Shown here one piece after another: positions 1-64,000 of a stretch of 64,000 nucleotides of DNA. The position numbers were made by a program, and so were the translations under genes. The notes under the pieces are model-generated. The model worked only from the letters and a program-made list of their open reading frames with translations, was not told where the DNA came from and ran no database searches. This stretch comes from Paraphysoderma sedebokerense (Eukaryota > Blastocladiomycota > Physodermatomycetes > Physodermatales > Physodermataceae): positions 162,304-226,303 of the forward strand of contig JAHLJZ010000036.1 in the NCBI GenBank assembly GCA_025602915.1. The letters are read 5' to 3'. Positions within the stretch are counted from its first letter, which is position 1. Each line of letters begins with the position of its first letter.

Positions 1-1628
1 ATGAACTTTGTCCCGTCGACAGAGGTGGAGTCATGAGCTAAATCATAGTCAGTAAGTAACAATATGTTCAGTCCTGAAGTACGCAAGTTGTGACGCACCA
101 AATCAATCTGACCGACAAGATCTTCCGACAATTTGACAAAGACAATTGAAGATCGAACCAATGCATTTCGAACCAACCTGAATAGTGCAAGAAAGATGTC
201 AACAGTCGAGTAACACCGTAACAATTGCAGTTCGACATACGTTAAAAATGTGACCACCAAGAAGACCGTAACTAAACCAATTGCAAACGACCGGTAATTT
301 CTTTTATTATCAGCTTTTAAATAATTCACTAGAATTTTGAAAGTTCCCCAGTTTTCCCTGATGCGTGACCCTAGACTCTTTTTACCCTGAATTGTATATA
401 GTTGGGGAGCTGTGCTGATGCTTAATGCCGGCCTTTGTAAGGCATCATATTCGGACGACGACACCGGGTGAACTTGAGATGGCTTGCTAGCGACCGTGGC
501 CTGGGATGGTGACAAAGATGATGATTGATTGGGAGCTTGGCCGGGAACGGACTGGTTCCTATGATGGCGACTCTCAGAATATGTACTAGAAGTATTCCGT
601 TGATGCTGTTGATGATGAGAAGGTGTTGCAGAAGTATTCCTCTGATGGTGACTTTGGGACTGGGACAAATTGCGGCCCGCATTGGTTTGCGAAGCAACAG
701 ACATATTTCGCTGATGTTGCATCTGCGACGATACCGATTGTGAAATGGAATGTGATGGTGAATGATTCCTCGATTGCAAAGGTGAACTCGTAAATGTAGG
801 GTTGAACTCATTTTTGGTGATTGATCCTTGTCGCAGGTGGGGATCTGATCTGAGTGCCGGTGAGCTGGCCACATTGTGGGGACCAAAGACCGGATCCATT
901 TGGTTTTGTAAAGCAGTCCCCGACAACGACGACGTTTGTAAGGGAAGGGATGTGGATGTCGAAGTCGAGGTTTCACTTTGAGGTTGTGAAATGGCATTTG
1001 GAACCGTGTCAGTTAATTTAATTAGCGCATTTGTCAACGGGTTTTGATTTTCATTTTGCGATGAGGACGGAAAATGCGTGGACGGGGGGAACTCAAAATT
1101 GGGAGCTGAAGATGTTGATTTTTTTATTCCCCTTAATGAGTTTGAATGCATATTCGTGGCAGCAAAATTTCCTACATCGTTCGCACGGCGACTTTCTTGA
1201 CTCATTCCAATGAAGGGATTGGTATTCGTGGGTTCGCCAACGAAGCTTTGTCGATGAGGCGAAACAAATTGATATTGCTTTTGCGTTGGTCTATAAGCAG
1301 AGAATGACTGTGATTGCCTAGTGTGAGTGTAACGATGCCCCTCTCTGGAAGTCGGATAAAGATTAGGGGGTGGGTTCGTCTTTTGGAGGTTCGGAAGAGT
1401 GATAGTAGCGTTCTCCGGAAGAGAATAAGGGGACGAATTCGAAGTTTGAGGAGCAGTTTGAGTCTGTTGTATGCTTGAATCCGAAGGATTTTTTGAATGT
1501 TTGAAAGGATTAGAGGATGAAGGACTGGATGTGGAATGGGGTATTGTCGATGGCTGTTGCTGCTGCTGTTGCTGCGATATCGACGATGTCCTCGAGTCGG
1601 ACGCTGACGGCGGGGAGTGGGGCTGCAT
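1..1628 (-). CDS. FtsX-like permease, N-terminal part (runs off left edge)
   Basis: Partial. Exons read 1628-241, 177-99 and 37-1, with two GT-AG introns of 63 and 61 nt; the gene continues beyond the left edge. The first 400 or so residues are low-complexity, rich in Ser, Gln, Asn, Pro and His, with a poly-Gln run near residue 20. Then come a basic juxtamembrane stretch, a hydrophobic helix (FAIGLVTVFLVVTFLT) and a conserved-looking luminal start (VKLSEDLVGQIDLLMTPP) that appears only after splicing. The layout (disordered cytosolic N-terminus, one helix, large extracytosolic domain) parallels the complete FtsX-like permease at 31-34.8 kb, where the helix is preceded by a similar NKGQYILGF segment. 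I infer a paralogous MacB/FtsX-type membrane protein. The substrate is unknown. The start is the first in-frame ATG, after a non-coding upstream stretch. Confidence 0.7.
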   Translation of the reverse strand, partial: MQPHSPPSASDSRTSSISQQQQQQQPSTIPHSTSSPSSSNPFKHSKNPSDSSIQQTQTAPQTSNSSPYSLPENATITLPNLQKTNPPPNLYPTSREGHRYTHTRQSQSFSAYRPTQKQYQFVSPHRQSFVGEPTNTNPFIGMSQESRRANDVGNFAATNMHSNSLRGIKKSTSSAPNFEFPPSTHFPSSSQNENQNPLTNALIKLTDTVPNAISQPQSETSTSTSTSLPLQTSSLSGTALQNQMDPVFGPHNVASSPALRSDPHLRQGSITKNEFNPTFTSSPLQSRNHSPSHSISQSVSSQMQHQRNMSVASQTNAGRNLSQSQSHHQRNTSATPSHHQQHQRNTSSTYSESRHHRNQSVPGQAPNQSSSLSPSQATVASKPSQVHPVSSSEYDALQRPALSISTAPQLYTIQGKKSLGSRIRENWGTFKILVNYLKADNKRNYRSFAIGLVTVFLVVTFLTYVELQLLRCYSTVDIFLALFRLVRNALVRSSIVFVKLSEDLVGQIDLVRHNLRTSGLNILLLTDYDLAHDSTSVDGTKF

Positions 1629-2193
1629 CTCTTGTTAGTTTGTGGAGAGCGGAAATCAATCTATATCATGACAGGGATGTGTTTGTTACTTGCTAGATAG
1701 ATTTCCCAGAGATATAGACACGGCCTCGTTCCTAGACGGGGAATGATTGCATCCATCTGCGGTCGGATCAGAATGGAAGTATCCATCGGTGTCACTACAA
1801 ATGATATGAATCGAATGGGGAATTGTGATTGTATTCATTTGCCATCGCCATTGTCATCATCCCCATCGTCATCAGTGCATGCAAATCTATATGTCCAGTT
1901 TACTCATTCATCATCATCACCATATCCATTAGATACTCTCCGATCTCGTAGAAGCAGCGACAACCGGCATTCCCTCGCGCGCTCAGACAATTTCATTTGA
2001 ACAATTCATGGCATCACAGATTCACAGATCACACTTCGACACTATACATATTCAATACCAGATATAATATAAACTGCAAAATTAGACTGAATTTAATACA
2101 GAGCCGTCACTCAAACAGCAAGCTGCAGCCTGCTACGCTCTTGAAATTCATGTGCGATCGCTTTGATACAGTTGCCAGTGTCTGGAATTCAAA
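1629..2193. other. intergenic, no gene seen
   Basis: Space between the permease start and the end of the small heat shock protein gene. Short open frames rich in Ser and His from CAT/TCA-type simple sequence around 1840-1930 are present but match nothing. It probably holds the permease promoter. Confidence 0.5.
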
Positions 2194-3178
2194 TCATGAC
2201 GCTGGCCGCTCTCCTTGAGTTCCTCTCCATCCATACACTAATTTCTCCACCTCACGCACATAGTCTTTAATCTTCCACTCTTCTTCTTTCCTCTTTTCCG
2301 TTCCCTGCTCTTGCCGCCATTTTTCTTCTTCTTTCAATACCGCATCTTCCATCTCTTCCCTTCTTGGAAACAGCTCTCCTCCAACGTCTTTAACTTCAAT
2401 CAACACTACGGGTTTCCTAATTTTCTCACGTTTAGGAAACACAACAGTCAACACTCCATCTCCTACGAATGCGTGTATTTTTTTAGCTTTCTGGGTTTTG
2501 ACTTGTTTGTGATCTTGCTCTTCGGTGACTGAAATTTGGCGTGTAGAAATATCAACGTTATGAAACAATGGTGCCGCAATGGAAAACGATCTCGGGATAC
2601 AGTGAGATCCATCTTGAGCTCCGCATGTTTTGTTTGCCTGTTGAATACAAATGAGAATGAAACCATCAGTCCGAGTATCTTAATGAATTCTTATCTATCT
2701 GCAGCAGGCAAAGTAGACCTACCCAAACACTCAAGACCCCTTGATCAATATCTACCGATACTTCAATCTCGTCCTTCTTTATCCCAGGAACATCAAGCAC
2801 ATAGATATAACCCCACTCAAAGTCACCTATTCTAAATGATTTAGATGTGCCAGATGGGTGTCCATGGAGGTAAGATTGTGGTAAACCGGCGGGTCTAGTT
2901 TAAGTGGATACATGTATTACATAGTAATTGATGGATTGGTTAAAGCAAATACAAACGAATATAAGATATTTATGAGTTGGCTGTGCCGCGAAAATGAGTT
3001 GGGACACCCCAAGCAAAATGGCGCCAAAGTTTCATTCCTGTTTGACGTACCCGAAATGGTAACTGTATATTCCATCTTGGGATTGACTTGAAAATTGAGA
3101 ATTTCGAGTTTCTTGGACTTCTGCATTCGAAAATGCATCAATCGAGAGAACACAGAACAATGAAAATATGACCAGCAT
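2194..3178 (-). CDS. secreted/ER small heat shock protein (HSP20 family)
   Basis: Exons 3178-3051, 2894-2723 and 2637-2194 join in phase to give 247 residues. Residues 1-17 form a classic signal peptide (MLVIFSLFCVLSIDAFS). Residues about 66-180 are an alpha-crystallin/HSP20 domain: VLDVPGIKKDEIEVSV at the start, and the family's final strand as DGVLTVVFPKRE at 160-171. Two cysteines (about 105 and 113) sit in the loop between strands and could form a disulfide, which fits an oxidising compartment. The C-terminus is a charged, probably helical tail with no HDEL-type retrieval signal. Family members are ATP-independent holdases, usually cytosolic; a signal-peptide version is uncommon. An in-frame ATG at 3256 would add 26 residues and bury the signal peptide, so I prefer 3178. 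Confidence 0.75.
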
Positions 3179-3709
3179 GAGTGGACGCGAATGAATTTCA
3201 AGTCTGCCGGAATGCCAAAATAGTATTTGTCGGATGCCACCGAGAATTAGGGACATTATAAAAGGTGTGTCATATACTTAACTATTGCCGAGCGAGAGGA
3301 CGCATTGACGACAGTGCTTCGGTGCGAGTGATAAATGAACAGATTGTTCACGTTACGACCGCAAAAACCAACTCAAAACGGTTCTATTTTATTTTCTATT
3401 ACAATGAAACACAAAACAACATACGCAACAACAAAGAAAAAAAACAAAACAACAAATATAGAAGTATAGTCACACTAAATTTAACCTGTGACTTTTCTTT
3501 GACAATAATATGGGGATGGAAAGCACGATGATTAGCGGTTTCTGTATGGTAAGAGTTAAAAGTACAATAATGCCCTTTCCATTACACTACACTTTTTTCG
3601 CATTCATCAAAATCACTGTACAAGTGCATGTATGCACTGGCCCTACTGACTTTTATCTTCGACACTCGACATCTCATGAAACACATCCCAGCACACATCC
3701 GTATCAGAT
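3179..3709. other. intergenic, no gene seen
   Basis: Holds the promoter of the small heat shock protein gene and the 3' end of the next minus-strand gene. An A-rich patch lies near 3400-3470. No conserved coding sequence was recognised. Confidence 0.5.
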
Positions 3710-4515
3710 CTACTCTTCTTTGTTGACGACAGGAGCAGCTTGCTTTCTGTTCACCTTGACGACTTTTTGTCTGCCATCTCTACCAATGCTCTTTATCCAT
3801 TTGAAGACACCGAAAGCCAATAGTCCTAATAAGACTGCTAACAGATTAAACTTGACCAAACCACTTTTGACAACGATATCAGCATTTTGAGCGAGAGCTT
3901 TCTTATCGAGAGAAGAACTGTACAACATAGGGATTAATGCAGCATGTTGAATGAAATCGACGAAGTAGATGACGATGGGGAGAATGTTGAAGCTGTGGGG
4001 GATGAATTTGAAGCGAGATGGTGTAGAAGGGATTTCATAGAATGCAGTCAACATGATGGATGTCAATGCAGTCAAGAGTGGGGCGAAGAAGACTAGATCA
4101 AAGACTTCATAGTAAAAATAATGAATCATTCCTTCAGGACCAAGCTGAGAGAGTGATTCATAGAGAGAGGATGGTGTGAGATTGTAAGTTCTAGTGGGTG
4201 GCACCCAGGTGAGAGGTAATTCAGTGGGATGAGTGGATGCACGAGCGGCGTTAATGTTTTTCAGAGAAGAGTGGTGGGTAATGTACGATAAATTGTGATA
4301 ATTCACAGCCAGATGCGATGCACCGTAGATGGAAATCAGAATGAAGAAGTTTGACCTACGTATGCATACGAATCAAAGTTAGAACGGAGTTGTTTGGGGG
4401 CACGGTGGGAACACAACGCAAAACAACAACGAACGAAAGAAACGAATCGGGAGAAAGCAACGAATACAAACCAGCGGGAATGCGAGGCAATTGCCGACGA
4501 TAAATAGGCAGACAT
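3710..4515 (-). CDS. unknown integral membrane protein
   Basis: Exons 4515-4472 and 4355-3710 join across a 116-nt intron (donor GTTTGT, acceptor ACGTAG) to give 229 residues. I do not recognise the family. There are about four hydrophobic segments: near 15-32 (SNFFILISIYGASHLAV), 100-122, 136-158 and 184-202. A basic tail ends in NKEE. The loop before the second helix has YNLTPSSLYESLSQLGPEG and an aromatic patch (YFYYEVFDLVFF). The start codon was chosen because the spliced frame runs straight into the first helix. The start lies 265 bp from the divergent ECM16 start, so a shared promoter is likely. The basic, Lys-rich tail suggests a cytosolic C-terminus; location in the cell cannot be told. 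Confidence 0.7.
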
Positions 4516-4780
4516 CTTTGGTACAAATGTGCTCTGGATATGAATCGGAGAGAAGAGATCAAATAAAGATACGACAGAAGTTTGGGGAGAGAGGATGAGA
4601 AAGTTTTGGTTGCTTAAAATGGATTCCCACGTGTAAGACGCGCCCACCATCTCCATGGCAACAAAGTCACGTGGAGATAAACACCTGTCCGGGTCGGTCC
4701 TTACGATGCGGACCCATTCTGAGGTCTATACTTCTTTCTATCTTGTCAATACCCCAAAGAACCTATTTCGGAACCACAGC
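4516..4780. promoter_or_regulatory. divergent promoter, membrane protein / ECM16
   Basis: The 265 bp between two opposed start codons must contain both promoters. No TATA box or known motif was assigned. Confidence 0.5.
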
Positions 4781-7700
4781 ATGGGTAAGCGACATCCGAG
4801 GTACAATGCAAAAGCCCGCGCTTCGTCGCATTTAAACCCTAGACCAATCCCCGCAGACGCGGCGAACGATAACTCCGATGCCTCCACAGATCCTGCGGGT
4901 CCCAAGATGACAGCCAAAAAGAGAAAACGTCTGGAGGCCTACATCGTTTGTTGAGATTTTGTACAGTTCTAAATACGTAATGTGACTTTCATTAATGTAA
5001 TAATGATATTACAGGCCAAGAAGCTTAAAAAGGAAGAACGAGTCGACTTATTTCAAAAACTCTCTCACTCTTCATTCGAATCAGAATTACTGAAATCTTC
5101 AGCTAGAATTGGTCAAAAGGTATGTTTTCCATCGGTATTTGCATTAAGTCCACCATAACTCAACCTTCATTATGAATTTTTGTCATTTCATCAGCATGAT
5201 ACAGCAAAAGATAAGCTTCGCCGAGCATTACACGAAGAACGACTCGGGTTTCAACGCTCCGATCCGTCTGTTCGATTAACATCAACTGTTATGGTTCCCT
5301 CTATACCACTAGAAAAACCTATAGAGGAAATTAAATCTGACAGTGACCCTATGAAAACCGAATCAAAACCGCTTGATCTGTCCTCACCAATAGCAGGAAG
5401 CGCATTAAAATCGTTTACGCCGCAAGTAGTGACATTCAATCATACTAAAACAGAAATCACTGATAATATTCAACCTGTTCCGGTATATGGATCAGCGCTA
5501 AAAAGGAAGGCGGCCGATGACGAAAGCTTAAAAGGGTCAGAGCTGTCTGCAAAGAAGAAGTCAAAGAAAAACAAAAAGAAAAAATCCACCGTATCAACTG
5601 TTCAAACTGTCGTGAATAGTAGTGATAGTGACAGTGATAGTGGTTCCGAAAAAGAATCAGCATTCGAGATTGAGCGTGATGTCACACACTCGAAAGCAGA
5701 CGACAGCCCGCTTGGAGGTTCTAATTTAGAACAGATCGCGCAAATACAGTCCACTTTAAAACTCGCTACTGTTTCGTCGAGCGTTAAGAAAGATTCTGCA
5801 TCTCAAAACGATTGTATTGCACATGGTGGACCAAAGTCATCAAAGAAGGCATTTTATGTTGTGGTTCAGCGCGACCCAGAGATACAAGCTCAGAGAGAAG
5901 CATTACCAATATACGGGGAGGAACAGGTTCGTCATGCCTTACTCTCCAATAATTGTCGCCGTTTAGAATATCATTTCTCATCTTCCCCCTATAATTAGCA
6001 AATCATGGAAACTATTAACAATCATGCGGTCACTATCATTTGTGGTGAGACTGGTTCCGGTAAAACTACCCAGATTCCCCAGTTTTTGTATGAAGCGGGT
6101 TATGGTCATCCTGATAGCGGTACGTGTTCTCAAACAGTATACATGCTAAAACATGGTAAAGGTGCTAAATCTGTGTTTTCAAAATAGATAACCCTGGTAT
6201 TATCGGAATCACCCAACCCCGACGTGTTGCTGCCGTTTCTACCTCTCAGAGAGTCGCACAAGAACTCAATACCAACGGATCAGTAGTGTCTTATCAGATT
6301 CGTTACGATACGACAGTTTCGTCCAATACCGTCATCAAATTCATGACTGACGGTATCTTATTAAAAGAGATATTGAGCGATTTTCTGCTGACGAAATATT
6401 CAATTATCATACTAGACGAAGCTCACGAGAGGAATTTAAATACCGATGTTCTGATAGGGTTGTTAAGCCGGATTGTCAGATTACGAGCTAAAATGGCGGA
6501 AGAATGGGTTGCAAAGTATAGTGGCAAAGATCATAAGGAACCGAAAGAAGGAAGAGTGCGCCCTTTAAAACTTGTAATTATGTCTGCTACTTTGCGAGTT
6601 CAAGACTTCACGGAGAATCGTAATCTCTTTGATGACCCTCCACCCATTATTAATGTGGAGGCCAGACAATATCCGGTAGGTTACCTCCCATTATTCCATT
6701 TCGTTCGTGAAAATTTTCTTAATAAAGATGGCTGGGACAGGTCAACATACATTTCAATCGTCGAACACCTCATATCGATCATGTTACCGAAGCTTACAAC
6801 AAAATTTGCAAAATTCATTCACGACTACCGAAAGGCGGAATTTTGGTTTTCCTTACCGGTCAAAATGAAATTCAGAGTCTAGTGAAAAAGCTTCGGAAGA
6901 AATATCCAATCCGGCCACAATCTGAGAAAAAACCCAATTTTGAGGGCAGATTTAAGGCATTATCCGCCAACAGTCACCAAATTGATCTTGACAGTGAAGA
7001 CGTGACAAATGACCAATCTAACCCCGAAATCGACAGCTTGGATTTCGTTGATCCGATTGACGACGATGACTCAATTTACGATCTTGATTCTGATTCCGAT
7101 TCCGATTCTGAAGCGGATTCCGACAGTGAATCCGTACGCTCGCAATTTTCCGATGACTTGTTATTCTCATCCGACTCTGACGACGAAGAGGATTCACCCG
7201 ATTTAACAGTTGCCCCATTACATGTTCTACCATTATACTCTTTGCTACCGACTCACGAGCAACTCAAAGTCTTCCAAAATCCTCCTGAAGGTACAAGGTT
7301 GTGTGTGATTGCTACAAATGTTGCAGAAACCAGTTTGACCATCCCAGGCGTGAAGTATGTCGTTGATTGCGGTAAAGCCAAAGAGGTATCACTATCCGGA
7401 TTCATTCGTTTCATGATTTGCTAAGTTCAATCGTTGACTTGTATCTCTCCATTACATTATCTCACTAGCGTCAATACGATCCGCTCACATCGATTCAATC
7501 TCACGTCGTGACGTGGACGTCTCAATCTTCTGCAGCGCAGAGATCAGGTCGAGCCGGTCGTACCGGTCCAGGACATTGCTACCGTCTGTACTCGTCTGCA
7601 GTGTTCGATAATATGTTCCCGCAGTTCTCGAAGCCAGAAATTCTGAAAGTACCGATTGAAGGTGTGGTGTTGATATTGAAGACTTTGGGTGTAGAAAAGG

Positions 7701-9592
7701 TGTCGAATTTTCCTTTCATTACGAAACCAGAATTGGGGGATGTAAAGAACGCGGAAAAGGTTTTGAGCTCGCCTCTTCTTTTTTAAATATTGCCACAGGG
7801 ATTCGGTATTCTAACATGGAGGTACTCTTTGGTAAACGCTAGATGCTTGTTTGGCTTGGGGCCTTATCGAAAGATAACCAACGAATTACGGAACTTGGCA
7901 AAACCATGTCACAATTTCCAGTGCATCCTCGATTTTCAAAAATGTAATTTTCTTTCGTTTCATTATGAAGTTTCCATTGTTACTAATATACGCGCTGTTT
8001 CTGCCGATCATTTCAGGTTGATATTAGGTCATCAGTATGATCTTCTCCAATATATGATTGCCATCGTTGCTGCATTGTCAGTTGGAGATCCGTTTTTGCG
8101 GGATATTCTGTTAACAAAGAAGGGAGACAAGGAAGATGGCGATGACTCTGGTGATGAGGATTCTGAAGAGATTCGAAGTGAAAAGGAACAGAATAGAAAA
8201 TTAAGAGAAAAGTGGTATAAAGTTCAGCAGGTTCGTACTTCTCCCCGAAATATTTACCCGACAGTGCTTTCTTAACGTGTCATTGCTAAATGTCTAGTCA
8301 TTTACCGATTCCCCACCTACGTCCGATGTTCTTAAACTCCTCACTGTCGTTGGAGCTTTTGAATATTCCGGCGGCACCGAATCTTTCTGTCGTCAGAATT
8401 TTCTTCGCTACAAAAGCATGCTCGAAATCCGAAACTTGCGTAAACAATTGACAACCATCTCATTAGATGTTTTCCCGTCTTCTTCTTCGCCGAATTACGC
8501 TGACTTGAAAATGGCACCTCCAAATCCGAAGCAAAAAAAGCTTCTACGACAGATAATTCTTGCTGGCTTTGCTGACCAGGTTGCGATGGTTTCGGCGTTT
8601 CATATCTCTCAAAATCAGTTTAGTAAAAACCGGAGACTGCCATTTCAAACTCTTAAGACTGCCCCTGAAGAAGCTGTATACATTCATCAAAGCTCTTGTC
8701 TGAACGGTGTGCGAGATTTGGAAGCTGTCGTCTATTTGGAGCTATTCAAAAGCTCAGCGGGCGGCGGAAATTCAGTAGAGAACTTAGGCGTGGTAAATGA
8801 TGAAGATCAAAAGAAGGAGAATGTTTCGATGAAAACGATCAGCAGCATAGAAGCTAGTTGGCTTCCGAAGGTGGCGAAAGGGCTGTGTAGTTTTGGGAAA
8901 CCAGTTGAAAGTCCTGCACCTAGGTTTGTCTCTTGCGACTGCAGTCCTACTTTTCGCGATTACTTGCAGAATTCCCTGACCCGCCTCGTATTTTGTATTT
9001 TGCAATTAGGTACAACCCCAGTCTCGATACCATCACCTGTTATTGTCATCCCTCTATTCGACTGTCCCCGGATCCTTCCGCGCCGGAATTCGCACTTCCA
9101 TTGACAGAACTGCCGATATCGGAAACTCTGCCATCCTCTGATGCAGCGCTAATTGAAGAATGTAGACATTTTGGAAAAGAGTTGCTCGAGGGTAACATCA
9201 TTCCCGCATTTAAAGTATTCGGCGAATCAAATCGAAGATCGGGACAGATGCGTAAAAAATGCGGATTTGAGTATACCACAAAACCGAACGTATTGGTGAA
9301 ATCCAAGTTTATTAATATATCAAAGGTATCGGAGATGGTGAAGACATTGGTTAAAGAAAATGTAAATTCAAAGAAAAAGCTCCTTGAGGTTTGGTATGTC
9401 ACTATTTTCTTTCGTTCTTTCTTCTACTATGTATTAAATTCTGGAGAAAGCCAATTTCTAATACCTGTTCAAATTGATAGGTCAAAAAGTCCTAAATTTC
9501 TGTTACCACAGTTCTTACAGTGGGTGCCGGCCGAAATTCATCCCAAAGTCAGAGATTCGTGGCCACCAGTGGAAAATTCTTTCAATCTATAA
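4781..9592 (+). CDS. ECM16: DEAH-box RNA helicase of the SSU processome
   Basis: DHX37/Ecm16(Dhr1) helicase, needed for 18S rRNA maturation and U3 snoRNA release in the nucleolus. Twelve exons: 4781-4945, 5015-5119, 5195-5926, 5999-6119, 6188-6675, 6741-7385, 7469-7759, 7843-7943, 8017-8230, 8298-8923, 9010-9393, 9481-9592; 1,327 residues. The start [13 protein letters not shown] is typical of the family. Motifs: Walker [10 protein letters not shown] at about 350, DEAH at 451, [11 protein letters not shown] at the start of RecA2, [12 protein letters not shown], and QRSGRAGR at about 776. Winged-helix, ratchet and OB-fold regions follow, ending DSWPPV as in homologs. Lys-rich and acidic inserts lie near residues 200-260 and between FLTGQNEI and the rest of RecA2. 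Every splice junction restores conserved sequence. Confidence 0.95.
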
Positions 9593-9959
9593 ACTTTAAA
9601 ATTACAAGCAATTGGTCTTGGGATTCCCATTGTCGAGATGCTATGATAATTAGTTTTGGCAGGCATGAAGTTATTTATGTTACAGATCGTATAATATCGC
9701 GATATGTGTTGATAGATGTACGGTTATACAAAATATATCTAAGAATTGTATCCAAAAGCATGTTTTTGTCCAAATGGGTTGACAAATTGCTAAAGCTTTA
9801 GGAAGAGTTGGTTCCAGCACGCCCTGATCAGGTCATCACCATTTCTCTTCGATCGGCTCGCCACAACAGATATTTAAACTTTAGCTACGCTCTGCCTGGC
9901 TTTGGCGTCTCCGTTTGAAATCAGAACCAAAATAAGTACTCAATGTAAGGTTGCGTATT
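9593..9959. other. intergenic, no gene seen
   Basis: Lies between the ECM16 stop codon and the first tRNA-Leu. AT-rich; nothing recognised. Confidence 0.5.
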
Positions 9960-10041
9960 GCACAGACTGGGACTCGAACCCAGGCGGGCGTGGCCCATCA
10001 GAACTTAAGTCTGACTCCTTAACCAACTCGGACATCTGTGC
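9960..10041 (-). tRNA. tRNA-Leu (UAA)
   Basis: An 82-nt type-II tRNA on the minus strand. The acceptor stem is GCACAGA/TCTGTGC. The D arm, a long variable arm and the T loop GTTCGAGTC are intact. The anticodon stem CAGA/TCTG encloses the loop CTTAAGT, giving anticodon TAA. No intron. It is identical over all 82 nt to the copy at 10521-10602 in opposite orientation. Confidence 0.95.
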
Positions 10042-10520
10042 TCAGATAAGCCCGGGTCAAACCATCAATCCACATTTAAATTTTAGGGATTTCATGATCT
10101 ACGTCTCAAACCAAATGATTTTTCTTGTTACAGACCCTTTCAATGTTGGATATAAATCTCGATCCATGCAAGTGTGCGCAGTCGTATTCATACTATAAGC
10201 TACTTTATATTTTTCTGTGGCTTTCCTTTCGCAGATTCGTAATAAGTTATTCGCTGCTTTGTTTGATTTTTCGCTTTGTCGATGTTCAGCTTCCCATAAG
10301 AGCATGTCGAAACATCGGTAGCGAGACAGCTAAAAAAAAACCAATTCCTCTGGAACAATGCCAGACTTGAATCAAGTTCTTTTTTGTGGTCCGTACTCTC
10401 GTCCTCTAATATAGCATTTGGACCGCCGTACGGAATGAAATCAATTGAAAATTTTCTGTGGAGTGACCAGGACAAAAAATACAATTATGAATATGACAAT
10501 TATCTGAAACAGGAGCAAAT
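10042..10520. other. spacer between inverted tRNA-Leu genes
   Basis: 479 nt separating two divergently transcribed identical tRNA genes. The flanks of the two tRNAs are not similar to each other, so the duplicated unit is just the tRNA. No gene seen. Confidence 0.5.
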
Positions 10521-10602
10521 GCACAGATGTCCGAGTTGGTTAAGGAGTCAGACTTAAGTTCTGATGGGCCACGCCCGCCTGGGTTCGAGTCCCAGTCTGT
10601 GC
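10521..10602 (+). tRNA. tRNA-Leu (UAA), second copy
   Basis: Same 82-nt sequence as the minus-strand copy at 9960-10041, with anticodon TAA and an intact cloverleaf including the long variable arm. Together the two form a perfect inverted repeat. Confidence 0.95.
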
Positions 10603-10796
10603 AGACTGAGCTTTAAATAATCATTGCATGATCTTTTTGCCATTTTAGATCTAAGATAAGAGTGGTATGAATTGTATCAAACACAACATAGTTTTCTCGG
10701 CTGCAATCGTGAGACCTCGTAAATTTGAAATGCTTAGGAAAAGATTCAATCAATAAGTTCTATGATCAGATTTATTACAGTCTTTTACATAAATTA

Positions 10797-13199
10797 TTAT
10801 AAAAGCCCGTCAAACAATTCAGCGCATAAATCTTTCTCAGTGAAAAGTTGCTTCGAAATATCAAAATTCAGGGCGGGCGGTTTCTTGATTGTTGTTGCAC
10901 AGGATGTTTCCACCAGCTGAAGTTAGGTCGATAGCAAAACAGCCAAGCGGTAATAAAGAGTAAAGTAAGATGACAACACAGTTAGCACAAATAGTTTTAC
11001 AGACAAAAGGACCAAGGAGTTGATTAAGCTAGGATGACTAACCTTACTGTACCCAAATCCTGTCCATTCCTCCATTTTAAACTCCATTTTGGTTAAGCGC
11101 TCTTCAAATATGCCAATTAGGGTTGATATATTTGGGTAATAATGGCTCTTAAGGGTTTGTAGCTCCCATAATGATGACGAAAGAGCGTTAGTAGCGTACG
11201 GATCCGACGTATCGGGATCGTAAGGATCTGTGGTGGAGTCTGAATATTTGGTGCACAAGGATGAGCATGAATACGGTCAGTCCGGGTGGACGGTTTATAA
11301 AAGAGAAATAATAGTATTGAATTACCATTATCGGTCTCGCTGGTTCTATGTATTAGTACCATGCAACTGGGGTGTCGTTTTAACAGATTATAAATCATCG
11401 GAATAATGATTAATATGCCACCCGGAGGAGATGTCAGCGTTAGGCGGGCCATTCGCTTAATAAACGCAGCCACGAGATAGGAGGGTAGTTTTCTGTGGAG
11501 GTTTCAGACAATGATAGAAAGGAAAGATTTAATATGAAAGTCAGCAAAAGTAACACAATAGATAATGATTTAAAAATACATACGGGGAACGTAGAAACAG
11601 ATCAACTAGAGTATAGAATTTTGATCTGTATTTAACGTGATTTAGATTTCGATCAAAAAGGGCGTACAGCTTTTTGTAAAAATCAGGATAATCTCTATTA
11701 TTGAAAAGTGAGATAAATTGAACCGAGTCAGCGGGATAACCCATAGAGTCAGGAAAGCTTTCAGTCAGAGAAGGGAGCTGACACTTACAAATTATAGTCC
11801 TTAATTAAAGTAAACACGCCATTCAGCGCCAACAGACTGACACTACCCCCGAGATTATAGCTCTCTGTCAGAAAACTCATCAAAACTTTAGGGTCCGGTA
11901 AATTCGGTAGAATCTTTTTATGCATCATTAGCAAAACTCTTTTGTATATAGGGATAGTGAGAGTAGGGAGACGAAGGTAGGATAATACGAAGTTGGAGAA
12001 ACTTTGCTTGTGCTTCGTCAGTTGGTGAACAGGTTTGGAAGAAGCGATAGTATTAGAGGAGGAGCTGATGGAAGTAATGGGTATGAGGAATGTGTTGATG
12101 TCATCTGGTTTGGACGGAAATCGACTGAGTTTGTCAAGAACGACAAATGCATTCTCTGCTAGTAAGTCTAGCTTACTTCGGATTTGGCGCGATTCAGATT
12201 TTTTGAGTTTCTTTGTTTGCAAATCGGTTAGAAGACGAAGCAAGTATTGCTTAAAACTTTAGTTAGAGTCAAACTCACTTTTGACGGTCGCTTATCCGCC
12301 TCTTCTTTTTCGAAACCATTGTCACCCGGTCCTGCGGCCATTTCCTGGTCAATAATTTTCCTATTGAAAAATTGCGTCCATTAGCAACATCGTTCAGTCG
12401 AGCATTAAGAAGAATCCTCACCCTAAATCTTTTAAAAGCCAGAACCGGAGATCATCAAATACGTTCACATATTTCTCCATTAACGCTTCAGCGAAAACAT
12501 CATTGAAATTTTCGTTCAAAATGATGAATCTGAGCACATTCACGAAGAACTCATTATTGAATGATTGGGTCTCATCATGCTGATTTAATTGAATAGATTC
12601 AAGTCGAGTTAAATCCATCAAAAGATTCAACGATGCAACCTGAAGACCCGGTTCCGAATGGGATAATAGAGATAGTAATCTGTTGGTGTATTTAATATAG
12701 TTTGATCGTAACCATGCATTTACTTTCAATTTAGGATCTTCGGATTGCGAGTCATTTGATTGAGATCGAGATAAGTCTGAATCATCAGGAAGTGTCGTGG
12801 AGCTATTTTTTGGTCTTTTTAAGTCCCCATTCTCAAAGAATTGAGAGTATATTCGATGAAGAGAGTGTATCGCTCCGTAGATCACCTTAGGGGGATGTTC
12901 GTCCTGAATATCGACCAAGCGTTAGGTTCATGTCATCCGGAACTAATATTCACCATACGCCGAACAAACCTCAGAGTAACTATAGATAGACACAATATTG
13001 TTCAAATTAGCTTTGCTATTTAAAACTGCTCGTTCGAGGGATCGGATATTGGCAACGATTTCTTTGCAATCTTCTTTCGAAACCTATCATTGCGACATAA
13101 ACTGTCAGAAATCGTAATTCATTGGAGTCGAGAAGTCGGCAAGCATACCTTTGTTCTTTTCTTGCCGGCTTTTGGGAGAGATGATGGAATCGGCGCCAT
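10797..13199 (-). CDS. NOC4: nucleolar complex protein 4 (Noc4)
   Basis: CBF/Mak21-family SSU-processome factor that pairs with Nop14 and helps 40S maturation and export. Exons: 13199-13149, 13083-12970, 12903-12422, 12360-12279, 12210-11789, 11694-11584, 11492-11326, 11227-11043, 10916-10797; 577 residues. Family signatures recovered after splicing: GGSVSLLALNGVFTLI, YPDFYKKLYALFDRN, VKYRSKFYTLVDLFL, YLVAAFIKRMARLTLTSPP, NLLKRHPSCMVLIHR and DPYDPDTSDP followed by SSLWELQTLKSHYYP. The fourth intron is ambiguous: from donor 12278 it can end after 68 nt (used here) or after only 29 nt, both in frame. ECM16, a partner in the same particle, is the neighbouring protein gene. Confidence 0.93.
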
Positions 13200-13354
13200 T
13201 GTGAATATATGATTGGATTTACGTTCAAATGCTTGTAGCCATGTAGAACTCGGAACATTTCTTTATTTCACGTGACCGTTGCTACGCTACATCCGAAATT
13301 TTCTTTGGAGTAAACTCCTAATGCAATTGCGACGAACAAACGGCAAAAGACAAA
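13200..13354. promoter_or_regulatory. divergent promoter, NOC4 / mL50
   Basis: The 155 bp between opposed start codons, so cytosolic and mitochondrial ribosome genes probably share it. No motif assigned. Confidence 0.5.
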
Positions 13355-14203
13355 ATGATTCGACAAAAGTGTATTTATTTAATGCGACCTTCCCGTACAA
13401 TTCTGCGGCATCATAGCCTTTCGTCAAATGAATCAATGATATCAGTTCAGAAAGAGATTTTCAGGCGGTATCATGCATCCGCCCCTTCAATGTCAGAGAA
13501 CAATTGGTTCAAGCGGATGAAGGATATGGTTTTAGGAAAAGAGGTGACGAAGGAGGGTACTGTGTTGGAGAAGAGTCCAGAAGCAAAAACGGTAGAACGT
13601 AGAAAGAAATTGGAAGCAAGAGCCAAGCAATATGTGCAACCACAAAAATCAAAATCAACCGAGTATGTTCTCTATCCATTCTTTGTCAAGGATTTTGACT
13701 TCGGTTTTATTTGATTGCTACTTGTAATATTGGAGCTAACCGAAATCAACTGACGATGGGGGTTATACTAGGCCTCAAATAGCGCATAAGGCGTTAAAAG
13801 ATGTATTACCGCAGATACTATCATCCAACGGGATGCCGTCGTCGCCAGAACCTTATTCTTCAATACCGCTAACGGATGATTCTTTGAAATTTAAGGTAAC
13901 GGTAGATGCATTTGTTAGAAGGCGGCACATTGAGTGACTGACATGGTCCCCTGTTCTTAGGTGTTGTCTCAAGTTGCGACACTCACTGGAGTGATTATAC
14001 CCAGCAAAGAGTTGATGAATATTCATACAGTTAATGATATAGTAGAGCAATATAATGTGACGAAAGAGGGGATGAGGTCCGATGTTGTTAAGCATCCGGT
14101 GGCGGCGTGGTTCCAGGATCAACGGAGACGGAGACAGCTGCCGGGGAATGTTCGGTTCATTGAATATCAGAAACACCGCAAGTTTACGGAGCTGTTGAAG
14201 TAA
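13355..14203 (+). CDS. mitochondrial large ribosomal subunit protein mL50-like
   Basis: Exons 13355-13662, 13772-13895 and 13961-14203 give 224 residues. The N-terminus is basic and Arg/Ser-rich with no acidic residues for about 20 positions, as in a mitochondrial presequence. The C-terminal third (LTDDSLKFKVLSQVATLTG, then VIIPSKELMNIHTVNDIVEQY) resembles the mL50 fold, which is acyl-carrier-like with the pattern KF..L.....L...IP...L..I.T..DV..FY. I infer a structural mitoribosome protein in the matrix. The family call rests on this pattern only. Promoter shared with NOC4. Confidence 0.65.
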
Positions 14204-14707
14204 TAAAGCCCAGATTCAATGTAGCTACATATTAATCGGAATTACTGAGCGAAATAATGCCAATTTCCGGATTAGCTGTTTATTGCCGGTCTGGGTCCCA
14301 CTCCCGAGAGCCGAGCGTCCGAGTCTTCTGACGCGTGAGAAGGCAACTGGACACAAAAGGGAAACGCAAAATTGTAATGCACAGAAATCGTACTTTTGCA
14401 TCCAAAATTCAAATTCGCTGTGAAATACATTCCCTCCACCGTGCTCTTGTAGTATTGCATCTCCTCTACAGCCCTGCGACATCGCTTTTCCCTTTGCTAC
14501 CCTCCCCCGCTCGCCATTCGCAATGCCCTTGGTGCGTCCTCTGAAAGCTTACTGACTCTTGTCTCCCCTCCCTCCCTCTGGCTGACTCGTATATTCTCGC
14601 CCCGGAAATACCCTTTGCAATGTAATTGTATGTATTAGGAATATGCCCTGCAACACCGCGGTAAATTCGGGTCCGCTTCCCCTCACATAACTCAGACGTT
14701 TGGAAGG
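14204..14707. other. intergenic, no gene seen
   Basis: Between the mL50 stop and the septin start; includes a pyrimidine-rich stretch around 14540-14600. An upstream non-coding or coding septin exon could hide here, but none was found that extends the protein convincingly. Confidence 0.45.
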
Positions 14708-16759
14708 ATGCGCCTGAATGGGCCCTTAGGAATAGATATTTTGCAAAATGTGTACTTGTTACGAAAGGTAAACCTTCATTATCCGAAGTGGGCAGCGTCG
14801 CATGGATATAAATAACAAATAATATTACTATCATAGTCCAAGCGAAAACCGTACACTTTGAATATTATGGTCATAGGTAACTAAAAATCACTTGCATTCC
14901 CAAATAACAAAACAAACTATTAACATCAACAACGACCATACGCCAATTTGCTAATCCATACAATTCCTCAAATTGTGCTTTATTTTTATTAGGGGAGTCT
15001 GGTACTGGCAAAAGTACTTTCCTCAATACACTTTTCAATTCCCCCTTAATCAGTCACGACAAGAGCCGGAGTTTGAGAGATTCAAAGACAATGGAAATCG
15101 AAGCTCATTCTTTTGCCTTGGAGGAAAACGGCGTTAGAGTTAAATTAACGGTCGTTGATACGCCGGGATTCGGTGACGGATTGCAAAGGGATAAAGAGTA
15201 TGCTTTTTCTTTCTGATGTGAACTATCTCGTGTCTTCTCCGAAATCCGAGCTTCCCCTGTTGATTTGGAAAGCTAACTTAAATATTCTACGCACAGTCTT
15301 GAACCCATTATTACATATTTAGATGAACAGTATGACAAATATTTGAAGCAGGAATGCAACCCCGAGTTCAGAAAAGACATTGTTGATACCAGGATTCATG
15401 CATTAATCTATTTCCTTCGACCATTACGACCAAAGTACGCCAACTTCATGTTGCTCCTTTAAATCTCTATTCCGTTTTTCTACATCGTTTCACAAGCTGA
15501 CTCTAAAATGTTTATATCAAAGACTAAAGGAATTCGATATCAAAACATTAAAGACTCTGTGCGACAGAGTGAACGTAATTCCAGTCATTGCGAAAGCTGA
15601 CACATTAACACCTGAAGAAGTGGAAACATTCAAAGAAGGGGTGCGTTCTCTTTAAACTAATCTTCTTTACGGGAGCTCCTTTCCCCTCGTTTAAAAGCGA
15701 ATGAAACGAAATGCGCTGATCACCAGATAATAGATTTTGGCGGATTTGGAAGGAAACGACATCAAAATTTATCCAAACACATACGCTGAAGACCGTGACG
15801 CAATTGAAGATCTCATCGTATGTTTCCTGCTATTTTATAATCCATGTTATGAATCCATTAAGTTGATATATCTTAATCCTCTAAAGCCGGCTGTACCGTT
15901 TGCCGTCGTCGGAAGTGAGGATGTAGTGACGACGCCAAGTGGGAAAACAGTCCGTGGAAGAAAATATAGATGGGGAGTCGTAGAAGTTGACAATGAAAAA
16001 CATTGTGACTTTTTGAAGCTGCAGCGACTTGTTATTAGGTATGTCATTTAAATTCGTTTTCCTGGCACCGGACACTGCCCTCAGCGATTAGACTGGGGAC
16101 TCCCAAAGTCCATGGTCGTATTGACCGATCGCGTTTAATGTCTCTTTCTGACGCCTTTCTTTACAAATAAATTTAGCGAAAACATGATTGACCTTATTGA
16201 GACCACAAATTCGATTCATTTTACCTCCTTCCGCGGTAACCAATTGAAAGATACAAACCGACATAGCCATGTCGGAAAATCCGCCCCATCCGTTCCCAAG
16301 AAAACGGAGGATCCGAAATCAGGCAAAAATTTTGAATACGAACGTCAAAAGGTGTTATCACAAATGGTATCTAAAGAGGAAGCCATGCGTTCTAAATTTA
16401 TGAATGTAGTCAAAGAGAAAGAAGTAGAGTTAAAGGGAAGAGAAGAAGCCCTGGTCAGAAAAGCCAAGGAGTTGTCTTCAGGTTTGTTTCCTTTCACTCT
16501 TCGCGTGAATTAATTAATCATCGCCCCGTCATTTACCCCGGGTTTTTAACTTTTCATATTTGTATCTCTCATACCACGCCTTCCATACATCTTCTGTTTA
16601 CTTCACTCAAAAGAATTGGAGCAAGAAAGAAAGCGTATTGAAACTGAGATGGCTGAAATAGAGGCCAAGTTGGAACAAATATACATCTCGTCAAAACAGC
16701 CCAGTGCTGGGGCCCCACCTGTTCCTGAAAAGGAGAAAGGAAAGAAATCTAAAAAGTAA
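14708..16759 (+). CDS. septin
   Basis: GTP-binding filament protein of the septin ring (cytokinesis, polarity, membrane-bound cytoskeleton). Nine exons: 14708-14767, 14837-14876, 14993-15197, 15297-15434, 15523-15640, 15734-15817, 15887-16038, 16177-16481, 16614-16759; 415 residues. It begins LGIDILQN then a basic patch before the G domain. G1 is GESGTGKST (34-42), G3 is DTPG (about 89), G4 is AKAD within NVIPVIAKADTLTPEE. The septin unique element follows (WGVVEVDNEKHCDF, then NMIDLIETTNSIHF). A C-terminal coiled coil ends in a Lys-rich tail. The start ATG is the first after an in-frame stop, but an additional upstream exon cannot be excluded. I cannot assign the Cdc3/10/11/12 group. Confidence 0.92.
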
Positions 16760-17255
16760 TATTAAAGCATCATTTGAAGAGAAAAAAAAATGGAGTTTTC
16801 GATGTATTAATATCAAGAATGCTATGCATGCTGATTTTGGGCGGATTATAAAACGTTGGGAAAGTCATATTGAGGATCTTTTTTATTTAAAATACTTTTT
16901 TCTATTCATTTTATAATTATTATCCAGGCTAAAACCTTTTATGCTTGGCTGTGAAAATTTCGGAGAGATAAGGTGATGATTATGCTTGTGATTTTCTGAT
17001 TTCTGTCGATTGACAGAACTGTGAACAACTCTTTCTTGTTGATATCAGTTATCAATAAATCTGACTATCGTTATTATTATCTCATTGCCCTCTCATAAGT
17101 ATGTTAAATTCTTCTGAGCGAAGGTACATATTCGATTGGCGAAGCTTATCCGACGCCTCATTGCATGCGTTGATTGTATGCATGACTGTAAGCATTGATG
17201 AATCAGCTCACGCTGATAAATTCAAGGATGTAATTCATTTATCTTTGTCTCAACA
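16760..17255. other. convergent intergenic, no gene seen
   Basis: Shared 3' region between the septin (+) and mS29 (-) stop codons; AT-rich with several AATAAA-like sequences. No gene recognised. Confidence 0.5.
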
Positions 17256-19052
17256 TTACACGACACTATTTAAACATTTCAATAGTTTCGAACCATTTCC
17301 GTTACTAAATGCCATTAATTTATGAACTGTGGTATCTGATGGTTCTGTAATATTGCGTCATGATGTTAGTCATCCGACCAGAATTTAATAAAGGGCGAGA
17401 TCTAAAGGAACTCAAATGGGTACCTTCCCACAACACTTTCACGGCTTTATAATAGCTTAATAAACTCTTGACTTCTTTTTTACTGTATTTCGGAACTTGA
17501 ATGTGAATTGATTTGTCTTTATTCAAAACACTTTCTATGGGTGGTGATTGAATGAAAGAATTCGTCTTTGAGAGAGCTCCGATTGTTACGGTTTTCGGCT
17601 GTGTAGAGTTAGCCAGAAAATGAGAAATAAATTGATTGAGGTCAAAAATCAGGGGAAAAGGACGACTTTGAACTAATGAGTTTGTGTATCTTACAGATTT
17701 AGGGGACTCCCCGAATATTTTGGAAAAGCTATTCGAGAGGGCTAAATCTCGTCCAGTTAGTCTATTACTTTTCTTATCGTGGTAATTGGTGAAGGCGAAC
17801 AGCGCGTTGACTTGATCAACAGCAACAAGGACTGGGATTCTGAAATGATGGTAAGTGACTGTTAGTTAAGCAAGCAGAATCGGAAAGGAGTTGGTCAAGG
17901 TGGAATGAGAATATCATACTTGGTGTTCTTTGAAGCTTCCTCCAGAACTGTTTCAACAGCCGAAGTGGCGATTTTTGGGTTTTTAATACCGGCTTCAACT
18001 ATTTGTAACAAATTTGGATTTTCTAGTTTTACATTTTGAGCGCGGAATTGTTTTGCTGTTATCTAAGAAAATGTGATCTGGTGTTATTGACTTGTGTCCT
18101 TGAGCTGGAGGTTAAAACTCAACATGATTGAAGCGAACCTTTGAGAGTAAATTATTATTCCATGCTTTGATTTGTTGCAGATACTCTGCTGCTAAACTTT
18201 GTTGCTCGAACAAAGCAGTAGTGCCGTAAGGTTGAAATGGGTATTTCCCAGAAGTCCATTCTGCCGCTGTCAAATCAAGATAGTTATTAAACCATTTCAT
18301 TTGAATTGATTAGCGAGATATATCATATTTCAAACACAAACCATTCGGTACATAAAATACGAGCCAATCAGAAAGAGCAAAATGATTAACAATTTGCAAC
18401 AATGTCGCTGATTTTCCGGCGCCTTGAGGTCCGTCTAAGTTTGAGATTTAGTATAACTTAAGTATGGCAGCTGATACGAACAACGGAGAAAAATAAAGAG
18501 AATTACAAACCCAAAATAAAACTTTTTCCAGGCTGGGATTCAGCTGAATTGCCGATTTGGTTTATTAGGTCAATGGTCGACTGTCGAAGAAGCAGACCGT
18601 AGGTTTCGCGAAAGGGAACCTACAAAATAATGCATTGGAGCGATTATAATTAAGTAATTCGTTGAAAAAAACAGCTAGAAAAGAATGCGGCATTGGTTAA
18701 GAAATATTTACCTCTTCGTCCAGAAATTTTGGAAATCGAGATGCCTCGAACTTCTTCACTACTTCCGGCTGGAATGTGAATATTCGATTAACACTGTCTG
18801 CTTCTTTCACGAATTCCTATATGGTTTGGACGCTTAGACGATCGAAGAATATATTGATGTTGTATTATGTATACGTACAGGAGAAAGTGCATCAAGAGTT
18901 ATCGACGGGGCGGATTTAGTTGGAGCTGGCTTCGATCGAGACGGGGCAGCAAACGTTCTCCCAGGAATAAGGGGGCGGGCGAAATGAGAATTGCAGCATC
19001 TCGTCCTAGAAGAGTGCAATATAGAAGTAAATAGTGGTCGAATTATTGTCAT
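17256..19052 (-). CDS. DAP3: mitochondrial small ribosomal subunit protein mS29 (DAP3)
   Basis: GTP-binding protein of the mitoribosome small-subunit head (yeast Rsm23). Exons: 19052-18879, 18816-18712, 18619-18511, 18434-18342, 18266-18139, 18062-17920, 17839-17695, 17598-17424, 17344-17256; 386 residues. The N-terminus is an Arg-rich, acid-free presequence. The P-loop GPQGAGKS (131-138) is formed across a splice junction and is followed by LLQIVNHFALSDWLVFYVP. The Walker-B-like strand is IPVLVAVDQVNALF. The final exon, found by following the phase past an early stop, gives the family ending with SNGNGSKLLKC. Length agrees with fungal homologs. Confidence 0.92.
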
Positions 19053-19377
19053 GTTAGAGTTGATTAATTTCTATAATACATAATAATTGCCAAACGTATC
19101 GCAACGAGTTGTTTTCAAACGGTGCGTGTCGTGTTGCTAGGGAAACGTCGCGTCTTTGTAGAAATAGCAAATAATTATATACTTTATTTAAATAAAATTC
19201 TAGCAGCAAATTGAATACCGGAATCACTCCACTGTATGCAGATTCTATTTACATGTTTTAATCCATAACTTACTACCAACAAATGATAGCTAGGAACATC
19301 ACCCCCACACTTCTACCCTTCTAAATACGCTTTCGAATATAAATATCTCCGTAACTGTCATATTCCATCAAGAATGC
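19053..19377. other. intergenic, mS29 upstream region
   Basis: Contains the mS29 promoter and the 3' end of the WOPR gene. Nothing else seen. Confidence 0.5.
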
Positions 19378-20948
19378 CTACATTGCACTTTGGTTTGCTC
19401 CATGTTCCATTCCTTGATGCTGTTGTTCCAGTTGGTCCGGCACCCACAAGTTGGAATCATGATTGGCTTCCCAATATTCAGCTGATTGCAACGGCTGTGC
19501 TTGTTGCGATGTAAGCAACGGAGAAGTGTGAGAATGAGTTCGAAGTCTGTCTATGTGTCGAGATAATTCTGCAGACATTTGTGATAAACTTGAAGCAATC
19601 GAAGTTGCCGGTGATTCAATTTTGACAGATTGACTAAATTGCGAATCAGACTGTGAAGGTAAAGATGATATCCACGATTGTTCACTTTGAGTGAGCCCAG
19701 GAACATTCTCGGCCAGCGATGTAAAACCAGATTGATTCATCGCGGAAGAATGAACAAACGGATGAATTCTCGAGAAATTGGTACTTCCAAGCGCTGCAGA
19801 AAGTGAACCAGAATTAGCTATTTTTGGCTGTAACTCCATCTTAGTGAGGTTGGAGGAGTGAGACAGCCGGTCGTCTTGGGCAGAAACGAAATTGCTAAGA
19901 TTTTTAGGAATCGAGTATGGCGCGAATCTGCTGGAAACGGATTGCATTTGGTTGCCAACATTATGAGGATAAGAGGGTAGTGTACCCAATGGTGCCATGT
20001 TTGGCGAAGGAAATGGAGATGGAAGAGTTTGCGAGACGCTGAATACGTTAGTTCCGCTGGTTTTAGTCGACCTGGTTCTATATGACAGAATGTCGCCGTA
20101 ATTCACAATAGATTCGTCTGGAAGTTTATAATAATCTCGTGGAATTGAAATAGTCCGAAAGGCATCACATTCTTTAGCTTTGAATAACGGTGGAATGTTG
20201 TCAGGGTTCTTATAATAGTACGATATTAGTCGGAAACGATCACCCCTAATGGTTCGAATGCTGAGGGTTTTCTTCATAAGAGGTGAAGATTGAGGTTTGA
20301 TTTTGTCCTTCAGGGATTCTCGATAAACAAGGAATGCTCCCTGTATTCGACTTGAAGTCCACTGCCTGTCATCATTCCTACAAATGAAGGGAGGATTAAT
20401 GAATTGCACACTTGAGACCGAGGTCTGATTCGTGCAAATGCAGGAACAACTTACCAACGTCGAATAGCGGCTTGTGATTCTGATGGACGTAGAAAAGCAA
20501 AGGAATAGTCAATTAAACTGCAAGACCGGGCAATTGATGCGAAAAGGCATACCTTCATAGACGAATATGCTTCCGTGACGAATCACGCTTGTTCTTTCAT
20601 TTTCTGTCAACCGTCTGACTGTTCTGGGTAGTCGGCCAATTCTGGTTGCTTCAATAACGAGTAGCGCATCGTCCAGATCCTGTATGAAATTACCGCATTA
20701 GCAGAGGTTGCAGATTAACTTTAGACAATGCTACTTACAGAGATATAAGCGTTGAACGTTTCTTGAGCATTTCCGTCTACGGGGACCAGATTCTGAGAAG
20801 GAAATTCGGTTCGACCTGGCGGGACAGTTGGAACAGGAGAGGGCAATAGCAGAGGCCGCTTCAACCGCGCTTTCGCACTGGAGATATAGGGCGGCAGTTG
20901 AGCGTGAGTGAAGGGGGGAGAAGCGCTTTGCGGAAGAGTTCTTTCCAT
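19378..20948 (-). CDS. WOPR-domain transcription regulator (Gti1/Pac2, Wor1/Ryp1 family)
   Basis: Fungus-specific DNA-binding regulator; relatives control morphology and sporulation switches. Exons 20948-20739, 20679-20553, 20479-20455 (only 25 nt) and 20377-19378 give 453 residues. The WOPR domain starts at about residue 65 (AYISDLDDALLVIEATRIG), continues LPRTVRRLTENERTSV and IRHGSIFVYEE, and reaches the diagnostic RRWNDDRQWTSSRIQGAFL across two junctions, then KKTLSIRTIRG and LISYYYKNP. The rest is Ser/Gln/Pro-rich and probably disordered, as in homologs. The start is uncertain: the frame stays open upstream and includes a lone CxxC in VRACIYCR that is not a complete zinc finger. The gene is divergent to ACAD8 across 819 bp. 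Confidence 0.88.
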
Positions 20949-21767
20949 TGTCCGACAATAAATGCAAGCTCGAACAAGTTTCTTGATTCTGCGGGGAGGA
21001 GGAGAACAAAGGACTTTTAGAGTTGAGATGGAGTTGAGCGATGCGCATTTGCAAGCTTAATATGGCGCGTTGTCCACTCAGACGGCCCGCTCCAAAAAGG
21101 TTGTTTTCAACCGGCGTGCAAGCCCCACTCTTCAGCCGATCCACGGTGGTCGGTGGAAATGAGACAATACCCTGAATTTATCCTTGAATGATGAATGCCG
21201 GTTGCGGCTCTCATCGAATATGGTCCGTAGTTTATCCCTTTGATCGAGGTTGACTCGATGCTTTAATCTTTAGACCTCGGATAAAGTTTTCTCAAACATG
21301 AATTGGCCGTCGATTAATTGCATCGGCACATTATCTATCTCAACGAATAAGAGTTGAACGTTAGAGCTTATTATTCCTCAATGAATCCTTTGATTGTGTA
21401 TGCATATAGCGCCGGTGCGGTAATCATTATATAGCAATATATCCGTGACGATTTTCCGAACCGAGTGTATCGGACCGAAAAATTCGCTTTGTCCGGTAAC
21501 AATTATTTTCATGCGTCTTTCAATTATATGCACTTCGACACAACAATAACTTTTGTATTTTTTGCTTAATGGTATTGGTGATGATCTAAAAATTAAAGAT
21601 GTCTTACTATGTTGCTGTCGCGGATACATTTTTGTCGGGGATACTCGGAAGGATGTGAGGCGAAGAACCAACACAGGTTCAATTGAATCAAGTCGTATCA
21701 ATATCCACCTGGATCCTGGCCGAACCAGACTTGGCAAAATTATATCAATACTTTCAATAAAAGTAAT
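20949..21767. other. divergent intergenic region, WOPR / ACAD8
   Basis: An 819-bp upstream region, long for this window, as expected for a regulator with its own complex control. The part next to the WOPR start could hold an additional 5' exon. No motif assigned. Confidence 0.45.
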
Positions 21768-23540
21768 ATGTTTCGAGTTCTGCCTTCCACTTTAAGCCGT
21801 CTTATTCATTCTGCCATCTCTACATCGTCGCGGCGGCAGCTATCCACAATTCCTCTCGTTGATCGTGGGTTATTTCAAGACTCTTCATTCTTTGTGGAAA
21901 TAAATCCAACTAAGTTAGTAACCCTCCTTTCACAGCCACATTGGGATTAAGCGATGATCAAACCGAATTTTATCTGACAGCAAAATCGTTCGCCGATAAA
22001 CACCTGGCTCCGTCGATGCAACATTTAGATGAAGTCGAAACGGATTTACCCCATGACGTACTGAAGCAAGCGGCCGAATTAGGATTTGGCGGAATTTATG
22101 TCGATTCTGAGTGGGGTGGATCAGGATTAACTCGAATGGATGCAAGTGTTGTGTTTGAAGGATTGGCTCAAGGGGACGTCTCGACGACAGCCTACATTAC
22201 CATACACAAGTATGATTTTTCTTGGAAGGCCTTTGATACGAAAAGTACTCACCCTGATCTATCATTCTCAATGTTTAGTATGTGTGCATGGATGCTAGAC
22301 TCTTTTGCATCGACAGACCTGAAATCGAAATACCTCCCATCGTTAACATCTATGGAGGTTTGTATAAATAGTATGTGCGCAGGGTGGTTACTCAAATTCT
22401 AATGGTTTCTCTTCTTTCGACGAATGCAGAAACTAGCCTCATACTGCCTAACCGAACCAGGCGCAGGATCTGACGCTTCGTCATTGTCGACTACTGCTAA
22501 GCGGGAAGGAGATTATTATGTTCTTAATGGATCAAAAGCCTTCATCTCTGGCGGTGGTCAAAGTGATATCTACGTCGTCATGGCCAGAACAGGCGGACCT
22601 GGTCCAAAAGGGATATCTTGCTTTCTTGTAGAGAGAGAAACAGCGGGCTTATCATTCGGTAAAAAAGAAAAGAAGGTAACATTTTTATTGTATTCACTCC
22701 TACCTTGTAGTCTAGCAATTTGACACCTCCTTCGTGCTAGGTTGGCTGGAACTCTCAACCTACTCGTGCTGTGATATTCGAAGGTAAAATAACCCTCTCC
22801 TTATTTCTGTGTTTATCAATCTCCCTTGAGGCGTTTATTAAATGAGATCGTCATTCGCTGTTTCTAGACTGCAAAGTCCCGATCACGAATCTAATAGGTG
22901 AAGAAGGACAAGGGTTTAAAATCGCAATGAAAGGTTTAGACGGTGGCAGGATCAACATTGGTAAGTTTTACCCAGATTCCTTTCCCGTCTCTTTTCTCAA
23001 TCATCTCCATTTCCCGACTCCATTCTCATTTCGTTTCCAGCATCCTGCAGCCTCGGTGGTGCACAAGCAGCCCTGGAGTCTGCTCTCGACCACGTCAAAG
23101 TCCGTAAACAGTTTGGAACAACGCTTAGCACTTTTCAAAATACTCAGTTCAAGTTATCAGAGATGGCGGCAGATTTGAATGCATCGAGATTAATGGTACG
23201 AAACGCAGCGAAATTGTTGGACGAAAAATCGCAGTTAGCTACTGCAAGTTGTGCTATGGCCAAAATGTTTGCAACTGAAAAATGTTTCGATGTATGGTAG
23301 CCTCCCTCTTTGACTTCACATCTTCACTGAATTTGTTTTTCCTACTTTCGTGATTGAGCTTACCGCTAAAATTATATCTTTTTACAGATTACGAACCAAG
23401 CACTTCAGCTTCATGGTGGATACGGATATTTAAAGGATTATACAGTACAACAATATCTCCGTGATTTAAGAGTTCATACCATTTTAGAAGGTACGAATGA
23501 AATCATGAGAATGATCGTGAGTAGAGAATTATTGAAATAA
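21768..23540 (+). CDS. ACAD8: isobutyryl-CoA dehydrogenase, mitochondrial
   Basis: FAD-dependent acyl-CoA dehydrogenase of valine breakdown (isobutyryl-CoA to methacrylyl-CoA). Exons: 21768-21864, 21936-22209, 22279-22357, 22430-22675, 22741-22783, 22868-22960, 23041-23291, 23388-23540; 411 residues. The N-terminus is a presequence rich in Arg and Ser. The first intron must run from the donor at 21865 to 21935 to give [14 protein letters not shown]; the more obvious donors downstream break the frame. Signatures: [47 protein letters not shown], and the catalytic Glu at 395 in [10 protein letters not shown]. The closeness of [10 protein letters not shown] and GGRINIASCSLG to animal ACAD8 makes this a better fit than short- or medium-chain enzymes. 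Confidence 0.93.
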
Positions 23541-23898
23541 ATTACCGCTTTTGGTGTGTTGATATTTATACCCATAAGCGGGAGCTTAAATATGTTGATA
23601 GTAAACACTCGATCTTCTCATTGAGCTCAAGCACATTTTGCTGTGACCGAGCTCAGGAACCAGTACATAGATGGAGAACTTTTTAAATAATTTTTATTTT
23701 AATACCCATGTGACCCATCTATCGCCGGGTTAGATCCACATATATGAATTTACGAAAAGAAAAACTTAATCAATCCAACACAAATAAATCATCTGTCTAA
23801 CATTCAGAAATCTTCACTTCACATACGTAACCAATCCATCACTTAGACACCAATGCATTCTTATTTTCCAGCTCCACCGTAATGATATAGCCTTCGAC
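23541..23898. other. convergent intergenic, no gene seen
   Basis: Shared 3' region of ACAD8 (+) and the GPI-anchored protein (-). Nothing recognised. Confidence 0.5.
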
Positions 23899-26097
23899 TT
23901 AAGCTTGCAAGAAAACTGCAGCAGCAGCTCCTAAAATGAGAGATAATTTGACAAAGATGCCAGCAGCAAATGCAGACTCGGCATCGTTTTCTGTTTGATT
24001 GTTAATTTGAATGAAGGTAGACGACGACAAGGTAATTAAGACGTACTCTTATTGCCAAAGTCTATAACAATGGTGAAGTCATTTGAGTTTAATTGAGGTG
24101 ACGGAGTTCCGCAACAGATATTGTCAGTAATCACATTATCAACGATACATCAGACGGCGGTTGGAAAAAGAAGTTCACGAAATTACCATCTGCTGTTTTC
24201 GCTATTGTCGAATAAAAAAAAAGAATCAAAAGTTAATAGTTAGCAATCACTGAGTGTTGAACCATTATTACATGGCGGAACGGACAAAGGAAATCGTCAT
24301 TCTTTACGTACGTCCAAGTCCGCCTTCTAAATTGCCGATGTTAAAAAAAGAGAAGATTAGCATGATGAGAAACCACTTCAAATCTCATATCTGAATGTCA
24401 CAACTCACCAGTTGTAGTATCCTCGGCTATTAATTCGACGGAGCGATGTGATTAAAGGAATGGAGATTAGAAACGTCACGCCTAAGGTGGACAGCCATAA
24501 TTATGACAGAGAGAATAAACGAACCAGGAGGGTCATTTGTCGCTATAAGTGCAATGCAATGTTGAAACCAAAGTAAGACGCGAGTTGTTAGATCAAAGTA
24601 GTGTTCATGATGTCTACAGCAGCAACATTAACGAATGAAAAAACGCACCAATTTGATCGACGTTGCCTTATAATGTTATTATAAGAAATAGCAATTGACT
24701 GTTAGAATGCCGAAGTAATTTAGTCGCAATTGTCGCTGCGATTAATGAAAGAACTCACTTGTTCGAGGTGCGGTAGCTGTTGATCAATAACCATTCGAAA
24801 CGAAGGCGAGACAGCAAAAGTCCGTTTAGAATGCTACTATTTCATAGATAAATAAGGACAATTGGACCATAGTGGAAAACTTACAAGTTTGGGTGGTAGT
24901 GCCTTTACACAGGAAGAGCAATAATGAATGCAGAATTGTCAAAACTACGAATATTATTTGTTTAAATGCATGAAGAACGCACCAGGTTGATCAGTAGTGC
25001 CTATGTATGCAGAGGAAAATCGAGGTCAGAGAAATTCAGAAGATATTTGAAATCAAAAGGAAGCATTTGAATGATGAGAAGACTAAAACGTACCGGGTTG
25101 GTTGGTAGTAGCTACTTGTCAAAAGAGGAAAAGTTCGGATGACGAAAGTGTCGGTTAGAAAGAGTACTACGTCTTGCGCAGCAGACCAATGAAAACTTGA
25201 TGCATTACCTTGACCATTCCCACCACCTTTTCGTATTTTAGATGTTGAATGGCGAGAGGAAACAATTAAATATTGCTCAATCATATGTGATGGTTCAATA
25301 AAATTTCATACCGTATGTGAAAGTAGTAGCTGTTGAACGCGGAGTTGAACTCGTGGATTGAGAACCTGCAGTGAATAAGCCTCAAAGTTAACAAAAATCT
25401 GGCTTTGCAACTTATCGACTCTCAAGAAAATGTAGAATTTACCCGTTTGTGTAAACGAGAAGTTGTCTTCATCGGCGAAAGTATACCTTTGCCCAGTGGC
25501 ACCTACAGCATTGATTTGGAGGAAAAAATCATCTCCGTATCCTGACACAGAAAGGTCAGGTGTAATGAAAGCACCAGTGCGTTCATTGAATTGTTGATGG
25601 GTTGAAACAACGAATGCAAAGTTCGGATCAGATCTTCTGAAAATGCTGAGAGAGTATGACAGAACGTCGTTCGGAAGGGTAAACGAAGGACTCAATGTCC
25701 ATGACAATGTACTGCCTAGGTTACTGATGAATGAAAATCAAGTACACCGTAAGTATGACTACTATGATTGCGCATCCAGCTTTGTTGTAAAAAGCGCAAA
25801 GTAAATATACGAACTAGTTGGATCCATAGGGCAATGCAATTATTCCTGTTCAACGGAAAAGAATTGTCAACAGCCAAAGCGACGATGAAGGAACTCAAAG
25901 CAGCTTTGTCAGATAGGATAAGGTTACCTAAATCTCCGGTTCTATATGAAGAACGTTTACATTCAAATTAATTTGGAGTCATAAAATCAAGCAATTGGGA
26001 CAAACGGTACATACGGAGCTCTACGGTACTTCTGATCAGCTACAGCGACAGAGCAGACCATTGCGGTAAGGAGGATGGCGGCGGAGAGTTTCATCAT
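23899..26097 (-). CDS. GPI-anchored Kre9/Knh1-like surface protein with micro-exon-encoded stalk
   Basis: Seventeen exons give 247 residues. Order: 26097-26015, 25941-25928, 25845-25815, 25723-25443, 25365-25312, then eleven micro-exons (listed in the next entry), then 23990-23899. Residues 1-20 are a signal peptide (start MMKLSAAILLTAMVC). Residues about 42-136 look like the Kre9/Knh1 N-terminal beta-sandwich of fungal wall proteins (NLGSTLSWTLSPSF ... DDFFLQINAVG ... DNFSFTQTG). A Ser/Thr-rich stalk follows (GSQSTSSTPRSTATTF), then hexapeptide units such as GTTDQP and GTTTQT. The last exon encodes a hydrophobic GPI-attachment tail (LSLILGAAAAVFLQA). Exon 2 is only 14 nt. The model uses only GT-AG sites and stays in frame throughout, with signal and anchor at the two ends, which is strong internal support. 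Function is inferred to be in the wall or at the cell surface. Confidence 0.82.
24047..25226 (-). other. array of eleven phase-1 micro-exons (18/15 nt)
   Basis: Eight exons of exactly 18 nt (25226-25209, 25111-25094, 25000-24983, 24902-24885, 24776-24759, 24666-24649, 24542-24525, 24426-24409) are followed by three of exactly 15 nt (24326-24312, 24201-24187, 24061-24047). Introns between them are 80-125 nt with normal GT donors and AG acceptors. All are phase 1 on both sides, so each encodes six or five residues and any subset can be skipped without a frameshift. Encoded peptides run GGGNGQ, ATTNQP, GTTDQP, GTTTQT, STAPRT, SNVDQI, ATNDPP, AEDTTT, EGGLG, PKTAD, DFGNK. The second could be 21 nt if the AAG at its upstream edge is the acceptor. 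Confidence 0.8.
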
Positions 26098-27084
26098 CGT
26101 TGTCAATTGTCGATTGGAAGTGCTATTCGAAGGACGTCAACAAACTGTATACAATTTCAGAGTTCGGAAGTCGGAAGTCGGGACAGGGGAAATTGTGGAT
26201 CTGGGATGCATTGTGCATGTGAACTCGGCCCAAGTGAAAGCGATATCCAGACGTGCGAGAAAAGAGAACTTATGCCATCGACTTTGGATCGTTCGTCGTA
26301 GAGAGAGTTAATTCATTACCTTGTAACGTATATCTGATTACAGACTCAATAATATCTATGGATTTTTATCATCAATCCCAGTCCCACATTTGCCTTGGCA
26401 TGTTATCTCTTTGGACAAACGGTCGTGGCAAAGCAAAACGTCCCTTACTTCACCTTATACAATCTCGCCATTTAATTGCATTATCATAGTTAGTACACAG
26501 AACTTGGTAGTGTATGCCAACTGTCAGCTCGGTATAATGTGTCAATCTAACCTCCTTGCCTGCGTTCGCGTTCTCTGAGCTTACATGGCTCCGCGTTTCG
26601 GTGAGAACCCGAAAATGAACTTATACACTGTATGAATATAATGTCCTAAATAAAGCGAATCAGAACAAGAGTCAGATAACCGAGATAAGCCGAGATAAGC
26701 CTCGACTTTATCGTTATGATTGTGTCGGCTGCGGGCCTCAACGGAGACGCATATCCATGGTTGGTCCAGGTAGGAATCGGCAACCTGGGATGGTACAGCG
26801 ATGTTTAAAATCCGACAATTAAATCAGCTAGCAGCATCATGATCAACTGGGCACTAAATATAGCTTCCTCCGAGTAGTCAACGTTATGCTCCTGTCTCCA
26901 TCAACGATTCTATACGTTTTATTTACTGAGACTACAGGAAATTCTTTAATCCAAGGTATTTTACATAAGGTGAGAAAACATTGAATTTGCAAGCTAGATA
27001 AAACAAATGACTTAATCCTAAACCTAAATTATTGAGAGTTTCGTAGAGCAAATACAACTATCAGACACACAGCGTCATTCAAAT
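26098..27084. other. intergenic, no gene seen
   Basis: Nearly 1 kb upstream of the GPI protein gene. It includes a 10-bp direct repeat (two copies of CGAGATAAGC at 26681-26700). No coding sequence recognised. Confidence 0.45.
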
Positions 27085-28546
27085 TTAAGATGGGCGTATC
27101 GACAAATAGCTGTTGTTGGCGAAAGTGGGAAATAATCCGTCAGTCAATGCCAAAGAAATACGACATCATTTGTTACGGTACAGTCTTTCGACGCCTACCT
27201 TTGGTATCTCGGTCGGAATAAAGACCACATCACATTTTTCAAAAACGAACCTCTGGAGAAGGTATGATTTCGAAGCGATGTTCGCTTATCCCATTTGACC
27301 TGTTCAATTTCCAGAATTGTCAACTCGTTTTTGTCACGACATTTCGAAGGATAATGAGAAACAGAGCAAACAACTTACCTCCTCTCTCGTAGTTATATTA
27401 TTCAGCACCAGCCACCAATGATAATTGCATAAAATGGCCAAAGAAATTAACAGAATCCCGCAAACTGCGCAAATTATCACGCCGACTATAAATTCAGTTG
27501 ATTTTGAATCTACTAAGTCGGTCTGGATGTACAAAATGGTAGTGACAAGAGCGTACACGGCTGTGAATACTCCGGTGGTTATGAAAGTAAGGAACGGCCT
27601 GGCGAAAGGAAAAAGACCATACGTAAGACATAATGAGAACAAGAAGGAAAGGAATAGGAAAGAGTGAATTTACTTGTAATTTCGTTGACCTATACAATTC
27701 GCAACCCTGGCGAGCAAACAGACAGATAACATCAGCAGAAGAAAAACAAATCTTTTCAAAACATGAATAATACCAAGGGCCTATTTTGGTATGACGATAG
27801 AGATAGAATGTGAGTACAGAAGATAAGACCATATCATCTGAAGTCGAAAAGAAACTGATTGCTTACAACAGTGATCATGATTCAAAACGCAATTATTACA
27901 ATTTACACAATGATGAGTTCTTGGATGCCGATAGAGCTTACATGTCGTACAAAATTTCATTTTAAAATCTTTTCCGTTGATAACTAACGGGATTGCATCG
28001 ATTATCAGGTATACCCGACCAGCGGAAAGATTGGGATATGTTTGCTCTAATAAAGTATCCACATATCGCGGCTGAATTCCTGGATCTATGGGCGAAATGT
28101 TGTAGACAATGTTAGATATAGTTACACATCAAAACTCTACCGGACAGAAACAGGTCACTTAACACGGCAAACATACCTGTAAAGCATGTCATGTACAGAG
28201 AAGACAGCAGAATTACTAAAAGATACATAAATACAATCACGATAGCAATAGAAACGTTGTTCCAATAGTGCGGAGCGATGAATACAAAATATAATGTAGA
28301 AGGCGCAATAATGAAGAAATGTGTGGCGAGCAGTGTCGCTGCATATTTGCTGCTAATAAGCCTTCCTCCAAGAAAAACTTTAGAGCTTCCTAAATACGGT
28401 ATCCTGTACGGTAGACCATCCTTGACAATGTTGCGTTTATCGGCAGCAGAGGATAGAGAGACCAACTCGGGAAGCGGGGGAAGGAGACTGGTTGGATAAG
28501 TCGTAGAAGTTGGTTCGACAACCACTTCAATTGGAGGATCCGGCAT
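27085..28546 (-). CDS. DHHC-family protein S-acyltransferase (palmitoyltransferase)
   Basis: Exons 28546-28177, 28085-27867, 27780-27774 (7 nt), 27706-27674, 27598-27379, 27299-27199, 27109-27085; 324 residues. Layout is typical of the Erf2/ZDHHC9/14/18 type: a disordered N-terminus, two helices (about 66-92 and 98-120), a TDPG motif at 123, the Cys-rich domain 166-209 (CTTCKLYRHPRTHHCVNC), two more helices, TTREE as the TTxE motif, and a basic tail. The catalytic core reads DHCCPWVANCIGQRNY: the second His of DHHC is Cys, while the nucleophile Cys is kept. Without the 7-nt exon the CPWV core is lost and the frame breaks, so that exon must be used for activity. It should sit in Golgi/ER or plasma membrane and acylate Cys residues of partner proteins. 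Confidence 0.9.
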
Positions 28547-29167
28547 TTTTAAAACTGGCAAACGTAAACAGGGACTATCGAGACATACAGAAAAATTGTA
28601 ATTCACACATTAGTTGCGTATCCAATATAATTCAAAAGGTGATGTTTAAGTAGGAATGACTTGAAATTTGCTTTTGCTATCTTGTACCTTCGCGGAGATT
28701 GCCGGGAGCCGAATTGTTTTTTATTGTGCCCGCCCTTTATTTGATCAATTGGGACGGCATTCTTCAAGGGCAATCTTTCAGCTTCAGATATAATCTTAAT
28801 AATTATTGCCACATTTTTTACACACTGGATATTTCCATAGCTAAGACCGATTTGGTATATTCTATTGAATTATTCAGAAGCCTTGACTAGTCACTGGATG
28901 CACCTATCGAAAGGCTACCTTGGTTTTCCTCAGGGAGGTGCAAGTGAGTGTAGTTTTTCCTTGTGGCAAAACCGGTCTTCCTCATTAGAGAATATGGTTT
29001 GATTCATTTTTGAACATAAATTGTAATGGGGTTATTATTGAAACTCCATAGTATATTACATAGTTCTATCTTTATAGTAATTTAAATTATGACAAAAGTT
29101 ATCAGTGACTATAACTCAACCAATCCCGGCAATTTTGAAAGATTTTCCCTTGATCTTGTTGATTTAA
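28547..29167. other. intergenic, no gene seen
   Basis: Upstream of the palmitoyltransferase and downstream of the small secreted protein. Nothing recognised. Confidence 0.5.
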
Positions 29168-29482
29168 TTAAGCAACGACTTCGGCAGCTGGGACTTCTTC
29201 GGTAGAAGTGGTAGCTGGAAGGGATCGTTCGATTTCTTTGATTCTTCGTTCGTTATCGTTGGATTTTCTCACAGCATGAGCTCCAAGACCGATGGCAGTA
29301 CCACCGACGGCAGCAACGGCACCGGCTTGGACCATTTTGTTACCAGCGAGACCGGCGACCTTGGTACCAAGAGCTTTGGCGGTAGCAGCACCCCAGATTG
29401 GGTTGGGGGCAGGGGCGGCCTGAGAGGAAGAGAGAGAAGCAATGACGACAAGGACGACAGCGGAGATCTTGGCGAACAACAT
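29168..29482 (-). CDS. small secreted Ala/Gly-rich protein
   Basis: Single-exon frame of 104 residues with a clear signal peptide (MLFAKISAVVLVVIASLSSS, cleavage near QAA-AP). Then a Pro-containing start (APAPNPIWG), an Ala/Gly-rich weakly hydrophobic middle (VQAGAVAAVGGTAIGLGAHA) and a charged C-terminal region ending in EVVA. No cysteines. Family unknown. The G/A-rich pattern, with its glycine zipper, could insert in or coat a membrane, but this is inference. The coding strand is favoured because signal peptide, codon use and a compact stop all agree. Confidence 0.7.
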   Translation of the reverse strand: MLFAKISAVVLVVIASLSSSQAAPAPNPIWGAATAKALGTKVAGLAGNKMVQAGAVAAVGGTAIGLGAHAVRKSNDNERRIKEIERSLPATTSTEEVPAAEVVA

Positions 29483-31005
29483 GATTTTGAGTTTTAGAGA
29501 TTGATAGAAAGTTGGAAGGGAAAGTTGTATTTGTTGTGGGGATTGGCTGAGGATTGAGTGGTTGATGAAAAAAACCTATGCCAGCAAGGGTATTTATATC
29601 CTCAACCCACCCTCACGTTTTGGCTATATCCTGTTTGATATAAATTCCGAAACAATAGATCTCTTGCAACTTGTTTCGCAAGATAGAGCAACATGGGGCA
29701 GTGCTGTGCTCTTTGAAACCTCCTTCGTCCATATTAACGCGCCAGGTCGTTTCAAGCCCTATTGTTCCCCATGGGTTGTTACAGACATCGTTTGTTCGCT
29801 GCATTAAGACTGCAATTGCACAACCGCCCCTCGCAGCTATTCGCGAATTCCACAACAGCTTTACAACGAGGATGTTATACATCGGAAACATCTGACCCTT
29901 TACTCCGCTTACGTTATGGCTGGGGATATGCGACCCATTGGATCTACCACCACGGGACAATCTAAAGGGCAACGTTTCAACACGGAGAAACGACAAACAG
30001 TCATGAAAATCTCCTGTTTGCGTTTCTCGAGTCAACTGAGACGAGCTAGAATTACATCACATTATCAAAGATGCATATGTTCCGTTGAATTATAACTCTT
30101 TTTTTTGCACGAGGTGTAGTCGGATCTGACTTACCCGATCAAGGAGGCTCATCCTCTAACGTCAATATGGCCTCAATGCTTACTGATTTCCGAGGTTATA
30201 CCTGGAGCTCAATTTATCGTGCGAGAGTTGAAATACATTATCGTCCTACGAAAATTGATTGATTTCCATTAACGAGGGACCTTTACTTGTTGGCTGCAGT
30301 CGTGAACATATAACATGTAACGAACGAAAGTCATCACATTATTATTATTATTGAGGAGACATCGTGGAAAGGAGAAAATTAATTTTTCCTTGGATAAAAA
30401 ATTTTTTTTGTGTTCAGACAATGTACCAACAATGAAGGTCATCTATTCGAAACGAAATACGCAGTATTGTCCAGAGCACAAATCAGACAGATTATTGTTA
30501 TCTTTTAATTTGAGGGCGCCTTATCATGCACACACCCCTTATTTTATCAACATTGATGTCATCTCAATATATATCTCAGTCAGGAAAGAGCAAATATTGC
30601 ATAATGGGCTCGTGGGTAGTTACTCAACTGGCTTAGAGAACTTCTCAATCGTGATGATTACTGCGTAATTGCTTTGCATCACATTCAGTAAAGAGATTCA
30701 TCGCCACAGCTTACCAAAAAAGTGAATTGCCATAGTGAAAAAACTGTTTAAATGCAAGGATTTTAATTATTCCTCCTTTACATCGTAAGTTGTCGCGTCA
30801 ATGCATTGGTTGGATATATATTTAATTTTAAATACTTGGCAGAAGCTTTTTGCAACATTCTAATTTACAATCGAAAAATTAATTACAAGTTTATGATCGT
30901 ATAAAAATGAGAGTTGAGCGAGAAACAATAATTCAAATAAATAACAACAACAACAAATAATTTTTTGCATCCAGCTGTGATACTCTTCTTCGAAACATCA
31001 ATCAA
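29483..31005. other. 1.5-kb intergenic region, no gene seen
   Basis: AT-rich with ATT/TTA simple-sequence patches (around 30338-30360 and 30940-30960). Several overlapping short frames of 60-140 codons exist on both strands, but none shows a start context, domain or splice pattern I can support. Confidence 0.45.
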
Positions 31006-34000
31006 TCATCCTTTAAGAACGCTGACTAATTTTGTTCTAAATACGATGTTCCAGATAGGTCCTACCGTAGATAAGACACTACAAATTAAGCTTAATATTA
31101 ACACAATAGCGAATGTGCGATAAGGGAATGCGAATGGTATAGGGATTTCCGTTAAAATGGTTCGTTGGGCAGTAATGGTCCAACCCATGATCATGCCTAT
31201 CACAGACTGTAATAGAGATATGTATTAGCCTGATGGTGAAATAACTAAGAAGTAAAGCAATAGGCAAATTACTTACACCAAGGGTAGCTGCTGACATAAT
31301 GAGGAAGAACGCTTCGTAAATGTATAGTCGAAAAACGGAGAATCTGTTTAATCCTAAAGATCTCATAATACCAATTTCTTTGGTCTATGGATTGCAAAGT
31401 CAGAAATTATAATTGTGTTGAAACGGTTTTAAACGAGCAAAGAACGAAAGAAAAGAACCCAACATACCTGCTCAACTATATTGACATACATTGACGTATT
31501 TAAACTGAAGAACGTCACAACCATCAGTAAAACGGTCACAACATCAAATACTAAACTCAACGCGGACATTGCTTTCTCTGAGCCATTCAATTCCTCTTTA
31601 ATATCTGTCATTCGTTCTCTCACCAACAATAGTCTTAATTCTCTTTTAATTGTCGAGTATTCAGAGTTAGTGATGTCTTTCTTTAATTTGATGTAGAAAC
31701 CACGAAGAGGAATTTCAGTTACAGATTTATAAAGTCCCTCTGATAACTCTACAAAATGCGGGAGTGATGTGATGGCATCCTGACTTGCTCTTGGAAACGA
31801 AGTCAATGAATAGATTGGTGCAGAGGAGGCGAAATAAAGAGGATAAAGAAGTTGACTAGACCGGCGTGTAAACGTTCTTGCGTCGAATGTCGATGTTAAA
31901 AGAACAGGTTCTGAAAGATTGGTCAACGAAAGTGATTCCTTATACCAAGCGCCAAGGATGGCAGAGTGTTGCCCTTTGTATGAATACATTGCTTCGGACG
32001 GTGAATAAGGTATTTCAGGATCAAGATCTTCAACACGAAGGTAATCATTAGGTATGGCTTCAAATAGATTTGGAGTAGCAGCGACAACGTTCTGTCCAAA
32101 GGTTTGAATTCTACCGATATTCGAGATTGAGGTGGCTCGTCGGTCAGGGGCCGTAACGCTTAAACGATATGTTGTCCAGAAATATGATTCAACCAATGGA
32201 TTGCTCTCTGCGTAGTACTCAAATGTAGAAATAGAGCTTACTCCGGCAGGGAATCCATCGCCTCGTAGGAAGTCAGTGGAAATAAGGATATCTGTTCCCA
32301 AAGAGCGTTTATACCTATGATTGAATGAGATTATATTAATGACTCTAATAATGCAGATGATATCAGCAGGTAAATACATACCGGTATTGCATCGACTGGA
32401 TTTCGACCGTAGTCGACACAGTCAAAAAAATAATAAAACCCAACGCGGTAGCATATAAAATGCTAGTTTTCTTATTCCTCAATCGATGAGCCATCAAGTT
32501 TTTCAGGATTAACCGCTTCAACCCACGATTTTCCAAAAAATTCACCATAAACACCATCTTCACTAATATCGTTTCCAGCAACGGTTGCAGATTTAGCGAA
32601 ATCGTCACTAAACCACCAACCATTGACACCAATATTGCCAGAAATATATTGAACAGTAAAGTCAAATCATTTTTGATCAAAGCCATTGGGAGAAAATAAT
32701 ATATCGAGAATCCAAATACGAATAAAACCATCCCAACGACCATCATGGGAAGGGGAACTGCACCAGGCTGAGCACGTTCCATTGTCACGTTAACGGCTTT
32801 GGTCTTGGCCCGACCACGATCAAGAGAGTCATGAAGATTGTATGCTAGCGCTCGTTTGATCGGAAGAATGGACGAAAGCACCGGGACAAGGACTCCCATT
32901 AATATCGCCAGAAATACGGAGGATGGAGTAAGGTAGTATCCAACTGTGACTCGGAAGAAATCTGAATAAACTACTCGGAGATATAAAAATCCGCACTGTG
33001 AAACGATAAGCCCAATAACAAGAGCAGGCAGCGAATATGACATAGCTTGAAGCTGCGGTGAGGACAGATGAATTCATTTATCGGTTAGGTTAATGGTGCG
33101 CAAGCATCAAAGCGAGGACTGGCAGACATACCATTAATAGCTGCAAAACTATAGGCCTTTTCATTCCCACCATTCTGAATATGCCCAGTTCATAAGTCTT
33201 CGTTTCCACTGACACCATCAACAAACTATAAATCAGGAACACGCCAAGTCCACCCAAGACTAAAATAACCAAACTGAGCAACATATTGAGAAATGAGGAT
33301 AAAAATTTGGTATCATCTAGATTATCCAAGAGGGGCATGAAAGAACCCACATCTCTATACCCTATCTTAAACATCAAATCCGACGCCCATTTCAATAATC
33401 TTGATGCCGTGTTGTCGAAATCTGAGTCGATGTAACAATCAGTTCGAGGTGGCGCACACTGTATGACGATTTGTGCCGCAGTTTCGTAAAAACCTTTCGC
33501 TTCGGAGATATTGGACATCGCGGAGACAAATTCCGGTGGAAAATCGGGATGAAGAAATTTGGAGGTGACTGAGAGGAAGGACTTCATGACGGTATTGCAG
33601 CTGTCAGAATTCATCTACGACAAGAAGTAAATCAATAGAGAAATGTGATAAATGATAATTACCGGATATTCCATAAGCATCATATTCTTTGTATCTCCTG
33701 GAAATTTGCCATGAACAGAATCGATGATCGCGCCGACTTTTACGGGTACGCTCAGTCGGTTCGACATGTATGGTGAAAGGGTTATGGATGAATTAAGTGC
33801 TACATTTGTCATATTTAGCGCGGTTACGTAGTGGTACGAGAAATGGTCCATAAAGGGTATTGAGACGTAAATGGAATCATTGACTTGTAAATCCAGTGTT
33901 TCTGCGACGTCCCGTTGAATATAGACTTCATTTGGGTGAATGGGTGGGTATGGCCAATATCGCCCTAATCCTGTAGCTTGTTCTCGGGCCGAGTCAATGA

Positions 34001-34759
34001 GTGCTAAGGAAACTCTCGTCGGGTTTCCGCATAGATAATCCAAACAGTAAGCCGTCTCCGAACAGATTATCCTTGATTAATTCAAAACGGAGGCGATAGA
34101 AGACGGTTAACATCATCCTCGGCAGAAAACGAGTATCATTACGCTTTTCCTCACCTCGTTGCATTTTTTTCCACAGCATCGGCCGACGAATTGATCGGAA
34201 TCCCAGTGTAAGCAAAAGTTGGTTCCATCCAATCTGAACGATTGTAGCCAGCGCACGTATTGGGCACGAACACTCTGGCTTGAATATTAGTGAATCTTGG
34301 AGTCATATGTTCGTACTTTGCGGATTCCTTGACCATCGTAAAATTCAACCATCTATTTGACGGTGCGAAAATAATAAAATCTATTTCTCCGGCACCGTAT
34401 TCTGCCAATCCAAGAAAAATCATTGGAGAATAGTATATCGTCGTCATGAGTACTGTTATGATCACAACGACGATGAACACAACAGAGAATCCTAGTATGT
34501 ATTGGCCTTTATTCCGAGTCGCTTCTCTCCACGCTTGAGAACTGGTTAATCGGAGGTACTTCAGATTTGAGAATATATTTTGGCATCTTGTCATCAGTGA
34601 TCGAGACCGAGCCGACGGTTTTGGGTCAGAAAGAGGTTCGTAAAGTTGAGTTTTATCGTCCGTTGATTTCGTACCATCATCGTAGGAAGCTTTATCTTTT
34701 GGTGGCATCAACGGAACGGTAGGAGAGGTGGGTGAAATAGGAGATTGCAGAATCAGCAT
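31006..34759 (-). CDS. large FtsX-like permease
   Basis: Exons 34759-34155, 34071-33663, 33614-33132, 33052-32382, 32314-31468, 31384-31277, 31206-31006; 1,107 residues, all joins in phase. A cytosolic N-terminus of about 85 residues precedes one helix (YILGFSVVFIVVVIITVLM) and a large extracytosolic region. A three-helix FtsX unit follows (SLVILVLGGLGVFLIYSLLM, then ETKTYELGIFRMVG, VFLAILMGVLVPVLSSILP). A second half repeats the layout: helix, extracytosolic region, then a final FtsX unit with TKEIGIMRSLGLNRF. The ExGIxRxxG-type motif before helices is the MacB/LolC hallmark. No ABC ATPase is nearby. Its role in eukaryotes is unknown; lipid or protein movement at a membrane is inferred from bacterial relatives. 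A paralog starts at the left edge of the window. Confidence 0.88.
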
Positions 34760-35050
34760 CTTTCAAGTTCGAGATGTCGAGTGGCGAAATATGGATGTAA
34801 AGAAATGCGAAGCAGGAGGTCGACAATCAGAAGCGAGGGAAGGACATATGTTGTCTACTATAGATATTTTGTCGACGAATACATCAATCTCCAGACTTTG
34901 CAACCGATTTATCAGGGATGATGGATTGGTAATAGACAGGTGATGATGATGTGAATGCCTTTGCCGAAAAACGCGACCAATGCGTTCCTCCTGCCAATGC
35001 CACTTTCGGTGAGAGCGTCCTTTTCAGAGTTCAAATCACAACCTGCCATA

Positions 35051-35431
35051 TTATCTTTTTTGATTATTCTGGAGATTGCTTAATACTTTGATGCCCTTTA
35101 TATCATTTATTACTGTTCGTACGGGTGACTTGAGTTTACATGGTCTTGAAGCTCCCAAGGGATTTATTGCTACAGCTTCATGAAACATAATTCTCCACAT
35201 CGTCTCAACTATCCAATATAGCAATGTTTTGAACCATTCAGTATTCTCATAACATGTGAACAATTTATGAGACAAAAAATGTGCTCTAACATACAAATGA
35301 TTAATGATACGTTGAGGGACTGGTGGCGGATAGATAGTCTGATGATTAGGTGAAAGAGGATGGCCGTGAAGAATAAGAGCGACAAAGAGAGCAAACACTA
35401 TTACGGGAATCCCTACTGTCGATAGCTTCAT
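35051..35431 (-). CDS. unknown small membrane-anchored or secreted protein
   Basis: Frame of 126 residues starting at an ATG followed by a strong hydrophobic leader (LSTVGIPVIVFALFVALIL). The remainder has His/Tyr/Trp-rich segments (NTEWFKTLLYWIVETMWRI) and a basic C-terminus. No family recognised. An upstream in-frame ATG at 35575 would add a His/Arg-rich extension that hides the leader, so the inner start is preferred. It lies on the same strand as its neighbours and does not overlap them, but support is modest. Confidence 0.45.
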   Translation of the reverse strand: MKLSTVGIPVIVFALFVALILHGHPLSPNHQTIYPPPVPQRIINHLYVRAHFLSHKLFTCYENTEWFKTLLYWIVETMWRIMFHEAVAINPLGASRPCKLKSPVRTVINDIKGIKVLSNLQNNQKR

Positions 35432-35617
35432 TGGGACAATTAGGTGCAAGCGGAAAGCAAAGGGCTGGGACTTGAGTGGAGAGTGGAGGACAAGAAAGTT
35501 GATAGGAGAATGATAATGAGAGTGGCGGCGGGGTCGAATAAGAGTGAAGGTGTTTGAAAGTGTTAAATGAGTCAAGAAATGCTGCTAAACATTTTAATCA
35601 GAGAAATGTGGTGGAAA

Positions 35618-37496
35618 TTATGCGCGTCGCTTGGCAGCTCTTGGATCTTCGCCTTCAGATTGCGGAGGTGGCGGTCGTTTTCGTGGTCTTATTTAGTACA
35701 AAAAAAAAGGAGTCAAGTGAGTGATGAATCCAGAAACGCGGAGGTAGGATATAGAATAATTAGTTACAATTCATAATCGTAATCAATAAGCGGACTTTTC
35801 TGTCCCTCTGGAGGCTTTTGAGATGGTGGCGGCGGTCGCATCGGCGGTCGCCCCATGGGAGGTCGAAAACCTGAAAGTGAACGTAAGGTTAGAGGTCACA
35901 TAGAGCTACTATAGAGCAGACTTAGCGATGTTAAGCAACAGCGCATGATAATTACCATCCTCGCCGTAATACCTAATGCAACAAGAAGAAAAATAGAAAA
36001 CCGAGTGAGTAATGAGAACGTCTAGGACAACCGTCATGAAAGGAAAAGAAAGTGATTTAATAATCATACCCTGGAGGGGGGCGCATCATGGGACCTCGCA
36101 TCATTGGCGGTCTATTGCCCCATGGACCGGGACGAGGTGGACCGTACATCCTGCCCATATGGGGACCAGGGGGTCCTTGATGCATTCGAGGGTCGGGTGG
36201 ACCACGGAAGGGCGGATAAGACCCTTGCGGCATACCAGTCGGCATTTCCTGTGAAAGAGAACGATGCGGTCAGAAATGGCTTCACGAAAGTGATAGTGAC
36301 AACAGAAATACAGATGTTCAATACATACAGGCCGATATCCCTGAGGTGGATAATCCCTGTATTGATCACCATCCGAAGGCGGCGGTCTTTGCGGGGGAAA
36401 TCCTCGTTCGTACGGCCCTGGCCGGTTTGGAGGGGATGCCGCAGCCTGCGCCTTCTGCTGTTCTTCTTGTTCTATCTGCATGGGTCGCAAAAGTTGGTGT
36501 TAGACTTAGAATCGTCGAACTAACCCTCTAGGGGAGTCGAACGATACCTTTTTCTCTGAGTATTCCTCTCTGATCGCCTTCTGCCTTGCTATATACACTT
36601 TCCATGTATGCTCTGTAAATCCATAATTAAAATAGTCGGTGATATCAGCTCCGGGTTTCCTCCATGGCTTATCTTCAAACGAATCAATATCGAGATCTAA
36701 CAAAGAAGTTCCTTCATAAGACGCAACGGCGTTGACATCAACTCCTCCTGAGGGAGCTGGCGCAGAAGGGGTAACAGTAACCGATTCTGGTGTAGCCTCT
36801 GTTGTTGCAGACGGACCAGATTCAGCGGATTGTTGGGATCCTACAACGGAAGAACCATCATTTTGTTAAATCGCGAAATTCCACACATGAGATGGCGATG
36901 TATATAACATTTCGGATATAACGTCTAACAATACCTCTTCTAGCATGAGTGGCCTGTTTTCCTCCAATTTTGAAACTAACCAAATTGGGCCTATGAATCA
37001 AATAACGGGAAAATCGCACGCAACCGACAATAGTTTTTAGCGACTGTTCGAACTGACTGGATTTTGAAAATCATTCAACATACTTTTGAGCAGACGCTGG
37101 CGGAGTTGCGTTATCATCATCTAATATAATATCGATATCCTAATTGTGATATTGTCATCGTTTTGATCGAATGACATTGTCAGATTGAGATAACTTTGAG
37201 GATCCAAACAAAAAGCAGAGCCAAACAAGTTATGATGAATAAGTACTAACCGAATCACTGCTTTCGTCGTCATCACTTGCTTCCATTTCACCTTCCTCTG
37301 TTGTTGATGAGCCATTCTCTGGGCCTGCTGAGTCTACGGAGGCTTGTTCTGAAGCCGCATCCAAATCTTGCGGGGTAGAGACGTCTTCGGAGAGATTAGA
37401 TACCTCATCTCCGAGGGACGGAGGAGTCGATTTTGATTCTGTATCTTTGTCTCCATAGAGAAAATCGTCAATATCGTCATCTTCCAAGGATGCCAT
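35618..37496 (-). CDS. FIP1: pre-mRNA 3'-end processing factor Fip1
   Basis: Subunit of the cleavage and polyadenylation factor that tethers poly(A) polymerase. Nine exons: 37496-37251, 37139-37084, 36990-36935, 36840-36548, 36475-36329, 36248-36070, 35972-35956 (17 nt), 35870-35768, 35687-35618; 388 residues. The acidic N-terminus ([16 protein letters not shown]) is followed by the diagnostic Fip1 motif: [20 protein letters not shown] then [14 protein letters not shown]. The C-terminal half is Pro/Gly/Arg-rich with many PP and MRPP repeats, ending in a basic AAKRRA tail. The final exon was added because a donor overlapping the apparent stop (GAATT|GTAACT) joins in frame to a basic extension; if not spliced, the protein ends YDYEL. 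Confidence 0.93.
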
Positions 37497-38082
37497 TTTA
37501 AGTCTACAACAACAGAGGATGTAAATGCGTAGAATTGGAGAATGCTTTCTATGGCTTCAACTCGAACTCGTGCACAGTCGTAAAGCGGGCCGACCCGACG
37601 AGCCAGCCACTACTATTGTCTCTCCGAGAATGAGGGGCCTTTCTGTATACCTGTTTAACTATTTCTCACACTATCCACTTCTTCTTGCAATCGAATTTAT
37701 TGTCTACTAACATTATTGATTTACTTTTATCTGCTTGCTTTGCCAGTCCACAGTGGCATCGATCCAAATGATGGAGCAGAGCAAAGAGGATCAACCTCGA
37801 TTCTATTCCAACATCAGAGGCTGAATTGCTTTTGGGACTGTATCCACAGAAAAAGAGTATCCCTGATATGAATTGATATACAACGGTGATCTATACATAT
37901 CCAGTGTGGATGACCTCGTTCACGCGTTCACAGCCACACCAAGTGCGTTCACAGATCCCTCGTTCTGTTCCTCCATCGAGTTTCCATTTGAGATCATTCG
38001 CTCAGCAGAGAGGGAACCTCACAGACTTGCTAGCAGCGACCAAGCATATCTATTAATTAACTGCACAAGTCTGACCTCAAAG
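37497..38082. promoter_or_regulatory. divergent intergenic region, FIP1 / YCG1
   Basis: 586 bp between opposed starts. An open frame leads into the condensin start from 37873, but its residues are not conserved-looking; I treat it as 5' untranslated sequence. Confidence 0.45.
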
Positions 38083-41000
38083 ATGGCAAAGACAACTCTC
38101 TCGCCCTCCGTTCGCATCGCGACCATCTTCCAAGAAGCCCAAAAGTCAAAAACAGGGCATCGCAAACTATTCAACAATATGAGAAGAGTTCACGAGGAAT
38201 TAGTCAAGTCCGGAAATGAGAGAGAATTCGTAAAAGCTTTTGTTCTCTGTATTTGCAAAGTGCTGGCTGTAAAGAAGAAGGATCAAACAGTCAATCGCGT
38301 TGTTGATTTCATCTCTGGCTATGTGCATTTCTCAACCGAAAAAGGTACTGTGAATGCTAGTTGTTCCAATTACTGTAGAATCTTAAATCGCTAGGGACTA
38401 AACTATGGCCTATGATCATGTTAAAAACAGATACTCCTCACGACGAATCATCCAATGTCGACGAAAACGAAACTCTATCTTCGCGCTTATCCGGCTACCT
38501 CATTACCTTTTTACTGAAAGGAATCGCTGCCAAGGATAAAGTTACCCGACTCCGAGTTTGCCAGCTGATTGGATTGATTATTGATACTTGCCACAGTATG
38601 GAGTATGTCTTCGCTGTTCCTAATTGCTCGAAAACTTTATCAAGACGCGTGTGGCTGAGAAGGGAAACTTACATCTTTGACGGAATCGTTGCATAGTGAC
38701 GACATATTCCTGGAATTGAAAACTCGATTATTTGAACGCTTGAAGGACAAAGAACCTAGTGTCAGAAGCCAGGCCATAGCCGCTCTGGGACAGCTTGCGG
38801 TATATGAGATTGCAATGATTCGTGACTTAGCTACCGCACCAGTTCTAATTTGCTTGAGATTTAGACCGCCGACGATGAAGAAAGTAGCAAAGCAGTATAT
38901 AACAAGTTCATTGAATTGCTTCAATACGATACGAGCTCGTACGTGTCGTCACGCTGTTCTCTCACTATGTCCATCATCTCACTGTTTTCCGTTAACTTTA
39001 GCGAGGTCCGGAAGGCAGCATTAGCGAGTTTAGAGCACAACCGATATACGTTGAAATTCATTGTAGAACGAGCGCGAGACGCTGATGCAAATATTCGCCG
39101 AGCGGTGTACAAAAAATCAATGCAAGAAGTCGGCGATTTTCGATATTTACCGAAAGAGGATAGAAATAATTTATTGAAATGGGGTTTGGCCGAACGGTAC
39201 AAAGCTTCTTTCAGACTATGGCTGCAAGTTTTGCGAGCTAATCTAGAACTATTGATAGTGACGCAACTGTGAGAAAAGCCTGCGCAGAGATGTTGACAGA
39301 AAACTGGTTGAAAATCTGCAACAACAATCTCATCGACGTGAGTCTGACGCTACTTCAACACTTTTAACATTCATCGGTTTAACAATGTGATCCCAGTTTC
39401 TTATCAATCTGAACGTATTTGACGGAACGATTGCTGAAGATGCCTTAAAAGCCTGCCTTTCCACCGACTATTCAATACAGCTAGAGTTTAGCGGTACAGT
39501 TCAATTCCACTTACATTGCTGCTACGCCGTGACTGATAAAACATAAATCCAACAGACATGTTTTGGGAGAATCTGACACCCGAGACTGCGCTCCTGATGA
39601 GAACTTATTGCGAACATACCGCAGAAAAGGTTTGTAACTGAAAAGTATTCTTCTCTTACATTATCTTGTTAAACCTAATCATCTTAATGGGATTGCCCTT
39701 ACATTGTATAGGACATCGAAGCGGCCACCAATATATTACCGGAAGTTGCCCGCTATGCGTATTACCTTCAAAAGTACTGTAACGAGATGTTCCTCGCAGA
39801 GGCTGAAAAAGAAATGGACCGGCTTTCATTCATCGTCAAACAGTTGCTTAAATTAGCGGCTTTATTAGATTTTTCTGATGAATTAGGAAGGAGAAAGATG
39901 TTCACTTTATTGCGTACGCTTTGCCTACACTTCCCTTCTCCTTTTTCCAGATGGATATCGAAAGCTGATGACTCCTCTTTATTAGGAGAAATGCTGATCT
40001 CGCCCGATTTATCAGAAGAACATATTCCCGAGATCGTGCATCTTTTCCGTAAAACATCCGTCAATGAAAGGGATTTTGCCAGGTTTCTAGATTATAGTAT
40101 GTTATCTACTGTCGACCAGCTTTAACCATTCTTTCCGTCGATAGAGTCATTATAGAAATGGTTACAGATATACGTGATAATGATACAAACAAACAGTCGT
40201 TGAGAAGCGTTTGTAACAATTTTTTACAGGTTTTACTACTTGTCGTTGATTTTAATATGTGTTACTTACTAGGATATGGCAACAATAGAACGCCGTGTGT
40301 CGGCGTTGGGGCTTCAGGATACGGGATCATCAGATCAAGATTCCGAGGAAGCGCAGGTTGAGAGAATTCTTCGAATTTTAAAGAGCTTAATCATTATTCG
40401 ATCTATGTTGGAAAATAACGAAGAGGTATTGTATTGCTGTACATTTTTTATATATACAGTTGACCCTAACTATGGCTGATTATTGTTTTCAACAGCATCT
40501 CCGAGACATGACTCAAATGACTGGAATTCTAAATGAGCTTATTATTCCAAGTTTAAATTTGGATGAACCCGTTCGTGAAACTGCGCTTGCTTGCTTAGGA
40601 TTGTGTTCGATCAGTTCTAAGGTTAGTAAAAGTCTCGTCAACTTATTAGCCGCTTGTGTTGGCTAAATCGCTTTATGGTATTCTGACTGAATTCCTCGAC
40701 TGTCTTTTTGTGTATATGTTTTTATTTGGATTCTTTAGGAACTGGCCGCACAGAACTTGAACTTGTTTTTGCATTCCATAACACACGATCAATTGTCAAC
40801 CCGCATCACCAGTTTGAAGGTTCGTTTCTTCAATTCGCATAGCGGCTCCCTCCGTGTTAACTAACCCGCTTCAACTTAAATTTTAGATTCTTGTAGACTT
40901 AATCATGGTCCATGGTCTCGATAACTTGGCGTCGAACTCTGAGCAAAATGATCAAAATATTGTTTGTTCATTCCCTTTCCATTCATCCCTTCTCAAAGGA

Positions 41001-42404
41001 ACGATCCACTGATTGAAAGAACATTAGGATAAGAATCAGCATGTCTTTGATATTCTTATTTGGGCTCTTGACCAAAAGAATGCAGAACTATTAACCGCAG
41101 CGACTGAAGGTTGTGCGAAATTAATTAATTGTAAAGCCATTGACAATGAAAGGGTACCATGTACTTCTTCCCTTATTTTCCAGTATGAGTACGAACTGAC
41201 CTCCCATTTTATTTTCTTGATGAAACAACAGATTCTTCAAAAATTGGTTATACTTTACTTCCATCCCATGACTTCCCGCTGTCATCGCCTTAGACAGTGT
41301 CTCGCGTATTTCTTGACATCGTTTGGCTACGTGAGCACGAAAAATAGGCAAAGCTTGCGCAAAGTATGTGCAACTGCACCTTATATTCTTTCTTGGGCAT
41401 TTCATTCCGTACTAACGTCCTTGCCGTTTGCGCAGCTATTCGTTTCAACATTTCTTGAGTTGGCTAGAATATCTCAATACTATCAAAGTTTAGAGAAAAA
41501 AGATGGCATGATATCCATTTTACAAATCGGTCAACAAATGATTGATTGGACCGATCCCGCTCAAAATAGAGAGTACGTTGCTGCTTATCTTCTGGATGAT
41601 AATTCCATAACGCAGTATTCACTAACTCTGATTTGAAAATAAGTCAAAACAATGAGGAAGACCGTACCGTTCATAATGAGCTTTGTCAAGATCTAGTGCA
41701 AATTGCTCCATCGCAAAATTCTGGTTTGTGCCTGCTTCTGTTCGGTTCAAGCCATATAAATTTTCTCTAACTTCGTCGTCGGCTCTTCTGCATTTACATG
41801 ATAATCAATTATCAGTCGTGTTAAAAACAATCATTCAGTTGCTTCCTAAATTGAATTTGGTCAAATCGAATCATATCAGAACTATCAAAGTTGGTTGTGA
41901 GAGGTTGATACAGGTAAATCTCGGAAATTTTCTACGTGATGTCTTTTGACAAATCAGCTTAACTGTCAACTTACAAATCCTTTATTTTTGGCGACAGTTG
42001 ACCTCCGATACACCGACTTTAAATGCTTTGAAAAAGTTTGTGGCAGGTTTGGCAAAGTTTGTGATTGTCGATGATGATGAGGAAGAAGATGACGAAGATA
42101 TCGATGTTGACAAGGAAGAAGAGGGTTTGTGCTTTTTTTTCATGTCACATAGCAGATACGGAAACGGGTGATTGATGATACAAATTTCTTTTTTCGCCAT
42201 CTTTTTCTCAGTCGCTCCAACTGTTCCGGCAGTAAGGTATTATTATCGTTTTTTTTTATTCCTTTAAATATCCTCTCACTAACCGAATATATTCCAACAA
42301 TGCTTGAATTGATTAGAAAATCAAAATTACAACAAATAGCCAAAGAAATAGATGATCTTTTATCCGATGGCAACGAAGATGAGGAGATGGACGAAGAGGA
42401 TTAA
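38083..42404 (+). CDS. YCG1: condensin complex HEAT subunit CAP-G (Ycg1/Cnd3)
   Basis: Non-SMC condensin subunit that binds DNA and drives mitotic chromosome compaction. 23 exons; 884 residues, close to S. pombe Cnd3. Exons: 38083-38344, 38431-38602, 38697-38799, 38865-38938, 39002-39196, 39259-39337, 39397-39493, 39556-39629, 39712-39913, 39986-40082, 40145-40229, 40273-40425, 40496-40621, 40739-40819, 40887-40961, 41028-41153, 41232-41330, 41436-41572, 41644-41723, 41816-41913, 41998-42124, 42212-42236 (25 nt), 42317-42404. Recognisable HEAT-repeat signatures: IFQEAQKSKTGHRKLFN, LFERLKDKEPSVRSQAI, SSEVRKAALASLEHN, DIEAATNILPEVARYAYYL, PVRETALACLGLCSI and MTSRCHRLRQCLAYF. The C-terminus is acidic (EEEDDEDIDVD, ending EEMDEED). 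All junctions keep the frame. Confidence 0.92.
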
Positions 42405-42796
42405 CTAAATGACTTAGAAAACCTAAATCTAGTTTTAACCTAACCAATCGCATTACATGGCCGTTTTATAAGTAAATTAAAACTGTGGAAGGATTGTACA
42501 TACATTTCATTCATTTCTTTCGCCTTGAAAGACATAATTAAACATACAAGTCAAGTTTTTGTATTTTCATTGATAAATATCTCGAATGAACAAAATATTT
42601 TTTTACGATGCAATTTGCAATGAAATGCTAACGAATTACCGAGGTCTAAGAGATCTCGCTATTGTTTAGAACGGATGATGTTATTAGATTAAAAACAGCG
42701 GACACGGCATATATTAGTCATCTATATTCAATTGCTATCTGTATGGAATCAATATAATTTACAAATCTGGAAATATTAGAAGATTCATCCGCCAAA
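42405..42796. other. convergent intergenic, no gene seen
   Basis: AT-rich shared 3' region of YCG1 (+) and the following minus-strand gene. Confidence 0.5.
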
Positions 42797-45289
42797 CTAC
42801 AGTAACTTTTGATTTCCCTCGTCAATGAAAGCAAGGCAAAGATGTCCTGCATCATGTGAATTTGAAGGTGTAACATCTACCACCTTCACAATTCTACGTT
42901 CATGTTGATGCATACCGTCTTCCCCGCTGGCAGAAAATTCATATAACTGTCGCGCAGTTTCCGGTGTCGGTCCCATAGCCAGCAACGCCATTGGACCGAT
43001 ATCAATCAACCTAATTTTCGATGTCAGAACACGGAATGCGCCAACAAATCCAACGATACCAGCTAATGCTAATTGAACATATACGACCACCCATCTATTG
43101 ACGACACAGATAAATCTGTCTTCTGTTTCTAGCTCAAATGAGATCCCATCTGGAACAGAATTCACCTCGCTAAAACCAACTGACACACGATTGATGAACT
43201 TTTCTATAAAAACAGACTCGTCCTTTTCGGTCTGTAGTAGGCGTGAATAGGGAAAATCAAGCCAGGCATGAGACGGGATAGGTACTCCCTTGCCGTCGTA
43301 ACCAACGTTCGCGTATTGACCTTGTACAGAGGCAATAGCGTCTACTTTGCCACCATAAACGAGAGCGAGAGTGTAATTGTTATCGTTTGCACCGACAAAC
43401 CCGCAATCCGGACAGGAAGGCAAAAGAGGTTTTAAGTTTGTACTGTTACCGGCGGTGAAGATCAATCGTGTGTCACGCTCTAATGTAATCGATGCGTCCT
43501 CCCATTTGTCCTGCTTTGGCAATGCGTTGGCAGTGAGTGTATAAATGCGGGCGGTGACGTTGCAAACCATGTAACCGTATAAAGATCCCCCATCTTGAGA
43601 TGTGCTGTTTCCTCCATATTGCCATAATGTCGCTGACCAATTTAACTCCCCTGGCGTTGAAGTCGGTTCAGGAATATCTGCTATTAAAGCCCGGAGTGAA
43701 GTGGTAAAGAATATCTTGTCACGAATATATCGATCCGAGAAAAAAACATTCGAGGGTTTTGCTGTTTGTCTGTTGCATTGAATACGACCACCTATGAAGC
43801 CTGACTTTTTGATTCGACGAACATAAGCAGCGAATGAAGAAGGAGGAGGTAGGAAACCAGAGAAACCATCTGGAGCCTGGAAACCATCCGACATTTTCAT
43901 GGTCTTTGAAGCTGCAATGCCTTCGAAACGACTTCTGACACTTTGAGACGAAACAGCGAGACATCCTGCACCGCAAACTGTACCAGCAAATAAAGACTGT
44001 TCCGGAGCATCAATACGGGATGCGGTGGTCACTCTGCCGACTATCCCATCGACTGTATAACTCATGCGGGACCATGTACCAAGACTAACGGCAATGAACC
44101 CGGTGCAGAGTAGCCAAATACCAACAGTGCCTGATCGAAACATCTGTACTACTTGAGGAAAATCCGACAGGTAAGGCCAGGAAGCTAAATCCTTGAAAAG
44201 TATCCCCTCTCCAAAAATTAAAGCACGGCTGTGCATCTGCGAAACGTATTTCCGTATTCCTGCCCACAATAACGCTACAGTTAATGTCGCCAATACAGCT
44301 CCCAGTGTCTGAACCAGAGCCAGCGTTATCGAAACACCTTCTGTGCGGCATAAATCCACAATCAATTTACTTTCAATCAAAGCGGCAAGAAATGCTACCC
44401 CAACACAGGGTGCTAGCCACAGAAGTGACCATAGAAGACGAGTCCCAATCCCCATTGGAGTGCTGATATTGCGCTTAAAGTGACAATCATTTCGTTCGGG
44501 ACTTGTTCCGATGTTGCCGACTGTGATGTCAGTCATGAGTGATTCATTCTTTTCAGCAAAAACGGCCGGATCATTAGCTAAAATTTCTCCAATTGGAGGA
44601 TTTCGTGATGGTAGTTGAGAGGCCTGGAAGGCTAGAGGATTGGCAGCAACGTCGAGTTCGTATAGTGGTTTCTTTGCTACAATCTAACGGTAAGGCAAGT
44701 ATATATAGAATCAGTAATCACATAATAAACCGGGAAATGGCAGGGGTCCGGAATCAGCAAAATTGATACAGACCTCTGCGACCGCAAGTTGCTGCGAGAG
44801 TTGCTGAGCAAGAATCTGAGCTTGATCCGTTGAAGAATTCCAACAGCGGCAAACAAAATCCAGCACTTCCTTATCACTCAAGGCGGAGCCAATACTCACA
44901 TCTATATCAACAAATCCAGCAATTTGGAAGGCCGCGGCGATATCCTTCTGCGTTTTCAATGGTGCCAACTGAGTTCCGGCTGGCACAGGATCACCTATGA
45001 AAATCAACTCTTTTAGATGGAGGAATCCACCAGGACGAAGGACGAACGCATATCTGTTCAAAATGGATGGAGAGTGAGGAAAGGCGGGAATAATAGTGCC
45101 AGAAAGTATGATGTCGTAGGAGGAAGGGCTGAACGGAATGGAATCTAATCGGCCTAGCTGCTCAAAAGTGATTGATCCAGCATAGACGGCACCGAGAGAG
45201 TTCTTAACAATCTGCAATTGTTCTTCCGGAATAAAACAACTTTCGACCACAAGAACTGAAGAATTTGCGTCGTTTGATTCAGCAAACAT
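42797..45289 (-). CDS. anamorsin/Dre2 N-terminal domain fused to a four-helix membrane protein
   Basis: Exons 45289-44774 and 44683-42797 (intron 90 nt, donor GTCTGT) give 800 residues. Residues 1-182 match the methyltransferase-like N-domain of anamorsin: SYDIILSGTIIPAF, FVLRPGGFLHLKE, and, completed only by splicing, VAEIVAKKPLYEL like the family strand ITGKKPNFEVG. The usual linker and C-terminal CIAPIN1 domain with its two Cys clusters are absent. Instead an intronless stretch carries helices near 254-278, 288-314, 350-372 and 701-725, with a large extracytosolic loop bearing many N-x-S/T sites between the third and fourth. This layout recalls fungal DUF3176-type proteins. An alternative is two genes: unspliced, the first would stop after 192 residues and the second would start at 44536 with 579 residues. 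The in-frame join and completed beta-strand favour one transcript. Confidence 0.65.
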
Positions 45290-45676
45290 ATTGGGACTGC
45301 AAATCGAACAAATGCTAATGAGGATGGAGCACAGAGATGTCAGGGATTGTTAAGGCCGCCAGAAATCTGAAGCATACACAGGCCCCCGCAAAAATTGTGA
45401 CACCGTGACATTCCGCACTCTGATGCGTATTCACTTGGCGTCGTGCCAATCTAACTTCCATCAATATTCTGTGCGTTGATTCCTAATTCTAGAGATAAAA
45501 AAAAGAATCGAAAGGCCCAATCACACTTTCACAATAATGAGCGACGTCATCGTTTATATTTAGAATAGATCTGCCCCACCTTCCTGCGTGCACGCCTGTG
45601 CACCTTGCACCGCCACATTACAGCAAATTTTAATTCACACATAGCCTAGCTAAGCTTTATGTCCATCATCTCAAAT
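45290..45676. other. intergenic, no gene seen
   Basis: Upstream of the Dre2-like gene and downstream of URC4. Nothing recognised. Confidence 0.5.
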
Positions 45677-47419
45677 CTAGAAAACCGTGCCATCACTGAT
45701 TATCATAATCGGTGGATTCTTTGTCTCCGGTCTCTTGTTTGCGGCAATCTCTCTTCCGGCTTTCCAAGTCCCTCCTTCTAATACTTTAGCCAATTCTAGT
45801 TGATCAACCGACAATCCAAATTTGGAACGAACTTTTTCTCCAGTCTTATCCAAGAGTGCAACGGTGAGGGCACGCCACTCAATGATAACCGGATCGGAGA
45901 CAGTGAATGTCGGAAGGGATTCGGTGGGGTTATTTGAAGCAGAAAGACCCCGAGTAGAATGGATAGGTTTTAAAGTAATGACATCAAAATCGACAAAGAG
46001 ACCACCTACACGAGTACCGGGGAATCAAAACATATTAGATCGAGAATGAAGAGTGTATAATCATATTAATGCAGACTAAACGTACCGTTGCGATATTCAG
46101 CCAAACCGGTCAATAAATCTTTACCGACAATCTTCGCATTTAGCACTTTCTCCAGTGGCTCCATAAGAGAATACGTAAGCCACTGGCTGAGTTTATGAAA
46201 CGGTACTAAATGTTTCGACTCTGAAGCATCAGCGGCAGTTTTGAGAGCATCACACGGCCACACGTCGCCGAGGGAAACTAAATTTAGTGTAGTCCGTGTT
46301 GCTGGCCAAATGGAAGAAAGGCCGGACATAATGACGTCCCAAAGAGTTGTAAGGTGAACAGTGTACGTATTACCAGAATGAGAGGTCGTAGAATGGGATA
46401 TTATATAATCTAGTAATATCATTTTAGGAACAAATCTTGTTATACATGGGCTGCAACGAGAGAAGCTACAAACCAACGAGAAATCCGGGTCTTGGTGGGG
46501 ACTTTCAAATAAATGACATGAAGGTTGGAAAAAAAAATCGCACGAATCTATTTAACACCCTCCTTATGATCGGTCCATATAGGGATTAATTTCAACATAC
46601 CTTTACATTCGCAGGAGGTTGGAAATAATGACTCTTAGCGATTGTATCGCCGAGTCGCTTGAGTAAAGAGGTCCGCCCTTCTAAACCCACCAGCGGGTTA
46701 TTATCAGATACTTGGAAACACTTCGATACCTCTTCCACCGTAATGTTTGTCAAAGCTTGACCTAGATATTTGAATTAACACCTAACACGCGTTTTGGTCG
46801 TAGAGGAGAGATGTGAGAGAATGACTTACTATCGACTTGATGAGGATTCCTCGAATTTGAAGAGAAATTCCCATTTTTGAACATCTCGAGTGACGCAATG
46901 CCCAAACCCTCGCTTCTACTGTATTTATGTCCGGTCTCTTTCTCGTCGTAGGACCATTTATTGCCAGCTCCTGCGTCGAGTAAAACGCTGACGACAAAAC
47001 AATCGATAAGACTAAATGATCGTTTTAAAGTGGTTACAATACAAGATAATTGTTTGTAAAAGATAAGAAAGTCAGCGATCGACCATGTCTATCCATCTCC
47101 AACTGGTAAGTATCTTCCTCAAAACGCACCGTCTGGTCTGTTCAACTCCATCACATCTAGAACTTTTCCAACTCTCTAGTAACTTTGGAATCCTCTGGAT
47201 CCCATGCATTTCAAAATGTCTCCACCTAGAATGAGGAGGCACATCATTCGGAGAAGCGTAGTCTCTCTTGATCAAGTCCGCGACGAAATTCACCACGTCA
47301 TCGAGTTTGGACATGTCGACGTTGAAACATTGAAGGGAACCTTGAATTCCCTTCTCGAGTACTTGATGAGCTCTGTCTCGAACGGCGGGAAGTGATTTTA
47401 AGTATGTAACTTGGTCCAT
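45677..47419 (-). CDS. URC4: DUF1688 protein, uracil catabolism protein Urc4-like
   Basis: Exons 47419-47130, 47011-46830, 46761-46601, 46501-46474 (28 nt), 46409-46086, 46005-45677; 437 residues. The start YLKSLPAVRDRAHQVLEKG and the SRWRHFEMHGIQRI segment are the DUF1688 hallmark. Next come FVVSVLLDAGAGNKWSYDE, LVGLEGRTSLLKRLGD, the small exon supplying RPGFLVDY across its downstream join, then IWPATRTTLNLVSLGDVWP, VPFHKLSQWLTYSLMEPLE, LLTGLAEYRNGGLFVDFDV and the terminal SDGTVF. Genetic work in yeasts puts URC4 in the fungal-type uracil degradation route together with URC1 and others; the biochemical step is not clear. The family is shared by fungi and some bacteria. Divergent from SNRNP48 by 146 bp. 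Confidence 0.9.
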
Positions 47420-47565
47420 TTTGTATCTTTGTTGGCTTTATTGTGCAATATATGAAGAGGGAACAAGTAGTAGAAATTAAAGAGCTCTGGATGTGGCGAA
47501 ATCACTTTGGCCCCCCAACTTCCAGGCGCAAGGGACCAGCAAATTGCGAAACCACTTAAATCAAA
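47420..47565. promoter_or_regulatory. divergent promoter, URC4 / SNRNP48
   Basis: 146 bp between opposed start codons. No motif assigned. Confidence 0.5.
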
Positions 47566-49514
47566 ATGTTGGACGATGAGACTATTGCAAAGCGATCAGA
47601 ATTCATCGCAAATGTCGATTCTACACTCTCGCAATTTGAATCCAAGATAAAGTCTATCCTCTCTACCCTATCCTTTACGGCCGAATCTCTACAATCAGAT
47701 CAAAATGTGCAGTATGACCAAGCTACTCTGCGATTTCCATTCTTCATCTAATCCAATATTAATGCTTTATCTATTATGCATTCTGGATCATTATTTCAGT
47801 TTTCAAAAGAACAATATTATACATGTCCATTCGATCCGTCCCATCAAGTCCCACCGCGATCTTATGAAAGACATTTTGAAAAATGCGCCCAAAAAGAACA
47901 GAATATAAAATTGGATAAATCAGACGAGGTCTGTAAATTTAACTTTATCATTATATTCAAATCAGATTCTCGAAATCGACTGGTACGAATTAAATTGGAC
48001 TGACAGATTGTGGATGATTTTCATTTGTGCAGGTGAAGAGCACATTGTACTTTTACCAGAATTGCCCATCCGTAGTATCGTTTGTCCCAAAGAGTACGGC
48101 AATTTTATGAGGCTTTTATGTCCGGCCTAGAAACTCACTGTAGCGCATTTTTTTATAGCATCTTCTTCGGATGATGACATGGGCATCCGATTTGTGTAAG
48201 TTGCTTGCTTTGCCACGAAGTCTGATTCGACCTGCGTTGGAGATGTTAACTTACTATTTTTTATAGAAATAATAATCCGGCCATACAGAATATGATTGAG
48301 CAGTAAGTATGCACCACTTGGCCCGGCTTCGTTGTCAATATTCATTCATATTATCTATGTCTACAGGACTACCGCATTCTCCTCCATACCTCCACAGTAT
48401 CGTCGTTTCGTTATTCCGCAACAGGAGCTAATGCGATTTAAAGGATGGTTGCTAAACATGTCTGGACTTTCGACAGATGTCTCGGATCAAGTATTTGAGG
48501 TCGTTAAAGCACACTCAGGTGCTATTGATCTGGACGGTCTGGCAACGATAATGAATACTTCTGGAGTACAAGGTACGATTGTTTAGAATGCTTGATTCTA
48601 TGGAGTATATATAGTTAATCATAACAAATTTTTCGAAGATGGGGACGAGGTATTATCCAAATTATGGAAAACTTGGGTTTCCGCGTCGTGGAAGGTAAGT
48701 TTTTTTACTCGGGTAGAAGAGTTTCCTTCAAATTGACCGACAACAACACATACAATGTTTCAGGTGCCACTTACAGGTGTGGACATGACGAAAATGCAAA
48801 GCCATGCGGGGAAAAACATAATTTACCAGGTTTTGTCATCAACATCTTCATCGTGAAGTCTTTTATTCTCTAACCTATCGCGGCCGCTCTCAAATTGTGA
48901 CTTCTGCCATGTTTAGTACCAAACAAGCACTTCAACACCGTTGCATTCTGTGCCATCGAACCAACGGTTTCAAGAACACAACGAATTGATATATTTGTCC
49001 CAAACCTTACGAAAGCAAGCTAAAGTAAAAAGAGAAGAATTTAAAAGCGTAGAAGAATTGATAGAGAAGTTACAAGAAGCCAAAGGTTCGTACATAATTT
49101 CTATTTCTTTGTTCGTAATCTTCCATCGGATTGTACTCTCTCCGTTAGATAACTGATATATTACCTGTTTCTTCTGCAATTCTGCTCACGATTTTTAATA
49201 CCGCAGACCGTAAATCAGACACGACTTCTGTAGCTTCCAAATCTCATAAACAAGTGATTTCAGAGCAAAGAGATTACAAAAGACGAAGGCAACGTTATCG
49301 GGTGAAAGCATCAAAAAGTCGAAATATTACTGAAGTAAGAACTTTGAATTTATTCTTTTTGTTATTTGATTATTGCGGAAGAAGATTTGGGAATGTTTGC
49401 TAATTGTATCTCTCGTTTCGGTTTTTTATTGTCTCGCAGGTGTTTCGGGATGTAATTCAACATTACATGGACGATTTTGAAATGTTGAGTCAAGTGGAAC
49501 GAAGGAACTGGTAA
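47566..49514 (+). CDS. SNRNP48: U11/U12 snRNP 48-kDa protein (U11-48K)
   Basis: Minor-spliceosome protein that recognises the U12-type 5' splice site. Eleven exons: 47566-47706, 47800-47928, 48033-48093, 48159-48195, 48267-48302, 48367-48572, 48639-48694, 48764-48829, 48917-49085, 49207-49334, 49440-49514; 367 residues (human protein 339). The CHHC zinc finger lies at C56, H62, H72, C76 in TCPFDPSHQVPPRSYERHF. A low-conservation middle follows. The C-terminal helical signature ISEQRDYKRRRQRYRVKAS then RNITEVFRDVIQHYMDD aligns with the human DYKRRRQSYRAKN and TEVIRDVINVHMEEL segments, which separates it from other CHHC proteins such as GTSF1. The first donor (GTGCAG at 47707) is weak. Confidence 0.88.
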
Positions 49515-49801
49515 TACGTCACGGCGAATTTGTACCGACTAATCGCAAGGTGGCGCAAACATAGTATGTAAAATATTTATAGACGAATAAAGAAATAGTA
49601 ACTCCAAAGAGCGATCCTGGATCATAACATAATGTTGTGGCAGACATTCTGCAAACATTTTAAGCAACCAAATCAATTTAAAGTTTATTTTCTTTTCACC
49701 TTGTCGACTTGGTATAACCCACACTACCACCCTGGGGCACCGGTTCCTTTCAATTCAACAAAACAATACACTATACTAATTTTTGGTTCGTTGATATTAT
49801 T

Positions 49802-51076
49802 CTAAACAGCGTCTGTTTGAAATGAAGAAAGGGAAAGGAAAATGATAAATCAGTACATTTTTGCTAGACCGATCAAGAGGGAAAAAAAGACACACGAACC
49901 AGTCAACATTTTTTGAATTCTAGCGACTTTAGAAGAAACAGATAAATCAATCGTTTTGTCACCGATTTCAACAATCATACCACCCATGATGGCGGGGTTA
50001 ACCTATTTTGATCAACATAGTAATTCACCGACGGAAAGTAAAATTTAGTTCAGACTCGACCTCTTGGCAGTAAGATCAAACAAGATAAGAATGTACCTTG
50101 TTGGTAACGATCAGATTTTGGCCGGGTTTAGCATAGGCTCCTTTACCGAGAACGTCTTTCAATCTGTTGAGAAGTTTGGTATCGAGGGGCTAACATCGCG
50201 AGAAACAACATTTTGAAGAAGTGATCAGTTTATATAAGTCTAGCAAGCGTCGAGTTCATATCGCAGCCAACTATTTCGAAGTACTCTTCCCATCAAAACG
50301 CCCATGCCAAGAATGCAAATTGAAGATAAATCAGAAGAGTTACCTGAGCACTAGTCACAGACACCAACAATTCACCTCTATAGGCACTCATGATTTGACT
50401 CCAGCTATCCAAGATCTTTTGAGTTTCACCCAACCTTCCATTTTCCGCCAACAATTTAAAAAAGTTTGTGGTAATATCAGAGTATTTTCCTTGGCTCAAT
50501 AAAGTTTGGACACCCTTTAATTTAGCATCACGCTTGATAGCGGGGTTCTCGAGGAAAGAAGAAATTTTAGATTCCTTGGTGATGGTGGAACGAATTTTTT
50601 GAATATCGGCATCAACTGCGTCAAGAGTCTTCTTCTTTGAGGCGGCGGTGAAGAGAGCGGTGGCGTAGCGACCGTCGAGAGAGTGAAGTTGAAGAGGAAC
50701 CTTCATTGTGCAAAGCGGAAGAATATAGAAAAGAGTTTAGTAACAAATCTCGGGACACTGAAATAACGCAATAAATTCTGATGGCAATTTAACGCATTGC
50801 AATCGAAAAGTAGAAAGCGTACCTGGACGTTGGCGGCAGTAGCGTAGCCACGGACGGCGGTCTATAAATTTTCATTAGGATAAAAAAACAGAAAGAATGC
50901 AAATGACAACCAGATAGATCAATTGTTAGATTCAAGTGTCAGATTATGTTTGTTGATTTTCGTGAACACCGTCCACCCAAATGCGACGGATAAGCTACAA
51001 TAAAGTGACATGATTACGACGCTCAGCGATGTATGGGACTTACCCTAAGAGAAGATGAGAGTCTCAGAAAGGACAT
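49802..51076 (-). CDS. ATP5: mitochondrial ATP synthase subunit OSCP
   Basis: Peripheral-stalk subunit joining F1 to Fo. Exons 51076-51044, 50861-50823, 50700-50344, 50189-50097, 50002-49900, 49812-49802; 211 residues. Short presequence (MSFLRLSSSLRTAVRGYATA), then VPLQLHSLDGRYATALFTAA at the mature start. Helical domain includes NFFKLLAENGRLGETQKIL. The C-terminal hallmark is NPAIMGGMIVEIGDKTIDLS. The last coding exon supplies only 11 nt (end of a codon, two residues and the stop). One acceptor (AATGAAG at 50701) is of the AAG type. Length is normal for OSCP. Divergent from the zinc-finger gene by 164 bp. Confidence 0.93.
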
Positions 51077-51240
51077 GGCGAAGGTGAATTTGTGGATACA
51101 GATTTCCAATGAATGTTTTTTGACCTGATGGAGTGATGGTGAGGGGCAGCCATGTGCTTGTCACGTGACTCTAAATTTATGGTGAAAGCCGTCAGAGATA
51201 TGCCCTTCGAAAATGATTCTTGGATACATAAATCAAGAAC
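51077..51240. promoter_or_regulatory. divergent promoter, ATP5 / IEC1-like
   Basis: 164 bp between opposed start codons. No motif assigned. Confidence 0.5.
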
Positions 51241-52334
51241 ATGTCGTCTCAACCCTCACTCAACGACTCACAGACTATGCCGATGAGCACACCAATGGGC
51301 TCGCAGACACCCGACGACTCCTCCCAGATCTCTCACCTTGATGAACCGCCAAACAATTCTCAAAATCCGTCCTCCACTCCGTCACGACCGATACCTTCAG
51401 ATTCAGCCAACGGAGCACTGTGCAAATGGGCCAACTGCAACATCACCTTCTCGGCCTTGCATGAACTAGTCAACCATTTGGCTGATGTCCATATCGGAAA
51501 CCGAAAAGGACACTACGCTTGTGAGTGGGAAGGTTGTTCCAGATATGGGGTCAATCAGTCAAGCAGGTTTGCTCTGATAGCGCATATGTAAGTTGACACA
51601 TTTAGCCTCTTAAATTACAATATACTGCTTTATTTAAGACGCAGGAAAATTAACAATGCATCTTATTCTTAGGAGGAGTCACACAGGCGAAAAAGTAAGT
51701 ACGAAAGTGATCATGAATTCCTGGTTGGTCGCGAGTGACAAATACCGAGAAGAGCGGGCTGCTGAATATTATATAACTTTATTTTTAATTATTATAGCCT
51801 TATGATTGCCCTATACCGGAGTGCGATAAATCTTTCAGTCGCTCAGATGCACTTGCCAAACATGTAAAAGTTCAGCACAGAGATTACTCTTTCATCAATG
51901 GCAAATATGAATATGTAGGACTTCCACCGGGAGAAACGGCAGTCGCACCGAACAGTAGAAAACGAAAAAATTCATCTCATCCGTCGGGTGCGACTCCACC
52001 CAGCAAGAAAAACAGAAAGAAGGAGAAGGATGTTGTGAAAGTGGAGCCGGGAGTTGAACAAGGAGTCGGTGAGGAGAACGAGATCCAAGTGAGTCAAGGC
52101 GTAGTGGCTGAAGATAACGGTGATGTGACAAGTGATGAAGAAGTACACACACTCCCGACGTTCAAGGACAAATATCGAGTGATGAAGGAGCGGTATCGGT
52201 ATATGAAAAGTGAAGTTGGCGCGCTGGAGGGTGAATATGAAACCGCGAAGAAGACACTGAGGAGGTTGCAAATAGCGAAGGAAATATTATTGGACAGCCT
52301 GATAGAGCAAGAGCAAAATGTACATATTGCATGA
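51241..52334 (+). CDS. IEC1: C2H2 zinc-finger protein, IEC1-like (INO80 complex)
   Basis: Exons 51241-51587, 51673-51694 (22 nt) and 51798-52334 give 301 residues. Three C2H2 fingers: C61/C66/H79/H84, C94/C99/H115/H119 and C127/C132/H145/H150. The small exon encodes the linker MRSHTGEK between the second and third fingers. The third finger reads CPIPECDKSFSRSDALAKHV, a combination seen in fungal Iec1 of the INO80 chromatin remodeller. After it come a basic patch (SRKRKNSSHPSG, PSKKNRKKEKD), an acidic stretch and a C-terminal coiled coil (about 240-295). The generic alternative is an uncharacterised C2H2 factor. Confidence 0.75.
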
Positions 52335-53186
52335 CAAATCTCTATAATGTAAATACTAAAGCCAAGATCTGATACTAGCCGGTGTTGGCTATTTCGTTCG
52401 TCTTAGAACTTCTTGAGCGGCACCGGTCATACTGATTACTTCAAAATCGGACAGTGCTTCCATAGTGCTTCGCTATCCTAGTCGAACAAATCTATAATTT
52501 TTTAGGCTTATTTTAGGTTGCGCAAATATATAGCCCGGAAACATGACAATAGAAAAAAAAATATGTTCACATGGGATGCCATATGAATTGCGGATATATA
52601 GGATCTAATCAAAGATAATCATGATTTTCAAGATCTTTCTTTCTGTTTAGAATTTATGAACAACCAAGGTGAAGGCAGTATGAATTTTAAAATGTCATTG
52701 CAATACTCTGTGTTCCTTTTCTGCTGTTTCGGATACATGTTTAAATTATAATAGCCGAACCACAAATTGTGCAACGGAAACGGCCCAATATCCTACCGCG
52801 GAGCGCAATGGGGACCTTAAATTGGAAGGAAACAAGACAGGGATATTGAGACAGAAAATGCAGCAAGCCACCAGATGCGGGATATGGGATGACTCCCAGG
52901 GAGGGTGTGGAGGGAGGGGATATACATTTATCCAGAGTGCAGGACTGTGCAGAGTCCTTTCCAGACGCATACGAGTATTGTGTGCTGTCGATTGGGGTTG
53001 CGCGGAAAGGGAATTCATGAGTGCGAAATTGGAAACACGTGAAAATTTGGGGCTGAGGAGAATCCTGCCATTCTTTTGTTGAAGAGTCATTCTCCATTTA
53101 AATACCACAAACATCCCTTTCTCACCATCCCACTTGTATCCCCCCGCACCCTTTATCTCTCCCGCATCCACCATCTGCTCCTCGCC
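52335..53186. other. intergenic region upstream of isocitrate lyase
   Basis: 852 bp with a pyrimidine-rich stretch at about 53090-53185 just before the start codon, as is common at highly expressed fungal genes. Open frames on the minus strand here overlap the ICL start and look non-coding. Confidence 0.5.
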
Positions 53187-55227
53187 ATGGCCTCCCCGCA
53201 ATTCGCCGACGAAGAAGGTATGTCCTGCTGTTTGGCCCATTGCATTCAAGCCACGTACTCACCCTGTCCAAACCACTCACACAACCCTGGATAACCCCTT
53301 CCCATGTCTACTTCATCCAGAACGTCGTTTTCAGCAAGAAGTCGATGAAGTCAAACGCTGGTGGAAATCCGACAGATATCGTCTGATTACCCGTCCATAC
53401 ACCGCTGAAGATGTCGTTTCTAAGCGCGGCACCCTTAAACAAACCTACCCTTCAGATGCGCAAGCTAAGAAGTTATGGAAACTGTTGCAACAGCACAAAA
53501 AGAATGGTACCGCAAGTCACACTTTTGGTTGTCTAGATCCTATTCAGGTAGGTTCCAGTCTTTTCTTTGTTTGCGTCGTGGAGGGAATAGAACTGCTCCG
53601 GCGGACAGATTTTGTTGTTTTCTGGCCTTACCTCTGACTCTTGATATTCTACAGGTCGCTCAAATGGCAAAGTACATCGAAACTGTTTATGTTTCCGGAT
53701 GGCAGTGTTCGTCGACTGCCTCTTCATCTAACGAACCTGGTCCAGATTTAGCCGATTATCCTATGGTAAGTATTCTCCATTTATATTAATCGTATTCTGT
53801 TATTTTCCCCTGTATGGTTATACACTAACTTTGCTTTTCCTGTATAGGACACTGTTCCCAATAAAGTGGACCATTTGTTCAGAGCCCAGCAATTCCACGA
53901 TCGCAAGCAACGTGAAGCCAGACTTTCTGTTCCCAAGAATCAACGAGCTCAAATCCCTTACACCGATTTCCTTCGTCCCATTATTGCTGATGCCGATACT
54001 GGCCACGGAGGTATCACCGCTAATATCAAACTCGCCAAGATGTTTGTTGAACGTGGAGCTGCTGGCGTGCATTTAGAAGACCAGGCTGCAGGGACCAAGA
54101 AATGTGGTCACATGGCTGGCAAAGTCTTAGTTCCTATTTCGGAACACATCAATCGGCTTGTTGCTGTCCGTCTGCAATTCGATATCATGGGCGTTGAGAA
54201 TCTGATTGTTGCTCGTACCGACGCCGAGGCCGCTACATTGCTTCAAAATAACATCGACAAACGCGATCATCCATTCATCATTGGTGCCACCAACCCCAAG
54301 TTACAGCCATTGGTTGTTGCCATGGACCAAGCTCAGGCGGCAGGTAAGACAGGAGAGCAACTAGCTGCTGTTGAACAGGAATGGTTGCGTCAAGCAGGTC
54401 TGAAAACATACGCCGAGGCAGTCCTCGATGCCATTAATGCTTCCAGCAACCCTCGTAAGGCACAACTAGCCTCTGAATGGTCGTCGAAAGTTGATTCGTT
54501 GTCCAATGCTGAAGCTCGAAAGCTCGCCAAGTCCCTTGGATTCGGTGACGTATTTTGGTGTTGGGAACTCCCCAGAGTCCGTGAAGGTTTCTACCGCTAC
54601 CGCGGAGGCACCAAAGCGTGTATTGCTCGCGCTATCGCCTACGCACCTTATACCGATCTCATCTGGATGGAAACCAAGAAGCCCATCGCATCACAAGCAC
54701 TTGAATTCTCTTCCGGTGTCAAGAAAGTTCACCCAGAAGTTATGCTCGCTTACAATCTTTCTCCATCCTTCAACTGGGACGCTGCCGGCATGTCCGATGC
54801 TGAAATTCGCACATTCATTGACCGTCTCGGCAAGATGGGATTCGTATGGCAATTTATCACATTGGCTGGTTTCCATTGTACCGCGTTGTCCGTGGACTTG
54901 TTTGCCAGGGATTACCAGAAACGTGGAATGTTGGCCTATGTGGAAGGAATCCAAAGACAGGAAAGAAATCACGGAGTTGAAACCTTGGCCCATCAAACTT
55001 GGTCTGGTGCAAACTATTATGACAACTTGATCAAAACCGCCAGTGGTGGTGTTACTAGTACCGCCGCTATGGGTGAAGGTATGTAGTCAAATAACCGGGC
55101 TTCCTTTTGATTTTCCACCTTAAATTTCAGCGTGAAAATGTTTTGGTTTAGTAATGTTGACCATCTGTTTCTTGTTCAATTCTTTCTATAAAAAGGTGTC
55201 ACCGAAACTCAATTTTCCAAAAAGTAA
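53187..55227 (+). CDS. ICL1: isocitrate lyase
   Basis: Glyoxylate-cycle enzyme splitting isocitrate to glyoxylate and succinate. Exons 53187-53217, 53321-53547, 53655-53765, 53848-55078, 55196-55227; 543 residues, the usual length for fungal ICL. Signatures: [67 protein letters not shown], the catalytic KKCGH at about 207-211, [11 protein letters not shown] and [10 protein letters not shown]. The C-terminus is FSKK rather than an SKL-type peroxisomal signal, so location is uncertain. Its codon choice is richer in C-ending codons than the neighbours, and the gene is less interrupted, both consistent with high expression. Confidence 0.97.
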
Positions 55228-55671
55228 TTTGAAACCTTGCCAACAACTATGAACTGAAAATTCGCTTATCTACAGTCTAAAAATTCATACATTTCTTGTA
55301 ATAAAATCAATTAACAATATGTAAATGAGAGAAACCCATTTGTTTTTGTGTTTTGTGAAATGTGTTGGTTGTTTAGTGACGTCGGAATGACGTCTATCGA
55401 AAAATAATTAAAATTGGGGTTGTATTTTGAGTCTTTCCCATCGAACCAATTGCAGATTCGGCTTAGATATATTTTGTCATGACCTTTGCCACTATCTGTA
55501 TTCCACAGTTTATTGTTATGTGCAAATTTGTTCTACGAGTATGGTTTACATTTGTGTGGAATCAGCCAGCGGAAAAGACAAAGAAAGCGGTTTAATGCCG
55601 AAACTATATATTTCACAGTTCAAAATCCATATCCTCGGCCATCCCCAGTGTATCAGTCAACGACCGGCAAT
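55228..55671. other. convergent intergenic, no gene seen
   Basis: Shared 3' region of ICL1 (+) and ELL (-). AT-rich; nothing recognised. Confidence 0.5.
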
Positions 55672-57290
55672 TCACCTACTCTGTTCCACCAACTTGTGCA
55701 TTCCCAGAATCTTTTCCTTCAATCCCGCCACCTCCTCGTGCAACTTCTTAAACCTCTCCACCGTTCTTTCCACTTCCTTTCCATTCCACTTTTCATACAA
55801 CTTTTTAAACTCCCTCCTTATCTTTGCTTCCTCTTCTTTATCTTTACTCGTCCCATTCACGTCACCATGAACCTTTCCATTTCCGTTCCCATTCCCATGA
55901 CCATTGATCATTCCATTCTGTTTACTCTTTGACCGACTCTCACATTCTTCTAACTTCTTTGCAAGTTTGGTAAACTCTTCCACCCGTTCTTTACTGTTTG
56001 TTAAAATATCGTGAAGTCTACTATACTCTTCGTACCTCGTTTTGAATTGCCGCGATAACCTTCTATACTCTACACTAAAGAATTCCGAATTCGGATCCAT
56101 TGATTGAGATTGAGATTTGGATTTAGATTGTGATGGAACAGAATGATTCGCTACAGGTGCGTAGACGAGTTTGGAGGAAGAAGTGGAAGATGATTTTTTG
56201 TGACTGGAGGGTTTGGGGTCAGTTGTTTTACGTCGTTTGGGTTTAGGTTCTGTTGAGGTTGTAGCTTTTTTACGTTTTGTGGGTAGTTTTGTGGAGTTGA
56301 TGGAGGAGGTAGTAGTGGGTGGGATTGCAGATGTTGATGATGAGGTTGTTGGGTTTGCGGTTGCGGTTGTCGATGCGGTTGGTTTTTTTGTCGTGGTTGC
56401 TTTTTTGGTTTTCGATTTTACGGTGGTGGTGGCTCCATTGGTAACGTTGGTGGATTGTGAAGATTGTGAGGGTATGCTTGAATGGGTTGGAAGATTCGGT
56501 TTAGGAGGGGATTTGGAGGTAGGTGATACATTTCGCGGTATGGGTTGCGTCTGGGGTTGCGGGGGTGCGATAGAGACGGATTGCCTGTTATTAAATGAAA
56601 CGTCAGACAATCAGTAGGTGAATTCCTTAAATATACAAAGAATCCTATACGTAAATAATAGGATAGGAAATAGTCTCATACCATATAGAATTGTCATTAT
56701 TTTTCTTTTCGGAATTCGATGTCGCCGTCGCTCCACCTTTCACGCTGCTACTAGAGTACCTTTTCACAGCCAACTTATGGGTCACTGGTCCGACTAACCG
56801 AAACTCATCAGCATTCGGCAGCCGAGTGTAACAATCCATTGGTGATTCTCTGGCACTGTTTGTCACGGCCGAAAATTTGTATGATTTGGACCCGACAATT
56901 AGTTGCTAAAATACGTCAATAGCAAATGGTGGTCATGAAAAAGACAGGAAGGATAACAAAATTTAATTAGTTATTAATATGATACGTATATCTTGAAATA
57001 AAAATTACAACAGTGAAAACTTGACCCCTTCCTCATACTAAATTAAGCGAAAGAAATGTCCCCAACGAGTTCAACAAAACACTATACAAGAACGAAAACT
57101 TAAAACTTACATTATCCTCTTTCCCATCCAACACCACTTTTATTTCCTCTGGACAACTAGTCAACATTTCCACAATCTCTTGAGATAACTTAAACATCAT
57201 CACAGGTCGATACCGAGATGACTCTGGACATGCGTTTAGATTGAATCTTTGGTTGGCAGGAAAAAACGTATTGGTTTGGGACGCTTGCAT
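55672..57290 (-). CDS. ELL: RNA polymerase II elongation factor ELL
   Basis: Exons 57290-57111, 56905-56682 and 56584-55672 give 438 residues. The N-terminal region (RYRPVMMFKLSQEIVEML, KVVLDGKEDNQLIVGSKSY, then FRLVGPVTHKLAVKRY) resembles the ELL/Eaf1-binding domain. A long Ser/Thr/Pro/Lys-rich linker follows (KKATTTKKPTASTT). The C-terminal 110 residues form the occludin-ELL coiled-coil domain: SVEYRRLSRQFKTRYEEYSR and EFKKLYEKWNGKEVE. The domain is split by a Gly/Asn-rich insert. In S. pombe, Ell1 works with Eaf1 and Ebp1 in the super elongation complex. The long final exon without introns is partly low-complexity. Confidence 0.82.
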
Positions 57291-57984
57291 TTTTGGTTTG
57301 TCGTTATATTATAGTTTCTGTAAAGGGTATATGGGGTCGAGAAATTGTGTACAGGGCAGGGTTATGAATGTTTGCCTACCAAAAGAACTGAAAAAAGATG
57401 CCCGTGTTCACTGGGTCGGTTCTCTCCTTTTTTGTGTGTCGATTGTGGATGAACTTGAAAGGCACAGAGAGAAAAATGCCACAGTCGGGCCCAAACTATC
57501 TGGACGTATAATGCTCGTATAACAACACAACCTGAAATAAAGTATAGTCATTCACTTGTTTTACCTAATTAACCGATCAATTAGATCCAGTGAAATCTTT
57601 GTATCAATTCAAACCGTCGTAACACCAAAAATATTGAACGATTGCTCGTCCCGATGAAAACCAGCCCACACCACAATTTTACGTTTAACATTCGTGAATT
57701 CAACTTATACATTTAACGTCCATATGAATGGCGGAAAAATTAAAGTTAAATTCTTTGTATTCTCTCTTGACACGACATTAATGTGCTACAATTAACGGCA
57801 GCTTAATCGTGTTAGGTGTTGAAGAAGTTCAACCAAGGAGGGTTGAGACTTGGGAAGCCCAAAGTTTCTCTCGCCACTGCAGGTGCCTCTGAAATACTAA
57901 AATCGAGGGCTTTTGTTAACTAAGCGGTTCGGAGGTTTCTTTTACAAAAGAATATAATTTGTACGTGTGTAGTGATCTACATCA
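57291..57984. other. intergenic, no gene seen
   Basis: Between the ELL start and the tRNA-Glu. A plus-strand open frame at 57241-57522 overlaps the ELL first exon and has no recognisable features. Confidence 0.5.
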
Positions 57985-58068
57985 TCCATTATGGTCTAGT
58001 GGCTAGGATTCCGCGCTTTCATCTACAGGAAGGTCCGCGGCGGCCGGGGTTCGATTCCCCGTAATGGA
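57985..58068 (+). tRNA. tRNA-Glu (UUC) with 13-nt intron
   Basis: Acceptor stem TCCATTA/TAATGGA, D arm, and T loop GTTCGATTC are intact. The anticodon stem is CCGCG/CGCGG. The anticodon TTC is followed by A37 and then an insert at 58022-58034 (TCTACAGGAAGGT), the canonical 37/38 intron position. Removal gives the normal loop CTTTCAC and a 71-nt tRNA. Confidence 0.93.
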
Positions 58069-59552
58069 ATTCTTTTTCGCAACAGTTGGAAAAATTCTTA
58101 CATCTGCTTTTATTTCACAATTTGTACATGTATATAGAATTAAAATCTTAATAAATACAGCATTACAACGACACATTCATATATTCTTCATTATTCGGAG
58201 CAGAATATAGTCTGACAATTACAATGAATAATAAAACAAACTTCACTTAATCTTTTGCTGAAGTACTGAGTACTGAGTAGATTTAAATAAGGATGAGTTG
58301 GTGAAGTATTTAGCCATGGTTAGGAGAATTACATGAGTAAACATAATGTTTTAGCTGTAGATTACATGAAGATTATATAATAAGATTATTGGTTCCTATT
58401 TTCAGTAATCTTTGCTTCGATAAATAGCTAATCTGGAATTACTGAACCTCGGAAATAATAATCTTATGAACTTCACGTGTATTATTCCGGTTTCAACTTA
58501 TAAATCCATCTGTGCTTGTGTACAGAGGAATACTCTTCTCCACCAGGAGGTCTCATAAGTCCTAACACAATTATTCTCGTTTTTAGAGGGAAAAAAAAAG
58601 GTAGTCCCTTCAATAAACTGTCTATCCTACTTAATAGCGGAATTCGGTTTGAATGGAGGACAGTTGCCACAAATTAACAACAATGTATTTGCAAATTTGC
58701 GAATAAAAATTTGCAAAATTTAACCAAGCGCAATTACGTACACTGAAATTTTTTTTGTTCACAGCAACATAGGCTAGCTATAGAACACTAAACTCTTGCC
58801 AAGGAGAGTGACGAGAATAATTGTGTCAGACTTATGAGTTATGAAGATCTTTGCGGAGAAGACTATTCCCCAACAGTCTGCACACAAGCACTGATGGATT
58901 TGTATATAGTAAAGAAACATCACTCTAATCTATAGACTGTTAATCAACAAGCTTTTGTCAAAACAAGGGAAAGCTGAAATCAAGGACTAATATAAGCTAC
59001 ATCTAAAACTCATCTTGTTACAAGTGTAAAACCTCCCAAATATGGTTGCTTATTGCATTCACTTTAAAAGTATCAGTGAAGGCGTATATAACACTGTGTA
59101 CTTGGTGCTATGTCAGTTGTATATTGGTTCTCTATATGTAATACAGTAGTCAACACTGCATGTGTCTATAATGTACTATCTAGCCTGCGTACTGTATATG
59201 GCTATAATTTTCCGTTCAATGTTCTTAATAGGATAAGGGCTCAGCGGTGCGTAGAGAGAAAACTGGAAAAGTATTTGAGCAATTTCTATAAACATTGTGT
59301 TCTATGTGATATCACGGTCAAACGTACGGCCGGGACGGAATAAACTAAGAAATATTTATACGAATACTTTTTGTGTTCCTCTATCATGGAGATATCTAGA
59401 ACGTAAGAACGTAGAAAAGTATCAATTTTTTTAGCGTATAAAATGCCAAGACAATTATTGATACGAAATATTCCCTCTCTAAAATGCACAAAATATTTAT
59501 ATACAGTTTTGATAAAAATAATCATCATGACAGATCTATAAACGGTGTATAT
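58069..59552. other. 1.5-kb intergenic region, no gene seen
   Basis: AT-rich on both strands with only short open frames; nothing recognised. Confidence 0.45.
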
Positions 59553-60958
59553 TTATGGCACCAGTTCAAAGGTGGTTCGTTCATCTTCAGCACAATAATC
59601 CCAAATGTTCAATTGCGTCATTCGTACAGGCATCGATGTTCCCACAGGAACCAGACATTGGCCACTTTTGAGATGAAAGAGATTTCTGTCTAATCTGTAT
59701 TGAAATGGCAAGTATTCTAAATCACAACCACTCCAAAAATGAAATCTGATACCACGAACGATCCGTCCAGAATGCGGGTGCAGGCATTTTCCGCTCGTGA
59801 TGTGGCGAATTGCTCCGCTGTCAGTGAATTCGAACTTTACGTAGTCATCGTCGCATCCTTCCCAAAGGTGTGCTATGGTACCATCGGGGACAGGGTTGTC
59901 GCCGGTTTTGGGATGGATGCATAAGCCAGTCTTTACGTTTTTAATGGCGAAATTTGATGGAATGAATCCTGCAAATTTGAGGTCCGGAGTCGACGGTTCT
60001 CGACCTCTCATTAAATTGATCATTACTCTTGTCAAGGTTTCAATGGTTGGTTGGATAAGTTCACTCGGCTTGGGCCTGATAAATGTTGTATATTGTCGCC
60101 ATGCTTCCTCGTAATTTCCAACTAGAGCTGCTTGCAGACAGCGGTTAAAATGTTGCGAAAGCCACCCCTGTGCCATCGATGTAGATGTGAGGAGAAACTT
60201 GAGTAGCGATGACAAATATAACGTCGCAATACCACAAACAACGTTTTGTGTTAACCTGTGCTGGAAGATGGCTTAACAGTCCCAATAAATCGGAGCAGAA
60301 GTCAGGTCACGTCATTCTCGATGACTGTCTCGTGAGGTGTAATCAACTCACCAGTCTGTACCGCAGCGTAGCAGCCGGATTCAATGGCCAAACTTGAAAA
60401 GAAGCTTGTGAAATGGCCAAGACCTAATAGTTATAGGGCACCGAAGTCAATAATTAGCAATGAAATAGGTCAGTTAATTTAAATCAAGATCAATTAATCA
60501 CATACAGTGATCGAGATTCCCTTCATTAATGTTTTGCTCAGAGCATTGCGAAAGCGTTTCTGCGTACGCGGCGACCTTTTTTGATTAGTCCCAAAAACTC
60601 GATAATCCGTGGAAACGTGTTAACCATCTGCGATGCTACCGTCGCCATTGCGGCGAAACGTCGAGTCCGATCTGGAAGTAAGAGTAACCTTCTTCGTAAT
60701 TCATCTCTCCCAGGATTATCGGATCGACCTATGCGATACAATAATGAATTTGTTATACAAAACATATACAGAGAGGGACTAGGAATGAATGGATATCTAA
60801 CCTTGTACAATTTCTCTAATTTCAATGTCCAATCGCGCCAAAAATGCGTTGGCATCATTCGGCGATAAAACCACCGGGTCAACTCTCACTACATTTCCCT
60901 TAACAGTGGCAAGCATCAGCACAAAATAAAACGTGAATAAAGCGATTTTGAATTGCAT
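59553..60958 (-). CDS. secreted protein with C-terminal ricin-B-like beta-trefoil lectin domain
   Basis: Exons 60958-60802, 60728-60568, 60423-60352 and 60260-59553 give 365 residues. Signal peptide: FKIALFTFYFVLMLATVKG. A helical N-terminal region of unknown family follows. From about residue 230, repeated beta-trefoil units are seen: TGLCIHPKTGDNPVPDGTIA, LWEGCDDDYVKFEF, SGKCLHPHSG, FHFWSGCDLEYLPF, and SGQCLVPVG with IWDYC. These Cys-containing G-C-HP and GCD motifs resemble ricin-B-type sugar-binding repeats of extracellular proteins. The third exon is open in two frames: the model here uses donor CGC|GTACGC so all phases agree; a donor at GTCGCC would give a different 24-residue segment but then breaks the next join. 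The lectin domain is solid, the middle less so. Confidence 0.68.
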
Positions 60959-61695
60959 AGTTATCAGTTTCCGGGTTTTGTAGTGTCTAACCACTGTCGC
61001 GGTCGACGGATTTTATGTATGATCACGGTTCGATGCAGAACCGCCACATATACTGACTAATTATTAAATTCTATTGTTTGGAATTACGAGAACTTCTATT
61101 GCAACTCAATATATCAATCGGCATTTCACTGAAAGCGGGACCTGGTGGGACCCAATTGGAATTCGTCAACGAAATTCAAAACCGAATGAATTCTGCCTAC
61201 GCATCACAAGGGTGCGGTGCCGCTGGCTTCATTGGAAGGTTATCGATTGAATAATATTGTGTATGCGGTCTCAACCTTTGTGATTTTTGACAGAGAAAAA
61301 ACAGGGTCAAACTACTGTAGCATGATCTCTGTTTAGATGCGATTTATCCAATTATCAAGCCATTCTGAACCATTTCATGATTGTCTTCCTCCGATTATAG
61401 GTTAGCCCTTATAATCAATATATAGATAGTTGATCATATTATTGACTATAAATTGAAATAATTACATGCACAGAGTTTAGTATGCAGCAATCGGTGTCCT
61501 TCTATGCACTAATTTGTTTAAAAATATTAACCTGCAGTTATTTGATTGTAGTGTGGCCTGCTATCTATAATCTGATAAGATACTAATATATTTTACCAGA
61601 AAACAGATACATAAATCGTAGAACAAACAAGAACATCAAACGAGGTATAAGAGTCAAAGTTTTTTCAGTTTTTCTGATACGTAGACGTACATCAA
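60959..61695. other. intergenic, no gene seen
   Basis: Upstream of the lectin gene; nothing recognised. Confidence 0.5.
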
Positions 61696-62061
61696 TCAAG
61701 CTTCGCGTAATTTCCCTCCCCTCCAAGAACCGTCGCCGAGATTCGAGATACCATACGACGATGTCCATCCAACTGCTCCTGCTTTTTGCAGTGTCGTTCC
61801 TGTTGTTCTTCCACCTACTCCTGTTCCTCCAGCTCCTCTTCCGGTGCCCCCTCCACCACCTCTACCTTGTCTCTTATTAAGACGCATATCACTCTGAACG
61901 CTATTCGCAGAACCATCAAACTCCTCAAAATCAATTGCAATGACATCTTCGTGGTCATCCTGAACAGATACCGCAACGTCCAATCCAACAGGAGCGGCAT
62001 GTGTCAATGCCAGTTGGGCAAGGAAGAGAGCGACGAAGAGGAATTTGATATTGAATTTCAT
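61696..62061 (-). CDS. small secreted Gly-rich protein with Kex2-type site
   Basis: Single-exon frame of 121 residues. Signal peptide: MKFNIKFLFVALFLAQLALT, with cleavage before or near HAAPVG. An acidic propeptide-like segment follows (DDHEDVIAIDFEEFDG), then the dibasic LNKRQ, a typical Kex2 cleavage context, and a Gly-rich basic part (QGRGGGGGTGRGAGG) ending WRGGKLREA. No cysteines. The order signal, acidic pro-region, KR, basic mature part is that of a processed secreted peptide. Function unknown; the other small secreted protein at 29.2 kb shares the post-signal AAP start. Confidence 0.65.
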   Translation of the reverse strand: MKFNIKFLFVALFLAQLALTHAAPVGLDVAVSVQDDHEDVIAIDFEEFDGSANSVQSDMRLNKRQGRGGGGGTGRGAGGTGVGGRTTGTTLQKAGAVGWTSSYGISNLGDGSWRGGKLREA

Positions 62062-63268
62062 TTTGGTTGGTATATTGTAGCAGCAATCGTATTGATGTTA
62101 ATTTGAACTTGCTCAATTTCGCAACAGGAAGAGTGTCAACTTTATATGCGCTTTCTGCGGCCGTAAACCGTTTGATCACATGGTCTTGACTATGATACAA
62201 GACGTCAGTCAAGCGCAATAAGTTTTCTAGATAGGAGGAATTGAAGTTGATGGCCAATAGCATAATAATGAATGTTTCATTCGCTGTCAACGTCAGTGAT
62301 CAATCGTATTAGAATGTTCTGGAGAAAAGTTTAATTGAAGTCGAAGGCCAATTGCAAAAAATGGAAGTTTCTCGTGTCATGATCGAGGAAGCTTTTTTAC
62401 TGAGTCGAACGAGGGAATCAGAGAATGCCGCTGATTCGCGAGACGGATGACTCGCACAGTCCTGCTGATCTGGATCCAATAGCAGGCAACCGTGTTTTTG
62501 TGAGTGCTAGACTAACCTAGCCCATTCCCAATCTGGCCATTGTAAATTCAGTCAATGAGGGGAATATTTGCGTTGTTGAGCCGCGGCCATCTCAATCCGG
62601 CTATGGATGATCAATGTTTTGATTTTGAGTAGTAGTAGAAGCGCAAGAAAGACAGAAGGGTAAGAAAAAAGTAAAGACAATCCCTAATTGACAAAATAAT
62701 GAAATCATGAAATAAAAAATGAACTTTGTATTTAAAATGTGTATTGACTACTGAGTAATACCTTGTATCCATGAGCTCTTACAAATAGCGACAGTTATCA
62801 AGAAATACATGCAATATTACAGAAATACCCAGCAGACTATCCAAGGTGAGGTATCCAGATTTCAGTCAATTGTAGAAAATCAATTCCAGTTTTTTACAGT
62901 TCCCCAGACGAATTGGGGTTAATATAACTGGTTCAATTTTCAACAGTTGACCAAGTCGAGCATTTTTCCTAGCTCGCAAAATGGAAAGACTCGCGAATCG
63001 CGACGCCCCGTCCAAATTAGATTCCTTCAATCAGGACTTACCGATTAATCATTTTAATTAATGATCCCACCTTTTTAAATGACGCCGCCGAAATTTAACT
63101 TCCACTTCCGCACAGCTCAGCATACTTTGTTGTCTCAATTTGAATTTGCTTTTTAATCCCTTGCTTTTTAAATTCCAAAGAAGAATGGTGGACGACGGCA
63201 TGTGTGTCATCTTCGGTCCTTCTTAATGAGTTACCATAAAAGTTCGGTACCCAATTCATTTCATTCGA
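62062..63268. other. intergenic, no gene seen
   Basis: 1.2 kb with no coding sequence that I can support. It borders retroelement debris and may include unrecognised decayed element sequence. Confidence 0.4.
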
Positions 63269-63373
63269 CTGTTACTACGTAAACTTGGCAAGACTACGAT
63301 GTTTACGAAATTAGACCTCAAGTCAGCTTATCATTTAGTTCGCATTGCCAAAGGTCACGTTGAACATGATTAA
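63269..63373 (+). mobile_element. Ty3/gypsy reverse transcriptase remnant
   Basis: A 34-codon open stretch contains [20 protein letters not shown] followed by IAKGH, matching the gypsy RT block that carries the LDLxSAYHxxRI motif. It breaks off into a stop codon right after this block, so it is a fragment, not a gene. Confidence 0.75.
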
Positions 63374-63374
63374 C

Positions 63375-63482
63375 AAATTCGGAGAGGAATTGCATCCAAC
63401 GGGCATGGCGCCGTGAAAAGCGGCCAGAATTCAAATAGTTCAAAAGCATGATTGGGAGCAACTCTTTATCATATGTTGCATA
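63375..63482 (-). mobile_element. Ty3/gypsy RNase H remnant (minus strand)
   Basis: On the minus strand the residues FYATYDKELLPI and HARWMQFLSEF match the RNase H end of gypsy pol (pattern YxTxDKELLAI and RWxxFLxEF). It abuts the plus-strand RT fragment head to head, so the two pieces were rearranged. Confidence 0.65.
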
Positions 63483-63649
63483 AAAAGAGCAAGTTCGATA
63501 TAGAATAAATAAGTCAACTATGCTACTTATGATAGAGGGTTTGCTCTCTCTCATTGAATGGTTTTGAACAATTTCGCCATTAGTTGTTTGAATCACCGCA
63601 TCAAGTGGTAGTGTTTTCCGATTACCTGAATCCTTAACATTTCTTATCA

Positions 63650-63700
63650 CGACACCATATCCGTTGGATGCAATTTCTCTCCGAATTCGATTTTATTCTC
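63650..63700 (+). mobile_element. second RNase H remnant (plus strand)
   Basis: RHHIRWMQFLSEFDFIL followed by a stop repeats the RNase H block found inverted at 63375-63407. The two copies form an inverted pair about 245 nt apart. Confidence 0.6.
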
Positions 63701-63756
63701 TAAAATCGCCCCGGGGAGCGATAACTAATATCTGAAACTCTTTCCCCGCTCCTTTT

Positions 63757-64000
63757 GAACAAAATTTATAAGCTATTTTCATGACAACCCGATTTATATG
63801 ATATCATGGAAAAGGAATAAATAAATGAAACTGATCAAATGAATTACGTATTGATGAACAAAAATTATAAGCTATTTTCATGACAACCCGATTTATATGA
63901 TATCATGGAAATGGAATAAATAAATGAAACTGATCAAATGAATTACGTATTGATGAACAAAAATTATAAGCTATTTTCATGACAACCCGATTTATATGAT
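63757..64000. repeat. 99-bp tandem repeat, running off right edge
   Basis: Units start at 63757, 63856 and 63955, each beginning GAACAAAA. Two complete units and 46 nt of a third are in the window. I see two substitutions between the first and second units (T/A just after the start, and GGAAAAGG versus GGAAATGG). The unit is AT-rich with no open frame of note. Confidence 0.95.

What the first reader, a model, noticed from the sequence alone, without database searches (positions are those of the whole stretch)
24047..25226. Stalk of a surface protein encoded by eleven consecutive 18/15-nt phase-1 micro-exons
Seen in sequence: eight 18-nt exons then three 15-nt exons, each between GT-AG introns of 56-125 nt, all phase 1 at both ends. 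They connect a Kre9-like domain to a GPI tail in one frame. Because every unit is symmetric and a multiple of 3, skipping any combination would give stalks from 0 to 63 residues longer with no frameshift. That is a possible combinatorial length or glycosylation switch for a cell-surface protein. Such a uniform run of consecutive micro-exons is, to my knowledge, not a described architecture in fungi. It may have arisen by tandem duplication of an exon-intron unit, since TTNQP, TTDQP and TTTQT are alike.
Basis: partly seen in the sequence, partly recalled or inferred. Interest (0 to 1): 0.9.

Follow-up and report, generated by a model that had tools for sequence, protein, structure and literature searches.

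The report
Fungal surface-protein stalk, eleven micro-exons
A fungal gene for a secreted, probably wall-anchored protein appears to build its threonine-rich stalk from eleven tiny exons of 18 or 15 letters, most holding one six-residue repeat; such uniform micro-exon runs are better known from animals, but no RNA evidence was available here and the proposed splicing switch is unproven.

Summary
On the minus strand, eight 18-nt and three 15-nt exons, phase 1 at both ends, lie between GT-AG introns of 56-125 nt and join a signal peptide and beta-rich head to a hydrophobic tail in one open frame (17 exons, 247 aa). A gene finder trained on the rest of the window, without exon-length preference, recovers all eleven. 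Shuffled sequence gave no micro-exon run above 2.

New: the preceding exon is 54 nt = 3 x 18, and its last 18 nt follow an AG with no intron there. The stalk is best read as a degenerate hexapeptide repeat with introns at repeat boundaries.

Less well supported: 'Kre9-like' (no Pfam match), duplication of exon-intron units (exons alike, introns hardly), and the combinatorial switch. Skipping one exon needs an intron of 191-250 nt; 2 of 83 other modelled introns reach 191. 40 of 2048 combinations create a stop. Most likely every exon is included by intron definition. No RNA or orthologue was available.

The parts
26015..26097 (-). Exon 1 (83 nt): start codon and signal peptide
   Evidence: open frame and hydrophobic N-terminus; manual, not found by the gene finder
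25928..25941 (-). Exon 2 (14 nt), manual
   Evidence: donor GTAACC is weak (3.01), lower confidence
25815..25845 (-). Exon 3 (31 nt), manual; the gene finder uses only its last 13 nt, in another frame
25443..25723 (-). Exon 4 (281 nt): beta-rich head domain; acceptor at 25723 chosen by frame, the gene finder uses 25715
   Evidence: no Pfam family
25312..25365 (-). Exon 5 (54 nt = three 18-nt hexapeptide units; last unit 25329-25312 follows an AG but has no intron in front)
25209..25226 (-). Micro-exon 6, 18 nt (GGGNGQ)
25094..25111 (-). Micro-exon 7, 18 nt (ATTNQP); tandem AG acceptor could give 21 nt
24983..25000 (-). Micro-exon 8, 18 nt (GTTDQP)
24885..24902 (-). Micro-exon 9, 18 nt (GTTTQT)
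24759..24776 (-). Micro-exon 10, 18 nt (STAPRT)
24649..24666 (-). Micro-exon 11, 18 nt (SNVDQI)
24525..24542 (-). Micro-exon 12, 18 nt (ATNDPP)
24409..24426 (-). Micro-exon 13, 18 nt (AEDTTT)
24312..24326 (-). Micro-exon 14, 15 nt (EGGLG); a 12-nt alternative scores nearly as well
24187..24201 (-). Micro-exon 15, 15 nt (PKTAD)
24047..24061 (-). Micro-exon 16, 15 nt (DFGNK); weakly supported (1.9 nats)
23899..23990 (-). Exon 17 (92 nt): end of stalk, hydrophobic GPI-signal-like tail, stop codon
   Evidence: 19-aa hydropathy maximum 2.19
23698..23703 (-). ATTAAA poly(A)-like hexamer about 200 nt after the stop
   Evidence: may be chance

Best explanation
This is a 17-exon gene of a fungus for a secreted surface protein: signal peptide, beta-rich head, threonine-rich stalk, hydrophobic GPI-type tail. 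The stalk is a degenerate hexapeptide repeat ((G/A/S)-T-T-x-x-x at its clearest), and its introns sit at the repeat boundaries. Three repeats are still fused in exon 5, eight have one exon each, and three five-residue units follow. Each short intron (56-125 nt) is recognised on its own and removed by intron definition, so all eleven micro-exons are normally included. The equal sizes and phases come from how the stalk grew: either whole exon-intron units were duplicated, or introns entered the same position of successive repeats. Shown: the architecture, its excess over chance, the repeat signal, the coincidence of introns with repeat boundaries. Inferred: constitutive inclusion, GPI anchoring, O-glycosylated spacer function, and the mode of origin.
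For: Exact exons and phases; independent recovery by a gene finder trained elsewhere in the window and robustness runs; shuffles and chain scans. Exon 5 is 3 x 18 nt with an AG before its last unit. Hexapeptide periodicity: aa lag-6 identity 0.25, p = 0.005; nt lag 18, p = 0.006; exon likeness p = 0.0016. Intron-side splice-site scores of the 12 array introns do not differ detectably from 83 others (p = 0.43 donor, 0.11 acceptor), which suits constitutive introns. Skip introns would be 191-250 nt; 2 of 83 other introns reach 191 nt. Fungi show comparatively low exon skipping, and intron retention exceeded skipping in all but one species of a 65-species survey (PMC6142364, abstract and passages). 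S/T are 28 of 83 stalk residues.
Against: No RNA evidence and no orthologue. The nt periodicity is not significant if any lag from 9 to 45 is allowed (p = 0.08). Unit 4 (GGGNGQ) and the 15-nt exons fit the repeat poorly. Array splice-site medians are nominally lower than elsewhere. Two array introns (9 and 15) show no [CT]T[AG]A[CT] branch-like site 10-60 nt before the acceptor. With a flat length prior, partial skipping scores best. The comparison set of 83 introns is itself predicted by a model with a length prior and a 400-nt ceiling, so the lack of longer introns is partly built in.
Confidence: 0.62

Rival explanations
1. Combinatorial length switch: micro-exons are skipped in varying combinations, giving anchored proteins whose stalk differs by up to 63 residues.
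For: All 11 single skips and 2008 of 2048 combinations stay open; exon 5 has an in-frame alternative acceptor at 25330 (score 3.28 against 3.69 for the used one) and exon 7 a tandem acceptor; under a flat length prior a partly skipped path scores best; schistosome MEG isoforms arise by alternative splicing (PMC10399815, start of abstract); a regulated fungal micro-exon exists (Trichoderma Xlr2, PMC11121469, passages).
Against: Skip introns of 191-250 nt are rare among the introns modelled here (2 of 83 reach 191); comparatively low exon skipping in fungi; symmetry is also what growth by repeat units would leave behind.
Confidence: 0.15
2. Retention switch: failure to remove any one of the array introns truncates the protein before the tail, giving a soluble instead of an anchored form or an mRNA that is destroyed.
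For: Each of the 12 array introns, if retained alone, ends the frame after 159-230 residues and without the tail; intron 4 retention gives a 262-residue frame with a different end. Intron retention exceeded exon skipping in all but one of the species surveyed in PMC6142364.
Against: Retention disrupts almost any gene; as a group the array introns have no detectably weaker sites than others; no RNA.
Confidence: 0.1
3. Gene-model error or decaying gene: part of the array (most likely exons 14-16) is mis-drawn or the gene is a pseudogene.
For: Support for exons 14 and 16 is 1.0 and 1.9 nats; exons 1 and 2 and most of exon 3 were added by hand and not found by the gene finder; no family match.
Against: Open frame over 247 codons and 16 junctions; none of 200 shuffles approaches its score; exons 8 and 12 carry 11 nats each.
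Confidence: 0.12

Closest known systems
Schistosome micro-exon genes (MEGs)
   Same: Many very short exons, mostly multiples of three and most often 15 bp (PMC10526429, one passage); secreted products (its abstract start)
   Different: MEG introns are long (100 to almost 5000 bp); here 56-125 nt. Animal genes; differential splicing is not known here
Aphid bicycle genes
   Same: Many small internal exons of one phase; found among secreted proteins (PMC9168663, passages)
   Different: Their phase is 2, here 1; CYC motifs there, while this protein has a single Cys, at residue 15 in the signal peptide
Fibrillar collagen genes
   Same: Exons hold whole numbers of repeat units, commonly 54 bp, so skipping keeps frame and register (PMC9320522, passage)
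   Different: No Gly-X-Y; the commonest exon here is a third of that size; animal genes
Scattered fungal micro-exons: Phanerochaete P450 genes, Trichoderma Xlr2
   Same: Micro-exons in fungi (PMC1184071; PMC11121469; passages)
   Different: In the passages seen they are single or scattered micro-exons, not a uniform consecutive run that encodes a repeat
Fungal Ser/Thr-rich GPI-anchored wall proteins, including Kre9/KNH types (recalled, no call)
   Same: Signal peptide, compact head, S/T-rich stalk, hydrophobic tail
   Different: No Pfam match; stalk split into micro-exons

Membership tests
Kre9/KNH domain family (PF10342) | Profile match to the domain | tested here: not met
   PF10342 not reported at max_evalue 10 for the 247-aa protein (filters drop most matches above about 0.1)
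Kre9/KNH domain family (PF10342) | Ig-like beta-sandwich head (recalled) | tested here: inconclusive
   Exon 4 alone modelled as all-beta, pLDDT 64.7, best PDB match E 0.14
GPI-anchored surface protein | N-terminal signal peptide and C-terminal hydrophobic tail | tested here: met
   19-aa hydropathy 1.98 at the N-terminus and 2.19 at the C-terminus, at most 0.7 between; crude test, no GPI or signal-peptide predictor available
GPI-anchored surface protein | Actual GPI attachment | not testable with these tools
   needs biochemistry
Micro-exon genes of the schistosome MEG kind | Run of short exons, multiples of three | tested here: met
   11 consecutive exons of 15 or 18 nt
Micro-exon genes of the schistosome MEG kind | Long introns | tested here: not met
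   56-125 nt
Micro-exon genes of the schistosome MEG kind | Differential inclusion in transcripts | not testable with these tools
   no RNA data
Aphid bicycle genes | Internal exons of phase 2 and CYC motifs | tested here: not met
   12 of 12 array introns phase 1; one Cys in the whole protein
Repeat-per-exon structural genes (collagen layout) | Exon boundaries coincide with repeat-unit boundaries | tested here: met
   54 + 8 x 18 nt in hexapeptide register, aa lag-6 p 0.005; the repeat is degenerate and the nt signal is p 0.08 if any lag is allowed

The most novel reading that the evidence does not exclude
A fungal counterpart of the animal micro-exon genes: one gene that can draw on up to 2008 in-frame stalk variants by micro-exon choice, having arisen from a hexapeptide repeat that acquired one intron per repeat.
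Probability: 0.15. Interest if true: 0.87.

Novelty: new variant of a known kind. Interest (0 to 1): 0.64.

Why it matters
Genes with many exons of similar size and one phase are called rare in most genomes (PMC9168663, passage), and the array-type examples met in these searches are animal. A fungal case with short introns would separate two ideas that are hard to part in animal genes: that such arrays exist for alternative splicing, or that they are the by-product of growing a repeat by exon-intron units. It also asks how a spliceosome handles eleven consecutive exons of 15-18 nt. Annotation pipelines could well lose this stalk and its anchor (inference). The fused units in exon 5 (3 x 18 nt, an AG in place, no intron) make the intron-gain and unit-duplication accounts testable in relatives.

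Tried and rejected
Whole-genome paralogue search: no genome is held. The first unsupervised training diverged through a mis-set intron prior. The second used seed donors of which some came from this gene, and was discarded as circular; it gave seven 18-nt and three 15-nt exons, with a 40-nt exon in place of exon 6. One search replaced it with generic seeds and the region masked. An additive micro-exon chain score was uninformative, since it rarely extends beyond one intron anywhere; replaced.

Intron homology: 66 pairs of array introns against 2850 pairs of 76 others (those of 55-130 nt; 7 of 83 left out). One array pair (13 and 7) scores 30, against a maximum of 32 among the others. Tests of shared ends: 0 of 6 below p 0.05, but post hoc donor features differ (GTG 4 of 12 against 3 of 83, GTNCGT 6 of 12 against 9 of 83). 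In one search, 2 of 11 tests gave p 0.003-0.005 (introns downstream of the 18-nt exons, first 18-20 nt, donor included) and one 0.04 (all 12 introns); those that leave out the donor hexamer gave p 0.09 or more at the 5' end.

Relatives of the head in viral and prokaryotic contigs: 15 and 137 pattern matches, none confirmed, as expected for a fungus. PDB and NCBIfam sequence searches: best E 0.051 and 0.034, unrelated. SP7-type effectors considered and dropped: the passages seen describe a conserved intron before the first repeat, not micro-exons.

Species: not determined. Gti1/Pac2, septin, DHHC, isocitrate lyase, acyl-CoA dehydrogenase and DUF1688 genes fit a fungus; that Gti1/Pac2 is fungal is recalled.

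Full report
What was claimed.

Check of the observation. The exons are where stated, each with AG before and GT after. The introns between them are 97, 93, 80, 108, 92, 106, 98, 82, 110 and 125 nt, then 56 nt to the last exon and 85 nt before the first. Adding the upstream exons by hand gives 17 exons from 26097 to 23899 and an open frame of 247 residues: signal peptide, head, stalk, hydrophobic end. Thirteen of the 17 exons are 31 nt or shorter. The first three exons (83, 14, 31 nt) and the acceptor of exon 4 are manual: the gene finder starts at 25827 and enters exon 4 at 25715, and the donor of exon 2 (GTAACC) is weak.

Is it more than chance? I trained a simple coding/splice/branch-point Viterbi model on the window outside 23600-26200, with generic seeds and no preference for exon length. 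It models 83 introns elsewhere and 65 internal exons, of which 2 are 18 nt or shorter. Applied to the region it returns exactly the eleven micro-exons. Shuffling the 1321 nt between exon 5 and exon 17 left any path in 89 of 200 cases, with a best score of -18.9 against +11.8 and runs of at most 2. As a second control I drew 300 native stretches and left out 28 that overlapped the gene. Of the other 272, 122 had a path and 25 scored as high or higher, presumably because they contain real long exons; none had a run above 2. A direct scan for chains of 15/18-nt phase-1 exons finds 12 here and at most 2 in 60 Markov sequences; with lengths 12-27 allowed, at most 4 (its site floors were set just below the weakest sites of this array). 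The array is stable to costs of -3 to -6 and to dropping the branch term. It loses exons at harsher costs, and under a flat prior allowing introns up to 1500 nt the best path keeps only four internal exons. So the splice sites are there, but it is the local intron-length distribution that argues for using all of them.

What it is. The scan's twelfth member lies inside exon 5: 25329-25312 is another 18-nt unit (ATTFTY), preceded by CAG but with no intron in front. Exon 5 is 54 nt, three units long. Exons 5-13 together are eleven hexapeptide units: GSQSTS STPRST ATTFTY GGGNGQ ATTNQP GTTDQP GTTTQT STAPRT SNVDQI ATNDPP AEDTTT. Lag-6 identity of the peptide is 0.25 (codon shuffle p 0.005) and lag-18 identity of the DNA gives p 0.006, though p 0.08 if every lag from 9 to 45 is allowed. 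Exons 7-13 resemble one another beyond codon composition in summed identity (p 0.0016), not in the best pair (p 0.30). The repeat is degenerate, and unit 4 and the 15-nt exons hardly fit it. S and T make up 28 of 83 stalk residues; there is no N-glycosylation sequon in the stalk, so O-glycosylation is the likelier modification (inference).

The head. The full protein matches no Pfam family above background: the only rows at max_evalue 10 were SOG2 (0.26) and Mucin (3.7), not Kre9/KNH. Exon 4 alone has no meaningful NCBIfam or PDB sequence match. Exon 4 was folded without an alignment: seven strands, no helix, pLDDT 64.7. The best solved matches are mostly fibronectin-type domains at E 0.14 or weaker, none at 0.001 or better. 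'Beta-sandwich-like' is a fair guess; 'Kre9-like' is not established.

How it works. The 12 array introns have a median length of 95 nt against 83 for the 83 others (p 0.10) and no detectable difference in intron-side site strength (p 0.43 and 0.11, medians nominally lower). Skipping a single micro-exon would need an intron of 191-250 nt; 2 of 83 other introns reach 191. Those 83 come from a model with a length prior and a 400-nt ceiling, so this comparison is partly built in. In a survey of 65 eukaryotes (PMC6142364, abstract and passages), fungi show comparatively low exon skipping. Intron definition with constitutive inclusion is therefore my first choice. The switch is not excluded: all single skips and 2008 of 2048 combinations stay open, while 40 create a stop at junction 9-14 or 9-17. 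Retaining any one of the array introns truncates the protein and loses the tail, which is the basis of a rival retention switch.

How it arose. Array introns do not align with one another beyond background. That does not exclude duplication: a study of basidiomycete amylase genes reports that intron sequences diverge too fast to be aligned even between closely related species (PMC3584928, passage). The introns downstream of the 18-nt exons share their first 18-20 nt more than sets of other introns (p 0.003-0.005), but these are 2 of 11 tests, and without the donor hexamer p is 0.09 or more. I leave unit duplication and repeated intron gain open, with a slight lean to duplication.

Comparison with the known. 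Layout and size match schistosome MEGs (exons mostly multiples of three, most often 15 bp; PMC10526429, passage), but introns are short here. Bicycle genes share the single phase, though it is 2 there (PMC9168663, passages). Fibrillar collagen genes share the principle of whole repeat units per exon, commonly 54 bp (PMC9320522, passage). In fungi, micro-exons of 2-10 aa occur in Phanerochaete P450 genes (PMC1184071, passages). A 2024 paper states that functional micro-exons had not been described in filamentous fungi before Xlr2 and had been tested experimentally only in fission yeast (PMC11121469, passages). I found no report of a consecutive uniform array in a fungus in the searches. These cover open-licence papers only, and I saw listings of 20 of 4,857 papers, 15 of 68 and 15 of 86.

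Limits. No RNA, no orthologue, no genome, species unknown. All statements on inclusion, anchoring and glycosylation are inference.

Noticed in passing
window 9959-10041 (-) and 10521-10603 (+): Two tRNA-Leu(TAA) genes in opposite orientation, perfect 83-nt inverted copies of each other with 479 nt between; an inverted duplication that seems recent.
   Followed up: partly
window 57985-58069 (+): tRNA gene for which ARAGORN reports an odd four-base anticodon (ttca), perhaps an intron or a mis-drawn loop.
   Followed up: no
window 25112-25120 (-): Tandem acceptor AAG-TAG before micro-exon 7; the upstream AG would add three nucleotides in frame.
   Followed up: partly
window 25928-25941 and 25815-25845 (-): Two further very short exons (14 and 31 nt) at the 5' end of the same gene in the manual model.
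   Followed up: partly
window 26674-26701: Short tandem repeat of a 10-mer, 2.9 copies, about 580 nt upstream of the start codon.
   Followed up: no
window 35871-36069 (-): A single 17-nt exon candidate between two well-scoring introns in another gene model; not a multiple of three.
   Followed up: no
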